The position numbers and the translations under genes are program-made. From contig NZ_JSWF01000029.1 in the NCBI RefSeq assembly GCF_000797445.1, forward strand, positions 62,001 to 126,000: DNA of 64,000 bases, written 5' to 3'. This DNA comes from Lacinutrix jangbogonensis. GTDB taxonomy: Bacteria; Bacteroidota; Bacteroidia; Flavobacteriales; Flavobacteriaceae. The notes beneath the pieces are model-generated. The model was not told the DNA's origin. It ran no database searches and was given only the letters and a program-made list of their open reading frames with translations. Numbering within the stretch: the stretch's first letter is position 1; every line of letters begins with the position of its first letter. Below, in pieces: positions 1 to 64,000 of the stretch.

Positions 1-86
1 AATTTTGAATTGTTATCAAAGCGATATTTCCGCCTATACTGAAACACATTTAGTATGAACACGAAAATGAAAAGAAAAAATTTTCA

Positions 87-1088
87 ATGAGCAAAAAATT
101 AAAATACACTGTTTTTGGATCTGGGAGTTGGGCAACAGCAATTGTAAAAATGCTATGTGAAAACCAAGAAAAAGTGGGTTGGTACATGAGAAGTGTTTAT
201 ACAAAAGAACACTTACTAAAAGAGCAACACAACCCTACATATTTAAGTTCGGTAGAATTTAATTTAGAACAACTTCATATTAGTAACGACATAAATGAAA
301 TGGTTACTTATGCCGATGTTTTAATATTTGTAATCCCATCTGCCTTTATTGGTGATGAACTTAAAAAACTCAATGTAGCGCTTAAAGGTAAATTTGTGGT
401 AAGTGCTGTTAAAGGTATTATTCCAGAAACAGGATTGCTTTTAGGTGAGCATTTTCACGAGAATTATAATGTGCCTTTCGAAAACATTGGTGTAATTGCT
501 GGACCTTGCCATGCTGAAGAAGTTGCGCTAGAAAGGCTGTCTTATCTCACTATTTCTTGCGCAGATCCTATTAAAGCACAAGCGGTTGCAGATGCGTTGG
601 CTAGCGACTATATTAAAACTAAAATTAGTGACGATATTATTGGTACAGAATACGCCGTAATGCTTAAAAATATTTATGCTATTGCAGCCGGAATTGCCCA
701 TGGATTGGGTTATGGCGATAATTTTCAAAGCGTTTTGATGAGTAATGCGATTCGAGAAATGAATCGTTTTATTAAGAAAAGACATAAAATGAAACGTAAC
801 ATAAACAACTCTGCATATTTAGGAGATTTACTGGTTACTGGTTATTCTGTATTTTCTAGAAACCGTATGTTTGGAAACATGATAGGTAAAGGTTACACTG
901 TGAAATCTGCACAAATGGAAATGAGCATGGTTGCCGAAGGTTACTATGCAACAAAAAGTGCATTTTTATTGAACGAAAAAAAGGAAAAGCAAACTAAAAC
1001 ACCAATTATAGATGCTGTTTATGCCATTTTATATAATGGTGAAAACGCAAAAAAGGTGTTTAAGAAACTGACTGATGCATTAGATTGA
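87..1088 (+). CDS. gpsA: NAD(P)-dependent glycerol-3-phosphate dehydrogenase
   Basis: Cytosolic enzyme that reduces dihydroxyacetone phosphate to sn-glycerol-3-phosphate, the backbone precursor for phospholipids. The 333-residue length is normal for the family. The N-terminal dinucleotide-binding loop GSGSWATA lies at residues 11-18. The AGPCHAEEV motif is near residue 138 and the catalytic-Lys motif MLKNIYAIAAG near residue 192, followed by the substrate-binding GxxxSRNRxFG-type stretch (FSRNRMFG) near residue 256. The ATG at 87 sits directly before the Rossmann strand, so no other start is needed. No Shine-Dalgarno sequence is visible, as is usual in this phylum. The gene stands alone: a repeat-rich spacer follows and the next genes are on the other strand. 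Confidence 0.95.
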   Translation: MSKKLKYTVFGSGSWATAIVKMLCENQEKVGWYMRSVYTKEHLLKEQHNPTYLSSVEFNLEQLHISNDINEMVTYADVLIFVIPSAFIGDELKKLNVALKGKFVVSAVKGIIPETGLLLGEHFHENYNVPFENIGVIAGPCHAEEVALERLSYLTISCADPIKAQAVADALASDYIKTKISDDIIGTEYAVMLKNIYAIAAGIAHGLGYGDNFQSVLMSNAIREMNRFIKKRHKMKRNINNSAYLGDLLVTGYSVFSRNRMFGNMIGKGYTVKSAQMEMSMVAEGYYATKSAFLLNEKKEKQTKTPIIDAVYAILYNGENAKKVFKKLTDALD

Positions 1089-1100
1089 TTCTATTTGGTC

Positions 1101-1303
1101 ATTGCGAAGCTAACTTTTTGACAGCTGTGATAATCTTATAAATTTAGTAATAATTATAACGTTACCATAAGGGTCGCGCTTTCGGCAGTCGCTCACGGTG
1201 AGGAGCTTCAACAAAGCCTCAATCCCTAACACACTTGTTTACTTACATAAGTATCTGCCTAAAAAGTATTCTCTATTTATTAAGAGATTTTTGTCTTCGC
1301 AAT
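1101..1303. repeat. degenerate dispersed repeat with 9-bp terminal inverted repeat
   Basis: Most of the 379-base spacer after gpsA. A perfect 9-bp inverted repeat, ATTGCGAAG at 1101-1109 and CTTCGCAAT at 1295-1303, brackets about 200 bases with no gene. Inside, GGGTCGCGCTTTCGGCAG (near 1168-1185) looks like a piece of the GC-richer palindromic elements scattered in flavobacterial genomes. That resemblance is from memory and is unproven. It could be a small MITE-like unit or simply layered remnants. Confidence 0.4.
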
Positions 1304-1370
1304 AATTTGGTTGCTTCACCAAAACACCACGCGCTTCCGTTAAGGGTAAAAAACCCAAAAGAATGTTTTA
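1301..1370 (-). pseudogene. C-terminal remnant of the 11603-11998 gene family
   Basis: On the minus strand this stretch reads LPLTEARGVLVK (codons between about 1349 and 1314). The protein encoded at 11603-11998 ends LPLMEARGVLVK. DNA similarity continues past the stop-codon position: both copies have AATAATTTGG next to it. In this copy the TAG stop is changed to CAA, and no open frame continues upstream beyond about 20 codons. It therefore looks like the decayed tail of a second copy of that gene. The similarity is visible directly; the duplication is inferred. Confidence 0.5.
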
Positions 1371-1467
1371 AAAACTGGTACACAAGTTAGATTGACTATA
1401 ATTATTTAGTGCTATTGATTTAAAAAAGCTCAAGCCAAATACTTGTAGAATTATAATTTACAAAAAT

Positions 1468-2208
1468 CTAATATAGTTTAAAGACCTGCTTAAAACTGTC
1501 TTTATAGGCACCTCCCAAAGGAATTTTTGATTCCTTAATTTCTATGCTAGAACCATCAAAGCGATCTATATAATTTTTATTAACCACGTAAGATCTGTGC
1601 ACTCTTATAAAAACGTTTTTAGCCAAGGGCTCTATGAATTCTACTAGAGACATTCTAAGTGTAAATTTTCTTTTTTTTGTAAAAACATCAATATGCTTTA
1701 AGTCAGACTTTATATACATAATGTCATCAATATCTATTTTTTCGTAACTATTATTCACCTTAAAGTAAACAATTTTGTGTTCTCCACTTTCAGCAATTGG
1801 TGACACTTCTCTATTCACATGCATTTGTGATGCGTTAAAGTTTTTAATAGCTAATTCAATAGCCGTATAAATATCGTGCTTTTGAAAAGGTTTAACCAAA
1901 TACCCAAATGGTTTTGTGTCTACAGCTTCCTTTACGGTTGCTTTATCACTATTCGCAGTTAAGAATAAAAAGGGTAAGCCATAATACTCTTGTATTTTTT
2001 TAGCAACCCAAATCCCGTTCTTTTGTCCTTGAATATTTATGTCTATAATAGCAAAATCAGTTTTCTTTTCATCCAATATATCTATAGCATCTAAGGCGTT
2101 TTTTACTATAGCAACAACATCATGTCCCAAGGCTTTAAGGTAATCTCTAAGTGTGTCGGCTGTAATAAATTCATCCTCAACGATTAGTATTTTTAAGCAA
2201 TCGTCCAT
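1468..2208 (-). CDS. LytTR-family response regulator
   Basis: Two-component response regulator of 246 residues. The N-terminal receiver domain (about residues 5-125) has the acidic pair E11/D12, the phospho-acceptor D56 in the AIIDINIQG strand, a Thr in FLTANSD, and the conserved Lys in YLVKPF. The C-terminal half (about 145-246) is a LytTR DNA-binding domain, with motifs like SDLKHIDVFT and FIRVHRSYVVNK. It follows the sensor kinase gene by 5 bases on the same strand, so the two form an operon and a probable cognate pair. Target genes are unknown. Proteins of this type in Bacteroidota often control exopolysaccharide or surface genes, but nothing here proves that. Confidence 0.9.
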   Translation of the reverse strand: MDDCLKILIVEDEFITADTLRDYLKALGHDVVAIVKNALDAIDILDEKKTDFAIIDINIQGQKNGIWVAKKIQEYYGLPFLFLTANSDKATVKEAVDTKPFGYLVKPFQKHDIYTAIELAIKNFNASQMHVNREVSPIAESGEHKIVYFKVNNSYEKIDIDDIMYIKSDLKHIDVFTKKRKFTLRMSLVEFIEPLAKNVFIRVHRSYVVNKNYIDRFDGSSIEIKESKIPLGGAYKDSFKQVFKLY

Positions 2209-2213
2209 CTTGT

Positions 2214-4232
2214 TTATTTTAAATTTTTTGAAAACGTAATACCTACTTTCGTTCCTGATTTACTTGATGTGTAATTTAAGTCACCATTTAGTTGCCAAGT
2301 TAATCCCTTTATTAAACTATACCCTAAAGATGTTTTAGTAATTGTATTAAAGTTTTCAGGAAGCCCTAAACCATCATCCTCTAGTATCAATTCTAATTGG
2401 CCATTATCCAATAGGTTTAAATTCAAAGAAAAATTGCCCTCTAATCTCCCTTTAAAGGCATATTTATAAATATTTGTAACGAGTTCTGTTATTATTAATC
2501 CATAAGGAATGGCTACATCTACATTCACCAATGTTTTAGTGGCGTTGATTGTATAATTTATCGTTTTGTCTTCAGTTTTATAAGAACTTGAGATACTTCT
2601 TATCAAAGTATTCGAATAAAATTCAAGATCTATAGCGTCTAATGAATCATTTTCATACAACAATTGATGGATAATAGACATAGACTGAATCCTGTCCTTG
2701 CCTTGTGACATAACTTTTTGCACCTCTTCACTTTCTGAAATAAGACCTTGTTTGTTTAATAATCCTGAAATAATTTGCAAATTATTCTTTACACGATGAT
2801 GCACCTCTTTTAATAAAAGTTCCTTTTCATGCAAATTTGTATTTAAGGCACCTTTTTGTGCATTAATTAACTTGTTTTTATTTCTTATTTTACTATTAAA
2901 AAGAACAATAACTATGATGATAACTACTAAAAATGAAAACAGAAATACCAATATTAAGCGTTCTTCTTTAGCACTCTTTAACAATAATTTTTGTGCTCTA
3001 ATTGCTCTATCTTTCTCTTCAGTATTAAAAAGCGCTAATGCTATTTCGGTTTTTGTGTTATTCTTTTCTGAAATAATAGAATCTTCACGACGTTCAAATT
3101 TAGTTTTTAATGCAATACCTTTTTCTAAGTTACCCATAGCCAAATAATTTTGACTTTGTAAAGACAAGTTTTTTAGGTAATTAGACTCATTGTAATATCT
3201 ATCTATTTTATACTCAGCCTTTTTTAAATACGTATTTGCCTCGGCATATTCACCAATTATAAAATACAACTCTCCCATGGAGTTATAACGGTTTGACACA
3301 TAAGCAGAATCACTAGAACGCAATTGCAGTTCTATTTCTTTTTTTAGAAAAGGAATAATATTTTTGGGTGCGGACTCAAAGTAGTTTACTCTAGCAATAT
3401 TAGTTTCAATATTGGCTTTAAAAAAAACCTTGTAGTCTTTATTCCAAGATTCAGACTCTGATTTCTCATCACTAATAAGTGATATCGCGTGGTTATAATA
3501 AAACAAAGCACTGTCTTGTTGATGTAATTTAGAAAAGGCCTGACCTATGTTATTATGTAAACTCGATTTAAAAATATGCCGATCCGTCTGCTTTAAATCT
3601 TCAAAAGCCATTTTCCATTTCTCAATTGCCTCTTTGTATTGTTTGCTCTCAAAGTAAGCAAAAGCGATGTCGCTATTTACATTTAAATTGCCTCCATCTT
3701 GAATGTTGAGTGCTTTTCGTATAGCATAAAACTTGGGAATGTTTCTAATATATTCTGTGTACATACCCATTTCAGGATACTGTGTTGTTAAATAATAAAG
3801 TATTTTATGCTTTAACTCTGGAGTAATGTTGTAATCTCCATCTAAAATAGAATTGGATACAATAATACTTTCTTTCTTTCTAAAATAATAATAAAAATAT
3901 TGTGTAAATTTAATTTCTAATAAAAACGAAATGTCGCCTGATCTATTTTTTAAAGCGTACGTTATAGACTCCTCTAAATAGGGTAGTATTCTTTTTGGAA
4001 GCTTATCATTTAAAAAAAATGTAGCTATCGCTGTCTTATTACTTTCTGTGCTCTTATAAAGGTCTATTAACACATTGTAACGCTTTTTACTATTAGGCTC
4101 TAATTGATCTATTTTGTTAAGTACGTTATTGTAATCGTTTTGCCCAATAGACGCCGTGTAATAACTCATACAAATGAGAGTTATTAAAATTTTAAAAGTC
4201 AAAAATTTTTGCAAACAAAGCTTTAACATCAA
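2214..4232 (-). CDS. TPR-containing sensor histidine kinase (HisKA_2 type)
   Basis: Membrane sensor kinase of 672 residues. It has an N-terminal signal or anchor segment (residues about 8-27), then a long helical TPR-like region (about 60-400, with motifs such as SDIAFAYFESKQYKEAIEKW). A single membrane span follows near 428-448, then the HisKA_2 dimerisation motif EVHHRVKNNLQ, with phospho-acceptor His 478 or 479. The C-terminal HATPase domain shows an N-box-like segment (LIITELVTNIYKYAF) and G-box DDGLGLPENF. The TPR part should lie outside the cytoplasm and sense an unknown signal or protein partner. It heads a two-gene operon with the LytTR regulator and is divergent from the giant surface-protein gene. 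Confidence 0.9.
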   Translation of the reverse strand: MMLKLCLQKFLTFKILITLICMSYYTASIGQNDYNNVLNKIDQLEPNSKKRYNVLIDLYKSTESNKTAIATFFLNDKLPKRILPYLEESITYALKNRSGDISFLLEIKFTQYFYYYFRKKESIIVSNSILDGDYNITPELKHKILYYLTTQYPEMGMYTEYIRNIPKFYAIRKALNIQDGGNLNVNSDIAFAYFESKQYKEAIEKWKMAFEDLKQTDRHIFKSSLHNNIGQAFSKLHQQDSALFYYNHAISLISDEKSESESWNKDYKVFFKANIETNIARVNYFESAPKNIIPFLKKEIELQLRSSDSAYVSNRYNSMGELYFIIGEYAEANTYLKKAEYKIDRYYNESNYLKNLSLQSQNYLAMGNLEKGIALKTKFERREDSIISEKNNTKTEIALALFNTEEKDRAIRAQKLLLKSAKEERLILVFLFSFLVVIIIVIVLFNSKIRNKNKLINAQKGALNTNLHEKELLLKEVHHRVKNNLQIISGLLNKQGLISESEEVQKVMSQGKDRIQSMSIIHQLLYENDSLDAIDLEFYSNTLIRSISSSYKTEDKTINYTINATKTLVNVDVAIPYGLIITELVTNIYKYAFKGRLEGNFSLNLNLLDNGQLELILEDDGLGLPENFNTITKTSLGYSLIKGLTWQLNGDLNYTSSKSGTKVGITFSKNLK

Positions 4233-4655
4233 AGTAGAACTAGTAAATTTAAATTATAACCTATTCAAATAGAACGCTTTTTATTCTAAACTCAAAAGAT
4301 ATGGAATTAAGCTTATATTATTGGGTATTAAATAGAGGTCTTACGGTATGTAATTATTTTAAACTCTATTTGACAAAAAATGTGAAGACATTTTTAAAGA
4401 TTTTTCACACAAGAAATTTCATACCTCTAAAAACAGTTTTCATACCCATTTTTTTCTAATTCATTCCTCTTGTTCTTATTTTTGGATTTTATACAGTAAT
4501 GTTGCATTGCTAAAAAATCATTAATACTATAACGCTCAAATAAACGAAAATGAGCCTTTTTCTATAACTATTGCTCACCAAAAGATAAAATTCTTGTGCT
4601 CTTGAGTTTTCTCTTATGAAATGGTAAACGCTACTAATTAACAATAACTATTATT
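4233..4655. other. divergent promoter spacer
   Basis: 423 bases between the sensor kinase (minus) and the giant HYR protein (plus). It is AT-rich, with no open frame of note, no RNA gene and no clear repeat. It must hold the promoters of both transcription units. I could not pick a convincing TTG/TAnnTTTG pair by eye. Confidence 0.5.
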
Positions 4656-4723
4656 ATGAAAAAAAAAACCTTAATTCTAAAAACACATTTCTAAAACAAC
4701 TCTTTCCCATAATACTATTATTA
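4656..4723 (+). other. out-of-frame start and signal-peptide coding leader (A10 tract)
   Basis: An ATG at 4656 followed by ten adenines (4659-4668) opens a 12-codon frame ending in TAA at 4692. The frame that runs on into the large gene is open from 4628. Between the A tract and 4723 it encodes a typical Sec leader: KKNLNSKNTFLKQ, then a hydrophobic run PIILLLLL. With 8 or 11 adenines instead of 10, the ATG would join this leader to the 2162-codon frame. No in-frame ATG exists for the large gene upstream of 4724. So the true gene very likely begins at 4656, and one base is missing or two are extra in this tract, or slippage restores it. Confidence 0.75.
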
Positions 4724-7700
4724 TTGGCTTTCAATTTTTCTTTTTCTATAACATCATATAAATCAGAAAATTGGAACACAGAAACGCTTCAATTCGGACT
4801 AAATCCATCTGGGTTAAGCTGCTTTACATTTAATGACAATACTCACACCTACAACAATTCAGGTCTTTATAAAGTTGAAATTGAGAATTTAAAACCATGC
4901 AGTGACTATGATCAAATTGTTTTAAGTGGTACGACAAGTCTTGCTGCTACACTTGATGTAACTTTAAATTATGCCAAGGCTACTATTATTGATACAGCAA
5001 CTATTTCTGGTACCTTTTCAAATGTAAGTGTACCAATAATTCAATGTCCAGCGAATATAACAGTAAATAATGATGCTGGAGACTGTGGCGCAATTGTAAC
5101 TTTTGCAGCTACTGAAACCACAGCTGTACCAGCTTCAACAATCACATATTCTATAGATCCAGGAAGTAGTTTTAATGTTGGAACAACAATAGTAACTGCA
5201 ACTGCTACAAGTGCTGGTGTTACGGACTCTTGTACATTTACTATTACTGTTAATGATAATGAAGATCCAGTTTTTACTTGCCCGCAAAATATTACGATAA
5301 ACACTAGTATAGGGGTTTGTGAGGCGTCAAATGTAGTATTGGTTCCACCTTTAGTAACAGACAATTGTACAACAGAAGTAACATTTTCTGGAGGTGTAGA
5401 TTTACCTCTATTTTTTATTGGAGAACGAGGCGGATTTTTTAGTAGTATAGATTCAGCTGGAAATAGACAAGTGGTTTCTAATATTGTAAATGCTGATGGT
5501 GTTGTATTTGTAAGTTCAACTAAAGCCGTCGTGTCTCGTTTCAGTAATACAGCTAACAATCTTGTTGAAGTAGATCTTACCAATGGTAATACAACACCTT
5601 TAGCTACTGTGAGTGGTATTATTCAAGGGATGAGTATTAATTTTGAAGGTAAAATATTGTTAGCTAATGAACTTTCAAAAAAAATTCAATTGTTAGATTT
5701 AGCAACCTCACAAATAACAGATATTGTTACGAGTCTTAATAAGCCAATTGATGTTGTAGAACTAAATGCGACTACTATTTTAATATCAGAATATAATTTG
5801 GGCACCATATTAAAGCATGATTTAAGCACAAATACTACAACTACATTATCAACTGGTTTTACAAATCCAACAGATATTTTTATTGAGGATGACGGAAATT
5901 TAATCGTTGCAGAAAATGGTGGTGCAGTCTCAAGAGTAAACACTGCTTCAGGTGTTAGGACAATTATGGCTAATATTGGTGGCGGTCCATATGGACCACA
6001 TGGAATAGCCAAAGATTATCAAAACAACATTTATGTTGCTGTTTATTCACAAAATAAAATAATAAAAATTGATGGCCTAACTAATGCTGTAACCGACTTT
6101 GCTACAGGATTTTCTTTACCAGTATTTATGGGTAGAAGTCCTTCAAACATATTCCCTATAGGCGATACTGTTATAACATGGACGGCAACGGATGCAGCTA
6201 ATAATACAGATACTTGCCAACAAACAATAACTGTTGTTGATAATGAAGCGCCGCAAATTTCTTGCCCAAGTAATATTAATGTTCCTGCTACAAGTGCAGC
6301 CGGTGCTGTGGTAACTTATACTACTCCTGTTGGTACAGATAATTGCAGTGCAACAACGCTTTTAACAGTAGGTTTAGCAAGCGGAAGTACGTTCCCAATT
6401 GGACAGACAACTGTAACTTATCAAGTTACGGATGCTTCTAACGTTACAGCAGATTGTTCTTTTACAGTTACTGTAAATGGTGCGGCACCAGTAATACAAT
6501 GTCCAACGAATATCTCAGTAAATAATGATACTGGTGACTGTGGCGCAATAGTAACTTTTGCCGCTACTGAAACTACAGCTTCTCCAGCTTCAACAATTAC
6601 ATATTCTATAGATCCAGGAAGTGCTTTTAATGTTGGAATAACAACAGTAACTGCAACTGCAACAAATATTGTTGGTATAGATTCATGTACATTTACTATT
6701 ACTGTTATTGATAATGAAGATCCAGTTGCAATATGTAAAAATAATGTGATTGTTGCTCTAGATGCCACAGGGCAAGCTACCATAACCGCTCTAGATATTG
6801 ATAATAATTCAACTGACAATTGCGGAATAGCAAGTAGGACTATCACAACTACTGAATTTGGATGTAACACTGCCAGCTATGCACTAGAATTAGATGGTTC
6901 TAATGACTTTCTTCAAATGCCAAATGGTATTGTAAATGGTTTAACAAACTTCACTTTTGAAACCTGGGTTGATTACACAGATAACGGAAATTGGACCAGA
7001 ATATTTGATATGGGTAATAACTCAACTGTAAATATGTTTCTTACTCCTAAAGCAGATTCAGGAAGACCAAGGCTTGCTATTACGACATCTGGAAATTTAG
7101 GGGAGCAAAGAATTGACTCAAATATTACTATGCCAACGGGCTGGAACCATATTGCAGTAACATTAGAGCAGGTTTCAGTGGGTAATGTTGTTGGGAAAAT
7201 GTTTATAAATGGTGTATTGGTTGGTGATAATACTAGTATGACACTAACGCCTAATGATTTAGGTAACACGGTTCAAAACTTACTAGGTAAATCTCAATAT
7301 GCAGATCCATATCTAAATGGAAAACTAGATGAAGTAAGAATTTGGAACGTGACTCGTACTCAGGCTCAGATTCAAGCATCATTAAATAATGCGCTTTCTG
7401 GTAATGAATTTGGTTTGTTTGTGTATTACAATTTCGAAGATGGCCCAGGTAGTACAATTGCCTTGGATAGTTCTCCATCTAATAATGATGCCACACTAAT
7501 AAATATGGATGTTAATACGGATTGGGTCACTCCAGGAGTTATTAATACGCTTGGCGTTGGGTCACATCCAATTACTTTAACTGTAACTGATAATAATGGG
7601 AAAACAGACACATGCACTACAACTATTACTGTAGTCGATCAAATTTTACCAACGGTGTCTTGCAAGAGTTTTACAGCTACATTAAATTCATCTGGCACAG

Positions 7701-10700
7701 TAGCAATTAACTTATCTGATGTCTTAGATTCCTATGATGACAATTGTGAGGTTGCAAGTGTAATTCTAAGTAAAAATTCATTTACTTGTAACGATTTAGG
7801 GAATAATTCAGTTACTATTACAGTAACAGATATAAGTGGTAATCTTGAAACTTGTACTGCCGTAGTCACTGTTGTTGATACTGAAGCTCCGCAAATTTCT
7901 TGTCCAAGTAATATTGATGTCGCTGCAACAAGTGTAGCCGGTGCGGTAGTAACTTATACTGCTCCTGTTGGGACAGATAATTGTACTGCAACAACACTGC
8001 TAACTGCAGGTTTAGCTAGCGGAAGTACGTTCCCAATTGGACAGACAACTGTAACTTATCAAGTTACGGATGCTAACACTACAGCAGATTGCTCATTTAC
8101 AGTTACTGTAAATGGAGTGGCTCCAGTGATACAATGTCCAGCGAATATTTTAGTAAATAATGATGCAGGCGACTGTGGCGCAATAGTAACTTTTGCAGCT
8201 ACTGAAACTACGGCTATACCAGCTTCAACAATTACATATTCTATAGCATCAGGAAGTAGTTTTGATGCTGGAACAATAATGGTAACCGCAACTGCAACAA
8301 GTACTAGTGGTACAGATACATGTACATTTAATGTTACCGTTATTGATAATGAAGCGCCTAGTATTACATGTGCTCAAAATATTACTGTAAATAACGATTC
8401 TGGACAATGTACAGCAGCTATAACTGTAATACCACCAACAGCAACTGATAATTGTCTTGAAAATTTTGGTAATGCTTTAAATTTTGATGGTAATAATGAT
8501 TATGTACTGGTTGCCAATCCTCAAGATTTTAATGTTGGGGCAACTACCGATTTTACACTTCAAGCAAAAATTAAAACTACTAGTCCAAGTGTGACTATAT
8601 TTTCAAAAATGACTCTTGGAGGATCCCCTACAGGCTACCAACTTTGGGTATTCGGTTCAAAATTTGTATTCGAATGGGCGAATGGATCAAGTATAGTCGC
8701 TGATTCACAAACAATAGTGAATGATGGAGAATATCATCATGTAGCAGCAGTAGTTTCAAGAAGCACCAACAACATGAAATTATATGTAGATGGTATTTTG
8801 AGTGCAGATATTACAAATACTAATTTTGGTAATAATATTGATAATAATGCAGATGTGTTTATAGGTCAAGAACGCACTTTAAGCTCAAATTTTCGTTGGT
8901 TAGGTGATTTAGATGAAATAGCATTCTTTAAATCAGTAAGAACAAGTGCACAAATATTAGCAAGTGCAAATTCATCACTTTCTGTATCCGAGCCAAACCT
9001 TACTGCGTATTGGAAATTTGATTCTGGAATACCAAATTCAAATAATACAGGTATCATAAATGCAGTTGATAGTAGTGGTAATAATCATTCAGGAGCCTTA
9101 ACTGATTTTGCATTAAATGGTACGTCTTCAAATTGGGTTAATGGCATTGTTTTAACTGTACCATTAATTAATAGTATTAATGGTACTTCTGTTGCCTCTG
9201 GCACCTATTCTGTTGGGCAAACTACTGTTACATGGACAGCAACAGATACAGCTGGTAACCCAGTTACCTGTAACCAAATAATTACAGTAATAGATAATGA
9301 ATCTCCGCAAATTTCTTGCCCAAATAATATAAATGTCGCTGCTACAAGTGCAGCTGGTGCTGTAGTAACTTACACTACACCTGTTGGTACAGATAATTGT
9401 ACTGCAACAACTATGTTAACTGCAGGTTTAGCAAGCGGAAGTTCTTTTCCTATTGGGGACACAACAGTAACATACCAAGTTACAGATGCAAACACTACAG
9501 CAGATTGCTCATTTACAGTTACTGTAAATGGAGTGGCACCAGTAATACAATGTCCAGCGAATATTTCAGTAAATAATGATGCTGGTACATGTGGTGCAAT
9601 AGTAACTTTTGCGGCTACAGAGACCACAGCTCTACCAGCTTCTACAATTACATATTCTATAGATCCAGGAAGTGCTTTTAATGTTGGAATAACAACTGTA
9701 ACCGCAACTGCTACAAGTGCTAGTGGTGTTGACACCTGTACATTTACTATCACTGTTATTGATACTGAAGCGCCGCAAATTTCTTGCCCAAGTAATATTA
9801 ATGTCGCTGCTACAAGTATAGCTGGTGCTGTGGTAACTTATACTGCTCCTGTTGGCACAGATAATTGTACTGCAACAACTATGTTAACTGCAGGTTTAGC
9901 AAGCGGAAGTACGTTCCTAATTGGAGACACAATAGTAACATACCAAGTTACGGATGCTTCTAACGTTACTGCAGATTGCTCATTTACAGTTACTGTAAAT
10001 GGAGTGGCTCCAGTAATACAATGTCCAGGAAATATAATAGTAAATAATGATGCAGGAGATTGTGGTGCAATAGTAACTTTTGCAGCTACAGAGACCACAG
10101 CTTTACCAGCTTCAACAATTACATATTCCTTAGCATCAGGAAGTGCTTTTGATGTTGGAATAACAACGGTAACCGCAACTGCTACAAGTGCTAGTGGTGT
10201 TGATACCTGTACATTTACTATCACTGTTATTGATACTGAAGCGCCGCAAATTTCTTGCCCAAGTAATATTAATGTTGCTGCAACAAGTGCAGCCGGTGCT
10301 GTGGTAACTTATACTGCTCCTGTTGGTACAGATAATTGCAATGCAACAACACTACAAACTGCAGGTTTAGCAAGCGGAAGTACTTTTCCTATTGGAGACA
10401 CAACAGTAACCTATCAAGTTACAGATGCTTCTAACGTTACTGCAGATTGCTCATTTACAGTTACTGTAAATGGAGTGGTACCGGTAATACAATGTCTAGC
10501 AGATATAACAGTAGATAATGATGGAGGTACGTGTGACGCAATAGTAACTTTTGTTGCTACTGAATCGACAGCTATACCAGCTTCAACGATTACCTATTCT
10601 ATAGATCCAGGAAGTAGTTTTAGTGTTGGAACTACAATGGTAACCGCAACTGCTACGAGTGCTAGTGGTACGGATACATGTACATTTAATGTAACAGTAA

Positions 10701-11212
10701 ATACTACTACAGGACCAGTAATTTCTTTTACAGCACTAGCTGATCAAGACGTAAATTCTAGTGTTCTTAATGGGAATGGTGGAGCAACGCCATCTGGTGG
10801 TGTGTACTCTGGTAATGGTGTTACAGACGACGGAGATGGACTTACTTATAGCTTCAATCCAGGAGTAGCAGGAGTCGATACACATACAATTACATATACT
10901 TTAACTAATGCAAATGGTTGTACTATAGCCTCAGCGACTGACGACGTTGTAGTGACGGATAATACTTTATCTATTAGTAATTTCGATATGGAAGGAATTC
11001 GATTATATCCTAACCCAATGGATACTAAGTTAACAATTGAATTAAATAATACCTCAAACTTAGTAAGCGTAATTTTGTTTGATATCACAGGAAAAAAAGT
11101 GCTTAGCAGTACTAATAAAATAATTTTTGTCGATACACTACAAAGTGGTGTATACTTGGTAAAAGTAACCACAGATAAAGGTACTTTTATAAAAAAATTA
11201 GTTAAAAATTAA
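4724..11212 (+). CDS. giant HYR/LamG/propeller surface protein with T9SS sorting domain
   Basis: Open frame of 2162 codons from a TTG at 4724; the authentic start is probably the ATG at 4656 (see the leader entry). It is built from repeated HYR modules recognised by CPxNI, DNC and CTFTVTV-type strands. Inserted into HYR modules are a propeller-like region (about residues 225-480) and two LamG/concanavalin-like domains (about 720-905 and 1248-1475, each starting LDGSNDF or FDGNNDY). The last 75 residues are a type A T9SS sorting domain (LYPNP near 2093, final KKLVKN). It is predicted to be exported by Sec then T9SS and attached at, or released from, the cell surface as an adhesin-like protein; ligand unknown. 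A strong terminator follows. Confidence 0.85.
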   Translation: MAFNFSFSITSYKSENWNTETLQFGLNPSGLSCFTFNDNTHTYNNSGLYKVEIENLKPCSDYDQIVLSGTTSLAATLDVTLNYAKATIIDTATISGTFSNVSVPIIQCPANITVNNDAGDCGAIVTFAATETTAVPASTITYSIDPGSSFNVGTTIVTATATSAGVTDSCTFTITVNDNEDPVFTCPQNITINTSIGVCEASNVVLVPPLVTDNCTTEVTFSGGVDLPLFFIGERGGFFSSIDSAGNRQVVSNIVNADGVVFVSSTKAVVSRFSNTANNLVEVDLTNGNTTPLATVSGIIQGMSINFEGKILLANELSKKIQLLDLATSQITDIVTSLNKPIDVVELNATTILISEYNLGTILKHDLSTNTTTTLSTGFTNPTDIFIEDDGNLIVAENGGAVSRVNTASGVRTIMANIGGGPYGPHGIAKDYQNNIYVAVYSQNKIIKIDGLTNAVTDFATGFSLPVFMGRSPSNIFPIGDTVITWTATDAANNTDTCQQTITVVDNEAPQISCPSNINVPATSAAGAVVTYTTPVGTDNCSATTLLTVGLASGSTFPIGQTTVTYQVTDASNVTADCSFTVTVNGAAPVIQCPTNISVNNDTGDCGAIVTFAATETTASPASTITYSIDPGSAFNVGITTVTATATNIVGIDSCTFTITVIDNEDPVAICKNNVIVALDATGQATITALDIDNNSTDNCGIASRTITTTEFGCNTASYALELDGSNDFLQMPNGIVNGLTNFTFETWVDYTDNGNWTRIFDMGNNSTVNMFLTPKADSGRPRLAITTSGNLGEQRIDSNITMPTGWNHIAVTLEQVSVGNVVGKMFINGVLVGDNTSMTLTPNDLGNTVQNLLGKSQYADPYLNGKLDEVRIWNVTRTQAQIQASLNNALSGNEFGLFVYYNFEDGPGSTIALDSSPSNNDATLINMDVNTDWVTPGVINTLGVGSHPITLTVTDNNGKTDTCTTTITVVDQILPTVSCKSFTATLNSSGTVAINLSDVLDSYDDNCEVASVILSKNSFTCNDLGNNSVTITVTDISGNLETCTAVVTVVDTEAPQISCPSNIDVAATSVAGAVVTYTAPVGTDNCTATTLLTAGLASGSTFPIGQTTVTYQVTDANTTADCSFTVTVNGVAPVIQCPANILVNNDAGDCGAIVTFAATETTAIPASTITYSIASGSSFDAGTIMVTATATSTSGTDTCTFNVTVIDNEAPSITCAQNITVNNDSGQCTAAITVIPPTATDNCLENFGNALNFDGNNDYVLVANPQDFNVGATTDFTLQAKIKTTSPSVTIFSKMTLGGSPTGYQLWVFGSKFVFEWANGSSIVADSQTIVNDGEYHHVAAVVSRSTNNMKLYVDGILSADITNTNFGNNIDNNADVFIGQERTLSSNFRWLGDLDEIAFFKSVRTSAQILASANSSLSVSEPNLTAYWKFDSGIPNSNNTGIINAVDSSGNNHSGALTDFALNGTSSNWVNGIVLTVPLINSINGTSVASGTYSVGQTTVTWTATDTAGNPVTCNQIITVIDNESPQISCPNNINVAATSAAGAVVTYTTPVGTDNCTATTMLTAGLASGSSFPIGDTTVTYQVTDANTTADCSFTVTVNGVAPVIQCPANISVNNDAGTCGAIVTFAATETTALPASTITYSIDPGSAFNVGITTVTATATSASGVDTCTFTITVIDTEAPQISCPSNINVAATSIAGAVVTYTAPVGTDNCTATTMLTAGLASGSTFLIGDTIVTYQVTDASNVTADCSFTVTVNGVAPVIQCPGNIIVNNDAGDCGAIVTFAATETTALPASTITYSLASGSAFDVGITTVTATATSASGVDTCTFTITVIDTEAPQISCPSNINVAATSAAGAVVTYTAPVGTDNCNATTLQTAGLASGSTFPIGDTTVTYQVTDASNVTADCSFTVTVNGVVPVIQCLADITVDNDGGTCDAIVTFVATESTAIPASTITYSIDPGSSFSVGTTMVTATATSASGTDTCTFNVTVNTTTGPVISFTALADQDVNSSVLNGNGGATPSGGVYSGNGVTDDGDGLTYSFNPGVAGVDTHTITYTLTNANGCTIASATDDVVVTDNTLSISNFDMEGIRLYPNPMDTKLTIELNNTSNLVSVILFDITGKKVLSSTNKIIFVDTLQSGVYLVKVTTDKGTFIKKLVKN
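9307..10702 (+). repeat. three tandem ~468-bp double-HYR coding repeats
   Basis: Three consecutive near-identical units start at about 9305, 9772 and 10243, each beginning with CCGCAAATTTCTTGCCCAA. Each encodes two HYR modules (about 156 residues): one starting PQISCPSNIN, the next PVIQCPANI. Related single copies of the same unit occur at about 6248-6718 and 7888-8345, and a lone second module at 5036-5254. DNA identity is high enough for recombination or assembly collapse, so the copy number should be treated with care. Confidence 0.85.
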
Positions 11213-11244
11213 CGCGATTAGCTATTAATTGATTTAAGAAGTCT

Positions 11245-11275
11245 AAACCCTTTCCTCTTATGGAAAGGGTTTTTT
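11245..11275 (+). terminator. rho-independent terminator after the giant HYR gene
   Basis: Perfect 11-bp stem AAACCCTTTCC / GGAAAGGGTTT with loop TCTTAT, followed by a T run (11270-11275). It lies 33 bases after the stop codon. Confidence 0.9.
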
Positions 11276-11602
11276 CGTTGTATAGTACGGTAAAATTCTA
11301 AAATTACAGCATTAAAATACTTGTTGCCTAGAATTTGAAGTCACTCAAAGTAAAACGCTTACCTCGATTACGCTTTAATATTAAATAGCTAACATAGACA
11401 AGACTAAACAAAGAATTAAACAGCAATGAGTGAATGATTTTGTAAAGTTTAAGGCCTAAAAATTATCTTAGAGAAATTAACGGATAAGTTGGATCCGTTT
11501 TACTTCAATTATCCCATACCAAATTTAATGTATTTTACAATAAATGAAACATAACAAATAATAGTAACTAATGTAGAAATCGCGGCCTACACAATAATTT
11601 GG
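11276..11602. other. spacer with no recognised feature
   Basis: 327 bases between two convergent genes. I see no open frame, hairpin or RNA gene. The last ten or so bases (AATAATTTGG near 11592) are shared with the remnant near 1301, so this 3' flank was part of the duplicated segment. Confidence 0.4.
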
Positions 11603-11998
11603 CTACTTCACCAAAACACCTCGAGCTTCCATTAAAGGTAAAACTTGCAAAGCTTTTAAATTGATTGTATTTTTCCTAAAAGTGTATGTCTTGTCAAACA
11701 TCTTGTTACCTTCAAAGAAAGTGAGCTTAAACTGGTTATTTAACGCAAATAAATCCTCTTGCATTAATTCAATTTTAGCGTAGCTTTTTTTAGGTAAAAA
11801 ATCTAGTTTTTTTCTAAAGATTGAAGTCATTTTATCTTCATTATAACCACTAGTAACTATAAGTACCATTTCTAAATCAATGTCCTTATCGTTAATAATA
11901 TAGGCGTTCCAATCTTGGGTTTTATAGATGTCGTTATACTCGTTTACAACAGCAATATAAACGCCTTCTACTATTGGAATTTGGATATCTTTTTTCAT
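11603..11998 (-). CDS. conserved flavobacterial hypothetical protein next to pheS
   Basis: 131-residue soluble protein with no signal peptide or membrane span. It is mostly beta-strand-like with a charged start (MKKDIQIP) and a conserved-looking end (LPLMEARGVLVK). I recall similar proteins beside pheS in other Flavobacteriaceae, but know of no function. It lies 39 bases downstream of pheS on the same strand, so it may be co-transcribed. A degenerate short palindrome lies between them. A decayed copy of its C-terminus is seen near 1301-1370. Confidence 0.75.
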   Translation of the reverse strand: MKKDIQIPIVEGVYIAVVNEYNDIYKTQDWNAYIINDKDIDLEMVLIVTSGYNEDKMTSIFRKKLDFLPKKSYAKIELMQEDLFALNNQFKLTFFEGNKMFDKTYTFRKNTINLKALQVLPLMEARGVLVK

Positions 11999-12017
11999 TG
12001 AAAATACATGCTTTTCA

Positions 12018-12034
12018 TTTCCGCGAAAGCGAAA
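12018..12034. repeat. short palindrome, TTTCCGC-type
   Basis: TTTCCGC GAAA GCGAAA, an imperfect hairpin between pheS and the next gene. It is one of a family of about 20-bp TTTCCG...CGGAAA palindromes in gene gaps of this window (also 24086, 25904, 33345 and the related 35527). Confidence 0.6.
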
Positions 12035-12037
12035 ATA

Positions 12038-13057
12038 TTATAATGCAGATTTAAACTGCTCTAAAAATCTAACATCATTTTCACTTAATAATCTAATATC
12101 ACTAATTTGGTGTAATAACATGGCAATACGATCGATACCAACTCCAAAAGCAAAACCTGAATATTCGTTAGCGTCAATACCGCAATTAGTTAATACATTT
12201 GGATCTACCATACCACAACCACCAATTTCTAACCAACCTGTTCCTTTGGTTATTTTGTAATCGGTTTCTGTTTCCAGACCCCAATACACATCTATTTCTG
12301 CACTTGGTTCTGTAAATGGAAAGTAGGATGGACGTAATCTTATTTTAGACTTACCAAACAGCTCTGTTGTAAAGTATTGCAAGGTTTGTTTTAGGTCTGC
12401 AAAACTTACATCCTTATCTATATACAATCCTTCTAATTGATGGAAGAAACAATGCGACCGTGCCGAAATAGCCTCGTTTCTAAACACACGGCCTGGTGAA
12501 ATAGTACGAATTGGAGGCTGGTTATTTTCCATATAACGTACTTGTACAGAACTTGTATGCGTACGTAATAAAATATCTGGATTGGTTTGTATAAAAAATG
12601 TATCCTGCATGTCTCTAGCCGGATGATATTCTGGTAAATTTAATGCTGTAAAATTATGCCAATCGTCTTCTATTTCTGGACCTTCACTTACATTAAAACC
12701 AATGCGCGAAAAGATATCTATAATATCGTTTTTTACAATAGAAATTGGATGTCTTGCTCCAATTGAAACAGGTTCTCCAGGACGAGACAAATCAACATTT
12801 GATCCAGAATGATCAGTAGCACTGTCGAACTCCTCTTTTAAAGTATTAACTTTTTCTTGAGCGGTATTTTTTAACTGATTTATTACTTGACCAAACTCTT
12901 TCTTTTGCTCGTTTGCAACATTTTTAAACTCAGAAAAAAAATCGTTAAGTAAACCCTTTTTACCTAAATATTTTATTCTAAAAGCTTCAACCTCTTCTTT
13001 AGATTCAGCTTTAAAGCTTTCTGCTTCAGCAATAAGTTCTTTTATCTTATCTATCAT
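12038..13057 (-). CDS. pheS: phenylalanine--tRNA ligase alpha subunit
   Basis: Catalytic subunit of the alpha2-beta2 enzyme that charges tRNA-Phe. It has an N-terminal coiled-coil arm (about 1-90) and a class II synthetase core. Core motifs include GRVFRNEAISARSH with the H-Q-L-E-G motif after it (FFHQLEGLY), the FTEPSAEIDV stretch, and the C-terminal motif 3 (GFAFGVGIDRIAML). I choose the ATG at 13057 (MIDKIKEL, 339 residues). The frame could be extended to a TTG at 13081, but that codon overlaps a near-consensus flavobacterial -7 element (TAAATTTTG on the minus strand). The beta subunit gene is not in this window, as is common in this family. Confidence 0.96.
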   Translation of the reverse strand: MIDKIKELIAEAESFKAESKEEVEAFRIKYLGKKGLLNDFFSEFKNVANEQKKEFGQVINQLKNTAQEKVNTLKEEFDSATDHSGSNVDLSRPGEPVSIGARHPISIVKNDIIDIFSRIGFNVSEGPEIEDDWHNFTALNLPEYHPARDMQDTFFIQTNPDILLRTHTSSVQVRYMENNQPPIRTISPGRVFRNEAISARSHCFFHQLEGLYIDKDVSFADLKQTLQYFTTELFGKSKIRLRPSYFPFTEPSAEIDVYWGLETETDYKITKGTGWLEIGGCGMVDPNVLTNCGIDANEYSGFAFGVGIDRIAMLLHQISDIRLLSENDVRFLEQFKSAL

Positions 13058-13101
13058 AACGTCATTATAAAATGATGGCAAATTTAGTGATTTTATGTAT
13101 A

Positions 13102-13131
13102 AAAAATGCCCTCAAAAATAAGAAGGCATTA
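13102..13131 (-). terminator. rho-independent terminator of the 13151-13564 gene
   Basis: Read on the minus strand: stem AATGCC / GGCATT around an AT-rich loop, followed by a T run. It sits between the lipoprotein gene and pheS, separating their transcripts. Confidence 0.7.
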
Positions 13132-13150
13132 AAATTAAAATAATTACTAA

Positions 13151-13564
13151 TTATTGTCTTTTGTAAACGTCCTTGTAAGTTGTGGTTTCTCCATCGAACA
13201 CCTCGATATCCTCAAAATAAAAAGTATCGTTTTCAAAAAATATTGTTTCAGATTCTGTTTGGCCATCAACAGTAATATTATAAATATTTTCAGTTAAAGA
13301 CCAAGTTCCAACTACATTGCCTTCTAATTCACATGTGCCGTTAAATTCTTCATAATAAGCACCAGAATAATCACCATTACTAGAAAAAATGAGTGTTTCT
13401 TCTGTTTCGCATAAATCTAATTGTTCTTCTATTCCATTTTCGAACGCTTTATAATATTTCCAAGTTCCTATAATTGAAGTACTATCTGTTGGAGGCATAT
13501 CATCATCTTGCGGACAAGCCATAAAAGTAAATACCACGAATGCTAACAATAAAATTTTCTTCAT
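13151..13564 (-). CDS. lipocalin-like lipoprotein
   Basis: 137-residue protein with a lipoprotein signal (MKKILLLAFVVFTFMAC, lipidated Cys 17) and an acidic linker. A small beta domain of the lipocalin-like type common in Flavobacteria follows: a GTWKYYK strand near residue 33 and GTWSLTEN near 86. These proteins are probably exposed on the outer membrane; no ligand is known. The C-terminal residues DVYKRQ look ordinary. It is followed by its own terminator. Confidence 0.75.
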   Translation of the reverse strand: MKKILLLAFVVFTFMACPQDDDMPPTDSTSIIGTWKYYKAFENGIEEQLDLCETEETLIFSSNGDYSGAYYEEFNGTCELEGNVVGTWSLTENIYNITVDGQTESETIFFENDTFYFEDIEVFDGETTTYKDVYKRQ

Positions 13565-13585
13565 TTTTTTAAATGGTATTTATGT

Positions 13586-13939
13586 TTATATATATTCCGT
13601 TTCCAAAAAGTAGTTTACTATGGCCTCTTTCATTAAAACACTTTGTTCTCCAGCTTTTAACGTTGGTAGTTGTTCTTTTGTATGGTAATGTGGCCAACCA
13701 TCTTCATCTACAAAATCAAGTTCATAATAACCATAAGGCACTAATAATTTACAAATAGCAATATGCATTAAATCGAGTTTCTGGTCTTTTTTAAATTGAC
13801 GTTCTAATTGTCCTAATTCCTGAATACCAATGAGGTAAATTATAGCATCCAAATCGAGTTTTTCTCCATCTGCAAATTGATTGGATAGTTTACTAACTAC
13901 CAATTCCCAACGTTCTTTTAATTCTATATCTCTAGACAT
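13586..13939 (-). CDS. conserved hypothetical protein (flavobacterial)
   Basis: 117-residue cytosolic protein of unknown function. It is acidic and helical in the first half (ELKERWELVVSKLSNQF), with aromatic-rich ending segments (YGYYELDFVDEDGWPHYH). There is no signal peptide, membrane span or metal motif. I recall similar genes across Flavobacteriaceae but cannot name a family. It lies 21 bases upstream of the lipoprotein gene on the same strand, so the two may be co-transcribed. Confidence 0.7.
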   Translation of the reverse strand: MSRDIELKERWELVVSKLSNQFADGEKLDLDAIIYLIGIQELGQLERQFKKDQKLDLMHIAICKLLVPYGYYELDFVDEDGWPHYHTKEQLPTLKAGEQSVLMKEAIVNYFLETEYI

Positions 13940-14061
13940 ACTATGCGTTCAATATTTAAAGCCCAAAGTTAATAAACCTCTCTATCACTTCGTGACTTCT
14001 ATTCTTAAAAAAGGAGAGAAGTTTTGATATTTACTATATTTGACAAAATTATATATTTTCT

Positions 14062-14571
14062 ATGGCTGTTATTGATATTGTTTTGGGCGCTTTACTTCTT
14101 TTTGGACTTGTTCGTGGTTTCATGAAAGGCCTTTTTGTTGAAGTAGCATCTTTAGTTGCTTTGGTTGCTGGAGTTTATGGTGCAATCCATTTTAGTTATT
14201 TTGTTGCAGATTTTCTTCAAAGCAGAACAGAATGGGCAGAAAAAACCATCAATATCACTGCATTCGCTATCACCTTTGTTCTCATTATTATTATTATTTC
14301 TTTAGCAGGAAAAGCATTTACTAAACTAGCAGATTTTGCTTCTCTTGGTATTATAAATAAATTACTTGGTGGTGTTTTTGGAACGCTTAAAATAGGTTTA
14401 ATTTTAAGTGTGTTATTAATTGTTTTTAACAAAATGAATAACACTATAACCTTTGTAGATGAAGATCACATTAAAGATTCTATACTTTATAAACCTGTAA
14501 AATCTATTGCGCCTTTAATATTTCCAAATATTATAAAATCTGATGGCGACTTTAATGATTCGCTAGAGTAG
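14062..14571 (+). CDS. CvpA family membrane protein
   Basis: 169-residue inner-membrane protein with four predicted spans (about 3-20, 27-48, 64-86 and 105-125). It carries the family hallmark near the N-terminus (DIVLGALLLFGLVRGFMKGLFVEVASL). CvpA proteins are linked to colicin V production and envelope integrity in enterobacteria; the molecular role is not settled. It is a single gene, convergent with the LysR gene. Confidence 0.85.
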   Translation: MAVIDIVLGALLLFGLVRGFMKGLFVEVASLVALVAGVYGAIHFSYFVADFLQSRTEWAEKTINITAFAITFVLIIIIISLAGKAFTKLADFASLGIINKLLGGVFGTLKIGLILSVLLIVFNKMNNTITFVDEDHIKDSILYKPVKSIAPLIFPNIIKSDGDFNDSLE

Positions 14572-14593
14572 AGAGTACAAACGAAACAGAGAT

Positions 14594-15520
14594 TTAGTGT
14601 TTTTTAATCCATTCAAAGTAGGTTTTATAGACATTTTCTTTTTCTGAAATAACATACTCTAAAAAACCATTCGCAACAGGAGATAGTTTTTTGCGTTTTA
14701 ACCAAATGAGCTTCCATTCTGATTTTAGAGGTAAGCCTTGAACTGGAATTATTTTTATTTCGTTTTGTTGTAGTTCATTTTTAATGCTTAATAATGATAC
14801 AATAGAGACTCCAATGTCTGCAACAACTGCTTGTTTAATTGCCTCATTAGAGGTTAATTCTAATTTTATTTTTGGCTGAATATTCTCTTCCTTAAAAAAC
14901 TGTTGCATAGTAAACCGTGTGCCAGAGCCTTCTTCTCGATAAATTAATGGTGTTGTTTTAAAAAATGATTTTGTTTTTGTTTTTTTAGTATCTAATGGGT
15001 TGTGCTTTGATGCTATTAACACCAATTCATTATCCATAATAGGTTCTTCATTTAAATCTAAATGTTTTGGGCTAACGGTTACTAGAGAAAAATCTACCTC
15101 GTTTTGCTCTAAATCTTTAATTACATTTGATTTGTTAGAAACGTCTAAAACGAGTTCTACATTAGGATGTTTTTTTAAAAACCCATTTAAAAAGTAAGGC
15201 ATAACATAATTACCTGTTGATACTACAGATATTTTTAGTTTTCCAGAAAGCAGCCCTTTAAAAGCTTCTGTTTTGTATTGAATGGTATTAACTTCTTGTA
15301 AAATACGTTCAGCAATAGTATAAATTTCCGTTCCAAATTCAGTAACATATAATTGTCTTCCAATAACTTCGGATAACGCTATATCGAATTGATCTTGAAA
15401 ATTCCTAAGCTGAATAGATGCTGCAGGTTGCGTAATATTTAAAATAGCTGCCGCTTTTGTGATACTTTTTTGTTGAACGATTACAGTAAAAACGTTAAGC
15501 TGATGCAATGTGAAATTCAT
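14594..15520 (-). CDS. LysR-family regulator of the inorganic-carbon cluster (CbbR/CysB-like)
   Basis: 308-residue LysR regulator. The N-terminal winged helix (about 1-62) has the sequence KSITKAAAILNITQPAASIQLRN. The C-terminal effector-binding domain (about 90-300) has the usual two-lobe pattern. It is transcribed divergently from the sbtA-like remnant and lies beside the carbonic anhydrase, SulP and DabAB genes. By analogy with CbbR/CcmR regulators it probably senses a carbon-status metabolite and controls the inorganic-carbon genes. The family assignment is certain from sequence; the target set is inferred from position. Confidence 0.88.
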   Translation of the reverse strand: MNFTLHQLNVFTVIVQQKSITKAAAILNITQPAASIQLRNFQDQFDIALSEVIGRQLYVTEFGTEIYTIAERILQEVNTIQYKTEAFKGLLSGKLKISVVSTGNYVMPYFLNGFLKKHPNVELVLDVSNKSNVIKDLEQNEVDFSLVTVSPKHLDLNEEPIMDNELVLIASKHNPLDTKKTKTKSFFKTTPLIYREEGSGTRFTMQQFFKEENIQPKIKLELTSNEAIKQAVVADIGVSIVSLLSIKNELQQNEIKIIPVQGLPLKSEWKLIWLKRKKLSPVANGFLEYVISEKENVYKTYFEWIKKH

Positions 15521-15609
15521 AAAAAATATTTATACATGTTGTAACAAATTTAAATAAAAATATATGAATTCAACAGAATACATTTGCTCAACTAAAAAAC
15601 GGACAATAA

Positions 15610-15928
15610 ATAAATGTAGATGTTTTAATTAGTAATTTAACAGGCCCTGTATTATTATTTTTTTTTAGGAATTGTAGATACCACTTATTTAAGTCGGTCT
15701 AGTGCGAAAAGCGAAGGCAATAGGTTACTATTTTCTGGTTTAGGAGCAGGAGCATCTTATATTACCGTTCTTGCAACAATGAAACTCTCAAAACCCATAG
15801 CAGATGTTGGAATATACATACCTATGGCATTAGGTATTACCTTTCCTTTTAATATTCCAATAGGAACGCCCATTTATTATTCTTTTATACAAATGACATC
15901 ATACCGTTTTAATACGTCATTAATATAA
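15610..15928 (+). pseudogene. decayed SbtA-like sodium-dependent bicarbonate permease (internal deletion and frameshift)
   Basis: The first part reads VDVLISNLTGPVLLFFF in one frame (about 15616-15666). After a T9 tract the next frame reads on to a TAA at 15926-15928, including GLGAGASYITVLATM and YIPMALGITFPFNIPIGTPIYY. These match what I know of the N-terminal and C-terminal ends of SbtA-type permeases (PF05982). The roughly 200 or more residues that should lie between are absent. There is no start codon in frame (a TAA lies just upstream). So the gene is dead by deletion, by frameshift in the T tract and by loss of its start. Its place beside carbonic anhydrase, SulP and DabAB fits a former bicarbonate transporter. 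Confidence 0.7.
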
Positions 15929-15932
15929 AAGT

Positions 15933-15966
15933 AAAAAGGTTTAAGACTAAAGTCTTAAACCTTTTT
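15933..15966. terminator. bidirectional rho-independent terminator
   Basis: Perfect 15-bp stem AAAAAGGTTTAAGAC / GTCTTAAACCTTTTT with loop TAAA and T runs on both strands. It ends the carbonic anhydrase transcript (stop at 15975, minus) and once ended the sbtA-like gene (plus). Confidence 0.92.
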
Positions 15967-15974
15967 GGTATCTT

Positions 15975-16628
15975 TTAAACTGGTGTTTTTTCTAAGTCTA
16001 ATCTAAAGAGATTGTTAAGATGCTCTGCACTATCCATAGAAACTTTTAGATCATTAATAATACCATCATTTAAGCCATAAACCCAACCATGTATTTGCAA
16101 ACCTGTTTCATCCTTCCAGGCTTGTTGTACAATAGATGTTTTTGCCAAATCGTATACTTGTGCTTTTACATTTAACTCAACCAATCGGTCAAAACGCTTT
16201 TGATCATCACTAATTTTAATAAGTTCTGTATAATTGTCCTTATAAACCTCTTTAATGTTTCTAATCCATTTATTAATTAAACCTAAAGATTTGTTTTGCA
16301 TAGCAGCTTGCACACCACCGCAGCCATAATGACCACAAACAATAATATGTTTTACTTTTAAGTGATTTACAGCATAATCTAATACACTTAACATATTCAT
16401 ATCTGTATGCACAACCATATTTGCAATATTTCTATGAACAAATATTTCTCCTGGAAGTGTACCTGTAATTTGATTGGCTGGCACTCTACTATCTGCACAT
16501 CCAATCCATAAAACAGGAGGTTGTTGACCTTTAGAAAGTTTTTCAAAGTAAGTTTCGTCTTTCCCTTTCATTTCTTCTACCCACTCTTTATTGTTAGCAA
16601 GTAGCTTATTGTAATAAGTATTTGGCAT
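15975..16628 (-). CDS. can: beta-class carbonic anhydrase
   Basis: 217-residue zinc enzyme interconverting CO2 and bicarbonate. Ligands are visible: C44 with D46 and R48 in IGCADSRVP, then H100 and C103 in CGHYGCGG. This is the beta-class pattern. There is no signal peptide, so it is cytosolic. It lies 12 bases downstream of the SulP transporter gene and is surely co-transcribed. The pairing matches BicA-type bicarbonate uptake coupled to intracellular interconversion. It is close in layout to sulP-can pairs known in marine Flavobacteria. Confidence 0.95.
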   Translation of the reverse strand: MPNTYYNKLLANNKEWVEEMKGKDETYFEKLSKGQQPPVLWIGCADSRVPANQITGTLPGEIFVHRNIANMVVHTDMNMLSVLDYAVNHLKVKHIIVCGHYGCGGVQAAMQNKSLGLINKWIRNIKEVYKDNYTELIKISDDQKRFDRLVELNVKAQVYDLAKTSIVQQAWKDETGLQIHGWVYGLNDGIINDLKVSMDSAEHLNNLFRLDLEKTPV

Positions 16629-16640
16629 AAGTATTTGGTT

Positions 16641-18503
16641 TTAGTGTTTGTCTTCTATGTTCTTTTTTATCCAATGTAAACAGGTTTTAAAATCTTTAAA
16701 AATGTGCTCGTTTGGTATAAAATCTGGAATAATATCAATACGTTCCATCATGTATCTAGGTTGTTTTAATAAGTTTACAAACAACACTTCTACATTTTTA
16801 GTTTTTAAATCTTGAAGCATATCTTCCATAGCATATAAACCAGACTGGTCCATATATTGCATGCGTCCTAATCTTAAAATAACCGTTTTTGCTGTTTCAG
16901 GAATTTGTTGTGTTAAAGCCTGAAAATCGCTTGTTGATCCAAAAAACAAAGGTCCTTTTAAATGCTTAATAAACACTTCATCTTTAAGATTAATAGGAAA
17001 ATTACCTTCATCAGGCCACGATTCCACTTCTAAAGACTTTACATCTGAGCGTTCAGCAGTTAAATCTCCTATTTTTTTCATAAACATTAGAGAAGCAATT
17101 ACTAGACCAATACCTACAGCGTAAATTAAATCCCAAAATGTTGATAATAATAAAACGATAAGCATTATTAATACTTCCGAACTTAATTTTAGTGGTCCTA
17201 ACTTTATATCTTTTGGTAAACTTGGAATAGCTTTTAAGCCTTTATAATCCATAACTCCAATACCTACAGTAATTAATATTCCTGCTAAAACTGATGCAGG
17301 AATTTTAGATGCTACATCGCTTAGGGCTAACATTATGATTAGTAAAACAATACCTGCTATCATCCCAGATAGTTTAGTCTTTCCTCCTGAATTTATATTT
17401 ACTACAGTCCTAATGGTTGCTCCTGCTCCTGGAATACCTCCAAAAATAGCGCCTATACTATTCCCAATTCCTTGTCCTATTAATTCTCTATTAGGTTTGT
17501 GCTTAGTCTTAGTCATATTATCTGCAACAACACTAGTTAACAACGAATCTATTGCACCTAACAACGCTAATGTTAAAGCCATAAAAATATAAGGTGTTAT
17601 TTTACCAAAGCTAAAACTTGTAAACATTTCCCATTTTGGGATTGGAATACCACCTGGAATTTCAGAAATTGGTCTGTACCCTAAATTAAATCCATAGGCA
17701 ATACCAGACACAACTATCAAGGCAACTAAAGTGCTTGGTATTTTTTTAGTTATTCTTTTAAAACCAAAGACTATAACGATTGTAGAAAGTGCCAAAATAA
17801 ACTCCAGCCAATTTATGTTTTTTAAAGCTCTTGGTAATATTTTTAATACGCCTAATGTACTTTTCCCTTCTTTTTCAGCCATAGTCTGAGACTCAGTTAA
17901 AATCTGTTCTGGCAAAACTCTATGAGCTCTTTCAATAGTTTCTTTGAAATCTTCAAGAACCAAAATACCTTCTCCAGCCTCTTCCTTTAAAATATTCCTT
18001 AACATTACTTCCTCAGCTTGAGGCTTAAATGTTTCTACAAATGCTGCATCTTCTTTTGGGTAATAACCTATCGAGGGTAAAATTTGAGTCAGTAATATTA
18101 TCACTCCAATAGCTGTCATAAAACCAGAAACCACGGGATACGGAATGTATCTAATATACTTTCCAAGCCCTAAAATGCCTAAACCTACTTGCATTAATCC
18201 TGCTAATAGGAAAACAGTTAATATCGCTGGAAGTGCTTTTTCTACACTCCCATCATTTGCCGCTACAATACCAGCAATTATAACCATACTTACTGCTGTC
18301 ATAGGAGCCGTTGGTCCAGATATTTGTGTTGAGGTACCTCCAAAAAGCGCTGCAAAAAAACTAATAAAAATAGCACCATAAAGTCCAGCTTCCGGGCCTA
18401 AGCCTGAGGATACTCCAAATGCTAATGCTAATGGAAGTGCTACAATACCTGCTGTAAGTCCACCAAAAGCGTCACCTTTTATATTTGAAAATAAATTCTT
18501 CAT
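16641..18503 (-). CDS. SulP-family anion transporter (probable bicarbonate transporter, BicA-like) with STAS domain
   Basis: 620-residue SLC26/SulP carrier. The membrane domain (about 10-450) has the typical start (DAFGGLTAGIVALPLALAFG) and the substrate-region motif GTSTQISGPTAPMT near residue 56. The C-terminal STAS domain is near 500-600, with the MDQSG loop. The family carries sulfate, bicarbonate, oxalate or dicarboxylates. Bicarbonate is favoured here because carbonic anhydrase follows at 12 bases and DabAB lie upstream. A terminator separates it from the usp gene, so it probably has its own promoter in the 18504-18624 gap. Confidence 0.9.
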   Translation of the reverse strand: MKNLFSNIKGDAFGGLTAGIVALPLALAFGVSSGLGPEAGLYGAIFISFFAALFGGTSTQISGPTAPMTAVSMVIIAGIVAANDGSVEKALPAILTVFLLAGLMQVGLGILGLGKYIRYIPYPVVSGFMTAIGVIILLTQILPSIGYYPKEDAAFVETFKPQAEEVMLRNILKEEAGEGILVLEDFKETIERAHRVLPEQILTESQTMAEKEGKSTLGVLKILPRALKNINWLEFILALSTIVIVFGFKRITKKIPSTLVALIVVSGIAYGFNLGYRPISEIPGGIPIPKWEMFTSFSFGKITPYIFMALTLALLGAIDSLLTSVVADNMTKTKHKPNRELIGQGIGNSIGAIFGGIPGAGATIRTVVNINSGGKTKLSGMIAGIVLLIIMLALSDVASKIPASVLAGILITVGIGVMDYKGLKAIPSLPKDIKLGPLKLSSEVLIMLIVLLLSTFWDLIYAVGIGLVIASLMFMKKIGDLTAERSDVKSLEVESWPDEGNFPINLKDEVFIKHLKGPLFFGSTSDFQALTQQIPETAKTVILRLGRMQYMDQSGLYAMEDMLQDLKTKNVEVLFVNLLKQPRYMMERIDIIPDFIPNEHIFKDFKTCLHWIKKNIEDKH

Positions 18504-18624
18504 GTTTTAGGATATATTTATGCCTAATTAGCTGGCATTAATTTTCGAAGTTAACTTAATTTTTAAAATATTAAAAATCAAGAAGACAACTTTATTTAGA
18601 AATTAACGAAAACCTATAACATTC

Positions 18625-18662
18625 AAAAAACCTCCATCACATAATTGCTGTGTAGATGAAGG
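18625..18662 (-). terminator. terminator after the dabB-dabA-usp operon
   Basis: On the minus strand, an imperfect hairpin (CCTTCATC...GATGGAGG, with an inner ACA/TGT pairing) followed by a run of six T. It lies 30 bases past the usp stop codon. Confidence 0.6.
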
Positions 18663-18693
18663 TGTATAAACGAATTATTTTAATAAATTATAT

Positions 18694-19233
18694 CTAAGCT
18701 ATCACTTTATCCTTAGCTTTAATCTTATAATTAGCTATATTATTTTTTAACCCTAAATTATCTAAGGATACTTTATCTCTAGAATCTAAAACGTTATTAT
18801 CTGTTGCTACAAATACAACACCTTGATAATTTCTATTAACAAAACGAGAGATACTATCGCCAAGTAAATTAAATCTTTTTCGCTTTCTTTCCCCTAGAAT
18901 AATCATATCTGGCTGAGCTATGTTAATACAGTTTCTAATTTCATTTTTAACATTCCCAAACGCAAAGGTTGTCTTGATAATAACATTATTTTCTTTTGAA
19001 ATTGGAGTTACTAAGTCTTTAACCTTTTTATCCATTTGATTACAGACTTCGCTTATAACACGCATTGCAGATAGTGGGTTCTCCGTCTGTATAACATCTG
19101 TAGCATCTTTTACATAAAAAAATTCAACATTTGCATCTATTACATTAGACAGTTTAGCTGCATAACTCAAAGCCTGACCTGACTTTTCTTTTAAATCTGA
19201 AAGCACTAGTATTTTATATTTATTATTTTTCAT
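18694..19233 (-). CDS. universal stress protein (UspA) domain protein
   Basis: 179-residue cytosolic Usp-fold protein (KILVLSDLKEKSGQALSYAAKLS start, MIILGERKRKRFNLLGDSISR near residue 115). The classical ATP-binding pattern G-x2-G-x9-G-S/T is degraded: the second Gly and the S/T are replaced. Nucleotide binding is therefore doubtful. It lies 26 bases after dabA in the same operon, so a regulatory or accessory role in CO2 uptake is likely, but this is inferred only from position. Confidence 0.8.
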   Translation of the reverse strand: MKNNKYKILVLSDLKEKSGQALSYAAKLSNVIDANVEFFYVKDATDVIQTENPLSAMRVISEVCNQMDKKVKDLVTPISKENNVIIKTTFAFGNVKNEIRNCINIAQPDMIILGERKRKRFNLLGDSISRFVNRNYQGVVFVATDNNVLDSRDKVSLDNLGLKNNIANYKIKAKDKVIA

Positions 19234-19259
19234 AATATGTTTTTTTCTAGGTTTTATAA

Positions 19260-21635
19260 TTAATAAGCAAATTCTAAAGTATTAGTTTTCTCGACTTGAC
19301 GCTCTAAATCTGCAGTATCTAAAGTCCACTTAAAATTATTTGTGTAGGTTTTAAATTGATTTGAATCGCTACTATCAATAACTTTTAAATACATCCACTC
19401 ATTATCTAATAAGGTTTGTAAGTGTTCGTTATTTTTTAAAATAGATTCTACACGATTTAAAGGTGCGTGAATAATTGTTGTTAGTCTTAAAGGTTGGTGA
19501 TACATTTCTGTATCTGAAGCACGAAGCGATTGTAATGGTAATCCCATTTTTAAATCACCTCCATTACCTTGAACAACTCCAAACTGTCCAGTCACATTAT
19601 GAGTGATTTTACTGCCTCCACCAAACTTTTCGTTATCAATTGTACTAAAATAATAGTGGTTATTAATCCATTGTGTTACCACCATTGGCCCTCCCATTAT
19701 ACCAGCTAATGCAGCACCTTCAGGATCAGATTTCCAATTGTAAGAATGTAAAAAGCATCGACCATCCAAATTCATTGATCTGGTTAAGTCTCTAGACCCA
19801 ACAATAAAAGCGGCATTCTTTGCTAATCCCCATTCTGGTCTAGTTTCTCCCCAATTTAAAGATTTATTTTTAGCCAATTCAACACCTCCAGAAGAAACCA
19901 TTAAACGTTCTGAAGTCGCTGTTTCTTGAGCATTTTTTAGGTTTTTTTTGAAAGTAGCTAAACGCTCTTGATGTGTTTCTGGTACTAATGCGTCAAAAAT
20001 TACAATCTCGTCAGTAGTTGTATTATGCTCGCCTCCAATAAAAACAGTATCCTCAGGAATATTAATTTGATGTGCCAATCTCAAAACTTCCCTTACCGCT
20101 TTATCGTTTGCTAATGTTGCCAAAAGTCTGGCATTATGTCTTCCAGGGCTTGCAGCACAGGCACCACAATCTAAACTTGATCCAAAAGGATTATTTACCG
20201 TATGACTTCCATGACCTGCAAAAAGTACTAAAGGCGCAAAAGTATCCCAGCCCATTAAATCAAATCCAGATTTCACAATCGCTACTTTTTCGTTTAGAGC
20301 AACATCTTGTTTATTTTTATCGCCTCCATTATAAGAAATAATTGGATCGCAAAAAGACTCATAATTACGTTTGTTTCTATTTTTAATTTTAAAATAAGCG
20401 CTCGGTGCAAAAGATTGAGCCACTAAAGACAATCCATAAAAAGCACCTGCGCCTTCCACAAAACCGAAAGATGATGGTAACATGTTCTTAAGACGTTTTA
20501 AGATGTGTGTTTTTGCCTTAGCCCTCTTTTTATCAGCTTTGAAATCAGTATCTTGTTGCACTAAAACTTTATTTGGGTTTTCCGTAATTTTATATGGCGA
20601 ACCTACAATTGGAGGACAAGATTTAATACTAATATCTTCTTGGTAATGCTGATAATCTGCTGCAATCCCAAAAAAACCAGCATAACCATAAGTTTCATAA
20701 TTTCCTGAATTTTCAATGTGACGACGCATCATTTCAGATCTCGTATCTATACAAAACACGAGTTGTACATCTGAAAATTCGTTTTTTTCTTTAGTACTAT
20801 TAACACTAATATTATCGTTCTTTAAATTTAAAACCAATTTGTTTTGAAATGTTGCTTCCCATGCTTTAAGCCAAGTGTGTTTTATTTCTATAATAGAATC
20901 ATTTTCTCTAACATCAGTTGCCATTTTTAATGGCATTCCTAAATGATTAGCAATCGTTAAACGCACTGCTAAATAATCTTGAATAGTTATAGGGAATTGT
21001 TGCTGCCAAATTGAATTGGTATCTATTCGGTGTTTTATATAACCTGTCCAACCTGATAATGCAGCAATATGAGCACTAAATATCTCTTTGTAATTTATAT
21101 CGTCATATACATTTAAAACATGCTCAAGAGCTTCATAACTTGTTTTTTGAAGCTCTTTTGAACTTAGTTTACCAAAATCATTATCATAAATAGCCAAGGC
21201 TTTCCAAGATTCATAAAACCCTTTTTCTTTATTTGGCATTTGCCATTCTGCTAAACCTTCATCCATAAATGCAGCTAACCATTTAGCCATAATGACATCT
21301 AACCTTGAAGTTATTTTAATTGGTATATTTAGCTCCTCTTTTTGCATGATATGCAAATAAGAATCGGCTGACTCCAAAAGTTTCTGGTCTTGCAGCATGT
21401 CATGCAAAATAGTATTATCAATATCATTGTTCTCGTAGGCTTGTCTATAAATATCTGAACTTGGATAAGCGTTAGACTTTAAGAAACGTCCTGCTTGTTG
21501 TACTGCCTCTTTAAAAGGTAATTTCTCATAACCTGATAAGGGATTAGACGTTACAAAAGAATATAATGGCCATGTCGTTCCAATACGTTTTGAGGCTGCT
21601 TCTATACTTAATGAAATTTGTTCTTGCTTAGTCAT
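19260..21635 (-). CDS. dabA: DabA, carbonic-anhydrase-like subunit of the DAB inorganic carbon pump (DUF2309/UPF0753)
   Basis: 791-residue soluble subunit that, with DabB, is thought to hydrate CO2 to bicarbonate vectorially, driven by a cation gradient. Zinc-site residues match the characterised family: C295 and D297 in FCIDTRSE, H475 in FAGHGSH and C490 in SLDCGACAA. The 15-residue H-to-C spacing is the same as I recall for the Halothiobacillus protein. Length is within the family range. It lies two bases after dabB, so translation is probably coupled. DAB operons occur in autotrophs and many heterotrophs; here no RuBisCO or carboxysome genes are in view. Confidence 0.93.
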   Translation of the reverse strand: MTKQEQISLSIEAASKRIGTTWPLYSFVTSNPLSGYEKLPFKEAVQQAGRFLKSNAYPSSDIYRQAYENNDIDNTILHDMLQDQKLLESADSYLHIMQKEELNIPIKITSRLDVIMAKWLAAFMDEGLAEWQMPNKEKGFYESWKALAIYDNDFGKLSSKELQKTSYEALEHVLNVYDDINYKEIFSAHIAALSGWTGYIKHRIDTNSIWQQQFPITIQDYLAVRLTIANHLGMPLKMATDVRENDSIIEIKHTWLKAWEATFQNKLVLNLKNDNISVNSTKEKNEFSDVQLVFCIDTRSEMMRRHIENSGNYETYGYAGFFGIAADYQHYQEDISIKSCPPIVGSPYKITENPNKVLVQQDTDFKADKKRAKAKTHILKRLKNMLPSSFGFVEGAGAFYGLSLVAQSFAPSAYFKIKNRNKRNYESFCDPIISYNGGDKNKQDVALNEKVAIVKSGFDLMGWDTFAPLVLFAGHGSHTVNNPFGSSLDCGACAASPGRHNARLLATLANDKAVREVLRLAHQINIPEDTVFIGGEHNTTTDEIVIFDALVPETHQERLATFKKNLKNAQETATSERLMVSSGGVELAKNKSLNWGETRPEWGLAKNAAFIVGSRDLTRSMNLDGRCFLHSYNWKSDPEGAALAGIMGGPMVVTQWINNHYYFSTIDNEKFGGGSKITHNVTGQFGVVQGNGGDLKMGLPLQSLRASDTEMYHQPLRLTTIIHAPLNRVESILKNNEHLQTLLDNEWMYLKVIDSSDSNQFKTYTNNFKWTLDTADLERQVEKTNTLEFAY

Positions 21636-21637
21636 AA

Positions 21638-23086
21638 CTATTTAGATTTAAAAGAAACAATAGATTTACTTATTGGCTGTGAAATATTCATAAGTTTCAC
21701 ATATAGCCAAGGTGTTTTTCTATACATACCAGATAACATAATGTAAAAACCAATTAGGAAGATCACACCAAATACCATATGCGTTGACGTTAACGCAATA
21801 GGCATATTTGCCATTGGCATATCATGCATTAATATAGTAACTCCATTAAAAACAAGTGCATAGATTCCAATACCTACAACTACCATTAAAGGTGTTACAA
21901 AAAGCTTTTGTATAACACCTAAACTTGCTTGATTTAATATGTTATACACGACTTGACCAACAGTTATTGCTACAATAAAAGTTAGGAATAGCCCACTGTC
22001 TAAGTTTAATCCTTTTCCTGTTAAATAACCAAAAAGTAAACCGCCTAATACCGCCGAGATCGTGATGATTATAGCTTGTAATGGTTTAATAACAATTGAA
22101 CCTGGTTTTTTTGGAAGTGCGTTTTTAATTTCTTCTCCTGCTGAAAGAAATAAATAAGCCTTATAAAACCCATGAAGAATAAGGTGTGTAATTGCAGCTG
22201 AGAAAAAACCAAGACCACATTGCATGACCATAAAACTCATTTGTGCAATGGTAGAACATGCTAGTTTTTGCTTTACATTAACTTGCATTAGTTTACTAAA
22301 CTGAGCTAAAATTGCTGTTAAACCTCCTATGATAAAAATTAATAATAAGACATTAGCTGTAAATAATAATGGTGCAAATAAGGTTAACAAAATTCCTGCT
22401 CCGTTTACAAAACCTGCATGCATTAATGCTGAAGCTGGGGTTGGCGATGTCATTGCAGATAATAACCATCTATGGAATGGAAAAATAGCAGACTGAATTA
22501 TGGCTGCAACTATAATACATAATGCAGAAACTGTGCTCATCCATTGCGGTATAGTCTCTAAGTTTGCTAAAATTTCATTTTTACTAAACGATCCTGCACT
22601 ATACACTAGGATTCCTAAAGCTATTGCTAAAAATAGCGAACCTCCTATATAATTAAGTCTTGCAAATTTTGAGGCATGTTGCGCTTCATTCCAGTCTGAA
22701 TCTATGCCTATTAATTTGGACATTATCAAACCCATTAATAGCCAAAAGAATACCATTAAAATAACATTGTTAGATATGACAAAAAGCATTACGGAAAAAG
22801 AAAAAGCTAAACAATACAAAAGAAAGCTTTGTTTCCTTTTGAAACCTTTCATATAATCTGTTGCATACATTTGAACAATGGCGCTAAAAAAGGTAACAAC
22901 AGTCCAGATGACAATACTAAAACCGTTAATTTGAAAAAGACCTCCAACACTCCAACTTGGAAAATTAGAAAAATAGAAAACCAGTAAAACTGCACTCCCT
23001 AAAAACATGAGCCAGGTTAATGGAATTAAAATTTGAGACAAAAGAGATTTTTTGTTTAGGTTTTCTAAATGATTGGTTGCTGACAT
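21638..23086 (-). CDS. dabB: DabB, NuoL-like membrane subunit of the DAB pump
   Basis: Polytopic membrane protein of about 482 residues, related to the antiporter-like subunits of complex I and Mrp (proton-conducting membrane transporter family). Typical segments include PFHRWLLSAMTSPTPASALMHAGFVNG and QMSFMVMQCGLGFF. I choose the ATG at 23086 (MSATNHLE); the frame extends 23 codons further to 23155, but that extension is charged and unlike the family. With dabA directly downstream, it supplies the cation-driven part of the CO2-trapping complex. The first gene of the operon dabB-dabA-usp. Confidence 0.92.
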   Translation of the reverse strand: MSATNHLENLNKKSLLSQILIPLTWLMFLGSAVLLVFYFSNFPSWSVGGLFQINGFSIVIWTVVTFFSAIVQMYATDYMKGFKRKQSFLLYCLAFSFSVMLFVISNNVILMVFFWLLMGLIMSKLIGIDSDWNEAQHASKFARLNYIGGSLFLAIALGILVYSAGSFSKNEILANLETIPQWMSTVSALCIIVAAIIQSAIFPFHRWLLSAMTSPTPASALMHAGFVNGAGILLTLFAPLLFTANVLLLIFIIGGLTAILAQFSKLMQVNVKQKLACSTIAQMSFMVMQCGLGFFSAAITHLILHGFYKAYLFLSAGEEIKNALPKKPGSIVIKPLQAIIITISAVLGGLLFGYLTGKGLNLDSGLFLTFIVAITVGQVVYNILNQASLGVIQKLFVTPLMVVVGIGIYALVFNGVTILMHDMPMANMPIALTSTHMVFGVIFLIGFYIMLSGMYRKTPWLYVKLMNISQPISKSIVSFKSK

Positions 23087-23260
23087 AAATAAAAATCTTT
23101 TAGTTCTTTCTTTTTGTTTAAATAGATCAAGAGGTATTCTTACTCTATGGTGCAAATGTCAAAAAACTATTTCATATATTTTTATTAATATATTAAATGA
23201 ATAACATAAATAATTTTTATGCATTACCTGTTAACACCTGTTTTAATTGATTTAAAAACA

Positions 23261-23291
23261 AAAAAAGAGCTCTTTAGAAGAGCTCTTTTTT
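23261..23291. terminator. bidirectional rho-independent terminator
   Basis: Perfect 14-bp stem AAAAAAGAGCTCTT / AAGAGCTCTTTTTT with loop TAG and a T run. It ends the bat operon on the minus strand (batE stop at 23322) and insulates it from dabB. Confidence 0.92.
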
Positions 23292-23321
23292 TATGTTAAT
23301 TATGATTTTTTGACTAAAAAT

Positions 23322-24077
23322 TTAAAAAATATTCAGCATTTTAATATCACTTTCCGGAATCCAACCCGTTTTTCCGTCACTTAATTTAATTTTATTCCAG
23401 TTATTTACACTATCTAAAACCTGAACTTTAGTACCTTCATGAAGTACAAAAGTGCCATCACTTCGCACATTAGGTTCGCTTTTTACCTGAGACTCTTGAG
23501 AAAACACGATGGCCGGATTGTTCTTTTTTGCCAAACTATAATTATAAAATGTAAATATTAAAGCCACACATGCAAATATTATAGAAAGTGTGCTCGTTAC
23601 AAAATAGAAGCGTTTTTTACCTGTACCAAAAGTAAAATAGTACAACAAATAAAACAATACAAAAAGTACAACTAAAGCTACAGTTAGTTTTGCCCAGTTA
23701 TCGAAAGACAGGCTTTTGGTCGCTTTTTTTATAAATCTTGCAAGTCCAACTTCAGGTAAATTGGCTATGGCATCAATACGCATATTGTTAGCAAAGGCTA
23801 AGTTGTTTAAAATGTCTTTATCTTTAGGTTTTAGCGCTAATGCCTTTTCATAATAATATACTGAAGGTGCAATATGATTAAGCTTATAATGAGCGTTTGC
23901 GATATTAAAATACAATTCGGCAGAATGCTTGTCCGAATTTAAAACCACTTCATATCGATCTAAAGCTTCTGCATATTTACCTTCGTTATAAAGTGTATTC
24001 GCTTGATCGAAAATCTTTTCGTTTTGCGCAGAAAGACTTCCGAAGAAAAATAATAATATGTAGAGTATGTTTTTCAT
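23322..24077 (-). CDS. batE: BatE, TPR and SH3 domain protein of the Bat operon
   Basis: 251 residues with a signal peptide (to about residue 17, ending SLSAQ). TPR repeats follow (about 24-100, AELYFNIANAHYKLN), then two membrane spans (about 130-150 and 160-180). A C-terminal bacterial SH3 domain (about 190-250) contains VRSDGTFVLHEGTKVQVL and the GWIPESDI strand. This matches BatE of the Bacteroides aerotolerance operon. The TPR and SH3 parts should act in the periplasm. It is the last gene of the operon and is followed by a strong terminator. Confidence 0.88.
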   Translation of the reverse strand: MKNILYILLFFFGSLSAQNEKIFDQANTLYNEGKYAEALDRYEVVLNSDKHSAELYFNIANAHYKLNHIAPSVYYYEKALALKPKDKDILNNLAFANNMRIDAIANLPEVGLARFIKKATKSLSFDNWAKLTVALVVLFVLFYLLYYFTFGTGKKRFYFVTSTLSIIFACVALIFTFYNYSLAKKNNPAIVFSQESQVKSEPNVRSDGTFVLHEGTKVQVLDSVNNWNKIKLSDGKTGWIPESDIKMLNIF

Positions 24078-24085
24078 CTGTTTAG

Positions 24086-24105
24086 ATTTCCGCCTTCACG
24101 GAAAT
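24086..24105. repeat. short palindrome, ATTTCCG-type
   Basis: Perfect ATTTCCG CCTTCA CGGAAAT in the gap between batD and batE. It ends 11 bases before the batD stop codon as counted on the plus strand. Confidence 0.8.
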
Positions 24106-24116
24106 AAAAAAATATA

Positions 24117-25883
24117 TTACTTAATCTGTTTATCTATTAAATTAATTGCGTTCGCAGCTTTTTCGTAATCTTGCTGCATAGCAACCGTTGTAACTGGAGT
24201 GTATCTTGCTAATTCACAATTTTCAAGAATACTTTCAAAACTTAAAACCACAGTGTTTTCTACTTGACGTTCTAATAATAACACTCGGATTTTATCTTTA
24301 CTAAAATCACTAGTTTCAATATTCAATTTCGCTTTTAAATAGTTGTGTAGCGCTTTTTCTAAAGCCACATAAAAAGCTTCTTTTTGTCCTAATGCTTTTT
24401 TAGCATCTCCTAGATATTTTTTAGCCAATCTATCTGCTTTTCTTAATCGGTTACCTACAATATCTCCTGCACGTTGCTCTCTTTTTCTTCGAAAAACAAT
24501 TGCCAATGGTATTGCCAATAACGGTGTTAACAAACTGGTCCAAAATGCTGTAGACTTAAAAAACGATGTTTGTTTTTTTGAAACCAGATTAGCATTCGTT
24601 TTAATAAATGCAAAATGATCGTTTTTTAAACTAACATTTTGTTTTTCACCACTTTCAGTTATTAAGTTATTATCCGATGCTCCATAAACAGGACCTTCTA
24701 GCACATTAATTATGGTTTCCTTAGACGAAATCCGTTTATAGCTTTCTGTTTTTAAATCAAAGTAAGAGAAAGAAATCGTTGGTATCGGATATTTACCTTT
24801 GTATTGCGGCACTATGGTATAGCTATCTGAAATCTCGCCTTGCATACCACTTACATTTGTGCGCACATTCTCGTTATGCTCAGGCTCGTAAACTTCAAGA
24901 GAATTTGGCAACGTCAGTTTTGGTAAGGTTAGTAGTTTCAAATTTCCTTTTCCAGAAACCGAAATTTTTGCTTGCATAGATTCATTAGCATTAAGCTTAC
25001 TTTTAGAAGTACTCAAGTTAAATTTAAAATCTCCAACTGCTCCAGAAAAATCTGATGGCTTACCCACCTCTGGCAACGGTCTAACATTTATAGTACGCTT
25101 TCCGGCTGCAACAGGAACATTGATCTTACTCATTAAGCGTTGCCCAAAAATATCGCGCCTTTTAGTTGGTATCTCGGCAGTAACATCAAGTCTTAAAGGT
25201 TCTATTGTTAATTTTCCTGTTTTTTGAGGGTATAAGACGGTTCTCCTTAAAATCACATATTGATAATCCTCACCTTTGTACTTACCTCTTTCTATTTTTA
25301 ATCCTTTCGGGTTAATTTGCTGACTCCAGAAATCGTCGTACTCAGGATTGTCCGTTTCTCTCCAATTGCTTACTCCTGCATTTAGAGCAACATACAATTT
25401 ATAAACAACGGTAATTGCTTCATTTAGGTACGGATTTGTCTTAGAAATTTCCGCTACTAAATGAATATTATCACTTGCAGCCGCTATATTTGGATCTTTG
25501 GGTTTCTGTATTTCTTTAGTAACCTTAATGGCAATAGCATTGGTTTTATAGGTCTTTCCTTCTATTTCGATACTTGCAGACTTAAGAGTCATACTTCCCA
25601 TGCGTTTTGGTGACAAGAAATAGCTATATGTTTTCTCGAAAGAACGTTTTCCATTAATCCAAGAATTACTAACCGATTGGTTTGGGCCACCCACAACATT
25701 GAAACCATCGAAACTTGGTGGACTAAAATTATCTCCATCTTTATTCATAGAGAAATCTACACGCAAACGCTCGTTCAATCCTAAAGTCTTTTTGCTTACT
25801 TTAGTTTGAAACTTTACTTGCGCTCCTGCTATACTTGTAAAAAGTATAAGAAGTAGAATCGTTATGTGTTTTTTAAAATTCAT
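24117..25883 (-). CDS. batD: BatD, oxygen-tolerance membrane protein
   Basis: About 588 residues. It has a signal peptide (MNFKKHITILLLILFTSIAGAQ), a long extracytoplasmic beta-rich region with Ig-like repeats (about 25-435), one membrane span (about 447-465, FWTSLLTPLLAIPLAIVF) and a short cytoplasmic helical tail. This is the BatD/BAM-like family layout. The ATG at 25883 is preferred over the codon three positions upstream because the leader is then canonical. It sits between batC and batE and presumably helps assemble the membrane complex with the VWA proteins BatA and BatB. Confidence 0.9.
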   Translation of the reverse strand: MNFKKHITILLLILFTSIAGAQVKFQTKVSKKTLGLNERLRVDFSMNKDGDNFSPPSFDGFNVVGGPNQSVSNSWINGKRSFEKTYSYFLSPKRMGSMTLKSASIEIEGKTYKTNAIAIKVTKEIQKPKDPNIAAASDNIHLVAEISKTNPYLNEAITVVYKLYVALNAGVSNWRETDNPEYDDFWSQQINPKGLKIERGKYKGEDYQYVILRRTVLYPQKTGKLTIEPLRLDVTAEIPTKRRDIFGQRLMSKINVPVAAGKRTINVRPLPEVGKPSDFSGAVGDFKFNLSTSKSKLNANESMQAKISVSGKGNLKLLTLPKLTLPNSLEVYEPEHNENVRTNVSGMQGEISDSYTIVPQYKGKYPIPTISFSYFDLKTESYKRISSKETIINVLEGPVYGASDNNLITESGEKQNVSLKNDHFAFIKTNANLVSKKQTSFFKSTAFWTSLLTPLLAIPLAIVFRRKREQRAGDIVGNRLRKADRLAKKYLGDAKKALGQKEAFYVALEKALHNYLKAKLNIETSDFSKDKIRVLLLERQVENTVVLSFESILENCELARYTPVTTVAMQQDYEKAANAINLIDKQIK

Positions 25884-25903
25884 TTGAACCATTCTCTTTA
25901 TGA

Positions 25904-25925
25904 CATTTCGGCCCTAGCAGAAATG
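25904..25925. repeat. short palindrome, CATTTCGGC-type
   Basis: CATTTC...GAAATG arms around GGCCCTAGCA, between batC and batD. A member of the same palindrome family as at 24086 and 33345, with one stem mismatch. Confidence 0.65.
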
Positions 25926-25938
25926 AAAAACATATTAG

Positions 25939-26784
25939 TTACCAATCTTTTTCTGTTTGTATTTTAGCACCTTTTGCTTTTTCAGCATTCATTTTATCTT
26001 GAACCTTTTGCTCTTGATTATCCATGGCTTCCAATAGATTTTTTATTTGTTGAGGTGATAATTTTCCAGGCTGCTGTTGTGGTTTAGGTTTCTCCTTTTT
26101 TTGGTCATCTCCTTTACCATCTTTCTCTTTTTCTTCATCTGGCTTACCTTCATCTTCGTTTTCGTCGCCTTCTTTCTTATCCTCGTCTCCTTTATCCTTA
26201 TTGTCTTCTTTATCTTCGCCTTCCTCTTCTTTCTCCTTTTTATCTTTCTCTTTTTGGTCTTCGTTTTCCTTTTTATCCTTGTCTTTATCGTCTTTATTAT
26301 CTTCTTCTTGAGGAGGTTCTTGGTTTTTAGCACATTCTTTGGCTAGTGCATAATTATAACGTGTTTCTTCGTCTAACGGATTGTTCCTTAATGCGTTTTT
26401 AAAAGCTTCTGCAGCTTCGCTACATTTCTTTTCTTGCATTAAAATATTTCCAATATTATGAAATGCGTTATGCTTTTCTAATTTATCAGTAGCGTGTTTT
26501 GCAGCTTGTTGGTTACGATATAAGGCTTCTTCAAAATTACCTTTTTTATAATATGAATGGCCTAAATTATAAGTTCCAGCAACACTTGTTGGCTTATTAG
26601 AAATAGCTCTTCTGTATTCCATTTCAGCAGAAACAAATTCATCGCTACTAGCCAAATCATTAGCATCGCTAATTAAATCGTTAGTTTTCTGATTTAATTT
26701 TATTAACGCTTTTTTAGTGTCCTCTTGCTGCGCAAAAGTGAAAGAAATAGTTAATATTAATATGTAGGTTATTCTCTTTTTCAT
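25939..26784 (-). CDS. batC: BatC, TPR protein with highly charged linker
   Basis: 281 residues: signal peptide (to about residue 18, ISFTFAQ), then TPR repeats (about 50-145, AGTYNLGHSYYKKGNFEEAL). A roughly 95-residue stretch made almost only of Lys, Glu, Asp and Gly follows (about 155-245), and a short conserved end (LSPQQIKNLLEAMDNQEQKVQDK). This matches BatC. The charged linker is encoded by low-complexity DNA and is probably disordered. It likely acts as a periplasmic scaffold for BatA/BatB. Confidence 0.88.
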   Translation of the reverse strand: MKKRITYILILTISFTFAQQEDTKKALIKLNQKTNDLISDANDLASSDEFVSAEMEYRRAISNKPTSVAGTYNLGHSYYKKGNFEEALYRNQQAAKHATDKLEKHNAFHNIGNILMQEKKCSEAAEAFKNALRNNPLDEETRYNYALAKECAKNQEPPQEEDNKDDKDKDKKENEDQKEKDKKEKEEEGEDKEDNKDKGDEDKKEGDENEDEGKPDEEKEKDGKGDDQKKEKPKPQQQPGKLSPQQIKNLLEAMDNQEQKVQDKMNAEKAKGAKIQTEKDW

Positions 26785-26841
26785 TGTTAATTTTCAACCT
26801 ATAAATATATGAAAGCCTTGATTTGTTTGGTGTTAAGGATT

Positions 26842-27876
26842 TTATAAATTCTCGTTAAATAAATTTAGTCGTTTCAACCAAGCTGTTTTTCGTTCTAATA
26901 GAAAAATATCAATAAATAAAAGTAATATTCCAAAACCTAAAAACCATTGAAATTGAGATTCGAAAGCTGCGAATTGCTTAGATTCAAATTCGGTTTTATC
27001 CATTTTATTTAAAATATCTCTTATTTCTTCGACTACTTTTTCTGTTTTATTTCCATTTATATAAACGCCTTCTGCTTCGTTAGCAATATTTTTAAGCGTG
27101 TCTTCGTTTAGCTTTGTAATAACGGTTTCACCTTGTCTGTCTTTTTTATAATTTAAAATAACACCATTACGTTTTATTGGAATTGGCCCTCCTTTTTCAC
27201 TACCAACACCAATGGTAAAAATTCTTATACCAGCTTCATTAGCTTCTTCAGCTACAGTTGCAGCTGCTTCGCTGTGGTCTTCTCCATCAGAAATAATAAC
27301 CAAAACACGATTAGTTTGCTGGTCGTCATCGTAATATGTTTTTGCTAATTCTATAGCTTCGTTAATTGCAGTTCCTTGTGAAGACATCATATCTGTATTC
27401 ATGTTTTGAAGAAACATTTTTGCAGAACCATAATCTGTTGTAATTGGCAATTGTGGAAATGCCTTTCCTGCATAAGCTATAATACCAACACGATCACTAG
27501 CTAAATTATTTATAATTTGCGTGACCAATTGTTTAGATTTTTCCAGTCTATTGGGTGCTATATCTTCGGCAAGCATACTTTTTGAAACATCTACTGCAAA
27601 AACAATATCAACACCTTCACGTTTTACAGTTTCTAATTTTGAACCAATCTTAGGGTTCACTAAAGCCATTGTTAAACTCGCAAAAGCTAAACAAAAAACC
27701 ACAATTTTTAATACCGATTTAAATACCGATTTATTCGGGCTCAATCGTTTTAAAATCGCCTGATTAGCAAATTTATTCTGCGTTTTGTGTTTCCAAAGTT
27801 GAAGTACTAAAAACAGTACCAATACTATTGGAATAATTAGCAATGCCCAAAACCATATTTTTTCTTCTAATTGCAT
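26842..27876 (-). CDS. batB: BatB, VWA-domain membrane protein
   Basis: 344 residues: membrane spans near 10-26 and 55-75, a von Willebrand A domain (about 88-285) with a MIDAS motif DVSKSML, and a C-terminal span (about 310-330). Metal-ion-dependent protein contacts are expected outside or inside the membrane as in other Bat proteins. It is paralogous to BatA (DVSASML) but separated from it by a flavodoxin-like gene. Part of the moxR-bat operon. Confidence 0.9.
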   Translation of the reverse strand: MQLEEKIWFWALLIIPIVLVLFLVLQLWKHKTQNKFANQAILKRLSPNKSVFKSVLKIVVFCLAFASLTMALVNPKIGSKLETVKREGVDIVFAVDVSKSMLAEDIAPNRLEKSKQLVTQIINNLASDRVGIIAYAGKAFPQLPITTDYGSAKMFLQNMNTDMMSSQGTAINEAIELAKTYYDDDQQTNRVLVIISDGEDHSEAAATVAEEANEAGIRIFTIGVGSEKGGPIPIKRNGVILNYKKDRQGETVITKLNEDTLKNIANEAEGVYINGNKTEKVVEEIRDILNKMDKTEFESKQFAAFESQFQWFLGFGILLLFIDIFLLERKTAWLKRLNLFNENL

Positions 27877-27911
27877 TTACTGTTTATTTGTACTTTTGTT
27901 TATTCGTTAAT

Positions 27912-28412
27912 TTATTTTGAAAAAAACGCATTAATATTGTTTTTTACTTCAATAGATACTACATCGTTTTCAACCCAAGTATGTAAATGTCCTCTATACG
28001 TCATTCCTAAATACGCTGCCGAATTTTTAAATGGCATTTCAAAACCATCATAAAATCTACTATCGTTACTAGAGCTAACACTCGCCATTTCCATACCTCT
28101 TAATTGTCTTCCGTAATCTTTTTCTAGTTTTAAAAAATCTGAAATTCTATCAAAAAACACTTTCATTATCCCACTCATTGTATACCAATAAATTGGTGTT
28201 ACAAAAACGATAACATTATAATTTGTTACGATGTCTTTAAACAATTCAATAAAATCATCATCTCTATTTTTAAACTCATAGTCAAAATGACCAATGTTTT
28301 TCTGGTTTAAATCAACCACATCAAAACCTGTGTCAGCTTTTAACAATGTCACAATTTTACTTGTATCGCCTTCACTTCTTGAACTGCCCTGTATGATGAT
28401 TCCTTTTTTCAA
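27912..28412 (-). CDS. flavodoxin-like NAD(P)H-dependent FMN reductase inside the bat operon
   Basis: 166-residue cytosolic flavodoxin-fold protein. The N-terminal phosphate loop is GSSRSEGDTSKIV (residues about 9-21), and the central FMN-site segment is VFVTPIYWYTMSGIMKVFFDRIS (near 71-93). It fits the NADPH-dependent FMN reductase/NAD(P)H oxidoreductase family. It sits between batA (2 bases away) and batB (35 bases away) on the same strand, so it is almost certainly co-expressed. The usual bat operon has no such gene here, so a redox link to aerotolerance is possible but unproven. Confidence 0.82.
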   Translation of the reverse strand: MKKGIIIQGSSRSEGDTSKIVTLLKADTGFDVVDLNQKNIGHFDYEFKNRDDDFIELFKDIVTNYNVIVFVTPIYWYTMSGIMKVFFDRISDFLKLEKDYGRQLRGMEMASVSSSNDSRFYDGFEMPFKNSAAYLGMTYRGHLHTWVENDVVSIEVKNNINAFFSK

Positions 28413-28414
28413 AG

Positions 28415-29419
28415 TTACACGAAACTTCTAAAAATAGTTATTCTTAATAGCAATTCGAACAACAATAAAATACCTGCTACCCAAACAAACCATCTAAATT
28501 TTTCTTCGTAATTATAGAATTTAAACTCTTCGATTTCTGTTTTTTCAAGTTTATTAATCTCGTCGTAAATTTCGGCTAATTTCTTATTGTTTGTTGCTCT
28601 AAAATACTTTCCTCCTGTAACTTCTGCTATTTCCTTTAGTAGCGCTTCATCAATTTCCACCTTAACTCTTCCGTATTGAAACTGTCCGTTTTGCTTAATT
28701 CCAATTGGAGACAGAGCCATTCCATTTGTACCTATACCAATAGTGTATGCTTTTATACCAAACTCTACCGCCAACTCACTTGCTATTTTTGGGTTCATAG
28801 CACCAGAATTGTTGACACCATCTGTTAATAATATAATGACTTTACTCTTGGCTTTACTATCTTTTAGTCGGTTTACAGCCGTTCCTAAACCCATTCCAAT
28901 GGCTGTTCCTCCTTCAATAATTCTGTTATATCTAATATCATTAAGAGAACTTAAAACAATGTTTTTATCGCTAGTAATAGGCGTTTTTGTATAACTTTCT
29001 CCTGCATATTCTACAATTCCAATACGATCGTTTGGTCTTCCTTTAATAAACTCTGACGCTACCTTTTTTAAGGCTTCAAGCCTATTTGGTTTTAAATCTT
29101 TTGCAAGCATACTCGCAGAAACATCTATTGCCATAACTATATCTATACCTCGCGTTGTTTTTGTTTTTGTAGAAACATCAACTGTTTGTGGTCTTGCTAA
29201 TGCAATAATTAAAAAGGTTAAAGCAACAAGTCTTAACCCAAACAATAAATGTTTAAATTTTGGCAACCAAGAATTGGTAACCTTAAAACCTTTTAAGCTC
29301 GATATTTTAAGCTCTGCTGTTTGTTGTTTATGCTTAAAATAATACCATAGCATAGCTAATGGCAGCAATAATAACAGCCAGAAAAAGCCTTTGTTTAAAA
29401 ATTCTATGCCTTCAAACAT
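28415..29419 (-). CDS. batA: BatA, VWA-domain membrane protein
   Basis: 334 residues with an N-terminal span (about 12-28), a second span near 60-75, a VWA domain (about 90-290) with MIDAS DVSASML and TDGVNNSG loop, and a C-terminal span (about 308-328). This is the BatA family layout. The start codon overlaps the stop of the preceding gene by one base (TAATG), indicating translational coupling. Confidence 0.92.
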   Translation of the reverse strand: MFEGIEFLNKGFFWLLLLLPLAMLWYYFKHKQQTAELKISSLKGFKVTNSWLPKFKHLLFGLRLVALTFLIIALARPQTVDVSTKTKTTRGIDIVMAIDVSASMLAKDLKPNRLEALKKVASEFIKGRPNDRIGIVEYAGESYTKTPITSDKNIVLSSLNDIRYNRIIEGGTAIGMGLGTAVNRLKDSKAKSKVIILLTDGVNNSGAMNPKIASELAVEFGIKAYTIGIGTNGMALSPIGIKQNGQFQYGRVKVEIDEALLKEIAEVTGGKYFRATNNKKLAEIYDEINKLEKTEIEEFKFYNYEEKFRWFVWVAGILLLFELLLRITIFRSFV

Positions 29420-31083
29420 TATTCGGTTTTTGGATTTAGTTCTATTGACTTTAAAATACGTTCTACCATTTCATCTGCATAAGTATCATTTTCTGGAGAA
29501 ATAACAAAAACTTGCTGTAATACATTTTCAGCTGTAAACAGCACAAAAACAAATTTCGCTTCTCTCAATTTATCGCTTCCTACAGATGGAATATTCATGG
29601 TTCCGTACGATTTTAAACCTTCTGCTCCATTTGGAGTTTCAAATTTATCCTTTAATGCAAAAATATTTTTTGCGCCTTTAGCTTCCATGCCTTCCAAGCC
29701 TTTTTCAGAAAGTTCGGCTAAATCAATCTCAGGAACATTAGCCTGTTCTTGAGTCTCCGCTTCTCGCTTTTGCTTAGGAAACTGTAATGTATTTACTGTA
29801 ACATTAAAAACATCTAGCATTGTGCCGTAAGAGAAGCTACTAGATTTTGGCTGATTCTCTTGATCTTCTGCAACAGGAATCTCGATACGTTTTAAAACCT
29901 TAGGAGTCGTAATTATAATTGGCGGGAAACCATATTCACTAGTTACCCATTCGCCTTCTAACAATTCTTTGCTCTCATGACCTAAAATAGTGTCTTTTAC
30001 ATAGCTAAAACCGTATTTATAACCCAATCCTACTAATGTTCCTAGTAACAAAAAGGCAACAATACCAAAGGTTAATACTATTTTTTTTGTTTTATTTCTA
30101 CGCTCTTGATCTTCTTTATATTGTTTATCTAAAAGCTTTTCTTCTTCGGTTGGTTCTGGTAACGCCTCTTTAACATGATCGATTTCTAAATCGATAGTCT
30201 TTCTATCTATTGCTGCCAAAGCAACATCTGGTGTTCCTTTTGCGAATTTTACTAAATCGGCACGTTTTAAGATGGTTTGTATATTTCGAATATCGTCTTT
30301 ACTTAATTCAATTTGATTACCATCTTTTAATAAATTCAATCTAGAAACTAGTTCATCTGTAGTGCTTTCTAGAGCACGATCGTAAACTTTTTCGTCAAGA
30401 AATTTTCTAATAATGTATGTTAAATCTGAATAATATCCTTTTAGATTTTCATTTTGAAGATAACTACTTTCATCTAATTGCTTTAAAGCTAATTTCGCAC
30501 GATCGTAAGGTGGTAATAAAGCGATTTCTTCTTCTTCGGTTAATGGTTTTACTCTCCAAATAAACCACCATAATAAGAAACCTATTACTGCAATAACGAG
30601 TACAGTTAACAGTACATATTTCCACCAATCACCAATACTTTTATCAACCTCAATTATAGGTTTAATATCGTACAATCCCTGTTTGGTAGTGTCTACGACT
30701 ATTTCTCTGATTTCAACTTTTAAAGAATCTGTGTAAAATTCTTTTGAACCTATTAATATTTTTTGCTTCGGAATAGTATAAACTCCAGAATCGAATTGTG
30801 TTAATCCGTATTTTTTAATAAGGTTATATCTATCGTCTTTTTTTGTAGTGTCTATCGTGTAAGATTCAATCATTTCCATAGGAGAAAATGTTTGTCCTTC
30901 AGGAAAAATAACTAAGGATGTAGTGTCTACATCAACTTCAATTTTATAGGTTACTTGTGCTCCAATTTTAATTGAAGTAGAATCTATCTTTGTTTTAACT
31001 TGACTATATGAGAAGAGAGAAAAGAGACCAAAGAAAAAAGACAGAACTATAGTTATGTTCTGCTTTTTATCAAGATTCGCCAT
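29419..31083 (-). CDS. BatD-like extra membrane protein between DUF58 and BatA
   Basis: About 554 residues from the ATG at 31083 (MANLDKK). The frame can be extended seven codons to 31104, but that extension is made by a 9-bp repeat and is unlikely to be coding. There is an N-terminal leader (FFFGLFSLFSYSQ), a beta-rich extracytoplasmic part (about 30-145), one strong span (WWKYVLLTVLVIAVIGFLLW near 155-175) and a helical cytoplasmic part. A second span lies near 340-358, with an outer domain of about 180 residues after it. A protein of this type is usual at this place in flavobacterial bat operons; its exact role is unknown. Confidence 0.75.
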   Translation of the reverse strand: MANLDKKQNITIVLSFFFGLFSLFSYSQVKTKIDSTSIKIGAQVTYKIEVDVDTTSLVIFPEGQTFSPMEMIESYTIDTTKKDDRYNLIKKYGLTQFDSGVYTIPKQKILIGSKEFYTDSLKVEIREIVVDTTKQGLYDIKPIIEVDKSIGDWWKYVLLTVLVIAVIGFLLWWFIWRVKPLTEEEEIALLPPYDRAKLALKQLDESSYLQNENLKGYYSDLTYIIRKFLDEKVYDRALESTTDELVSRLNLLKDGNQIELSKDDIRNIQTILKRADLVKFAKGTPDVALAAIDRKTIDLEIDHVKEALPEPTEEEKLLDKQYKEDQERRNKTKKIVLTFGIVAFLLLGTLVGLGYKYGFSYVKDTILGHESKELLEGEWVTSEYGFPPIIITTPKVLKRIEIPVAEDQENQPKSSSFSYGTMLDVFNVTVNTLQFPKQKREAETQEQANVPEIDLAELSEKGLEGMEAKGAKNIFALKDKFETPNGAEGLKSYGTMNIPSVGSDKLREAKFVFVLFTAENVLQQVFVISPENDTYADEMVERILKSIELNPKTE

Positions 31084-31100
31084 TCGTAATTCGTAATTCA
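31082..31100. repeat. tandem ATTCGTAAT short repeat
   Basis: Two 9-base copies of ATTCGTAAT followed by a degenerate third, at the 5' end of the 29419-31083 gene. Such NYEL-encoding repeats are scattered in many genomes and often cause false start extensions. Confidence 0.6.
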
Positions 31101-31112
31101 TCATTCGCTTTA

Positions 31113-31976
31113 TTATCTTCTTTTAAAATAGCCTAATAATTTTTTCACATAACTTTCGTCCACACGACAATCAATAGTTCCTGCTCCGGATTTTGCAAAG
31201 CTATCTTTATAATACGCGACTTTATCGTTATAAAACGTACTGTAATTTTGTCTTACTTTTTTAGATGCAGTATTTACTAACATCATTTCTCCAGATTCTC
31301 CATCTTGCATTTGTACGATTCCTAAATTTGGAATCGCTTCCTCGCTTTTATCATACACGCGAATACCTGTTATGTCATGTTTTCCAGCAGCAATTTTTAG
31401 CGTTTGCTTATAATCGTCAGCAATAAAATCACTCAATACAAAAACAATTGCTTTTTTCTTCATGACGTTTCTCATGAATTTTAAGGCTTCTGCAACATTT
31501 GTACCTTTACTTTTGGGCTTTAACTCAATTAATTCACGAATAATACGCAAAACGTGAGAACGTCCTTTTTTAGGTGGAATATATAACTCGATCGCATCCG
31601 AAAACAAAATCAATCCTATTTTATCGTTATTCTGGGTTGCTGAAAAAGCTAGCGTTGCTGAAATTTCTGTAATAATTTCATTTTTAAACTGTTGGTCTGT
31701 ACCAAACAATTCTGAACCAGAAATATCAACCATTAAAAGCATGGTTAACTCTCTTTCTTCTTCAAAAACTTTAATATGTGGAAGATTGGTTCTTGCAGTT
31801 ACATTCCAGTCTATATTTCTTACATCATCTCCAAATTGATACTGACGAACTTCGGAAAAAGTCATACCACGACCTTTGAAAGTCGAATGGTATTCGCCTC
31901 CAAAAATATGATCAGACAACCTGCGCGTCTTAATCTCTATTTTACGTACTTTTTTAAGTAATTCTTTAGTATCCAT
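31113..31976 (-). CDS. DUF58 domain protein (MoxR-associated, VWA-like)
   Basis: 287-residue soluble protein with the DUF58 signature (DVRNIDWNVTARTNLPHIKVFEE split around residues 51-72) and a VWA-like MIDAS motif DISGS near residue 88. DUF58 proteins are almost always beside a MoxR ATPase and are thought to present substrates or partners to it. It lies 131 bases after moxR, with repeat sequences in the gap, and begins the chain leading to batA-batE. Confidence 0.9.
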   Translation of the reverse strand: MDTKELLKKVRKIEIKTRRLSDHIFGGEYHSTFKGRGMTFSEVRQYQFGDDVRNIDWNVTARTNLPHIKVFEEERELTMLLMVDISGSELFGTDQQFKNEIITEISATLAFSATQNNDKIGLILFSDAIELYIPPKKGRSHVLRIIRELIELKPKSKGTNVAEALKFMRNVMKKKAIVFVLSDFIADDYKQTLKIAAGKHDITGIRVYDKSEEAIPNLGIVQMQDGESGEMMLVNTASKKVRQNYSTFYNDKVAYYKDSFAKSGAGTIDCRVDESYVKKLLGYFKRR

Positions 31977-31983
31977 TTTCTTT

Positions 31984-32100
31984 AGTATGCAGTATTCAGT
32001 ATGCAGTAAGCAGTCCTAAATTGCAGAATTGTTATGTGGTTTTCATTTAAAGTAAAAAAAGAATCAGTATCGAGTAAGCAACTGCTTACTGAAGACTGCT
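31984..32100. repeat. AGTATGCAGT/AGTAAGCAGT repeats forming an inverted pair
   Basis: Between moxR and DUF58. The left cluster (31984-32014) has direct copies of AGTATGCAGT. The copy AGTAAGCAGT (32005-32014) is the exact inverse of ACTGCTTACT (32081-32090). A long-range stem with a loop of about 66 bases could form in the transcript, possibly tuning moxR against downstream genes. It may equally be a neutral dispersed repeat. Confidence 0.55.
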
Positions 32101-32107
32101 AACTCAT

Positions 32108-33109
32108 TTATGGTACCTCAACAACATTAACAATCTTATTAATAATGTCTTCGCTCGTTACGTTTTCGGCTTCTGCTTCGTAAGTAATTCCAATTCTGTG
32201 ACGCAATACATCATGTACAACTGCGCGAACATCTTCTGGAATTACATAACCACGACGCTTAATAAATGCATAACATTTTGCCGCAGTAGCTAGGTTTATA
32301 CTTCCACGAGGTGAAGCACCAAAAGAAATCAACGGTTTTAAATCTTCTAATTTATATTGTTCTGGGTAACGTGTAGCAAACACAATATCAAGAATATATT
32401 TCTCAATTTTATCGTCCATATATACTTCACGAACCGCATCTTGAGCTCTTAAAATTTGTGCTACAGAAACTACAGGGTTTACTTTTTCCCATGAGCCTTT
32501 TAAATTGGCTCTCATAATTAACTGCTCTTCATCCTTTGTAGGGTAATCGATAACAGTTTTTAGCATAAATCTATCTACTTGCGCTTCTGGTAATGGGTAT
32601 GTTCCTTCTTGTTCTACTGGATTCATTGTTGCCATTACTAAAAATGGTTTGTCCAGAATGTAGGTTTCATCACCAATAGTTACTTGCTTTTCCTGCATCG
32701 CTTCTAGTAAAGCAGATTGTACTTTCGCAGGCGCTCTGTTAATCTCATCGGCAAGTACAAAATTTGCGAAAATTGGTCCTTTTTTAATAGTGAAATCATT
32801 CTCTTTCATATTAAAAATAAGAGTACCAACAACATCTGCTGGTAACAAATCTGGAGTAAACTGAATACGGCTAAAACTACCATCGACTGCTTTAGCCAAA
32901 GTATTAATAGCTAATGTTTTTGCCAAACCAGGAACACCTTCAAGTAAAATATGTCCTTGACCCAAAAGACCAATTAATAAACGCTCGATCATATGTGTTT
33001 GACCAACAATTACTTTGTTCATTTCGTAGGTCAGTAAATCAACAAAAGCACTTTCCTTTTCAATTTTTTCGTTAATTGATTTGATATCAATTGCACCTGT
33101 TTCTTCCAT
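32108..33109 (-). CDS. moxR: MoxR-family AAA+ ATPase
   Basis: 333 residues: Walker A GVPGLAKT (near 57-64), Walker B FVLADEINRAP (near 113-123), sensor 1 MATMNP, and a C-terminal lid domain with the conserved GASPRGS motif. Cytosolic chaperone-like ATPase that works with DUF58/VWA proteins. It is the first gene of the moxR-DUF58-bat operon, with a plausible flavobacterial promoter 22 bases upstream. Confidence 0.95.
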   Translation of the reverse strand: MEETGAIDIKSINEKIEKESAFVDLLTYEMNKVIVGQTHMIERLLIGLLGQGHILLEGVPGLAKTLAINTLAKAVDGSFSRIQFTPDLLPADVVGTLIFNMKENDFTIKKGPIFANFVLADEINRAPAKVQSALLEAMQEKQVTIGDETYILDKPFLVMATMNPVEQEGTYPLPEAQVDRFMLKTVIDYPTKDEEQLIMRANLKGSWEKVNPVVSVAQILRAQDAVREVYMDDKIEKYILDIVFATRYPEQYKLEDLKPLISFGASPRGSINLATAAKCYAFIKRRGYVIPEDVRAVVHDVLRHRIGITYEAEAENVTSEDIINKIVNVVEVP

Positions 33110-33130
33110 CTTTTTATAAATTTTAAACGT

Positions 33131-33161
33131 CGAATATACTATCAGAAATTAAGAGTTGCAA
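33131..33161 (-). promoter_or_regulatory. candidate flavobacterial promoter of the moxR-bat operon
   Basis: On the minus strand: TTG at 33161-33159, a 20-base spacer, then TATATTCG (33138-33131). This is one mismatch from the TAnnTTTG -7 consensus of Bacteroidota, and 21 bases before the moxR start. Found by eye only. Confidence 0.45.
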
Positions 33162-33344
33162 ATTCTCACTTATTTTTATGCAAACGTGTTAATAATTGGT
33201 TAAAAATTCAAGCATATAAAGGAAGTAATAGCTATTAGTTTGGTATTTTTAATGTTTAGTAAGGGAATTAATAATTTAATATTTCTATTTTTTTAAATTA
33301 TTACACAGTTTCTTATTAAAATAAAAACAGAAAAAGAGGACAAA

Positions 33345-33364
33345 ATTTCCGCATATTCGGAAAT
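33345..33364. repeat. short palindrome, ATTTCCG-type
   Basis: Perfect ATTTCCG CATATT CGGAAAT, 18 bases before the SDR start codon. Same family as 24086 and 25904. Confidence 0.8.
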
Positions 33365-33382
33365 AAAAAAAACAGTTTTTAA

Positions 33383-34135
33383 ATGAAAAAAACAGCATTA
33401 ATTACAGGAGCAACAAGTGGTATTGGAAGAGCAACAGCTTACGAATTTGCCAAAAACGGGATTAGATTAATAATTTGTGGCAGACGTCAAGAGCGTTTAG
33501 AAACCATACAAAAGGCATTAGAAAACCATACCGAAGTACACCTTTTAAACTTCGATGTTCGTGATAAAAAAGCCGTGTTTTCTGCAATAGAGTCACTGCC
33601 TGAAAACTTTAAACATATAGATATATTAATTAATAACGCAGGAAATGCACACGGTTTAGACCTAATACACGAAGGTAGTTTAGACGATTGGGATGCCATG
33701 ATAGATATTAACGTAAAAGGATTGCTATACGTTAGTAAAGCTGTGATTCCACAAATGACAGAACGCAGCTCTGGACATGTTATTAATATTGGATCTTCGG
33801 CAGGACGGGAAGTCTACCCAAAAGGGAATGTGTATTGTGCTAGCAAACACGCCGTAGTTGCATTAACAGATGCTATGCGTATGGATTTAAATCCGTTTGG
33901 AATTAAAGTTGCCGCCATAAATCCAGGTTTAGTAGAAACAGAGTTTTCGCAAGTGCGCTATAAAGGCGAAACACATGCAGACAATGCTTACAAAGGATAT
34001 AAAGCTTTGCAACCTGAAGACGTAGCAGAAGTTATTTATTTTGCTGTTTCAAGACCTAAACATGTTAATATTGCTGATGTTTTAATGTTTTGCACAGCAC
34101 AAGCAAGTAACACTATTATTAAGAAGGAAATATGA
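33383..34135 (+). CDS. short-chain dehydrogenase/reductase (YdfG-like)
   Basis: 250-residue classical SDR. Cofactor motif TGATSGIG at residues 8-15, NNAG near 87, and the catalytic YCASK (Tyr near 153) with the preceding Ser in GSSAGR. An Arg after the second strand (GRRQERL) suggests NADP preference. It resembles 3-hydroxy acid/serine dehydrogenases of the YdfG group; the substrate is not determined. Its stop overlaps the next gene by 4 bases, making a three-gene operon with the HD and NAGPA-like genes. Confidence 0.9.
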   Translation: MKKTALITGATSGIGRATAYEFAKNGIRLIICGRRQERLETIQKALENHTEVHLLNFDVRDKKAVFSAIESLPENFKHIDILINNAGNAHGLDLIHEGSLDDWDAMIDINVKGLLYVSKAVIPQMTERSSGHVINIGSSAGREVYPKGNVYCASKHAVVALTDAMRMDLNPFGIKVAAINPGLVETEFSQVRYKGETHADNAYKGYKALQPEDVAEVIYFAVSRPKHVNIADVLMFCTAQASNTIIKKEI

Positions 34136-34758
34136 TAGCTTGGTTAAAAACAGAGTGGCACAACTTAGCGTCTAAATATGGTAATGATACTTTAGTTGAA
34201 GAACTTTGGACTGAAATCTACAATAACTATAATCACAAAACCAGACATTACCATAACCTGTCGCATATTTGTAATATGTTGCTACAAGCTGAAGCTTATA
34301 AAGCCGAAATTGAAGATTTAGAAGCTTTACAATTTGGTATTTGGTATCATGATATTATTTACAAATCATCAAAAAAAGACAATGAAGAAAAAAGTGCTCT
34401 TTTTGCTGAAAAACGATTAAATTCAATCCCTTTTGATAAAAAAAGAATAGAAAAAGTCAAAAAATTGATTGTTTCAACTAAAAAGCACGAATTAATTTTA
34501 AGAGAAAATGAAGACAATGCCATTCTTTTAGATTTAGACCTTTCCATTTTAGGTACAGATTGGGAAACTTACCAAAAGTATATTGCGAATATTAGGAAAG
34601 AATACAAAATTTATCCAGATTTCATGTACAAACCAGGACGCAAAAAAGTTTTAAAACACTTTTTAGATAGAGAAACGTTGTACTTTACTCATGCATTTCA
34701 AAATAAACATGAGGTCCAAGCTAGAAAAAACTTAAAAAAAGAAATACAGTTATTATGA
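34132..34758 (+). CDS. HD-superfamily metal-dependent phosphohydrolase (COG4339-like)
   Basis: 208 residues, soluble. The start WHNLASKYG, the motif RHYHNLSHI (near 38-46) and the metal-binding HD pair in IWYHDIIY (near 71) fit the predicted HD phosphohydrolase family common in Bacteroidota. The substrate is unknown. It overlaps both its neighbours by 4 bases, so it is translationally coupled. Confidence 0.82.
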   Translation: MIAWLKTEWHNLASKYGNDTLVEELWTEIYNNYNHKTRHYHNLSHICNMLLQAEAYKAEIEDLEALQFGIWYHDIIYKSSKKDNEEKSALFAEKRLNSIPFDKKRIEKVKKLIVSTKKHELILRENEDNAILLDLDLSILGTDWETYQKYIANIRKEYKIYPDFMYKPGRKKVLKHFLDRETLYFTHAFQNKHEVQARKNLKKEIQLL

Positions 34759-35522
34759 GATTAAAAATGTGTTTGGTGTCTTTATTTAGTTGTATTATTT
34801 TGTTTTCTTGCAAAAAAGAAAGCAACAAAACTATTGTCATTTCTAATACATCACTTAAAAATATTGAAAGCTCAAAAATATTAAGCTACATCATTAATCC
34901 TAAAAAACAATCCTTAAAATTCTACTGGAAAAATAAAGAAGATTCTATTCTTAAAACCTTTAAAAACATTAAAACTGAAGTGGAAAGTAATAATGAAGCG
35001 TTAGTTTTTGCAATGAATGGTGGGATGTTTAAAAAAGACTTTTCACCTCAAGGATTATATATAGAAAATGGTGAAAAAGTAACAAAATTAGATACTATTA
35101 ATAAAGGATATGGTAACTTTTATCTACAACCAAACGGTGTGTTTTCAATAACTAAAAGTGGCATCCCGACAATTACTACTACTAAAGAATTTATATATAA
35201 TAAGGTCATAAACTATGCTACACAATCTGGACCAATGTTAGTTATTGATGGTGAATTACATTCAAAATTTAATAAAGGCTCCTCAAATTTAAATATTAGA
35301 AACGGTGTTGGCATTTTGTCAAATGGAAATCTTTTATTCGCTATGTCTAAAGAGAAAATTAATTTTTATGACTTCGCTACTTTTTTTAAAAGCAATGGTT
35401 GTAAGGATGCGCTATATTTAGATGGTTTTGTGTCTAGAACCTATTTACCATCAAAAAATTGGGAACAATTAGAAGGCAACTTTGGAGTTATAATTGTCGA
35501 AACAAAATCTAAAGATAATTAA
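34755..35522 (+). CDS. phosphodiester glycosidase (NAGPA/DUF2233) family lipoprotein
   Basis: 255 residues with a lipoprotein signal (ending ILFSC, Cys 19). The catalytic fold shows AMNGGMF (near 79), SPQGLYIENGE (near 93) and GVGILSNGNLLFAMS. The family resembles the uncovering enzyme NAGPA and exopolysaccharide-associated proteins that cleave phosphodiester-linked sugars. It probably acts in the periplasm or at the outer membrane. Last gene of the SDR-HD-NAGPA operon. Confidence 0.85.
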   Translation: MRLKMCLVSLFSCIILFSCKKESNKTIVISNTSLKNIESSKILSYIINPKKQSLKFYWKNKEDSILKTFKNIKTEVESNNEALVFAMNGGMFKKDFSPQGLYIENGEKVTKLDTINKGYGNFYLQPNGVFSITKSGIPTITTTKEFIYNKVINYATQSGPMLVIDGELHSKFNKGSSNLNIRNGVGILSNGNLLFAMSKEKINFYDFATFFKSNGCKDALYLDGFVSRTYLPSKNWEQLEGNFGVIIVETKSKDN

Positions 35523-35526
35523 TAAG

Positions 35527-35546
35527 ATTCCTGCCATCGCAGGAAT
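35527..35546. repeat. short palindrome, ATTCCTGC-type
   Basis: Perfect ATTCCTGC CATC GCAGGAAT between the NAGPA-like gene and the AlbA_2 gene. A variant of the TTTCCG palindromes and another common flavobacterial form. Confidence 0.8.
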
Positions 35547-35555
35547 GACAGAAGC

Positions 35556-36689
35556 ATGATCAATAAACGTCTTTTAATTAAAAACCTATTAGCTCAGAAC
35601 GATGAGAATAGTTTTTATGATAAAAAAAGAAAAATAGATATTGGTCAAAAGGAAGGCAAAGCTAAGTTTTTAAAACACATTTGTGCATTGTCTAATAGCA
35701 ATCCAAAAAACAATTCTTTTATTGTTATTGGCGTAGAAGATGAGGATAATAACATTCGTGGTGTTGATTTTTTTGACGACTCTAAAATTCAAAATCTTAT
35801 TAATGCTTATCTCTCCAATCCACCAATTGTACAATACGAAAACATTCCGTTTCCACATTTACCTGACGACAAGGTGGTTGGCTTAGTAACTATTCGTGCT
35901 ATTGAAGGCTTAACTTCTCTAAGAAAAAACATTTGGAAGTATTACGGTGGTACTGTATTTTTTAGAGATGGAAGCATGAGTATGCCTAAGGTTTTTAAAA
36001 GCGTTATTAAAGATGTAAACTCCAAAGTTGTTGCTGCTATCGAGAGCCATTCTCATAATAATATAGAACACACGCTTGATGGTGTTTTCGATTTTATGAA
36101 CAAACGAAAGGACTACAATCCACAATATAAAGTCTTTAAAGAGTATTTTGTGGTGTGTTGGGCTGGACAAAAAAAAGAAGTAAAAGACGAGATATTCTTT
36201 TCTCGTGTCGATATAGAACTTATTAATGAGCAAGTGCGCTTATTTTATTCCACTTTAGATGAAGTCGCTATCTCTTTTGATAATGACAGCTTTAAAATTG
36301 TTGAATATGTGTCTTTAGGGCTTCAGAATAACTATAAATATTATCCTCTAGAGGAAACAGTCATTCAGTTTCATGATAATGCAAATTATAGCATTGATTC
36401 TACTTTAGTATTTCAGCCTCCAGAATTCGATAAAAAAGTATTGCATCATATTTACAATGCTAATAGTGCTTTGATAGAGCATCTCAAAAAAGGAAGCAAG
36501 CTAAAAGCTACCCAAGAAAACGATCTCAATAATTTACCTGCTATGTTGCTAATTTGTTACCTAAACGGATTTCATGAAGCCATTGAAAAACTGAATGAAG
36601 CTAAACCTTATTTAAAAGGCCATAGTAATAAAGTTTATAATAAATATAAGGAGTCTATAAGAATTTTACGCAAAGTGAAATATAATTAA
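35556..36689 (+). CDS. AlbA_2 (Schlafen-like) ATP-binding domain protein
   Basis: 377 residues. The N-terminal part (about 20-150) resembles the AlbA_2/divergent AAA-4 domain of putative transcriptional regulators: KEGKAKFLKHICALSNSNP, then SFIVIGVEDEDNNIRGVD. The C-terminal 200 residues match nothing I recognise. There is no signal peptide. Related domains occur in nucleic-acid-binding and defence-linked proteins, but there is no partner gene here to support a defence role. An IS3-family element inserted 55 bases after its stop. Confidence 0.7.
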   Translation: MINKRLLIKNLLAQNDENSFYDKKRKIDIGQKEGKAKFLKHICALSNSNPKNNSFIVIGVEDEDNNIRGVDFFDDSKIQNLINAYLSNPPIVQYENIPFPHLPDDKVVGLVTIRAIEGLTSLRKNIWKYYGGTVFFRDGSMSMPKVFKSVIKDVNSKVVAAIESHSHNNIEHTLDGVFDFMNKRKDYNPQYKVFKEYFVVCWAGQKKEVKDEIFFSRVDIELINEQVRLFYSTLDEVAISFDNDSFKIVEYVSLGLQNNYKYYPLEETVIQFHDNANYSIDSTLVFQPPEFDKKVLHHIYNANSALIEHLKKGSKLKATQENDLNNLPAMLLICYLNGFHEAIEKLNEAKPYLKGHSNKVYNKYKESIRILRKVKYN

Positions 36690-36783
36690 AGAGAATTAAC
36701 CAAGTACACAAGATTCACGACCAACTATACATTGAGCAACATTCTGACCCGTCCTGAAATAAGGCTACATAATTTTAAACATT

Positions 36784-37155
36784 ATGTATAGAAATGACAA
36801 AGTAATTAGACGTTACAGTGAACCTTTTAAATTAAAAATTTTAGCCGAACTTACAATCGGAAAACACACAAAGAGCGAACTTTGTAAGCTCTACTCTATT
36901 GCACCTACAACAGTTAATGTGTGGATTAAAAAGTACAATCGTAAAGACTTAATGAATACCAGAGTAAAAGTGGAAACTAAAGACGAAATATCTAGAATTA
37001 AAGGGCTACAAAAAGAGATTGAACAGCTTAAAAAGCTACTTCTTAAAAAGGATCTCGATGCTATGGTGCAGGATTCTTATCTTGAAGTAGCTGCTGAAGA
37101 TCTTGGCTATAAATCAGTTAATGAACTAAAAAAAAAGCTAAGTATAAAGCCTTAA
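36784..37155 (+). CDS. IS3-family OrfA (helix-turn-helix)
   Basis: 123 residues: N-terminal helix-turn-helix (about 10-60, with KSELCKLYSIAPTTVNVWIKKY) and a C-terminal leucine-zipper-like helix (IKGLQKEIEQLKKLLLKKD). It binds the inverted repeats and is joined to OrfB by -1 frameshifting at 37131-37137 to make the transposase. Confidence 0.92.
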   Translation: MYRNDKVIRRYSEPFKLKILAELTIGKHTKSELCKLYSIAPTTVNVWIKKYNRKDLMNTRVKVETKDEISRIKGLQKEIEQLKKLLLKKDLDAMVQDSYLEVAAEDLGYKSVNELKKKLSIKP

Positions 37156-38006
37156 TTAAAGCTAAAGAGAAATCTAAGAGATTTGCTTCTCTTTCAACTA
37201 TAGCTAGTTGTTTTGGACTTAAACGAGATGCGTATTACAAATACAAATCTAGAGCTGATAAGCATTTAGAACTGGAACAACAGATTATAAACATTGTTAG
37301 AAAAAGACGCAAATCTCTTCCTAGAGAAGGTGTGAGAAAACTTGTGAAATCATTAAACATAGATTTTACTAAAGCCAATATTAAAGTTGGTAGAGACACG
37401 CTATTTAATATTCTTAGAAAACACCAAATGCTAACACTTAGAAGGAAAACCAGCGCCAGAACAACGAACTCATATCATCGGTTTTATAAGTATAACAATA
37501 GTATAAAAGACCTAGAAATCACAAGACCAAATCAAGTTTGGGTTTCTGATATAACATACATTAGAACCGTAAAAGGATTTTGTTACTTAGCTTTAATAAC
37601 TGATATGTATTCTAGGAAAATAGTGGGTTATGACCTGAGTGACAGCTTGGAACTAAAAGGATGCGTCAGAGCACTTAATAAGGCTATTTATCAAGCTAAA
37701 AACATTAAAGGACTCATACACCACTCTGATAGAGGAATACAGTATTGCAGTAATGTATACACACAAATACTCAAAAGAAAAAAGGTAGACATTAGTATGA
37801 CCGAAGAAAATCATTGTTACGAAAACGCCATGGCAGAACGTGTAAATGGTATATTAAAAGATGAGTTTTATCTAGACCAAACCTTTGATAACCCAGCACA
37901 CGCAAAGAGAGCTGCAAAAAATGCAATTAATTTATACAACGAAGTAAGATTACATTTATCTTTAGATTATAAAACACCAAATATGGTATATCAATTATCA
38001 GCTTAA
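37131..38006 (+). CDS. IS3-family OrfB transposase (DDE integrase), made by -1 frameshift from OrfA
   Basis: Frame -1 to orfA. After slippage at A AAA AAG it reads KAKYKALIKAKEKSKRF and on to a TAA at 38006. The first ATG in frame (37332) falls inside the conserved region, so independent initiation there would truncate the protein. Catalytic residues are visible: D in VSDITYIRT, D in HHSDRGIQY, E in CYENAMAERVNG. Complete DDE domain, no stops. Confidence 0.92.
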   Translation, partial: KKAKYKALIKAKEKSKRFASLSTIASCFGLKRDAYYKYKSRADKHLELEQQIINIVRKRRKSLPREGVRKLVKSLNIDFTKANIKVGRDTLFNILRKHQMLTLRRKTSARTTNSYHRFYKYNNSIKDLEITRPNQVWVSDITYIRTVKGFCYLALITDMYSRKIVGYDLSDSLELKGCVRALNKAIYQAKNIKGLIHHSDRGIQYCSNVYTQILKRKKVDISMTEENHCYENAMAERVNGILKDEFYLDQTFDNPAHAKRAAKNAINLYNEVRLHLSLDYKTPNMVYQLSA

Positions 38007-38133
38007 TTCAATTTTAACCTGTAGCCATATTTCAGGACAAGACATTCAAACTTACGCATTACTATATATTTACAGTGCTAATAATTAATTATATAAACCT
38101 TAAACCACTTATTTCAATAAAGTAGCTAGTACT

Positions 38134-38163
38134 AAAAAATCCATACTTACGTATGGATTTTTT
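38134..38163 (-). terminator. terminator after the sdhCAB operon
   Basis: Perfect 13-bp stem AAAAAATCCATAC / GTATGGATTTTTT with loop TTAC and T runs on both strands. It lies 23 bases past the sdhB stop and can also stop transcription coming out of the IS. Confidence 0.92.
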
Positions 38164-38186
38164 AATTATATGTAAACTTTTAAATT

Positions 38187-38933
38187 TTACCCTTTTAATG
38201 AAGCAGATAAATACTCACGATTCATACGTGCAATATTTTCTAATGAAATTCCTTTTGGACATTCAACTTCACAAGCTCCAGTATTAGTACAGTTACCAAA
38301 ACCTTCGTCGTCCATTTGCTTAACCATATTTAAAACGCGGTCAGTAGCTTCAACTTTACCTTGTGGTAATAATGCAAATTGAGACACTTTTGCAGAAACA
38401 AATAACATAGCAGACGAGTTTTTACAACTCGCTACACAAGCTCCACATCCAATACATGTTGCAGCATCAAAAGCAGTATCTGCATCGTGTTTATCAATTG
38501 GAATTGCATTAGCGTCTTGCGTATTTCCAGAGGTGTTTACCGAAATAAACCCACCTGCTTGTTGAATACGATCAAAAGCGCTTCTATCTACAATTAAATC
38601 TTTAATAACAGGAAAAGCAGTTGCTCTCCATGGCTCAATAAAAATAGTATCGCCATCTTTAAAGCTTCTCATGTGCAATTGACAAACGGTTACCATAGAA
38701 TCTGGCCCATGTGCTTGTCCGTTAACAAACATAGAACAAGAACCACAAATACCTTCACGACAATCGTGGTCAAAAGCAACAGGTTCTTCACCTTTTTCTA
38801 TAAGCTCTTGATTTAATACATCCAGCATTTCTAAAAATGACATGTCAGGAGACACCTCTGTGATTGGATAATCAACAATTTTACCTTTATCGTTAGCGCC
38901 TTTTTGACGCCATATTTTCAACGTTAAATTCAT
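38187..38933 (-). CDS. sdhB: succinate dehydrogenase/fumarate reductase iron-sulfur subunit
   Basis: 248 residues. The [2Fe-2S] ligands lie in [10 protein letters not shown] plus a later Cys (TVCQ). The [4Fe-4S] site is [11 protein letters not shown], and the [3Fe-4S]-type site is [15 protein letters not shown]. It passes electrons from the flavoprotein SdhA to the quinone site at the membrane in the citric acid cycle. Last gene of sdhCAB, 9 bases after sdhA. Confidence 0.96.
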
Positions 38934-38942
38934 AGCTCTTTA

Positions 38943-40940
38943 TTATTTGTAACTTCTCTCTTTAACTTCTATGTTTTCGTAAACTAAATCTTCTTTATGA
39001 AGTACAGCATCTTTTGGCTCTCCTTTAAATTCCCAAGCAGATACAAACTGAAATTCTTTACGACGCATCGCTTCACCTTCTGGTGTTTGATATTCATCTC
39101 TAAAGTGACCTCCTGCAGATTCTTCTCTTACTAAAGCATCTTTAGCAAATAACTCTCCTAATTCAAGGAAATCTGCAACACGACCGGCTTTTGCTAGTTC
39201 TTCATTATACTCGTTAGCTTCACCAGGAATTTTAACATCTTTCCAAAATTCTTCTCTTAACTCAGCAATTTCTGTAATCGCTTCTTTAAGATCTTTTTCG
39301 TTTCTGGCCATTCCACATTTATTCCACATGATTTTTCCTAATTTCTTATGGAAGTAATCTACAGAATGTGTTCCGTTATTATTAACTAGTTTATCTATAA
39401 TTTCAGTTGCGCTTTTCTCAGCTTCATCAAATTCTTTTGAATCTATCGAGATTGGTCCTGTTCTAATATCATCAGCTAAATAATCTCCAATAGTGTATGG
39501 TAATACAAAATAACCATCTGCTAATCCTTGCATTAATGCAGAGGCTCCTAATCGGTTAGCTCCATGATCAGAGAAATTAGCTTCTCCAATAGCATACAAG
39601 CCAGGTACGGTAGTCATTAAATTATAATCTACCCAAATACCACCCATTGTATAATGCACAGCTGGATAAATCATCATTGGAGTTTCGTATGGGTTTTGAT
39701 CTACAATTTTCTCGTACATCTGAAATAGATTCCCGTACTTATTCTTAACAATTTCCTGACCTAATTTTCTAATTAATATTGCATCATCTTCATCTAAACC
39801 TTTTACATGCGCTTGCTCTTTTCCATAACGCATAAAAGCAGAAGCAAAATCCAAATACACAGCTTCTCCTGTTTTATTTACGCCATATCCAGCATCGCAA
39901 CGCTCTTTAGCTGCTCTAGAAGCAACATCTCTTGGAACAAGGTTCCCAAAAGCAGGGTAACGGCGTTCTAAATAATAATCTCTATCGTCTTCAGCAAGTT
40001 GTGTTGGCTTTAAACTTCCATCACGAATAGCTTCGACATCTTTTTTATGTTTTGGCACCCAAATACGTCCATCGTTTCTTAAGGATTCAGACATCAAAGT
40101 TAACTTCGATTGATGGTCTCCAGAAACAGGAATACATGTTGGGTGAATTTGTGTATAACAAGGATTTGCAAAATAAGCACCACGTTTGTGTGCTTTCCAT
40201 GCAGCCGTTACGTTAGATCCCATGGCATAGGTTGAAAGGTAAAATGCATTACCATAACCTCCAGTTCCTAAAACAACAGCATGAGCAGAATGACGTTCAA
40301 TTTCACCAGTAACTAAGTTACGTGCAATAATCCCTCTTGCTTTTCCATCTACAATAACAACGTCTAACATTTCGTGACGTGTGTGCATTTTTATTTTACC
40401 ACGCCCAATTTGGCGGTTCATAGCAGAATAAGCACCTAATAATAATTGTTGACCTGTTTGTCCCTTCGCGTAAAATGTACGCGATACTAATACACCTCCA
40501 AATGAGCGGTTGTCTAATAGACCACCATAATCTCGAGCAAAAGGAACACCTTGAGCGACACATTGGTCGATAATATTTGTAGACACCTCAGCTAAGCGAT
40601 GTACATTAGATTCTCTAGAGCGGTAATCTCCACCTTTTACGGTATCGTAGAATAATCTATAGGTAGAATCGCCATCGCCTTGATAATTTTTCGCTGCATT
40701 AATTCCGCCTTGTGCCGCAATTGAATGTGCACGCCTAGGCGAATCTTGAAAACAAAATGCTTTAACGTTATAACCAAGTTCTGCCAAAGTTGCAGCAGCA
40801 GATCCTCCAGCTAATCCTGTACCAACAATGATAACATCAATAAGACGCTTGTTAGCCGGGTTTACTAGGTTTATTTTATTTTTATGATTGGTCCATTTAT
40901 CTGCAATTGGACCTTGAGGTATTTTAGAATCTAAAGCCAT
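38943..40940 (-). CDS. sdhA: succinate dehydrogenase flavoprotein subunit
   Basis: 665 residues, the catalytic FAD subunit. Dinucleotide motif [11 protein letters not shown] near 39-49, the FAD-attachment His in [13 protein letters not shown] near 72, and the substrate-site HYTMGGI motif near 432. The long form is typical for Bacteroidota. It oxidises succinate to fumarate and sits between sdhC (15 bases) and sdhB (9 bases). Confidence 0.96.
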
Positions 40941-40955
40941 AAATCTCTCTGTGTA

Positions 40956-41642
40956 TTAATGATTAAAAAAGTGAAAAAGTGCAATAAAAATGAATCCTAA
41001 TGGAATTCCAATTGCATAAACTTTACCAAATCCTATTAATCCTTTTGTGTATTTGTTATTTGCTCCAACCGATTGAAAGGCTGAGTTAAAACCATGTAGT
41101 AAGTGTAATGCTAGAAATACAAAAGAGATTACATACAATACAACTCTCCATCCATCTACAAATTTATGTTGTAAGTGCTCTAAATATCTGTAACCGCTTT
41201 CTGCATTGTTTGGATCTATAAGACCAGACATATCCCCATCAATAAACTTGATGCTTATTTCTGGAAACCAAAAGTCGTAAAAATGAAGTCCCATAAAACC
41301 TAGAATAGCTAGTCCACTCCAAATCATGTTTCTACTCATCCAAGAAGAATTTGCTCCTCCATTGTTTTTGGCATAACTAATTTGTCTTGCTTTGTTGTTT
41401 TTAATCTCTAAAACAAATCCCATTACAAAGTGAAACACTACACCCAAAATTAGCACTGGTTGTAATAGATATTGAATAACCCAAAACGTTCCCATAAAGT
41501 GTGACACATCGTTAAATATATCTGGACTAAATACAGAAAGGATGTTAATTGAGAAGTGTTGAAGTAAGAATACCATTAAGAAGAGTGCCGAAAGTGCCAT
41601 GGCAAACTTTCTTCCTATGGAAGAATTTAAAATTCCGCTCAT
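40956..41642 (-). CDS. sdhC: succinate dehydrogenase cytochrome b subunit (SdhC, single-subunit anchor)
   Basis: 228-residue membrane anchor with five predicted spans. His residues in several of them (FLLQHFSIN, VFHFVMGF, MGLHFYDFW, LHLLHGFNSAFQ) can ligate two haems. This is the one-protein, di-haem type, as in Bacillus and Bacteroides, so no SdhD is expected. First gene of sdhCAB. Confidence 0.94.
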   Translation of the reverse strand: MSGILNSSIGRKFAMALSALFLMVFLLQHFSINILSVFSPDIFNDVSHFMGTFWVIQYLLQPVLILGVVFHFVMGFVLEIKNNKARQISYAKNNGGANSSWMSRNMIWSGLAILGFMGLHFYDFWFPEISIKFIDGDMSGLIDPNNAESGYRYLEHLQHKFVDGWRVVLYVISFVFLALHLLHGFNSAFQSVGANNKYTKGLIGFGKVYAIGIPLGFIFIALFHFFNH

Positions 41643-41741
41643 TATTTTTGTAGTTAAAGTATTGTTCTTACAAAGATAACGAGGAACATGTGCCCAAACA
41701 AATTTTACTAGTTTTTAAAATTTATTTAGAATGAATATAAG

Positions 41742-42977
41742 TTAAAAGTTAAATCTTGGGTTAACTATAGAATTATAGATAGATCCAAATTGATAGCTAA
41801 AACCAACATTAACTCTATAGTTATAACCAGATTGCAATTGCTGTTGCTGAAGCAGTAACTCTTCTAAAGAAACATCTCCTGCTGGAAGGTTAACTTGATT
41901 TCTAGTAATCCTATAATTACCTCCAACATTAAAATTAAACCCTTTAAAAACTCTAATGTTTGCTCCCAAATAAAAGCCTAAAGAATTTAGGGTTATATCG
42001 TGTAAAAATTGATTAAACGAAGCTTCTCCGTTAATGTTTCCCCATTCTTGTCTTACACTTCCTCCTAACAAAACAGAATGTTGCCATAGTAATTCATTAA
42101 CTTCATCAAAGACTGAACGCTCGATATAATCGTTATATCGAATTCCATTTCGGTAAGATAAAATAAGTTGTTTTTTGGCAGAGTTTTCGTATTTAAAAAA
42201 ATTATATTCTATAGCAGGCTGAAACTGTAAATAGTTGTCAAAATTACTAAATGTTGACGTTCCCGTTCTACCAAAAAAACCATAAGACCAATGGTCATTT
42301 ATACTTATAATATAGTTAACATTTAAATACTTGTTATTGTTAATTGCTACAATATCAGTACCGTCATAAGTAAATGTGGATTTATTTTCACTGAATCCCG
42401 CATTTAAAGAAAATTTATTTTGTTCTGTTACTCGTTTTGCAGAAACATTAAAATTTAAATTAGAAGAGTTATTAGCTTCTTGTCCTCTAAAATTACCACC
42501 AGCACCTAGTCTAAACACCCAATAATTCCAGGGATCATTAATGTCCTCTTTATTTTCCTCATCTGCCGGTTTTGGAACAGATACTGATACATCATAATAG
42601 TTCCCTGTGGCTATCCAGAAACGCACTAAACCTAGTTTTATATATTCTAATATATTGTTTCGTCTATCATCACTAGTCATATTAGAATCTAGAAAAAATT
42701 CTAATTTGAAATTAATAGACTCTAATTGGTTTTTTCCAATAAAATCTATTTCGTATTGTCTTCCTCCAGAACCATTTCCTTGGGTTACAAAAAAAAGATG
42801 AACATTGCCAAGACTCTGGTCTCTTACAAACTCCACATGCCCTAAGTTTTGTTTAATATACGTATTATCACACACGTTACAATCTAGAAATATTTTGAGG
42901 ACTTCATTTGAATTTTCTTGACCGCAAACAACACTTGTAAATAATAAGGAAAGTAAAAGAATAGAAGATTTTATCAT
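41742..42977 (-). CDS. outer-membrane beta-barrel protein of unknown function
   Basis: About 411 residues from the ATG at 42977 (MIKSSILLL); an upstream GTG at 43013 would add 12 residues in front of a good signal peptide and is unlikely. After the signal (to VVCGQ) comes a conserved globular part (LKIFLDCNVCDNTYIKQ, with an FVRDQSLGNVHLFF strand). From about residue 145, alternating strands typical of a beta-barrel (for example DHWSYGFFGRTGTSTFSNF) run to the final aromatic (NPRFNF). I recall this two-part family in Bacteroidota but know of no function. Confidence 0.75.
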   Translation of the reverse strand: MIKSSILLLSLLFTSVVCGQENSNEVLKIFLDCNVCDNTYIKQNLGHVEFVRDQSLGNVHLFFVTQGNGSGGRQYEIDFIGKNQLESINFKLEFFLDSNMTSDDRRNNILEYIKLGLVRFWIATGNYYDVSVSVPKPADEENKEDINDPWNYWVFRLGAGGNFRGQEANNSSNLNFNVSAKRVTEQNKFSLNAGFSENKSTFTYDGTDIVAINNNKYLNVNYIISINDHWSYGFFGRTGTSTFSNFDNYLQFQPAIEYNFFKYENSAKKQLILSYRNGIRYNDYIERSVFDEVNELLWQHSVLLGGSVRQEWGNINGEASFNQFLHDITLNSLGFYLGANIRVFKGFNFNVGGNYRITRNQVNLPAGDVSLEELLLQQQQLQSGYNYRVNVGFSYQFGSIYNSIVNPRFNF

Positions 42978-43099
42978 TACTGATTTAATTGATTGATTGA
43001 AAGATGAGTGCACAAATTACACTTAAACAAAACGGCTCCTTTCCGCTTTTAGTTTATTTTAACAAAAAATCAATACTTTAGCTCTAATATAAAGGCGCT

Positions 43100-45937
43100 T
43101 TATTCAATTTCAAGTTCTTTTGAAACTCCATCAACATAAATTAGATAATTTCCTTTTGGCAGGTAGTACTTATCATTTTTAGCTTTATTTATATCTATTG
43201 AAGTGTTCTCTTTTAATAACTTTTTTCTTCCTTTTTCTGTAATTGTTAAATCATAATCCACGTAATTAAAACCTTTATCTATAGGGACTTCCATCGTTTG
43301 CAGGACTGAGTTTTTATCACTTTTAATCTCAATAGTTTTTTTACCAGCATTACTAGCATAAAATTTAATTTGAGTTGAAGGCTCATAGGGTTTCATCCAT
43401 TTACTCCAACTGTTTCCCCAACGACTGCTCGCTCTAATTTTCTTTACTTCAAAAAGAGTGATCGCTTCATTCATTAAACCAGTACTCATTTTTTGTAGTG
43501 GTTCTACATTTGTTTTATAAATACTTCTTCCATGCGTTCCAAGTAACAAATCGTTACTCTCTGTATGCAAAACCATATCATGCACAGCAACCGCTGGTAA
43601 ATCTTTAGAAAACGCCTCCCATATTCCTCCATTATTAAAGGACACATAAGCACCATTATCTGTACCTAAATACAGAATGTTTTTATTTACATAATCTTCA
43701 CGAATAACATTTACTGGAGAATTTGGTATATTATTGCTAATGCTTTTCCATGTTTTACCATAATCTTCACTTGAAAACACGTAAGCATTAAAAACGTCGA
43801 AACGGTAACCATTTAGCGTAACATATACTTTGTTTTTATGATGCTTAGAAGCAATAACTCTACTTACCCATAAATCTTCCGGCAAGCCTGCGCTTATATC
43901 TTCCCAACTGCCACCTGCGTTTTTTGTTACTTGCACTAATCCATCGTCACTTCCTGTGTAAATTAACCCAAATTCAAAAGACGATTCACTAATTGTAGTT
44001 AATGTACCATAAGCTACATTTCCAATTTTTCCGCCTTGCGTTAAATCGGGAGAAATAGCTTTCCAAGAATCACCTTTATCCATCGAGCGCATTAATTTAT
44101 TGCCTCCTAAATATAGAATGTCTTGATTATGATTTGATAAATGAATAGGTGTTTGCCAGTTAAATCGATAAGGTGTATCGCCTAACTCATGTTTAGGTTG
44201 AATGTATTTTTGTTTACCCGTTTCTCTATTAATTCTATAATAGTTTCCAAACTGATAACCCGTATACACAATATCTGGATTACGATTATCGATTTCTATT
44301 TGCATACCATCGCCACCCATTATACTTTTCCATGGGTATTCTCCTCTTTGATGCCAACCTTTATCTTCTGGTGCATTATGCGCTCCGACCCAAACACCAT
44401 TATCTTGCAAACCACCATAAACTCTGTAAGGCACTTGATTATCTACATTTATAGCATAAAACTGCCCAACTGCTGGAGAGTTATTTTTTATCCAATTTTC
44501 GCCATCGTCGTAACTTATATTTACACCACCATCGTTACCATTAACTATGTGGTTTGTGTTTTTAGGGTTTATCCAAAGCGCATGATGATCTGCATGCACA
44601 TTTTCTGCACTTATAGACGTAAATGTTTTTCCGCCATCCTTAGATTTTAAAATTGGCACTCCATAAACATAAATACTATTCTCGTTATCTGGAGCTACAT
44701 AAATATGTCCAAAATAATAACCGTAACTGTAATATAAATCGTCTAAATAATCGTCGTGTGTTTTCTTCCAAGTTTTTCCACCATCAATACTTTTATAAAT
44801 TTCGGCACCAATTACTGGTGTATCAAATAGCATAGAATTTGCATTTTCAAGGTAATTTGCAATATCAATAGGTTTTACGTTTCCACTTCTAACCATTTGC
44901 TTTACATTTTCCGCTCGGTACTTTTCTTGAAAGCCATTCGTTTTTAAAAATCCGTTGAGTTTTTTATCTTCAAGATTTAAAAAATCCTGAGTCGTCATGG
45001 TTTTAAAATCGTCTTTTTTAAGACCTCTTGATTTTTCATTTTTGTCTTCGGAAGGTCTCCTAAACTGACTGTCATGAATAGCATAAATAATATTATCATC
45101 GTAAATCGCCAATCCTATTCTACCCACTCCATTTCCAGTTGGAAATCCACTAGTTTCAGTGGATACTTTAGTCCAGTTTTCTCCTGCATCTGTACTTTTA
45201 TAAATAGCGGAGTTATTTCCGTTGCCATCAAAATTCCACGCTTTTCTATCTTTAGTCCAAGACGACGCAAACATGATATTGTAGTTGTTTGGTGCATGCT
45301 GTACATCTATAATACCACTAACATTATCAACAAACAAGGTTTTGTTCCATGTTTTTCCACCATCTTTAGTTTTATAAATCCCTCTATCGTCACTTTTAGA
45401 ATATAATGCTCCTGTTACTCCTATTACTACCTCATCACCATTATTTGGGTTAATTAAAATACGTCCAATATGTTGCGAGTTTGGTAACCCAACGTTTTCC
45501 CAAGTTTCACCATTATTAGTAGATTTTAATATTCCAATACCTGAATAAGACGATCGCGACGCATTATTTTCTCCAGTTCCAACCCAAAGAGTTCGCGTTT
45601 TCCAGTCTACAGCAATATCACCAACATTTTGAGTTTGAGCGCTGTCTAGAATAGGTGTAAAAGTTGTACCGTTATTTGTAGTATGCCAAACACCTCCAGA
45701 GGCGTAACCAACATAAAACTCTGTTGGGTTTTCTGGATTTACTGCCAAATCTACAACACGACCGCTCATTACTGTTGGGCCAATGTTTTCAAAGGGTACA
45801 TTCTTAACAAGAGAATGCTCCTCTAACTCTGCTTTCTTTTGCAAAGTTGTCTGAGACATTTCATTTTGAGATGTTGATTGTTGCGCTGTACTTAATAAAC
45901 AAGCGAAAAATAATAAAGAACATAATTTAACTTTCAT
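43100..45937 (-). CDS. secreted sortilin/BNR-repeat (VPS10-like) beta-propeller protein
   Basis: 945 residues with a signal peptide (to about 20). Many BNR/Asp-box repeats of the form SxDxGxTW or STDAGENW are spread over residues 60-800 (for example KSTNNGETWENV, KTKDGGKTWNK, SSEDYGKTWKS). A beta-rich tail of about 120 residues follows. It resembles the VPS10/sortilin N-terminal and exo-sialidase-like propellers that are abundant in marine Bacteroidota. There is no T9SS sorting domain and no lipobox, so it is probably periplasmic. The substrate is unknown. Confidence 0.83.
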   Translation of the reverse strand: MKVKLCSLLFFACLLSTAQQSTSQNEMSQTTLQKKAELEEHSLVKNVPFENIGPTVMSGRVVDLAVNPENPTEFYVGYASGGVWHTTNNGTTFTPILDSAQTQNVGDIAVDWKTRTLWVGTGENNASRSSYSGIGILKSTNNGETWENVGLPNSQHIGRILINPNNGDEVVIGVTGALYSKSDDRGIYKTKDGGKTWNKTLFVDNVSGIIDVQHAPNNYNIMFASSWTKDRKAWNFDGNGNNSAIYKSTDAGENWTKVSTETSGFPTGNGVGRIGLAIYDDNIIYAIHDSQFRRPSEDKNEKSRGLKKDDFKTMTTQDFLNLEDKKLNGFLKTNGFQEKYRAENVKQMVRSGNVKPIDIANYLENANSMLFDTPVIGAEIYKSIDGGKTWKKTHDDYLDDLYYSYGYYFGHIYVAPDNENSIYVYGVPILKSKDGGKTFTSISAENVHADHHALWINPKNTNHIVNGNDGGVNISYDDGENWIKNNSPAVGQFYAINVDNQVPYRVYGGLQDNGVWVGAHNAPEDKGWHQRGEYPWKSIMGGDGMQIEIDNRNPDIVYTGYQFGNYYRINRETGKQKYIQPKHELGDTPYRFNWQTPIHLSNHNQDILYLGGNKLMRSMDKGDSWKAISPDLTQGGKIGNVAYGTLTTISESSFEFGLIYTGSDDGLVQVTKNAGGSWEDISAGLPEDLWVSRVIASKHHKNKVYVTLNGYRFDVFNAYVFSSEDYGKTWKSISNNIPNSPVNVIREDYVNKNILYLGTDNGAYVSFNNGGIWEAFSKDLPAVAVHDMVLHTESNDLLLGTHGRSIYKTNVEPLQKMSTGLMNEAITLFEVKKIRASSRWGNSWSKWMKPYEPSTQIKFYASNAGKKTIEIKSDKNSVLQTMEVPIDKGFNYVDYDLTITEKGRKKLLKENTSIDINKAKNDKYYLPKGNYLIYVDGVSKELEIE

Positions 45938-46068
45938 AAGGAATATATAAGGTGATTAAAGGTAAATTAAACTTTCTAAACCTACAACGTCCAATCAAAG
46001 AAATAAAGATTTTAATATAAGATTCATTTTATATTTATAAATTGAAACCTCTTAAACATTAATCTTTA

Positions 46069-46652
46069 ATGAAAGTATTAAAAACCCATTTTAAAGACGC
46101 TTTAAAAAATAGCATTCAGGACGACTCACTAGCCTCTTATATTCCTGCTATTTTAGATAGTTTCACATTATTACAATTAAAAAAAATGAATTTTTTGTTA
46201 AAGAAGGTAATACTTGTAACTATTTTTGTTTTATAGAAAGCGGAATTCTTCTACATTCTATTTCTGTCTTAGGTGAGGAAAAAACAACTTACCTTGCTCT
46301 AAAACATTCTTTAACCTCGGCTTTAAATAGTTTTAAAAACAAAGCCCCTTCAAGAAAGAATATCAAAGCACTTAGTGATTGCAACCTATGGGTTATTAAC
46401 CTTGAGGCTTTTAATGATTTAATTAAAAACAACCCAGCTTTTAATCGATTCTATTATAATTTAATTGAAAATCAAATTTTTCTAATTGATGAATATCGCA
46501 TAGACCTACTGACTTTAACACCCGAAGAACGTTACAAAAAATTATTAGTAAACGACCCTAACTTAATACAAGAGGTTCCTTTGCACTATTTGTCTTCTTT
46601 TCTAGGGATTTCCTCAAGGCACATAACAAGAATTCGTAAAAACATAAAATAA
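46069..46652 (+). pseudogene. Crp/Fnr-family regulator with one-base frameshift in an A8 tract
   Basis: The ATG at 46069 reads MKVLKTHFKDALKNS and LDSFTLLQLKK, then at an A8 tract (46179-46186) the frame should shift by one. With one more A it continues NEFFVKEGNTCNYFCFIESGI and runs to TAA at 46650-46652. The C-terminal end (LTPEERYKKLL, then PLHYLSSFLGISSRHITRIRK) is the typical Crp-type helix-turn-helix. Combined length would be about 194 residues, normal for this group. As read, translation stops at 46232. It may be a true pseudogene, a slippage-controlled gene or a sequencing error. Confidence 0.75.
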
Positions 46653-46771
46653 CGCCATATGGCTACTTAATTAAAAAAGGAATTAATTATTTTTGAAAAA
46701 CATAATTAGTAATAAATTCTCCAATTTATTTCGATAAAGTCGCTAAAAAAGAGAATTAAAATAAATTTCTC

Positions 46772-48064
46772 ATGAAATACCACAAAATAGATTCTGCCCT
46801 TTTTATAAAAAATCGTAAAAATTTCTCTGCGCAAATGCAAGCAAATAGCATAGCAGTATTTAACTCTAACGATATTTATCCAATAAGCGCAGATAGTACT
46901 TTACCTTTCGAGCAACATCGCGATATCTTTTATTTAAGTGGTGTGGATCAAGAAGAAAGTATTTTGGTAATGTATCCAGGTTGCCCAAATCCAAAAAATC
47001 GTGAAATCTTATTTTTAAAGGAAACAAACGAACATATTGCTATTTGGGAAGGTGAAAAATTAACTAAAGAAGCTGCCTTAGCAACTAGCGGAATAAAAAC
47101 CGTGTATTGGTTACAAGATTTAGAAAAAGTAATGGCAGAGATGATGTCTCAATGCGATACGGTTTACATAAATACCAACGAGCATTATCGTGCTAATGTA
47201 GAAACCGAAACTCGTGAAGACCGTTTTACAAAGTGGTTAAAAAACAAATATCCTGCGCATAGTGTAGCTAAAAGCAATCCTATTTTACAACGTTTACGCT
47301 CTGTAAAAGACCAAATAGAATTAGATTTAATACAAACTGCTTGCGAAATTACTAATAAAGGTTTTAGACGTGTTTTAGGTTTTGTAAAACCTGGTATTTG
47401 GGAGTATAATATTGAAGCAGAATTTATGCACGAGTTTTTAAACAACCGTTCTAAAGGTTTTGCCTACACACCAATTGTTGGGTCTGGAAATAACGCAAAT
47501 GTGTTACATTATATAGAGAATAATCAAGAATGTAAAGCAGGTGATTTAATATTGATTGATGCTGGAGCTGAATATGCCAATTTCGCGAGTGATATGACGC
47601 GTACAATTCCTGTTTCTGGAAAATACAGCGACAGACAAAAAGCAGTTTATAATGCTGTAAATAGAGTGAAAAATGATGCTACAAAAATGTTAGTTCCTGG
47701 AACTATTTGGGCAGATTACCATATTGAAGTAGGTAAATTAATGACGAGCGAACTTTTAGGTTTAGGCCTAATTAATACAGCAGATGTTAAAAATGAGAAC
47801 CCAGATTGGCCAGCTTACAAAAAGTATTTTATGCATGGCACATCGCATCATATGGGATTAGATACGCATGATTATGGTTTATTACACGAACCAATGCAAG
47901 CCAATATGGTGTTTACTGTAGAACCTGGAATCTATATTCCAGAGGAAGGTTTTGGTATTAGATTAGAAGACGATGTGGTGATACAAAAAAATGGAGAGCC
48001 ATTTAATTTAATGCGTAATATCCCAATTGAGGTTGAGGAAATCGAGGATTTGATGAACAAATAA
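46772..48064 (+). CDS. pepP: Xaa-Pro aminopeptidase (M24B)
   Basis: 430 residues: N-terminal aminopeptidase P domain (about 1-165) and pitta-bread catalytic domain. Metal ligands are recognisable: D in LIDAGAEYANF and D in ASDMTRT, H in FMHGTSHHMGLD, E in TVEPGIYIP, E in RLEDDVV. Cytosolic; removes N-terminal residues before proline. It is followed after 1 base by the DUF2071 gene. Confidence 0.95.
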   Translation: MKYHKIDSALFIKNRKNFSAQMQANSIAVFNSNDIYPISADSTLPFEQHRDIFYLSGVDQEESILVMYPGCPNPKNREILFLKETNEHIAIWEGEKLTKEAALATSGIKTVYWLQDLEKVMAEMMSQCDTVYINTNEHYRANVETETREDRFTKWLKNKYPAHSVAKSNPILQRLRSVKDQIELDLIQTACEITNKGFRRVLGFVKPGIWEYNIEAEFMHEFLNNRSKGFAYTPIVGSGNNANVLHYIENNQECKAGDLILIDAGAEYANFASDMTRTIPVSGKYSDRQKAVYNAVNRVKNDATKMLVPGTIWADYHIEVGKLMTSELLGLGLINTADVKNENPDWPAYKKYFMHGTSHHMGLDTHDYGLLHEPMQANMVFTVEPGIYIPEEGFGIRLEDDVVIQKNGEPFNLMRNIPIEVEEIEDLMNK

Positions 48065-48065
48065 A

Positions 48066-48779
48066 ATGAGTTTCCTTAAAGCCGAATGGAGAAAACTTGC
48101 CTTTGCTAATTACGCCATTGATCCTAAAATTTTAGAATCTTATATTCCTTATGGAACAGAACTAGATTTTTGGAACAAAACGTGTTATGTGAGCCTTATC
48201 GGTTTTATGTTTGTAAACACGAAAGTGTTAGGTGTAAAGATACCTTTTCATGTCAATTTTGAAGAAGTGAATCTTAGATTTTACGTTAAGCGTTTTGAAA
48301 ATAATGAGTGGAAACGTGGTGTTGTTTTTATAAAAGAAATTGTACCCAAACCTATTATAACTTTTGTTGCAAATACGCTTTACAAAGAGCATTATCAAAC
48401 CATGAAAATGAAACACAAATGGGAAGATACCGCAAATGAAAAACAAGTAGAATACCATTGGAAGACTAATTCTCATTGGCAATCGTTTACTATTAAAGCA
48501 GACAAAAACGAATCTGAAATCCCATTAAATAGCGAGACAGAATTTATTACAGAGCATTATTGGGGTTACGCAAAATATAGCGTTACCAAAACTAACGAAT
48601 ACGAAGTTACACACCCAAAATGGAATCAATACCGTGTTATTGGTTATAAGATAAATGTAGATTATGGTGCTGTTTATGGTCAAGATTTTGATTTTTTAAC
48701 TTCGCTAAAACCAGATTCTGTTATGCTTGCTGAAGGCTCAGAAATTACTGTTGAAAGCAAAAGGAGTATTAAAAATTAG
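48066..48779 (+). CDS. DUF2071 (YqjF-like) family protein
   Basis: 237 residues, soluble. The start (FLKAEWRKLAFANYAIDPKIL) and the YVSLIGFMFVNTKVLGVKIP segment match DUF2071. The family is conserved but has no established activity. It probably shares a transcript with pepP. Confidence 0.83.
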   Translation: MSFLKAEWRKLAFANYAIDPKILESYIPYGTELDFWNKTCYVSLIGFMFVNTKVLGVKIPFHVNFEEVNLRFYVKRFENNEWKRGVVFIKEIVPKPIITFVANTLYKEHYQTMKMKHKWEDTANEKQVEYHWKTNSHWQSFTIKADKNESEIPLNSETEFITEHYWGYAKYSVTKTNEYEVTHPKWNQYRVIGYKINVDYGAVYGQDFDFLTSLKPDSVMLAEGSEITVESKRSIKN

Positions 48780-48814
48780 TATATTTTTGCCCAAGTTGTT
48801 AAATAATTAACAAA

Positions 48815-49465
48815 ATGAAAACCATTGCTACTTGTGTAGAAGAAATTCTAGTAACACAGCCATTCCTCGAAGAAGCTTTATCACGAAGCATTATTAATTT
48901 TTCTGCTTTGGCAGAAGAATTACAAGCACCAATTGGTGCTATGTTACGTAAACCAGTAAAAACTGGCGCCATAATGATGGCTCTACGTCGTTATAATCCG
49001 CCAAAAGATTTAAGACACTCCAACAAACTAAAACAGGTCTTAAAAAACTTAGGAGATATTACTGTACGCTCTAATTTGGTCGATTTTACTTTCAAAAATT
49101 CTAAGACCTTAATTAATAGTCATAGTAAACTATTAGAAACTATAGACAGCAATGCCTTTTATGGCTTTTCTCGAGGTATTTACGAAAGCAATATGGTGAT
49201 TTCTGTCTCTGAAAAACAAAAAACACAAGATCATTTTAAAGGTGAACTCATGATTGGTTTAAAAGAAAACCTATCTGCAATAAGTATTCGTTTACCAGAA
49301 AACAACTCTAAAATCTCTGGTTTGTATTACCAAATTTTTAAACGTTTTGCTTGGGAAGGTATTTCTTTATACGAAGTAATTTCTACTACAAACGAGTTTA
49401 CTGTTTTGGTTGAGGATCATAGTGTAGAGAAGGCATTTTCTGCAATAAAAAAATTAAATAATTAG
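48815..49465 (+). CDS. uncharacterised protein with C-terminal ACT-like domain
   Basis: 216 residues. The N-terminal half is helical with a possible winged-helix (EEALSRSIINFSALAEELQ). The C-terminal part (about 150-215) has the beta-alpha-beta pattern of ACT domains (LSAISIRLPE, then ISLYEVISTTNEFTVLVED), as in the last domain of aspartate kinases. I know similar flavobacterial proteins only as hypotheticals. An amino-acid-sensing regulator is conceivable but unproven. Confidence 0.7.
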   Translation: MKTIATCVEEILVTQPFLEEALSRSIINFSALAEELQAPIGAMLRKPVKTGAIMMALRRYNPPKDLRHSNKLKQVLKNLGDITVRSNLVDFTFKNSKTLINSHSKLLETIDSNAFYGFSRGIYESNMVISVSEKQKTQDHFKGELMIGLKENLSAISIRLPENNSKISGLYYQIFKRFAWEGISLYEVISTTNEFTVLVEDHSVEKAFSAIKKLNN

Positions 49466-49486
49466 AAAAATAAAGAGATATTCACT

Positions 49487-50212
49487 TTGCAAGTAGAAAT
49501 AAAAAATCCAAGAATAAAATGTTACAAATGCATGAGCCCAAAAAGCACATGTATTTGTAAATACATTCGTCCTTTCCAGACTAAGACTCGATTTATTATT
49601 CTTATGCACCCGAAGGAGTACAAAAAAGAAAAAAACGGAACGGGACATATGACTAAGCTTCAACTTGAAAATTCAGAAATTATAGTTGGTGTCGATTTCA
49701 CCAATAATAATCGTGTAAATGAAATACTGACTAAAGAAAAAAGTTCTTTTTTACTCTATCCAGGAAAAGATAATTTCAACTTATCTCTAAGAAAAAGTTC
49801 AGAAATAAATTCAATTATGGGTAACAATCCGCACATTTTTATTCTTGATGGCACATGGCCATGTGCTCGTAAAATGCTTAAACTAAGTAAGAACTTGCAA
49901 AAGCTAAACAGAGTGAGTTTTGATAATAAAATAAAATCAAAATTTATTATCAAGCAGCAACCAGAAGCTCTTTGTCTTAGTACTATTGAGTCAGTCTATA
50001 CTGTCATAAATTTACTTAAGGAAGGCGATTTAGAACAATGCGAGACGACGGGTTTCCTTATTCCTTTTGAAAAAATGATTGCGTATCAACTTGAATATAT
50101 GCTAAACCCAAATAATAAAAACTATCGTTCAACTGCGAACAGTGAGATTATTGCTAAGAACATGTATAAGAAAAATACAGAAAGAAGTATTATTTATGAA
50201 CAAGAAAGTTAA
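49487..50212 (+). CDS. tapT: DTW-domain tRNA-uridine aminocarboxypropyltransferase
   Basis: 241 residues. N-terminal zinc-type Cys cluster (KCYKCMSPKSTCIC), then a DTW core with ILMHPKEYKK, LYPGKD and LDGTWPCARKML. This family installs acp3U in tRNA. The usual DTW triplet reads DGTW here. There is no ATG in frame before the Cys cluster (a TAG lies at 49463), so the TTG at 49487 is the probable start. The ATG at residue 16 would cut off two cysteines. Confidence 0.8.
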   Translation: MQVEIKNPRIKCYKCMSPKSTCICKYIRPFQTKTRFIILMHPKEYKKEKNGTGHMTKLQLENSEIIVGVDFTNNNRVNEILTKEKSSFLLYPGKDNFNLSLRKSSEINSIMGNNPHIFILDGTWPCARKMLKLSKNLQKLNRVSFDNKIKSKFIIKQQPEALCLSTIESVYTVINLLKEGDLEQCETTGFLIPFEKMIAYQLEYMLNPNNKNYRSTANSEIIAKNMYKKNTERSIIYEQES

Positions 50213-50574
50213 ATCTCTTTTTCGCGGATATTAGTTATAAAATTAAACGTATTAAATACCAAATGCGGATCTTAATTTATTGAAACTAATCAAAAGGAAC
50301 ACTTAGTAGAATTGATTATTATAACAAGTGAGTTAATGAGATATACTGGACGAAACAAAGATGAAACGGAATAGTAGCGAATAAAAAACGAGCTATAACA
50401 GCCTATAAAAATAACGCCTTGTAACGGCATATTTACGAGAATCCTATCTGATTTTCTATCTGTGATTTATTTACTAAAACTCCTACTTGAAATACGCCAC
50501 TCTTCTTATACTAGGCGTTAAACGAAATAAACAAAAAAGCGAGCTTTTTCACTACTTAAAAACTAATTAATCAA
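50213..50574. other. convergent spacer without a gene
   Basis: 362 bases between tapT (plus) and the cupredoxin-like gene (minus). Apart from the weak terminator near 50534, I see no open frame or RNA gene. Some phrases (AACGCC...GGCATATTTACG) may be eroded repeat sequence. Confidence 0.4.
50534..50549 (-). terminator. weak hairpin terminator of the cupredoxin-like gene
   Basis: Stem AAAAAGC / GCTTTTT with loop GA and T runs on both strands, 26 bases past the minus-strand stop. Only two G-C pairs, so moderate support. Confidence 0.45.
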
Positions 50575-50955
50575 CTACTCTACTATTAATGTGTATTCCG
50601 GTGTTTTATTAAAAGGACAAAAGTATTTATAGGTTCCTTTTCTAAGTGTAACTTCTTTAGAAGATTCTGTTTGACCATGCTTTACCATTTGAGAAACATA
50701 AGCATCCGCAATGTGGTTTTTTGCATCTTTACCATCTTTTCCTGCTTCTATTAATACTAAACCTACTTCTGGTGCTGCATCAGTATTTGTTACATTAAAC
50801 ACATAAGTACCTTCTGATACTGTTATTGCTTTTTGTGTAAATTCTCCTGCTGTTTGCTCTAAAGAAATTGTTTTCACTGCTTTCATCATTTTGTCTTGCG
50901 CTCCAGATACTAATGTGAAGGCTACTAAAAATACTGCTAATACAAAATTTTTCAT
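50575..50955 (-). CDS. small secreted cupredoxin-fold protein
   Basis: 126 residues with a signal peptide (to about 19, LVSGAQ) and a single beta-sandwich resembling plastocyanin-type proteins: FTQKAITVSEGTYVFNVTN and GTYKYFCPFNKTPEYTLIVE as last strand. A Cys is at the usual copper-site place, but the following His and Met ligands are missing (CPFNKTPEY). Type 1 copper binding is therefore doubtful. Periplasmic. Upstream genes on the same strand are an NTF2-like protein and an AhpD-like protein. Confidence 0.72.
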   Translation of the reverse strand: MKNFVLAVFLVAFTLVSGAQDKMMKAVKTISLEQTAGEFTQKAITVSEGTYVFNVTNTDAAPEVGLVLIEAGKDGKDAKNHIADAYVSQMVKHGQTESSKEVTLRKGTYKYFCPFNKTPEYTLIVE

Positions 50956-51007
50956 GATTTGATTTTGTTTAATTATTTGTTATTATTTATTGTTTTTATT
51001 ACTCTAA

Positions 51008-51364
51008 TTATGCGTGATAATAGCGCTCTCTATAGATTTTACCATCTTTCCACTCTGTAGCAACTGCTTGCTCTGAAAGCATAGTACTACCATCTTTCAT
51101 CTTCAATTCCATTTCTGCAGTATAAAATGAATTACTACCTTGAACAGCTATGTTTTTTACATCGTATCTTACAAACTCTTCTAACTGATTCTTAATAAAA
51201 TCGTGCTCAAAGTCTAAATTGAATTTCTTGCCTTTTTTAGGTGCATTATTTGCTTCTCGTAATTCCACGTCGTCATGCAAATACGTTTCCATTGCTTCAA
51301 TAAATTGACCTTCTGCTAATAATTCGTGAACATGTTTTAAATTTTTTTTAATTGGATTTGCCAT
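51008..51364 (-). CDS. SnoaL/NTF2-like family protein
   Basis: 118 residues, cytosolic. The helical start (HVHELLAEGQFIEAMETYLHDDVELRE split over residues 11-37) and the final strands (SFYTAEMELKMKDG, VATEWKDGKIYRERYY) fit the SnoaL-like NTF2 fold. Function unknown. Lies 52 bases before the cupredoxin-like gene and 108 after the AhpD-like gene. Confidence 0.78.
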   Translation of the reverse strand: MANPIKKNLKHVHELLAEGQFIEAMETYLHDDVELREANNAPKKGKKFNLDFEHDFIKNQLEEFVRYDVKNIAVQGSNSFYTAEMELKMKDGSTMLSEQAVATEWKDGKIYRERYYHA

Positions 51365-51472
51365 TGCGTTTGTTTTAAATGATTATTTTTTGAGTTGATT
51401 TTTTTTGAATAGTATTAACGACTCCTCAACACCATTTTTTATAATTAAAAAACCACTCGAAGTGATCGGTTA

Positions 51473-52030
51473 TTATTGCACTATTGCATATTTTCCTGCT
51501 TCTACAGATGGAAAATCTACTTCTGTTTTTGCTAGGTGGTTTACATAATTTGTAAGCGTATTAGACACTACGTTAAGAACGATTTCTAGTATTTCGCCAT
51601 CGTTAAAACCTGCTGCTTTAACGTCGCCAATAGCTTCCGTAGATACTTGTCCGCGATTTGCTGTTACCGCTTGGGCAAATTGTAATCCTGCTTGTGCTTT
51701 TTGGTCGTTTGCTAAACCTTGACGGCTTTGTTCTGTTTGCTCGTCTGTTAAGCCATTCATTTTACCTATTGCTGTGTGTGCAGATAAACAGTAGTTACAT
51801 GAATTCGTTTCGGCAATTGCTAAAGCCAATTGTTCACGGTATTTGTTTGTAAATTCTCCGCTTGCAGTTAATTCGCCTAAACTTAAATAGGTTTGTAATG
51901 TTGCTGGAGAATTACCAAATACTTTAATAAGGTTTGGTATAAAACCTAACTTCTTTTGTACTGCGTTAAATAACTCTTTAGCTTTTCCTGTTGCTGTTGC
52001 TGGGTTTAATGTTTTAATTCTTGTACTCAT
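51473..52030 (-). CDS. carboxymuconolactone decarboxylase/AhpD-like alkylhydroperoxidase
   Basis: 185-residue all-helical protein with the AhpD redox centre: C78-x-x-C81 and H85 in SCNYCLSAHTAIGK. Length and the GFIPNLIKVFGNSP start match the uncharacterised peroxidase-related/CMD family. It probably reduces peroxides, with an unknown partner. It lies downstream of a 35-residue Cys4 protein gene and a dispersed palindromic repeat. Confidence 0.88.
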   Translation of the reverse strand: MSTRIKTLNPATATGKAKELFNAVQKKLGFIPNLIKVFGNSPATLQTYLSLGELTASGEFTNKYREQLALAIAETNSCNYCLSAHTAIGKMNGLTDEQTEQSRQGLANDQKAQAGLQFAQAVTANRGQVSTEAIGDVKAAGFNDGEILEIVLNVVSNTLTNYVNHLAKTEVDFPSVEAGKYAIVQ

Positions 52031-52044
52031 AATGACTATTCTTT

Positions 52045-52145
52045 TTATTTAAAGTGGTGTCCGTTCGAATTGAGAGTTTTTAGCCGAAGTATCGAGAACA
52101 TCTCGATACAATTTTTTTGTACTTTAAAAGCGCTCGCACTGACAT
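52045..52145. repeat. dispersed palindromic repeat copy
   Basis: Contains the perfect hairpin GTATCGAGA ACA TCTCGATAC (52089-52109) flanked by GCCGAA and an AT-rich tail, then GCGCTCGCACTGAC. The order resembles the GCTC...ATCTCGATA repeats I recall from many flavobacterial genomes. It lies in the leader region of the AhpD-like gene. The T run after the stem would only terminate plus-strand transcription, where there is no gene. Confidence 0.6.
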
Positions 52146-52163
52146 ATTGTTATTATTGATTTA

Positions 52164-52271
52164 CTAATTATTCTCTTTTGAACATTCGCATAATTGTTGT
52201 TCCGGCTTTTGCTCGTCGTAAGTTTGGTATCCCCAACAATTTGGACATTGTTTGTTTTCTGTTGCTTTCAT
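52164..52271 (-). CDS. 35-residue Cys4 zinc-ribbon-like microprotein
   Basis: ATG at 52271, stop TAG at 52164-52166. The peptide starts MKATENKQCPNCWGYQTYD and ends LCECSKENN. Two pairs of cysteines (C9/C12 and C28/C30) could bind zinc. Its CPNCWG start matches small flavobacterial proteins I remember that are longer at the C-terminus. Upstream of, and on the same strand as, the AhpD-like gene. Coding status rests on the motif and the clean frame, so moderate. Confidence 0.55.
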   Translation of the reverse strand: MKATENKQCPNCWGYQTYDEQKPEQQLCECSKENN

Positions 52272-52413
52272 AATTGGTTTTGTTTTTTAGGTTACTATTT
52301 ATTTACACTGCAAAGATGCAACGAGAAGTCGCCATTAAAAATGGACAAAAGTTCCTTATACTTGGACAAGCCTAAATTTATTGGGTTTTATTGAGTTTCG
52401 AACCGGCAATTTT

Positions 52414-52562
52414 CGCGTGAAGGATGGAAGTGGCATCCTTTTTTTGCGGATACAACTAATGCTAATATGAAAGTAACTACATTGGTTTATAGAGAAATAG
52501 ATACTAAAAAAATAAGCATAAAAAAAGATATAACGGACAGCCTGACCTGTAAGGTCACGCCC
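52414..52562. repeat. large palindromic dispersed element with internal hairpins
   Basis: Ends GCGTGA (52415-52420) and TCACGC (52555-52560) are exact inverses. Inside are hairpins AAGGATG / CATCCTT (52420-52440) and TGACCT / AGGTCA (52543-52557). An AT-rich middle of about 70 bases separates them. Resembles the GGATAGAAGTGGCATCC...GATATAACGGATAGCC elements frequent after genes in Flavobacteriaceae. It starts 6 bases after the AraC gene stop. Confidence 0.65.
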
Positions 52563-52568
52563 AAAATA

Positions 52569-53408
52569 TTAGTACTCTTTTCTAAATTGTAATGGTGATT
52601 TTGAAGTGGCTTTGGTGAAAAACCTGCTAAAATATGCCGAGTCGTTAAAACCTAGATCGTAAGCGATTTGTTTTACGGCTTCGTTTGTGTACACGAGTTG
52701 GCGTTTAGCTTCAAGGACTATTCTGTTTTTTATAAAATCGCTAGGTGTTTGTGCGCCTACTTTTTGAAAGTTTTTGGTAAGCGATTTTGGCGATAATGCT
52801 AGTCTATTAGCATAATCTGTTACTGAGTGTAGCGTTTTGTAATTTTGCTCTACTAGCAGGCTAAAGTCTTTAAATAGTTTAGTCTCGACATCTGTTTTTA
52901 TAGGATGATGTTCTTTTTGTATGCGTACCGAATGGATAATAAACTGCTTTAAATAGGTTTGCAACATATCGTATTGGGCAGTTTCGGTATTTTCAAATTC
53001 TTCGACAAGGCTTTCTAATATAAAACTGAGTTTTTTAGTATCGTTTTCGCATGGTTTTACAAAAGGTGTTTCGTAAACGTTATTAAATAAAACACCATTG
53101 CAAGCAACTTCTTTATCGTGTGTTTGGATGCAGTAAAAGTCACGAACAAATGTAATTTTGTAGGCTTCTTTTATTTTTTCGGAATCTACAGAGAATACTT
53201 GTCTTGGCGAGAGAAAGAACAACACATTTTCGTTAAAGGAATAGCTTTCAAAATCTATATTATAGGTGCCTTTCCCATCTTTTATCCAATAAATACTATA
53301 AGCATCTATTTGCTCTGGTTTATTAACCACACAGGCTTTTTCGAATTGCACGACGCTTAACGAAAAGAGGTCTTTATATTTATAAGTTGAAATGTCTTGT
53401 ACTGCCAT
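52569..53408 (-). CDS. AraC-family transcriptional regulator
   Basis: 279 residues: N-terminal cupin-like sensor domain (about 1-150) and C-terminal double helix-turn-helix (about 180-279). DNA-binding signatures are LALSPKSLTKNFQKVGAQTPSDF and QIAYDLGFNDSAYFSRFFTKATSKSPLQFR (parts of it). The ligand is unknown. It is 7 bases after brnQ on the same strand and may be co-transcribed with it. Confidence 0.92.
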   Translation of the reverse strand: MAVQDISTYKYKDLFSLSVVQFEKACVVNKPEQIDAYSIYWIKDGKGTYNIDFESYSFNENVLFFLSPRQVFSVDSEKIKEAYKITFVRDFYCIQTHDKEVACNGVLFNNVYETPFVKPCENDTKKLSFILESLVEEFENTETAQYDMLQTYLKQFIIHSVRIQKEHHPIKTDVETKLFKDFSLLVEQNYKTLHSVTDYANRLALSPKSLTKNFQKVGAQTPSDFIKNRIVLEAKRQLVYTNEAVKQIAYDLGFNDSAYFSRFFTKATSKSPLQFRKEY

Positions 53409-53415
53409 TACTAAA

Positions 53416-54717
53416 TTATAGAGTTGTAGGCTTAGTCGTAAAAGTTTTAATATTTAACACTAAAAACACAATTAATGCTGGTAACACCCAACCTAAACTG
53501 TGTTTAGCAAAAGGAATTATATTAATGAGGTTGATTAGTCCTTCCGAAGGCATTAAAAACCCTAAAACATCTGGAATGCTAAATATAAAGGTCACCAAAA
53601 CAACTAGTCTAAAAACTGTTTTTGACGCGAACTTTTGGGGTATCGCATTTAACAGAATAAGTATAATTGTTATTGGATAGATAAATAATAATATTGGCAA
53701 TGCAATGACAATAATCGAGTTAAAGTTTAATTGACCCACTACTACTCCAAACACACATGCTATTATTGCAGTAATAATATAAACGGTTTGAGAATTATTA
53801 ATTAAGCCTTTAAAATAATCTGCTGTTCCTGTTACAATACCTACTGCTGTTGTAAAACAGGCTAATGCTATTAACACACTTAATGCTGTGTTACCAAAAG
53901 TACCCAATGCCTTTGTACTAATACCTCTTAGTAAATTTGCGCGTTGCATATCGCTACTTAATGCGCTATTAACATCGATCTCTGAACCATAAAATGCACC
54001 AACCGCAATAAGTCCAGCATAAATAATAAATAAACCTAATCCTGCTATGAGTCCAGACTTTTTAATGAGTTCTTTTTTAGCTTCAAAGGACGCATTCCCT
54101 TTTAAATTAATAGATATAATAATGACTGCACCAACAACTACCGCTCCAATAGCATCAAAAGTTTGGTAGCCTTCTAAAATCCCTTTTACAATTGGTGTTT
54201 CAAACTGAGATGTATTTGTAATCATTTGTGTAGAAAACAAACCAATACCAATTACCAAAAGCAACATAATAACTATAAAAGGAGTTAGGTATTTTCCAAT
54301 AAAATTTAATATTTTAGATCGGTTTAAAGCAAAAAGTAGTACCAAAATAAAATAAACACTACTGGTTAATAATGGTGAAGTCCCAAAGTTTGGGTGTATT
54401 GCAATTTCGTGGGTTGCTGCTGCTGTTCTTGGAGACGGGATTGCAACTGCAATTATATAAATAAGCACACAATAGACTAAGCTAAAAACTGGTGACACTT
54501 TTTTACCAAAATCGTATAAAGTTCCTTGTAATTTTGCATGTGCATAAATACCAATTATAGGTATTGCAACAGCAGTAATTATGAATCCTAAGGTTACCCA
54601 AAACCAATCTTCTCCTGAATTATAACCCAAAAGTGGTGGCAACAATAAATTTCCTGCTCCAAAAAACAGGGAGAATAAGGCGAAACTAGTAATTAATAAA
54701 TCTTTGGTTTTATTCAT
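53416..54717 (-). CDS. brnQ: branched-chain amino acid:cation symporter (LIV-II)
   Basis: 433-residue inner-membrane carrier with about twelve spans. The start FALFSLFFGAGNLLLPPLLGY is diagnostic for BrnQ, followed by AAATHEIAIHPNFG. Sodium- or proton-driven uptake of leucine, isoleucine and valine. The next gene downstream is an AraC regulator, which may respond to nutrient state. Confidence 0.94.
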   Translation of the reverse strand: MNKTKDLLITSFALFSLFFGAGNLLLPPLLGYNSGEDWFWVTLGFIITAVAIPIIGIYAHAKLQGTLYDFGKKVSPVFSLVYCVLIYIIAVAIPSPRTAAATHEIAIHPNFGTSPLLTSSVYFILVLLFALNRSKILNFIGKYLTPFIVIMLLLVIGIGLFSTQMITNTSQFETPIVKGILEGYQTFDAIGAVVVGAVIIISINLKGNASFEAKKELIKKSGLIAGLGLFIIYAGLIAVGAFYGSEIDVNSALSSDMQRANLLRGISTKALGTFGNTALSVLIALACFTTAVGIVTGTADYFKGLINNSQTVYIITAIIACVFGVVVGQLNFNSIIVIALPILLFIYPITIILILLNAIPQKFASKTVFRLVVLVTFIFSIPDVLGFLMPSEGLINLINIIPFAKHSLGWVLPALIVFLVLNIKTFTTKPTTL

Positions 54718-54899
54718 TTTTGATAAAAGACAGAGCTTACCTTTATTTTAGTATAGCTCTTAATTATATTTGTCTAATATACTTTAAATTGATTTCATAC
54801 CATTCTTCTTTTCGTTTTTGAGCAAAAGAAAAGGGCGTTTTTTTATTTTGAACTAGAAAAGGCAAAAGAACATTTTAAAGGTTAAAAATTAAGAGGAGG

Positions 54900-55679
54900 A
54901 TGGTATTCAAATACAAAGGCATAGAAAAATTTTACACAGATCAAGGCAAAGGTTCTGCTTTGGTTTTACTTCATGGTTTTCTGGAAGACAGCTCAATGTG
55001 GCAAGAATTAATTCCAGAACTCACTAAAAAAAACAGAGTTATTACTATAGATTTGTTAGGTCATGGTAAAACGGGATGTTTAGGGTATGTCCATACCATG
55101 GAAGATATGGCAGCCGCTGTTTATGCTATTTTAAAACACTTAAAACTTAGAAAATACATTTTTATTGGCCATTCTATGGGTGGTTATGTTGCTTTGGCCT
55201 TTACAAGGCTATATCCTGAAAGCATTAAAGGTTTATGTTTATTGAATTCTACTTACGAAGAAGATGACAATGAAAGAAAACAATTAAGAGCACGAGCCAA
55301 CAAAATGGTTCAAAGCAATTATGTAAATATGGTTCGCATGAGTTTTGCTAATCTTTTTAGTGCTGAAAGCAAATTGAAACATGCTAAAGCTTTCAACTTA
55401 GCTTTAGAAATTGCACTAAAAACACCTATTCAAGGTTATATGGCTGCTAATGAGGGCATGAGACAGCGCGAGGACACTTCGGTTTTCTTTGCAGAAGCTT
55501 CCTTTAAAAAAGTTGTTTTATTAGGAAAAAAAGACACAATTTTAAACGTTAACGACATGCTTAAGTTTACTAATAAACATACTATTGAAACCCATGTCTT
55601 TTCTGAAGGACATATGAGTCATATTGAAAACAAGGAAGAAGTAACACAACAAATATTGCATTTCATCGAAAAAATATAG
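54900..55679 (+). CDS. alpha/beta-fold hydrolase
   Basis: 259 residues, cytosolic. Oxyanion motif LLHGFLED near 24, nucleophile elbow GHSMGG (Ser near 97), acid near GKKDTIL (Asp near 211) and catalytic His in SEGHMSHIEN (near 238). Substrate unknown; MenH- or esterase-like. AGAGGAGG runs directly into the ATG, too close to act as a Shine-Dalgarno site. Confidence 0.9.
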   Translation: MVFKYKGIEKFYTDQGKGSALVLLHGFLEDSSMWQELIPELTKKNRVITIDLLGHGKTGCLGYVHTMEDMAAAVYAILKHLKLRKYIFIGHSMGGYVALAFTRLYPESIKGLCLLNSTYEEDDNERKQLRARANKMVQSNYVNMVRMSFANLFSAESKLKHAKAFNLALEIALKTPIQGYMAANEGMRQREDTSVFFAEASFKKVVLLGKKDTILNVNDMLKFTNKHTIETHVFSEGHMSHIENKEEVTQQILHFIEKI

Positions 55680-55770
55680 TGTTTTGTCGGGTATTTAGAA
55701 TTTTAAATTATATTTAAACTCTTAAAAATCAGCATTAAGAGTAAAATTAAGATAAAACCTGAACTAATTC

Positions 55771-56001
55771 ATGTCTATGTTTTGTAATCTATTTGGCCAT
55801 AAATACGAAGTTTCCAAAAAAATTACGTATCACTTAAAAGAATACAAATGCTGTAATTGTAAAAAACAACTGACTACAAATAGCAATGGAAAGTTAGTTG
55901 AACTTACGCCAAAACACAAAGAAATAAACTCAATTTTATCTAAAATTTATACTAATAAACAAGCAAGACTTCACAAAGGTGGATTAAAAATAACGTCTTA
56001 G
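55771..56001 (+). CDS. small Cys-rich zinc-binding-type protein
   Basis: 76 residues, basic, with CNLFGHKYEVSKK at the start and YKCCNCKKQL in the middle (Cys 5, His 10 and the CxxC cluster). These can form one zinc site. It resembles short phage- or chromosome-borne zinc-ribbon proteins (DUF1660-like). Its last bases overlap the end of the convergent thiL gene. Confidence 0.65.
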   Translation: MSMFCNLFGHKYEVSKKITYHLKEYKCCNCKKQLTTNSNGKLVELTPKHKEINSILSKIYTNKQARLHKGGLKITS

Positions 56002-57044
56002 TTATCGAAATTTTTCCAACCTTGCGCTTGTAATGGTATTTTTGTTTCTCCTCTAGTCACTAAATTAGCTCCAATATTTTTTTCTGTAATATATCCAATA
56101 ACTGTTAAATTAGGGTTGGCTTTTATTTTTGGAAAATCTTCTTGAGAAATCGTCATTAACAACTCATAATCTTCACCTCCATTTAGTACAACTGTGGTAC
56201 TATCCATCTTAAATTCTTCGCAAGTTGAAATAACTTGTGGATCTAAAGGCAGTTTATCTTCATATAAATCGCAACCTACCTCACTAGCTTTACATATATG
56301 TAAAATTTCTGAAGACAAACCATCGCTAATATCAATCATAGCTGTAGGCTTAACCTCTAAATCTTTCAGCAATTTAATTATGTCTTTTCTCGCTTCAGGT
56401 TTTAACTGGCGCTCCATAACGTATGTGTAAGCATCCAAATCTGGTTGATTATTTGGGTTTACTTTAAACACTTCCTTTTCACGCTCTAAAATTTGAAGTC
56501 CCATATAAGCTCCTCCTAAATCACCTGTTACAACTAACAAATCGTTTGGTTTTGCACCATTTCTATAGACTACATCTTCGGTTTTAACTTGTCCTATTGC
56601 GGTTACAGAAATTAATAATCCAGAAGTAGAAGATGTTGTGTCCCCTCCAACAACATCAACATTATATATTTTTGCTGCTAATGCAATACCTTCGTATAAA
56701 GCTTCCAAAGCCTCTAAAGGAAACCGGTTAGATACAGCTATAGATACTGTAACTTGGGTCGCTTCGGCATTCATAGCATAAACATCAGATAAGTTTACGA
56801 CAACAGCTTTATAACCTAAATGTTTTAAAGGCACATAGCTTAAATCGAAATGTACGCCTTCTACCAACATATCTGTAGTGACTACAATTTGCTTCTTTTT
56901 AAAATCTAAAACCGCTGCATCATCTCCAATACTCTTAATGGTAGATTTCTGTTTAATCTCAAACTGCTCTGTTAAGTGTTCTATTAATCCGAATTCTCCC
57001 AATTCGCTTAAAGGTGTACTTGCTTGATTTTTATCTTCTATCAT
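55998..57044 (-). CDS. thiL: thiamine-monophosphate kinase
   Basis: 348 residues. Phosphorylates thiamine phosphate to thiamine diphosphate. Motifs: start LGEFGLIEHL, IGDDAAVLDF near 42, VGGDTTSS near 135, AMIDISDGLSSEI near 236 and GGEDYELL near 288. Length is normal. Single gene, convergent with the small zinc protein. Confidence 0.95.
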   Translation of the reverse strand: MIEDKNQASTPLSELGEFGLIEHLTEQFEIKQKSTIKSIGDDAAVLDFKKKQIVVTTDMLVEGVHFDLSYVPLKHLGYKAVVVNLSDVYAMNAEATQVTVSIAVSNRFPLEALEALYEGIALAAKIYNVDVVGGDTTSSTSGLLISVTAIGQVKTEDVVYRNGAKPNDLLVVTGDLGGAYMGLQILEREKEVFKVNPNNQPDLDAYTYVMERQLKPEARKDIIKLLKDLEVKPTAMIDISDGLSSEILHICKASEVGCDLYEDKLPLDPQVISTCEEFKMDSTTVVLNGGEDYELLMTISQEDFPKIKANPNLTVIGYITEKNIGANLVTRGETKIPLQAQGWKNFDN

Positions 57045-57227
57045 AGTGCAAAAATAAGAAGTTGAATTAATAATCAGGGTAAATTTGTATATAATGTGTT
57101 TTCATAATAAAAAGACACTATAAACGCCCTAAATCAAAAATTGAAATACAAGTATTTTAACACTAAAATCAGCGTTTTACCATTTTATTTCTTAATTTCG
57201 TGCTACTTATTTCAAAAAATTAAATTC

Positions 57228-58766
57228 ATGTTTAAAAACTACATTTTTGTTCTAATTGTTTGTTTTTGTTTTCAAAGCGGATTAAACGCTCAAACACCTT
57301 GCGTTTCTGGCATGGCTGGTGTTTATGAATGTAACGATTACGATTTAATGTCAAGAATCCCAGTCTCTGAATTAGGGATGCCCTTAGCACCTGCTAGGGC
57401 GAACGATATATGGGGATGGACAGATCCTTTAGATGGAAAAGAGTATGCAATTGTTGGCACAAGAAATAGTACGGCCTTTGTAGATGTTTCAAACCCACTA
57501 AACCCAATTCTTTTAGGACGTATTGAATCTGCAAACAGTAATGCTTCTGCTTGGAGAGATATAAAGGTATATAATAATCATGCGTTTATTGTTGCAGATA
57601 TAATTGGAGATCATGGCATGCAAGTATTCGATTTAACACTACTTAGAGATGGCGTTGATGCCGATTTAACGTATGACGGAACTCAAGTCTTAAGATATCA
57701 AGGCGATGGTGGTACGGGAGACTTAGTTATTGGTAGTTGCCATAATATTGTTATTAATGAATCTGAAGGTGTTGCGTATTTAGTAGGATGCAGTTCTGCT
57801 AATGGTGGAGGGCCAATTTTTGTAGATATTACAAATCCTACTAGCCCAACAGTTATAGGAGACTACACGGCTGGAGGTTATTCACACGATGCACAAGTAG
57901 TAACATATACTGGACCAGATACAGACTATTACGATCCTGCAAATGGAATTTCTGGGACACAATTATATATTGGAAGCAATGGTGCTGCTGATCAAGTTGT
58001 GATTTTAAATGTAACAGATAAAAATAACATTACATTAATTAGTTCATTTACATATCCTCAAATAGCTTATGCTCACCAAGGTTGGTTTACAGACGATCAA
58101 CGTTATTTTATATTAGGTGATGAGATTGATGAATTAGATTTTGGAAATAATTCACGTACGTTAGTGTTCGACTTTCTAGATTTAGATTTAAATACTAATA
58201 TGGCTAGCATACCTGCAAACCTGATGAATACCTATTTAGGACCAACTGCTGCTATAGATCACAATGGCTACGTAAAAGGGAACACCTTTTACCTCGCGAA
58301 CTACAGAGCTGGCTTACGTGTTTTAGATGTTTCTATATTAACATCTAGCAACAACACAAATGCAGAAATTGGTTTTTTTGACACCCATCCAGGAAGTAAC
58401 AGTGACGACTTTAATGGTACATGGAGTGTGTATCCTTATTTTGCAAGTGGTAACATTATTATTAGTGATATAGAACGTGGTTTATTTGTTGTTAGAAAAA
58501 GTGGAACGACACTAAGCACGCCAAGCATTGATCTATCAGTAAGCTTTTCTTTATTTCCAAATCCAACAACATCTATTTCAACTTTAAAAAGCGATAACGA
58601 TATTCCAATTGAAACCGTTGAAATATATAGTATTCTTGGACAAGAAGTATTTAAAAAAGATAATATTAATGCTCTAGAATACGTTCTTCCTACAACAGGT
58701 TACTCCGCTGGGATTTACATTATTAAAATTAATAATGTTAAAACAAAAAAACTGGTTATAAAATAA
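57228..58766 (+). CDS. choice-of-anchor B family protein with T9SS sorting domain
   Basis: 512 residues from the ATG at 57228 (MFKNYIFVLIV, a good signal peptide). The frame can be extended 29 codons to 57141, but the leader then becomes internal. The propeller-like core of the choice-of-anchor B family runs from about 25 to 430, with motifs HNIVINESEGVAYLVGCSS and YAHQGWFTDDQRYFILGDE. A C-terminal T9SS type A domain (about 440-512, starting LFPNPTTS and ending KKLVIK) sends it out through the type IX system. First gene of a five-gene operon. Confidence 0.88.
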   Translation: MFKNYIFVLIVCFCFQSGLNAQTPCVSGMAGVYECNDYDLMSRIPVSELGMPLAPARANDIWGWTDPLDGKEYAIVGTRNSTAFVDVSNPLNPILLGRIESANSNASAWRDIKVYNNHAFIVADIIGDHGMQVFDLTLLRDGVDADLTYDGTQVLRYQGDGGTGDLVIGSCHNIVINESEGVAYLVGCSSANGGGPIFVDITNPTSPTVIGDYTAGGYSHDAQVVTYTGPDTDYYDPANGISGTQLYIGSNGAADQVVILNVTDKNNITLISSFTYPQIAYAHQGWFTDDQRYFILGDEIDELDFGNNSRTLVFDFLDLDLNTNMASIPANLMNTYLGPTAAIDHNGYVKGNTFYLANYRAGLRVLDVSILTSSNNTNAEIGFFDTHPGSNSDDFNGTWSVYPYFASGNIIISDIERGLFVVRKSGTTLSTPSIDLSVSFSLFPNPTTSISTLKSDNDIPIETVEIYSILGQEVFKKDNINALEYVLPTTGYSAGIYIIKINNVKTKKLVIK

Positions 58767-58776
58767 AATTGAAAAA

Positions 58777-60261
58777 ATGAAAAAAATGAAAAAAATCACT
58801 TCTGCTGTTTTAATTTTAATAACCATTGGAATTACAATGTATAGCTGTCAAGACGAACCTGTAGATTTTGTTCCTATTGTTGATACAGACGGTGATGGCA
58901 TTTTGGATACAGTAGATAATTGTTTACAAATTGCAAATCCAGACCAAGCCGATTTAAATGGTAATGGCATTGGTGATGCTTGTGAACCAAATGCAGATAG
59001 TGATAATGATGGTATTCCAGATACTGAAGACAATTGTATAAACACGCCTAACCCAGATCAAGCCGATACAGACAATGATGGTATTGGAGATGCTTGTGAA
59101 ACTGGCACTAATCCCATAACTCCATTATCGCCTTGCGAAAATGGTATGGCAGGAATTTACCCTTGTAATGGAATAGACTTATTAGCTGAAATTAATACCG
59201 AAACTCTTGGTGGAGATGCTAGTATTGAAGGTAGCGATATTTGGGGATGGACAGATCCAACCACCAATAATGAATACGCAATAATAGCTTTAACAAATAG
59301 CACAGCATTTATTGATATTACAGACCCTGTAAACCCAGTGTATTTAGGACGATTAAACTCTAGCGCAGGAACAAATTTTTGGAGAGATGTAAAAGTATAT
59401 AATAATCATGCTTTTATAGTTGCAGATGGAGCTGGACCTCATGGTATGCAGGTTTTCGATTTAACAAGACTAAGAAACGTTGTAAATATACCAGAAGTTT
59501 TTACTGTAGATGCAATTTATACAGGTGTGGGAAGCTGTCATAACATTGTAATAAACGAAAGCGAAGGCGTTGCTTATTTAGTTGGCTGTTCTTCAACTAA
59601 TGGTGGAGGACCAATTTTTGTGGATATTTCTAACCCAATGAACCCAACCTTTTTAGGCGATTATACTGCAGCTGGCTACACTCACGATGCACAAGTTGTT
59701 ACATACAATGGTCCAGATTCAGATTATACTGGTAAACAAATATATGTAGGTAGTAATGGTAATACCGATAAAGTTGTAATTCTAGACGTTACAGATAAAA
59801 GCAATGTAATTCAAATTAGCGACTTTACGTATCCTCAAACAGATTACGCACATCAAGGTTGGTTTACAGACGACCATGCTTATTTTATTCTGGGCGATGA
59901 GTTAGACGAGCAAGGTTTTGGCTTTAATACTAAGACTTTAATATTCGATTTTACAGATTTAGATAATCCAACGTTATCATCTACTTACACTGGACCAACT
60001 GAAGCAATAGACCATAACGGTTATGTAAAAGGCAATGAATATTATCTTGCAAATTATAGAGCAGGATTGAGAATATTAGACATTACTAATATCTCTGCAG
60101 CTTCTAATTCAATGACAGAAACTGCTTTTTTCGACACATTCCCATCTAGTAACAGTGCTAATTTTAATGGTGTATGGAGTGTTTACCCGTATTTCGCTAG
60201 TGGCAATATAATTATTAGCGACATCGAAGGCGGCCTATTTATAGTTAGAAAAAGCAATTAA
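58777..60261 (+). CDS. choice-of-anchor B family lipoprotein with thrombospondin type 3 repeats
   Basis: 494 residues. Lipoprotein signal (ending MYSC, Cys 24), then two calcium-binding thrombospondin type 3 repeats (about 36-105, with DTDGDGILDT and DSDNDGIPDT). The same choice-of-anchor B core as the upstream gene follows (HNIVINESEGVAYLVGCSS is identical in both). It lacks the T9SS domain and ends right after the core. So the two paralogues differ in how they reach or hold the surface. 10 bases after the first gene. Confidence 0.88.
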   Translation: MKKMKKITSAVLILITIGITMYSCQDEPVDFVPIVDTDGDGILDTVDNCLQIANPDQADLNGNGIGDACEPNADSDNDGIPDTEDNCINTPNPDQADTDNDGIGDACETGTNPITPLSPCENGMAGIYPCNGIDLLAEINTETLGGDASIEGSDIWGWTDPTTNNEYAIIALTNSTAFIDITDPVNPVYLGRLNSSAGTNFWRDVKVYNNHAFIVADGAGPHGMQVFDLTRLRNVVNIPEVFTVDAIYTGVGSCHNIVINESEGVAYLVGCSSTNGGGPIFVDISNPMNPTFLGDYTAAGYTHDAQVVTYNGPDSDYTGKQIYVGSNGNTDKVVILDVTDKSNVIQISDFTYPQTDYAHQGWFTDDHAYFILGDELDEQGFGFNTKTLIFDFTDLDNPTLSSTYTGPTEAIDHNGYVKGNEYYLANYRAGLRILDITNISAASNSMTETAFFDTFPSSNSANFNGVWSVYPYFASGNIIISDIEGGLFIVRKSN

Positions 60262-60272
60262 TAATTTATTAA

Positions 60273-61616
60273 ATGAACTCTAAAACATCTTTATTACTCT
60301 ATTTTTTCGGTTTAATAACCATACTAAGTTGTAAAAACGATGATGATGGTGTAATAAATAGCAATACAACTTCGACAGGATCAGTTTCCTCTGTTAAAAC
60401 AGTTGGAGGCTCTAAAAACGACAGTGCACAAGAAATTGTTAGCACTAGCGATGGAGGTTACGCTATACTAGGTTTTACACAAAGTATAGATGGAGATATT
60501 ATAGACAAACAAAACGAAAATTTCGATTTCTGGGTATTAAAATTCAATGAAGAAAACGACATACAATGGAATAAAACCTATGGTGGAACAGGAGATGATA
60601 AAGGGCAAGATATTATTCAAACTTCCGATGGTGGATATGCCATTATAGGTTCAAGTTTTAGTAACGATGAAGATGTTTCGGGAAATCATGGTCAAAATGA
60701 TTATTGGTTAGCAAAACTAGATGCTTCAGGTAATATTTCATGGCAAAAATCTTATGGCTACCAAGGAGCAGATTATGGTATTTCTGTCATTCAAACTAAC
60801 GATTCTGGATACCTTATAACTGGTGTTTTAGACGTTACAGCTTCAGGAGGCGCAGGTAACACCTCTAAACAAAGAAGTAATCATGCAGGTGGAGATTATT
60901 GGGCTCTAAAACTAGATGCATCTGGCACTATAGAATGGAGTAAATATTATGGTGGATTATTTACAGATTCTCCAGAAAGTATTGTGCAAACAGAAGATAA
61001 TGGATTCATAATTGTTGGAGGATCCGATAGTATGGACACTGATATTTCTAACAATATTGGATCTTACGACTTTTGGGTACTTAAAATTTCGGCAACAGGT
61101 GCAATAGTATGGGAGAAATCTTATGGTGGAGAAGAGATTGATGAAGCTTGGTCGATTGTAAAATCTGGCGATGGTAATTATATAATTGCTGGAGACACTA
61201 GAAGTAACACTGTAAACGTCTCTAATAATATTGGCGCTGCAGATGTATGGTTAATTAAAATTTCGCCTACAGGCGAATTACTTTGGGAAAAAACCATTGG
61301 AGGAACTGGTTTTGATGTTGCTAGAGACATTTCAGCAACTCAAGATGGTGGGTTTTTACTAGCAGGAAGCTCACGAAGTAACGATGTAGATGTTTCAGAA
61401 AATAAAGGACAAAACGATGCTTGGGCTGTAAAGGTTGACAGCAACGGAAACATAGAATGGGAAACCAGTATTGGCGGAACAAACATAGATTTCGCTTATG
61501 GAATTACAGAATTAAATAATAAAAAAGTAGTTGTAATTGGCGACACAACAAGTGACGACGAGGATATTATTGAAAACAAAGGGTTTACAGATTTACTCAT
61601 AGTCCATATCGACTAA
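60273..61616 (+). CDS. beta-propeller lipoprotein with repeated DGGY motifs
   Basis: 447 residues: lipoprotein signal (ITILSC, Cys 20) and about seven repeats of roughly 50 residues over 45-440. Typical forms are STSDGGYAILGFTQS, WNKTYGGTGDDKG and EKSYGGEEIDEA. This suits a seven-bladed propeller such as found in many Bacteroidota surface lipoproteins. No enzyme motif. Third gene of the operon with the MbnP/MbnH pair; a scaffold or binding role is inferred. Confidence 0.8.
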   Translation: MNSKTSLLLYFFGLITILSCKNDDDGVINSNTTSTGSVSSVKTVGGSKNDSAQEIVSTSDGGYAILGFTQSIDGDIIDKQNENFDFWVLKFNEENDIQWNKTYGGTGDDKGQDIIQTSDGGYAIIGSSFSNDEDVSGNHGQNDYWLAKLDASGNISWQKSYGYQGADYGISVIQTNDSGYLITGVLDVTASGGAGNTSKQRSNHAGGDYWALKLDASGTIEWSKYYGGLFTDSPESIVQTEDNGFIIVGGSDSMDTDISNNIGSYDFWVLKISATGAIVWEKSYGGEEIDEAWSIVKSGDGNYIIAGDTRSNTVNVSNNIGAADVWLIKISPTGELLWEKTIGGTGFDVARDISATQDGGFLLAGSSRSNDVDVSENKGQNDAWAVKVDSNGNIEWETSIGGTNIDFAYGITELNNKKVVVIGDTTSDDEDIIENKGFTDLLIVHID

Positions 61617-61628
61617 AAACAGAATACA

Positions 61629-62393
61629 ATGAAAAGAATTTTTGCCTTATTATTATGTGCAACTGTAGCGTTTACTTCATGTGGAGAAGATAACGATGAC
61701 AATATAAAAGCAAATGCAAACGTTAATTTTAAATTTTCACATACTTGGGATAATACCACAATAAACAGTAACAACTTAACAACCGAAACGGTAACGAATG
61801 CTAATGGTGAAGTTATAAATATGACACGCATTAGATACCTGATTTCAAAATTACAATTAGTAAATAGTGCTGGAATTATTTACAGTTTTGACGGTTACAA
61901 GTTTACAGATTTAGAAGATATTAACACCTACGATTTTACACCAGAAAACAATGCCATTCCAGCAGGAACTTATACACTTAAATTTGTTTGGGGATTTAAC
62001 GAAGAAGACAATATTGATGGCAATTATACAGATTTAAACAGTGCCTCATGGAATTGGCCAAGCATGCTAGGTGGTGGTTATCATTTTCTTCAATTTGATG
62101 GTATGTACAATGTAGATACAACGCCAAGCCCTTTTAACTTTCACAATGGAACAGCTCGTGTAAGCATGGGTGTTTTTGAACAAAATTTTGCAACTATTGA
62201 ATTAGAAACACCACTAATTATAAATAATAACGCAACAATTAATATATCTATGGATATTTCAGAATTATTTAAAAACCCTAATACTTGGGATTTAAATGTT
62301 CTTGACACTCCACTAATGCCCAATTACGATGCACAAAAATTGATGCAGCAAAATGTTATGAGTTTATTTAGTATTGAAGGTATTACACAATAA
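61629..62393 (+). CDS. MbnP-family copper-binding lipoprotein
   Basis: 254 residues. Lipoprotein signal (AFTSC, Cys 18) followed by the MbnP-type fold: NVNFKFSHTWDN, INMTRIRYLISKLQLVN, then NWPSMLGGGYHFLQFDG with the Trp-rich stretch ASWNW before it. In studied MbnP proteins a Trp is turned into kynurenine by the MbnH partner and helps bind copper(I). The next gene encodes such a partner 6 bases away. Which Trp is used here is unknown, but the ASWNW region is the likely one. Confidence 0.83.
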   Translation: MKRIFALLLCATVAFTSCGEDNDDNIKANANVNFKFSHTWDNTTINSNNLTTETVTNANGEVINMTRIRYLISKLQLVNSAGIIYSFDGYKFTDLEDINTYDFTPENNAIPAGTYTLKFVWGFNEEDNIDGNYTDLNSASWNWPSMLGGGYHFLQFDGMYNVDTTPSPFNFHNGTARVSMGVFEQNFATIELETPLIINNNATINISMDISELFKNPNTWDLNVLDTPLMPNYDAQKLMQQNVMSLFSIEGITQ

Positions 62394-62399
62394 AAAATA

Positions 62400-63467
62400 A
62401 TGACAAAAGGGTCCATATATCTATTACTAATTATTACGTTTCTAGCATGCTCAAAAAATGACACTCCAGAAACGGAAACTTATGAACCCACTCCTCTACC
62501 TTTAAGTATTCCTCAACTATTTTCAGATAAAATAATTCCGCCTGTAATACCAAACAACAATCCGCAAACGGTTGAAGGTGTTGCTTTAGGTAAAAAACTG
62601 TTTTTCGATACTAAACTTTCTGGAGACCAAACAATGGCTTGCGCATCTTGCCATTCTCCACAACATGCATTCACAGCCAATACTCCAACAAGCGTTGGTA
62701 TAGATGGTGTTTCTGGTAATAGAAATTCTATGCCTTTATTCAATTTAGCATGGAATTATGGAGAACGTTTTACTTGGGACGGTAAAGAACTAAGTTTAGA
62801 ACGTCAGGCTATGGAACCGGTTCAAAATCCAATAGAAATGCATAGCGATTGGCAAGATGTAGTCGATAGGTTACAGTCTGATGCTGAGTATCCAGAACTG
62901 TTTCGTTTAGCGTTTAAAACTTCCACAATTACAAAAGAATTAACAACAAAAGCAATTGCTCAATTTGAACGCACACTAATTTCGGCAAACTCAAAATTTG
63001 ATAAATTTTCGTTAGGCGAAACATCCCTTACTCCGCAGGAACAAAATGGTTTAAATGTGTTTATGGACGAAGAAAGAGGCGATTGTTTTCATTGTCATGG
63101 CAACCCAAATAATCCATTGTGGACAGATAATATTTTTCATAACAATGGTTTAGATACCACATTTTCAGACCTAGGCTTGGGAGGCGTAACTGGAGATCCA
63201 AACGATAATGGCAAATTTAAAACGCCGTCACTAAGAAACTTAGCTTATACTGCCCCATACATGCATGATGGCAGATTTAGTTCTTTAGACGAGGTTATAG
63301 CGTTTTATAGTGCGGGACTTCAACCATCTCCAACAATAGACCCACTAATGAAAAACTTAGATAATGGCGGTGTACAAATATCTGACGCCGATAAAGCAGA
63401 CTTAAAAACCTTCTTACTATCACTATCAGATCCAACATTTCTTACCAATCCAAACTTTCAAGAATAA
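62400..63467 (+). CDS. MbnH-like di-haem enzyme (MauG/cytochrome c peroxidase family), lipoprotein
   Basis: 355 residues. Lipoprotein signal (Cys 17), two haem c sites C81-x-x-C84-H85 (CASCH) and C229-x-x-C232-H233 (CFHCH), and the family motif FDTKLSGDQTMACASC. The later part (FKTPSLRNLAYTAPYMHDG) is usual for the MauG/CcpA group. Together with the preceding MbnP gene it is best read as MbnH, which oxidises Trp in MbnP. A simple cytochrome c peroxidase is the alternative. Last gene of the operon. Confidence 0.86.
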   Translation: MTKGSIYLLLIITFLACSKNDTPETETYEPTPLPLSIPQLFSDKIIPPVIPNNNPQTVEGVALGKKLFFDTKLSGDQTMACASCHSPQHAFTANTPTSVGIDGVSGNRNSMPLFNLAWNYGERFTWDGKELSLERQAMEPVQNPIEMHSDWQDVVDRLQSDAEYPELFRLAFKTSTITKELTTKAIAQFERTLISANSKFDKFSLGETSLTPQEQNGLNVFMDEERGDCFHCHGNPNNPLWTDNIFHNNGLDTTFSDLGLGGVTGDPNDNGKFKTPSLRNLAYTAPYMHDGRFSSLDEVIAFYSAGLQPSPTIDPLMKNLDNGGVQISDADKADLKTFLLSLSDPTFLTNPNFQE

Positions 63468-63596
63468 TTTTACCCAAAGACAACTTACATCAATAAACTC
63501 TATTAAACCATATGCTAATATAATGTTAGGGTATAAGGTAAGAAGAGACTTATATTGTATATTTGCTTACTATTTAGATAAATTCTACATAAGGAC

Positions 63597-63926
63597 ATGA
63601 TAAAAGTTTCTAATATCGCTAAAAAGAAAGTCGTTGAACTAATGACAGACGACGGTTATAATCCAATTGAAGACTACGTTCGTGTTGGTGTTAAAAGTGG
63701 AGGTTGCTCCGGTTTATCCTACGATTTAAAGTTTGACAAAAACCACGAAGAGGAAGATAAAATTTTTGAAGATAATGGTGTGAAAATCATAATTGATAAA
63801 AAAAGCTTCTTATATTTAATTGGCACAACTTTAGAATATTCTGGAGGATTAAACGGAACAGGTTTCGTTTTTAATAATCCGAATGCAAACCGAACTTGCG
63901 GTTGCGGAGAATCATTTTCATTATAA
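63597..63926 (+). CDS. sufA: A-type iron-sulfur carrier (SufA/IscA/HesB)
   Basis: 109 residues. Conserved cysteines in KSGGCSGLSY (near 38) and the C-terminal CGCGES pair bind iron-sulfur clusters for delivery to target proteins. 19 bases before sufB, so it opens the suf operon. Confidence 0.92.
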   Translation: MIKVSNIAKKKVVELMTDDGYNPIEDYVRVGVKSGGCSGLSYDLKFDKNHEEEDKIFEDNGVKIIIDKKSFLYLIGTTLEYSGGLNGTGFVFNNPNANRTCGCGESFSL

Positions 63927-63945
63927 TTAAACTTAAAGACAAACT

Positions 63946-64000
63946 ATGTCAAAGTATACAGAGGACGACCTTAGAGAAGAATTAAAAACCAAAGAATATG
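63946..64000 (+). CDS. sufB: SufB, Fe-S cluster assembly scaffold (partial, runs off the window)
   Basis: Only 18 codons are in the window, reading MSKYTEDDLREELKTKEY. This matches the N-terminus of flavobacterial SufB as I know it. Its place right after the A-type carrier supports the call. Confidence 0.8.
   Translation, partial: MSKYTEDDLREELKTKEY

Follow-up and report, generated by a model that had tools for sequence, protein, structure and literature searches.

A candidate surface metal-handling operon of Flavobacteriaceae joining choice-of-anchor B propellers to an MbnP/MbnH pair

The analysis of a 64,000-nucleotide stretch of Lacinutrix jangbogonensis DNA (the window; contig NZ_JSWF01000029.1, positions 62,001 to 126,000) has revealed a five-gene operon in which two choice-of-anchor B proteins and a second propeller lipoprotein are followed by an MbnP/MbnH pair. 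The reading that we favor, with a confidence somewhat short of an even chance, is that this operon serves in handling metal at the cell surface of marine Flavobacteriaceae, with the MbnP/MbnH pair as a metal-supplying accessory. The new element is the choice-of-anchor B protein itself, which, according to alignments and a structure model, is a propeller with four near-invariant histidines and a glutamate as a predicted metal centre, and is thus probably a metalloprotein.

The operon (57228..63467) consists of five intact open reading frames on the plus strand, each with an ATG start and separated by 10, 11, 12 and 6 bases, in agreement with the first-pass annotation, which had described five genes with gaps of 6-12 bases. 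Choice-of-anchor B protein 1 (57228..58766, 512 aa) has a signal-peptide-like start and a T9SS type A sorting tail, and protein 2 (58777..60261, 494 aa) carries a lipobox-type Cys24, thrombospondin-3 repeats and a seven-bladed propeller, so that the proposed distinction between a T9SS-exported and a lipoprotein member holds. The third gene (60273..61616, 447 aa) encodes a propeller lipoprotein with Cys20 followed by KNDDD and with SBBP-like repeats, which weakly resembles the SBBP propeller lipoprotein (49 bits against a cut-off of 400). The last two genes encode an MbnP-family lipoprotein of type A (61629..62393, 254 aa) and an MbnH-family di-haem enzyme with a lipobox-type Cys17 (62400..63467, 355 aa). 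The operon is located between two housekeeping loci and is flanked on the left by thiL (55998..57044, minus strand) and on the right by a sufA/IscA-type Fe-S gene (63597..63926, plus strand).

Promoter-like elements were judged by the Bacteroidota -7 consensus, TAnnTTTG. The divergent region between thiL and the operon (57045..57227) contains TAAATTTG at 57080 on the plus strand and TATTTTTG at 57056 on the minus strand, and no palindrome upstream of the operon was conserved in more than 4/64 regions. The 129-base gap between the MbnH gene and sufA (63468..63596, plus strand) has its own TATATTTG element at 63558, and TATATTTGCA was found again in 23/48 MbnH-sufA gaps. Furthermore, thiL and sufA are divergent and close together, with the cassette absent, in 14 of the 19 Flavobacteriaceae genomes checked. 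A single operon comprising suf and the cassette was rejected because of the gap of about 130 bases, the promoter-like element that recurs in front of suf and the thiL-sufA closeness without the cassette; to judge by these sequence features, suf is probably a separate transcription unit. The 14 thiL-sufA genomes are made up of 12 plus two with weak or no choice_anch_B elsewhere.

The recurrence of the arrangement has been analyzed in a survey of 80 named choice-of-anchor-B loci, which are the best 80 of 582 candidates and hence a close sample. MbnP and MbnH were located downstream in 57/80 of these loci, the pair was missing yet both propellers were kept in 14/80, and 9/80 were cut or unlinked. 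The same arrangement was present in 17 of the 20 genomes with choice_anch_B above 450 bits, among 60 relatives searched, and because of this recurrence in loci and genomes the association of these genes in Flavobacteriaceae exceeds chance. In this family the cassette is a tight gene row in which between one and five choice-of-anchor B propellers are accompanied by the second propeller lipoprotein, MbnP and MbnH, and the linked loci are placed between thiL and suf wherever the contig includes the flanks (with few gaps). The same slot is filled by two separate MbnP/MbnH clades, and two genomes (G030 and G032) contain the propellers with no MbnP match anywhere in either genome; the constant part of the locus is the choice-of-anchor B propellers, not MbnP. 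In Bacteroidota outside Flavobacteriaceae, adjacency was found in 0/12 genomes holding both families, with no linkage within 3 kb, and one Pseudoalteromonas has a choice-of-anchor B gene beside MbnP-MbnH in divergent orientation. Thus, the linkage of these families is conserved within Flavobacteriaceae and is not seen in the other Bacteroidota sampled.

Both choice-of-anchor B proteins exceed the TIGR04312 choice_anch_B cut-off of 100 bits, with 452 bits for protein 1 and 537 bits for protein 2. In protein 2, residues D204, H255, H303, H359, E375, H413 and W467 are invariant or nearly so, each of the four histidines being conserved in 118/120 aligned sequences and Glu375 in 119/120, and His 172, 220, 283 and 345 of protein 1 occupy the four conserved blade positions. 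The structure model (pLDDT 93.9) is a seven-bladed propeller, as in the Sphingobium phosphotriesterase family, with the four histidines on successive blades at equivalent strand positions. The first Foldseek match of this model was 5hrm (E 7.7e-13, TM 0.66 by query), followed by many WD40 proteins with similar TM-scores. The profile comparison with the Sphingobium phosphotriesterase gave a probability of 96.1% over 299 columns, against 1.0% for the second propeller of the operon and 0.1% for the reversed sequence; with the sorting tails included in the profile, 5hrm was matched at E 0.044 only, and a single-sequence search gave no PDB match. These data suggest that choice-of-anchor B proteins are seven-bladed propellers remotely related to a binuclear-metal phosphotriesterase and, because of this kinship and of the four near-invariant histidines and the glutamate, that they are probably metalloproteins in their own right.

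The ligands of the Sphingobium enzyme, E201, H258, H389, E407 and H475, bind a metal that is not known to be copper. One alignment places H255 opposite H258 and brings H413 to H475 or close to it, with H303 only in the vicinity of H317 and H359/E375 only in that of H389/E407; another method matches H303 to H258, while H255 is matched to H204 or H389, and repeat-shifted alternatives exist. No counterpart of E201 was found in these alignments, and the residue-by-residue correspondence differs between methods. A copper propeller like NosZ or SBP56, guessed from the pattern of one histidine per blade, was discarded, neither being among the best 50 of 1,608 Foldseek matches. Cys254 was also considered as a marker of MbnP and rejected, because its presence in 25/92 choice-of-anchor B proteins from MbnP loci, and in 0/20 from loci that have the second propeller but no MbnP, does not amount to a tight link.

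The fourth gene is the only PF20243 (MbnP) match in the window genome, with 90.2 bits against a gathering score of 27, and all six PDB matches of its model (pLDDT 91.8) at E<=0.001 in Foldseek were chains of 7l6g, the Methylosinus MbnP; the identity given in the first-pass annotation is supported by both results. The TM-scores to 7l6g were modest (0.50-0.54 by query length), the sequence profile reached it at E 2.1 only, and the NCBI equivalog TIGR04052 (MbnP_like_WxW) gave 15.5 bits, below its cut-off of 140. A CorA/MopE fold was absent among the best 50 of 527 Foldseek matches (E <= 10). Residues of note in the window MbnP are H38, W40, W141, W143, H152, H172 and W220. The protein contains a WxW motif (W141-N-W143), whose register to the M. 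trichosporium motif is uncertain because of an insertion. Among the window-type (type A) MbnPs, both WxW tryptophans are present in 10/48 and neither in 15/48, the motif being incomplete in 38/48.

The best NCBIfam match of the fifth gene was TIGR04039 MbnH, with 266.1 bits, below a cut-off of 362.85 that was reached in 0/60 relatives; the best Pfam match was CCP_MauG and the best PDB sequence match was MbnH 6e1c (E 9.5e-53). A Trp between the haems and a Tyr where the peroxidases have Met are residues whose roles are known from MauG and the peroxidases. The set of MbnH/MauG features is found here, with two CxxCH haem sites (C81-C84-H85 and C229-C232-H233), the inter-haem W126 and Y303, which aligns with Tyr in 6e1c and with Met275 in peroxidase 1eb7, and the gene had been rightly named as a di-haem MbnH. 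Position 303 is Lys in 6/53 rows of the MbnH alignment, and the two of these inspected were dismissed as MbnH variants, since they represent a distinct peroxidase-like gene on the minus strand, upstream in Aquimarina. The absence of methanobactin genes claimed earlier is borne out for MbnB (PF05114), which had 0 matches in the window genome.

In the metal-handling cassette that we propose, MbnH, as a MauG-type di-haem enzyme, would carry out the peroxide-driven oxidation of an MbnP Trp to kynurenine, which would complete a copper(I) site on MbnP. This protein would capture copper at the outer surface and pass it to, or store it beside, a choice-of-anchor B propeller, whose central channel would hold a His/Glu/Asp metal site. 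Since the propellers are able to function in the absence of the pair, MbnP and MbnH would be an accessory that supplies or exchanges the metal in certain situations, for instance when copper is scarce. A copper function is what we infer for the operon, and the hand-over between MbnP and the propellers is conjectural. Counting against a simple copper reading are the dispensability of the pair (14/80 loci), the mostly incomplete WxW and the lack of linkage in the other Bacteroidota sampled; in addition, choice-of-anchor B seems to be a metalloprotein in its own right. A bolder version, which we consider doubtful, is that the choice-of-anchor B proteins make up a class of surface metalloproteins not recognised before, with a His4/Glu/Asp centre in a seven-bladed propeller, loaded by MbnP/MbnH as a kynurenine-based metallochaperone recruited more than once, the oxidised Trp of the window type being W220 or W40 and not one of the WxW pair.

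Copper acquisition or storage could also be the task of MbnP and MbnH alone, with the propellers as surface scaffolds or adhesins on a shared promoter. The identity of the pair by fold and sequence, the lipobox-type signals and the dependence on kynurenine of copper binding by MbnP-type proteins (Manesis et al. 2021, PNAS, as it appears in the references of PMC9426467) are in favor of this, but a conserved His/Glu centre and kinship to a phosphotriesterase would be superfluous for a scaffold, and the invariable component of the locus is not MbnP; we regard it as rather unlikely. Choice-of-anchor B proteins might also be surface metallohydrolases scavenging phosphoesters or related esters, which the pair would mature or protect, either by metal supply from MbnP or by MbnH oxidation of a propeller residue. 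In favor of this, both fold and profile point to a seven-bladed phosphotriesterase with a binuclear metal site as the nearest relative of solved structure, and the separate MbnP/MbnH clades in one slot are consistent with it. However, fold likeness does not confer activity, the histidine register is uncertain between alignments and the propellers survive without the pair; moreover, the conserved Trp residues of choice-of-anchor B are identical with and without MbnP/MbnH, so that nothing points to a particular Trp as a target, and this role also seems unlikely.

Plain synteny by descent, with vertical inheritance keeping the genes together without shared function, would agree with the constant location between thiL and suf where flanks are on the contig, and with the linkage missing elsewhere in the Bacteroidota sample. 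It appears quite improbable, and against it stand the median gaps in type A loci of 10 bases between the choice-of-anchor B and propeller genes, 4 between propeller and MbnP and 6 between MbnP and MbnH (129 between MbnH and sufA), with gaps of 50 bases or less in 44/45, 41/45 and 38/46, as well as the fact that the block may be present or missing between identical neighbours, the different pair types in one slot and the Pseudoalteromonas adjacency. An oxidative-stress device, with MbnH as a peroxidase, MbnP and the propellers as sacrificial surface proteins and the proximity of suf no accident, is very improbable: it is suggested by the membership of MbnH in the CCP/MauG family and by suf next door, but Tyr is found where a peroxidase has Met, a promoter-like element recurs directly in front of suf, and suf adjoins thiL also without the cassette.

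MbnP/MbnH pairs are found far beyond methanobactin producers, and PMC3621798 gives its section on them the heading 'mysterious partners'; in the operon described here they have constant surface partners in common marine bacteria. If choice-of-anchor B is a metalloprotein, a family so far defined by the way it is anchored would gain its first function. The two MbnP types that share a slot, of which one mostly lacks the WxW Trp pair, bear on which Trp MbnH needs.

The MbnP/MbnH of Methylosinus trichosporium OB3b (7L6G, 6E1C; TIGR04052/TIGR04039; PF20243) resembles the window pair in the gene pair itself, the MbnP fold and the di-haem Tyr position; it differs in that the window genome has no MbnB match, its MbnP and MbnH fall below the TIGR04052 and TIGR04039 cut-offs, WxW is incomplete in most window-type relatives (38/48) and the pair follows surface propellers of two kinds in one gene row. 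The CorA/CorB and MopE/SACCP systems of methanotrophs share a surface copper-binding protein adjoining a di-haem peroxidase-like gene, the CorA copper site consisting of two His with a kynurenine at 2.9 A (PMC3912023), whereas neither CorA nor MopE was among the best 50 of 527 Foldseek matches of the window MbnP. The haloalkylphosphorus hydrolase/phosphotriesterase of Sphingobium sp. TCM1 (5HRM, 5IOJ) shares the seven-bladed propeller with His on several blades, but with 14% identity in the structural alignment, a His pairing that depends on the method and no counterpart of Glu201. A second Flavobacteriaceae MbnP/MbnH pair (for example at locus L111: small CxxxCH protein, MbnP, MbnH, barrel-like protein) has other neighbours, belongs to another clade and is not in the window genome. 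Finally, although its genes are divergent, its MbnP has an FWTW motif and no second propeller is annotated nearby, Pseudoalteromonas xiamenensis NZ_CP099918 (L250) likewise has a choice-of-anchor B gene by an annotated MbnP-MbnH pair.

The five cassette ORFs (57228-63467) were found on a single strand with intergenic gaps of 10, 11, 12 and 6 bases, confirming the tight spacing proposed in the first-pass annotation, and its family assignments were reproduced with Pfam/NCBIfam profiles. The first two products are choice-of-anchor B proteins (TIGR04312; 452 and 537 bits, cut-off 100), protein 1 with a T9SS type A tail and protein 2 (58777..60261) with thrombospondin-3 repeats; the third is a weakly characterised propeller, the fourth is MbnP (PF20243) and the fifth is a TIGR04039/CCP_MauG protein, the di-haem MbnH. 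Lipobox-type Cys residues were recognised by eye near the N terminus of proteins 2 to 5, which together with the type A tail agrees with the earlier description of the first choice-of-anchor B protein as T9SS-exported and the second as a lipoprotein. Acidic residues follow this Cys in protein 3 and MbnP (by eye), and in Bacteroidota an acidic stretch at this place is a mark of surface export. The cassette is flanked on the left by thiL (- strand) and on the right by sufA. The region upstream of sufA (63468-63596) contains ATAATGTTAG, which recurs in 18 of 48 such gaps, and the promoter-like TATATTTGCA, which recurs in 23 of 48, and the two elements mark a putative site of suf regulation.

In a survey of 60 relatives, 23 of them from other families of the order, choice-of-anchor B matches above 450 bits were obtained in 20 genomes, and MbnP was located within about 3 kb in 17 of these. 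The three exceptions were G006, with contigs broken at the locus, and G030 and G032, without any MbnP match at E <= 0.001. A set of named loci comprised the best 80 of 582 matches to the choice-of-anchor B profile, with titles corresponding to Flavobacteriaceae genera, or to unclassified Flavobacteriaceae or Bacteroidetes. MbnP and MbnH were found downstream on the same strand in 57 of these best 80 loci, one locus stops in MbnP at a contig edge, three stop after the propeller, 14 lack the pair and have sufA as the next gene after the propeller, and five have no adjoining propeller of the cassette kind. The second propeller was unrecognised in two pair-bearing loci (L166 and L169), and between one and five choice-of-anchor B copies were present per fetched stretch. 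Where MbnP is of the window's kind (type A), gaps of 50 bases or less separate choice-of-anchor B from propeller (44/45), propeller from MbnP (41/45) and MbnP from MbnH (38/46), with a median of 129 bases between MbnH and sufA. Of the 19 family members checked, 14 carry thiL and sufA in divergent orientation with 142-967 bases between them (1,489 in one case), two (G030 and G032) have propellers without the MbnP/MbnH pair, and in three both genes were not found together, so that the same two neighbours enclose the block in some genomes and stand without it in others. In one relative (G008, locus L099) a number of the locus genes are broken up, through either decay or sequencing errors.

When 158 genomes were drawn evenly across Bacteroidota, choice-of-anchor B (E <= 1e-20) was present in 52, MbnP (E <= 1e-6) in 40 and both in 15. 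The two families were within 3 kb of each other in three of these 15, all Flavobacteriaceae, and in none of the 12 non-Flavobacteriaceae genomes having both. Linkage of the two families is thus conserved inside Flavobacteriaceae (57/80 loci and 17/20 genomes in the sets above) and was not seen in the other Bacteroidota of the draw. The operon, the MbnP/MbnH identity and the linkage at family level all stand. Three other Flavobacteriaceae of the draw had choice-of-anchor B and no MbnP. The choice-of-anchor B family is strongly amplified in some Bacteroidota genomes, with 11 matches in one and four in tandem in another (G143/G197). In other families of the order, choice-of-anchor B adjoins topoisomerase-like genes in 7 of 15 fetched loci (identities by eye), and MbnP/MbnH adjoins T9SS-tailed proteases, M43-like by eye, in four loci (L125, L126, L128 and L144). 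A search of a plasmid collection gave only one close match to choice-of-anchor B (34.6% identity), on a Pseudoalteromonas xiamenensis replicon, divergent beside an annotated MbnP-MbnH pair, a single case; with this protein as query, just one more hit, a weak one (27.6% over 27%), appeared in another record.

Two results were more surprising: the metal centre that the partner propellers probably have, and the association of different MbnP/MbnH pairs with these propellers. At the cassette locus, MbnP was of type A in 48 of 58 cases, window included, and of type B in 10, all with the classical MxWxW motif and from genera that include Aquimarina, Kordia, Mesonia and Dokdonia. Sorted beforehand by Trp220, types A and B each formed one group in the MbnP tree (SH-aLRT 98 and 99) and in the MbnH tree (100 and 97). 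Both trees came from short searches, and the one for MbnH could use seven of the 10 B loci and 39 of the 48 A sequences. It places B among pairs located elsewhere in family genomes (exact sister weak, 41) and A beside pairs of other families (87), and branches of 95-97 separate them; the types are not adjacent on the trees, because two changes are needed to account for the pairs located elsewhere. Scored as A, B or none, the loci required six changes on the thiL tree (61 loci) versus three on the propeller tree (65 loci), which indicates that the cassette travels in part as one block and that MbnP/MbnH was swapped or lost at the same site, a pattern that we read as functional coupling. In the Aquimarina acroporae locus L217, thiL groups with Aquimarina and the propeller falls in the one clade without MbnP/MbnH, as if a transfer had replaced the cassette in place. 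A second, classical pair occurs in Flavobacteriaceae (L111:6445-9746, similar loci L112-L120). In L111 its neighbours are a small CNGKCH-bearing protein on one side and, on the other, a barrel-like protein that has CDLCGC, likely a copper operon in its own right.

In window MbnP numbering, H172 and Y151 are conserved in 48/48 type A proteins (58/58 with both types), W220 in 48/48, this being the sorting criterion itself of a group that is nonetheless one clade, W40 in 45/48 and H38 in 41/48, and the WxW motif has both Trp in 10/48 and neither in 15/48. Since W220 and W40 are kept and WxW is mostly incomplete, either would be the better candidate if MbnH forms kynurenine in type A MbnP. A passage of PMC3912023 describes the CorA copper site with His64, His114, one water and Kyn62 at 2.9 A. 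In MbnH, the haem Cys/His, W126 and E146 are kept in 53/53 rows, and position 303 is Tyr in 46/53, Lys in 6/53 (at least two of these another gene) and a gap in 1/53. Six Aquimarina loci (L181, L192, L196, L199, L200 and L217) have a separate - strand di-haem peroxidase-like gene near the cassette, upstream of brnQ; the two sequences examined are of about 450 amino acids and differ from MbnH at the Tyr303 place. By kinship, a copper function of MbnP/MbnH is likely. Passages on these genes describe a pair conserved far beyond methanobactin producers, copper data lacking at that date (PMC3621798), genes of unknown role (PMC9601215), expression alone (PMC8788703), and putative operons that begin with homologues of copper regulators and contain MbnPH-like genes (PMC9426467, citing Manesis et al. 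2021). Neither the phrase 'choice-of-anchor B' nor a paper on the cassette operon was found in a literature search with most subscription journals outside its scope.

In choice-of-anchor B protein 2 numbering, H255, H303, H359, H413, D304, N256, N414, W362 and E375 were invariant in 47 sequences, spanning down to 25% identity among 38 measured; in a closer set, each of the four His was kept in 118/120 and E375 in 119/120. The Pseudoalteromonas protein agrees at 12 of 13 conserved positions checked, with Leu aligned at H255, yet an AHN motif close by. In the model (pLDDT 93.9), with strands of seven blades by our own count, D204, the four His and W467 mark, to within a single residue, where the first strand begins in six successive blades, and W156 is within the first strand of the seventh. 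The partner propellers probably carry a metal centre, judging from these conserved positions. The top Foldseek match was the Sphingobium phosphotriesterase 5hrm (E 7.7e-13), followed by WD40 proteins from E 1.4e-10 with similar TM-scores. A single-sequence search with choice-of-anchor B gave no PDB match, the domain-only profile recovered 5hrm (E 1.2e-4) and 5ioj (E 2.6e-4), and a profile including sorting tails gave 5hrm at just E 0.044. Profile-profile comparison with the plasmid homologue L248 (Sphingobium xenophagum) and a Novosphingobium relative reached a probability of 96.1%, with E 2.9e-9 for one target over 299 columns, versus 1.0% for the operon's second propeller and 0.1% for the reversed sequence.

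This alignment places H255 on H258 and H413 on or near H475, with H303 near H317 and H359/E375 near H389/E407, not on them; in the domain-profile search it is H303 that meets H258, and H255 falls on H204 or H389. Register shifts of this sort are usual for repeat folds. The metal ligands of the Sphingobium phosphotriesterase are E201, H258, H389, E407 and H475, and the alignment does show E, H, H, E and H at these numbers. Mabanglo et al. 2016 (cited in PMC11656708) state in their title that the metal centre of this enzyme is binuclear and its fold a seven-bladed propeller. We propose that choice-of-anchor B and the Sphingobium phosphotriesterase share a kind of centre, with putative ligands in choice-of-anchor B, whose His are paired with those of the enzyme in registers that depend on the method.
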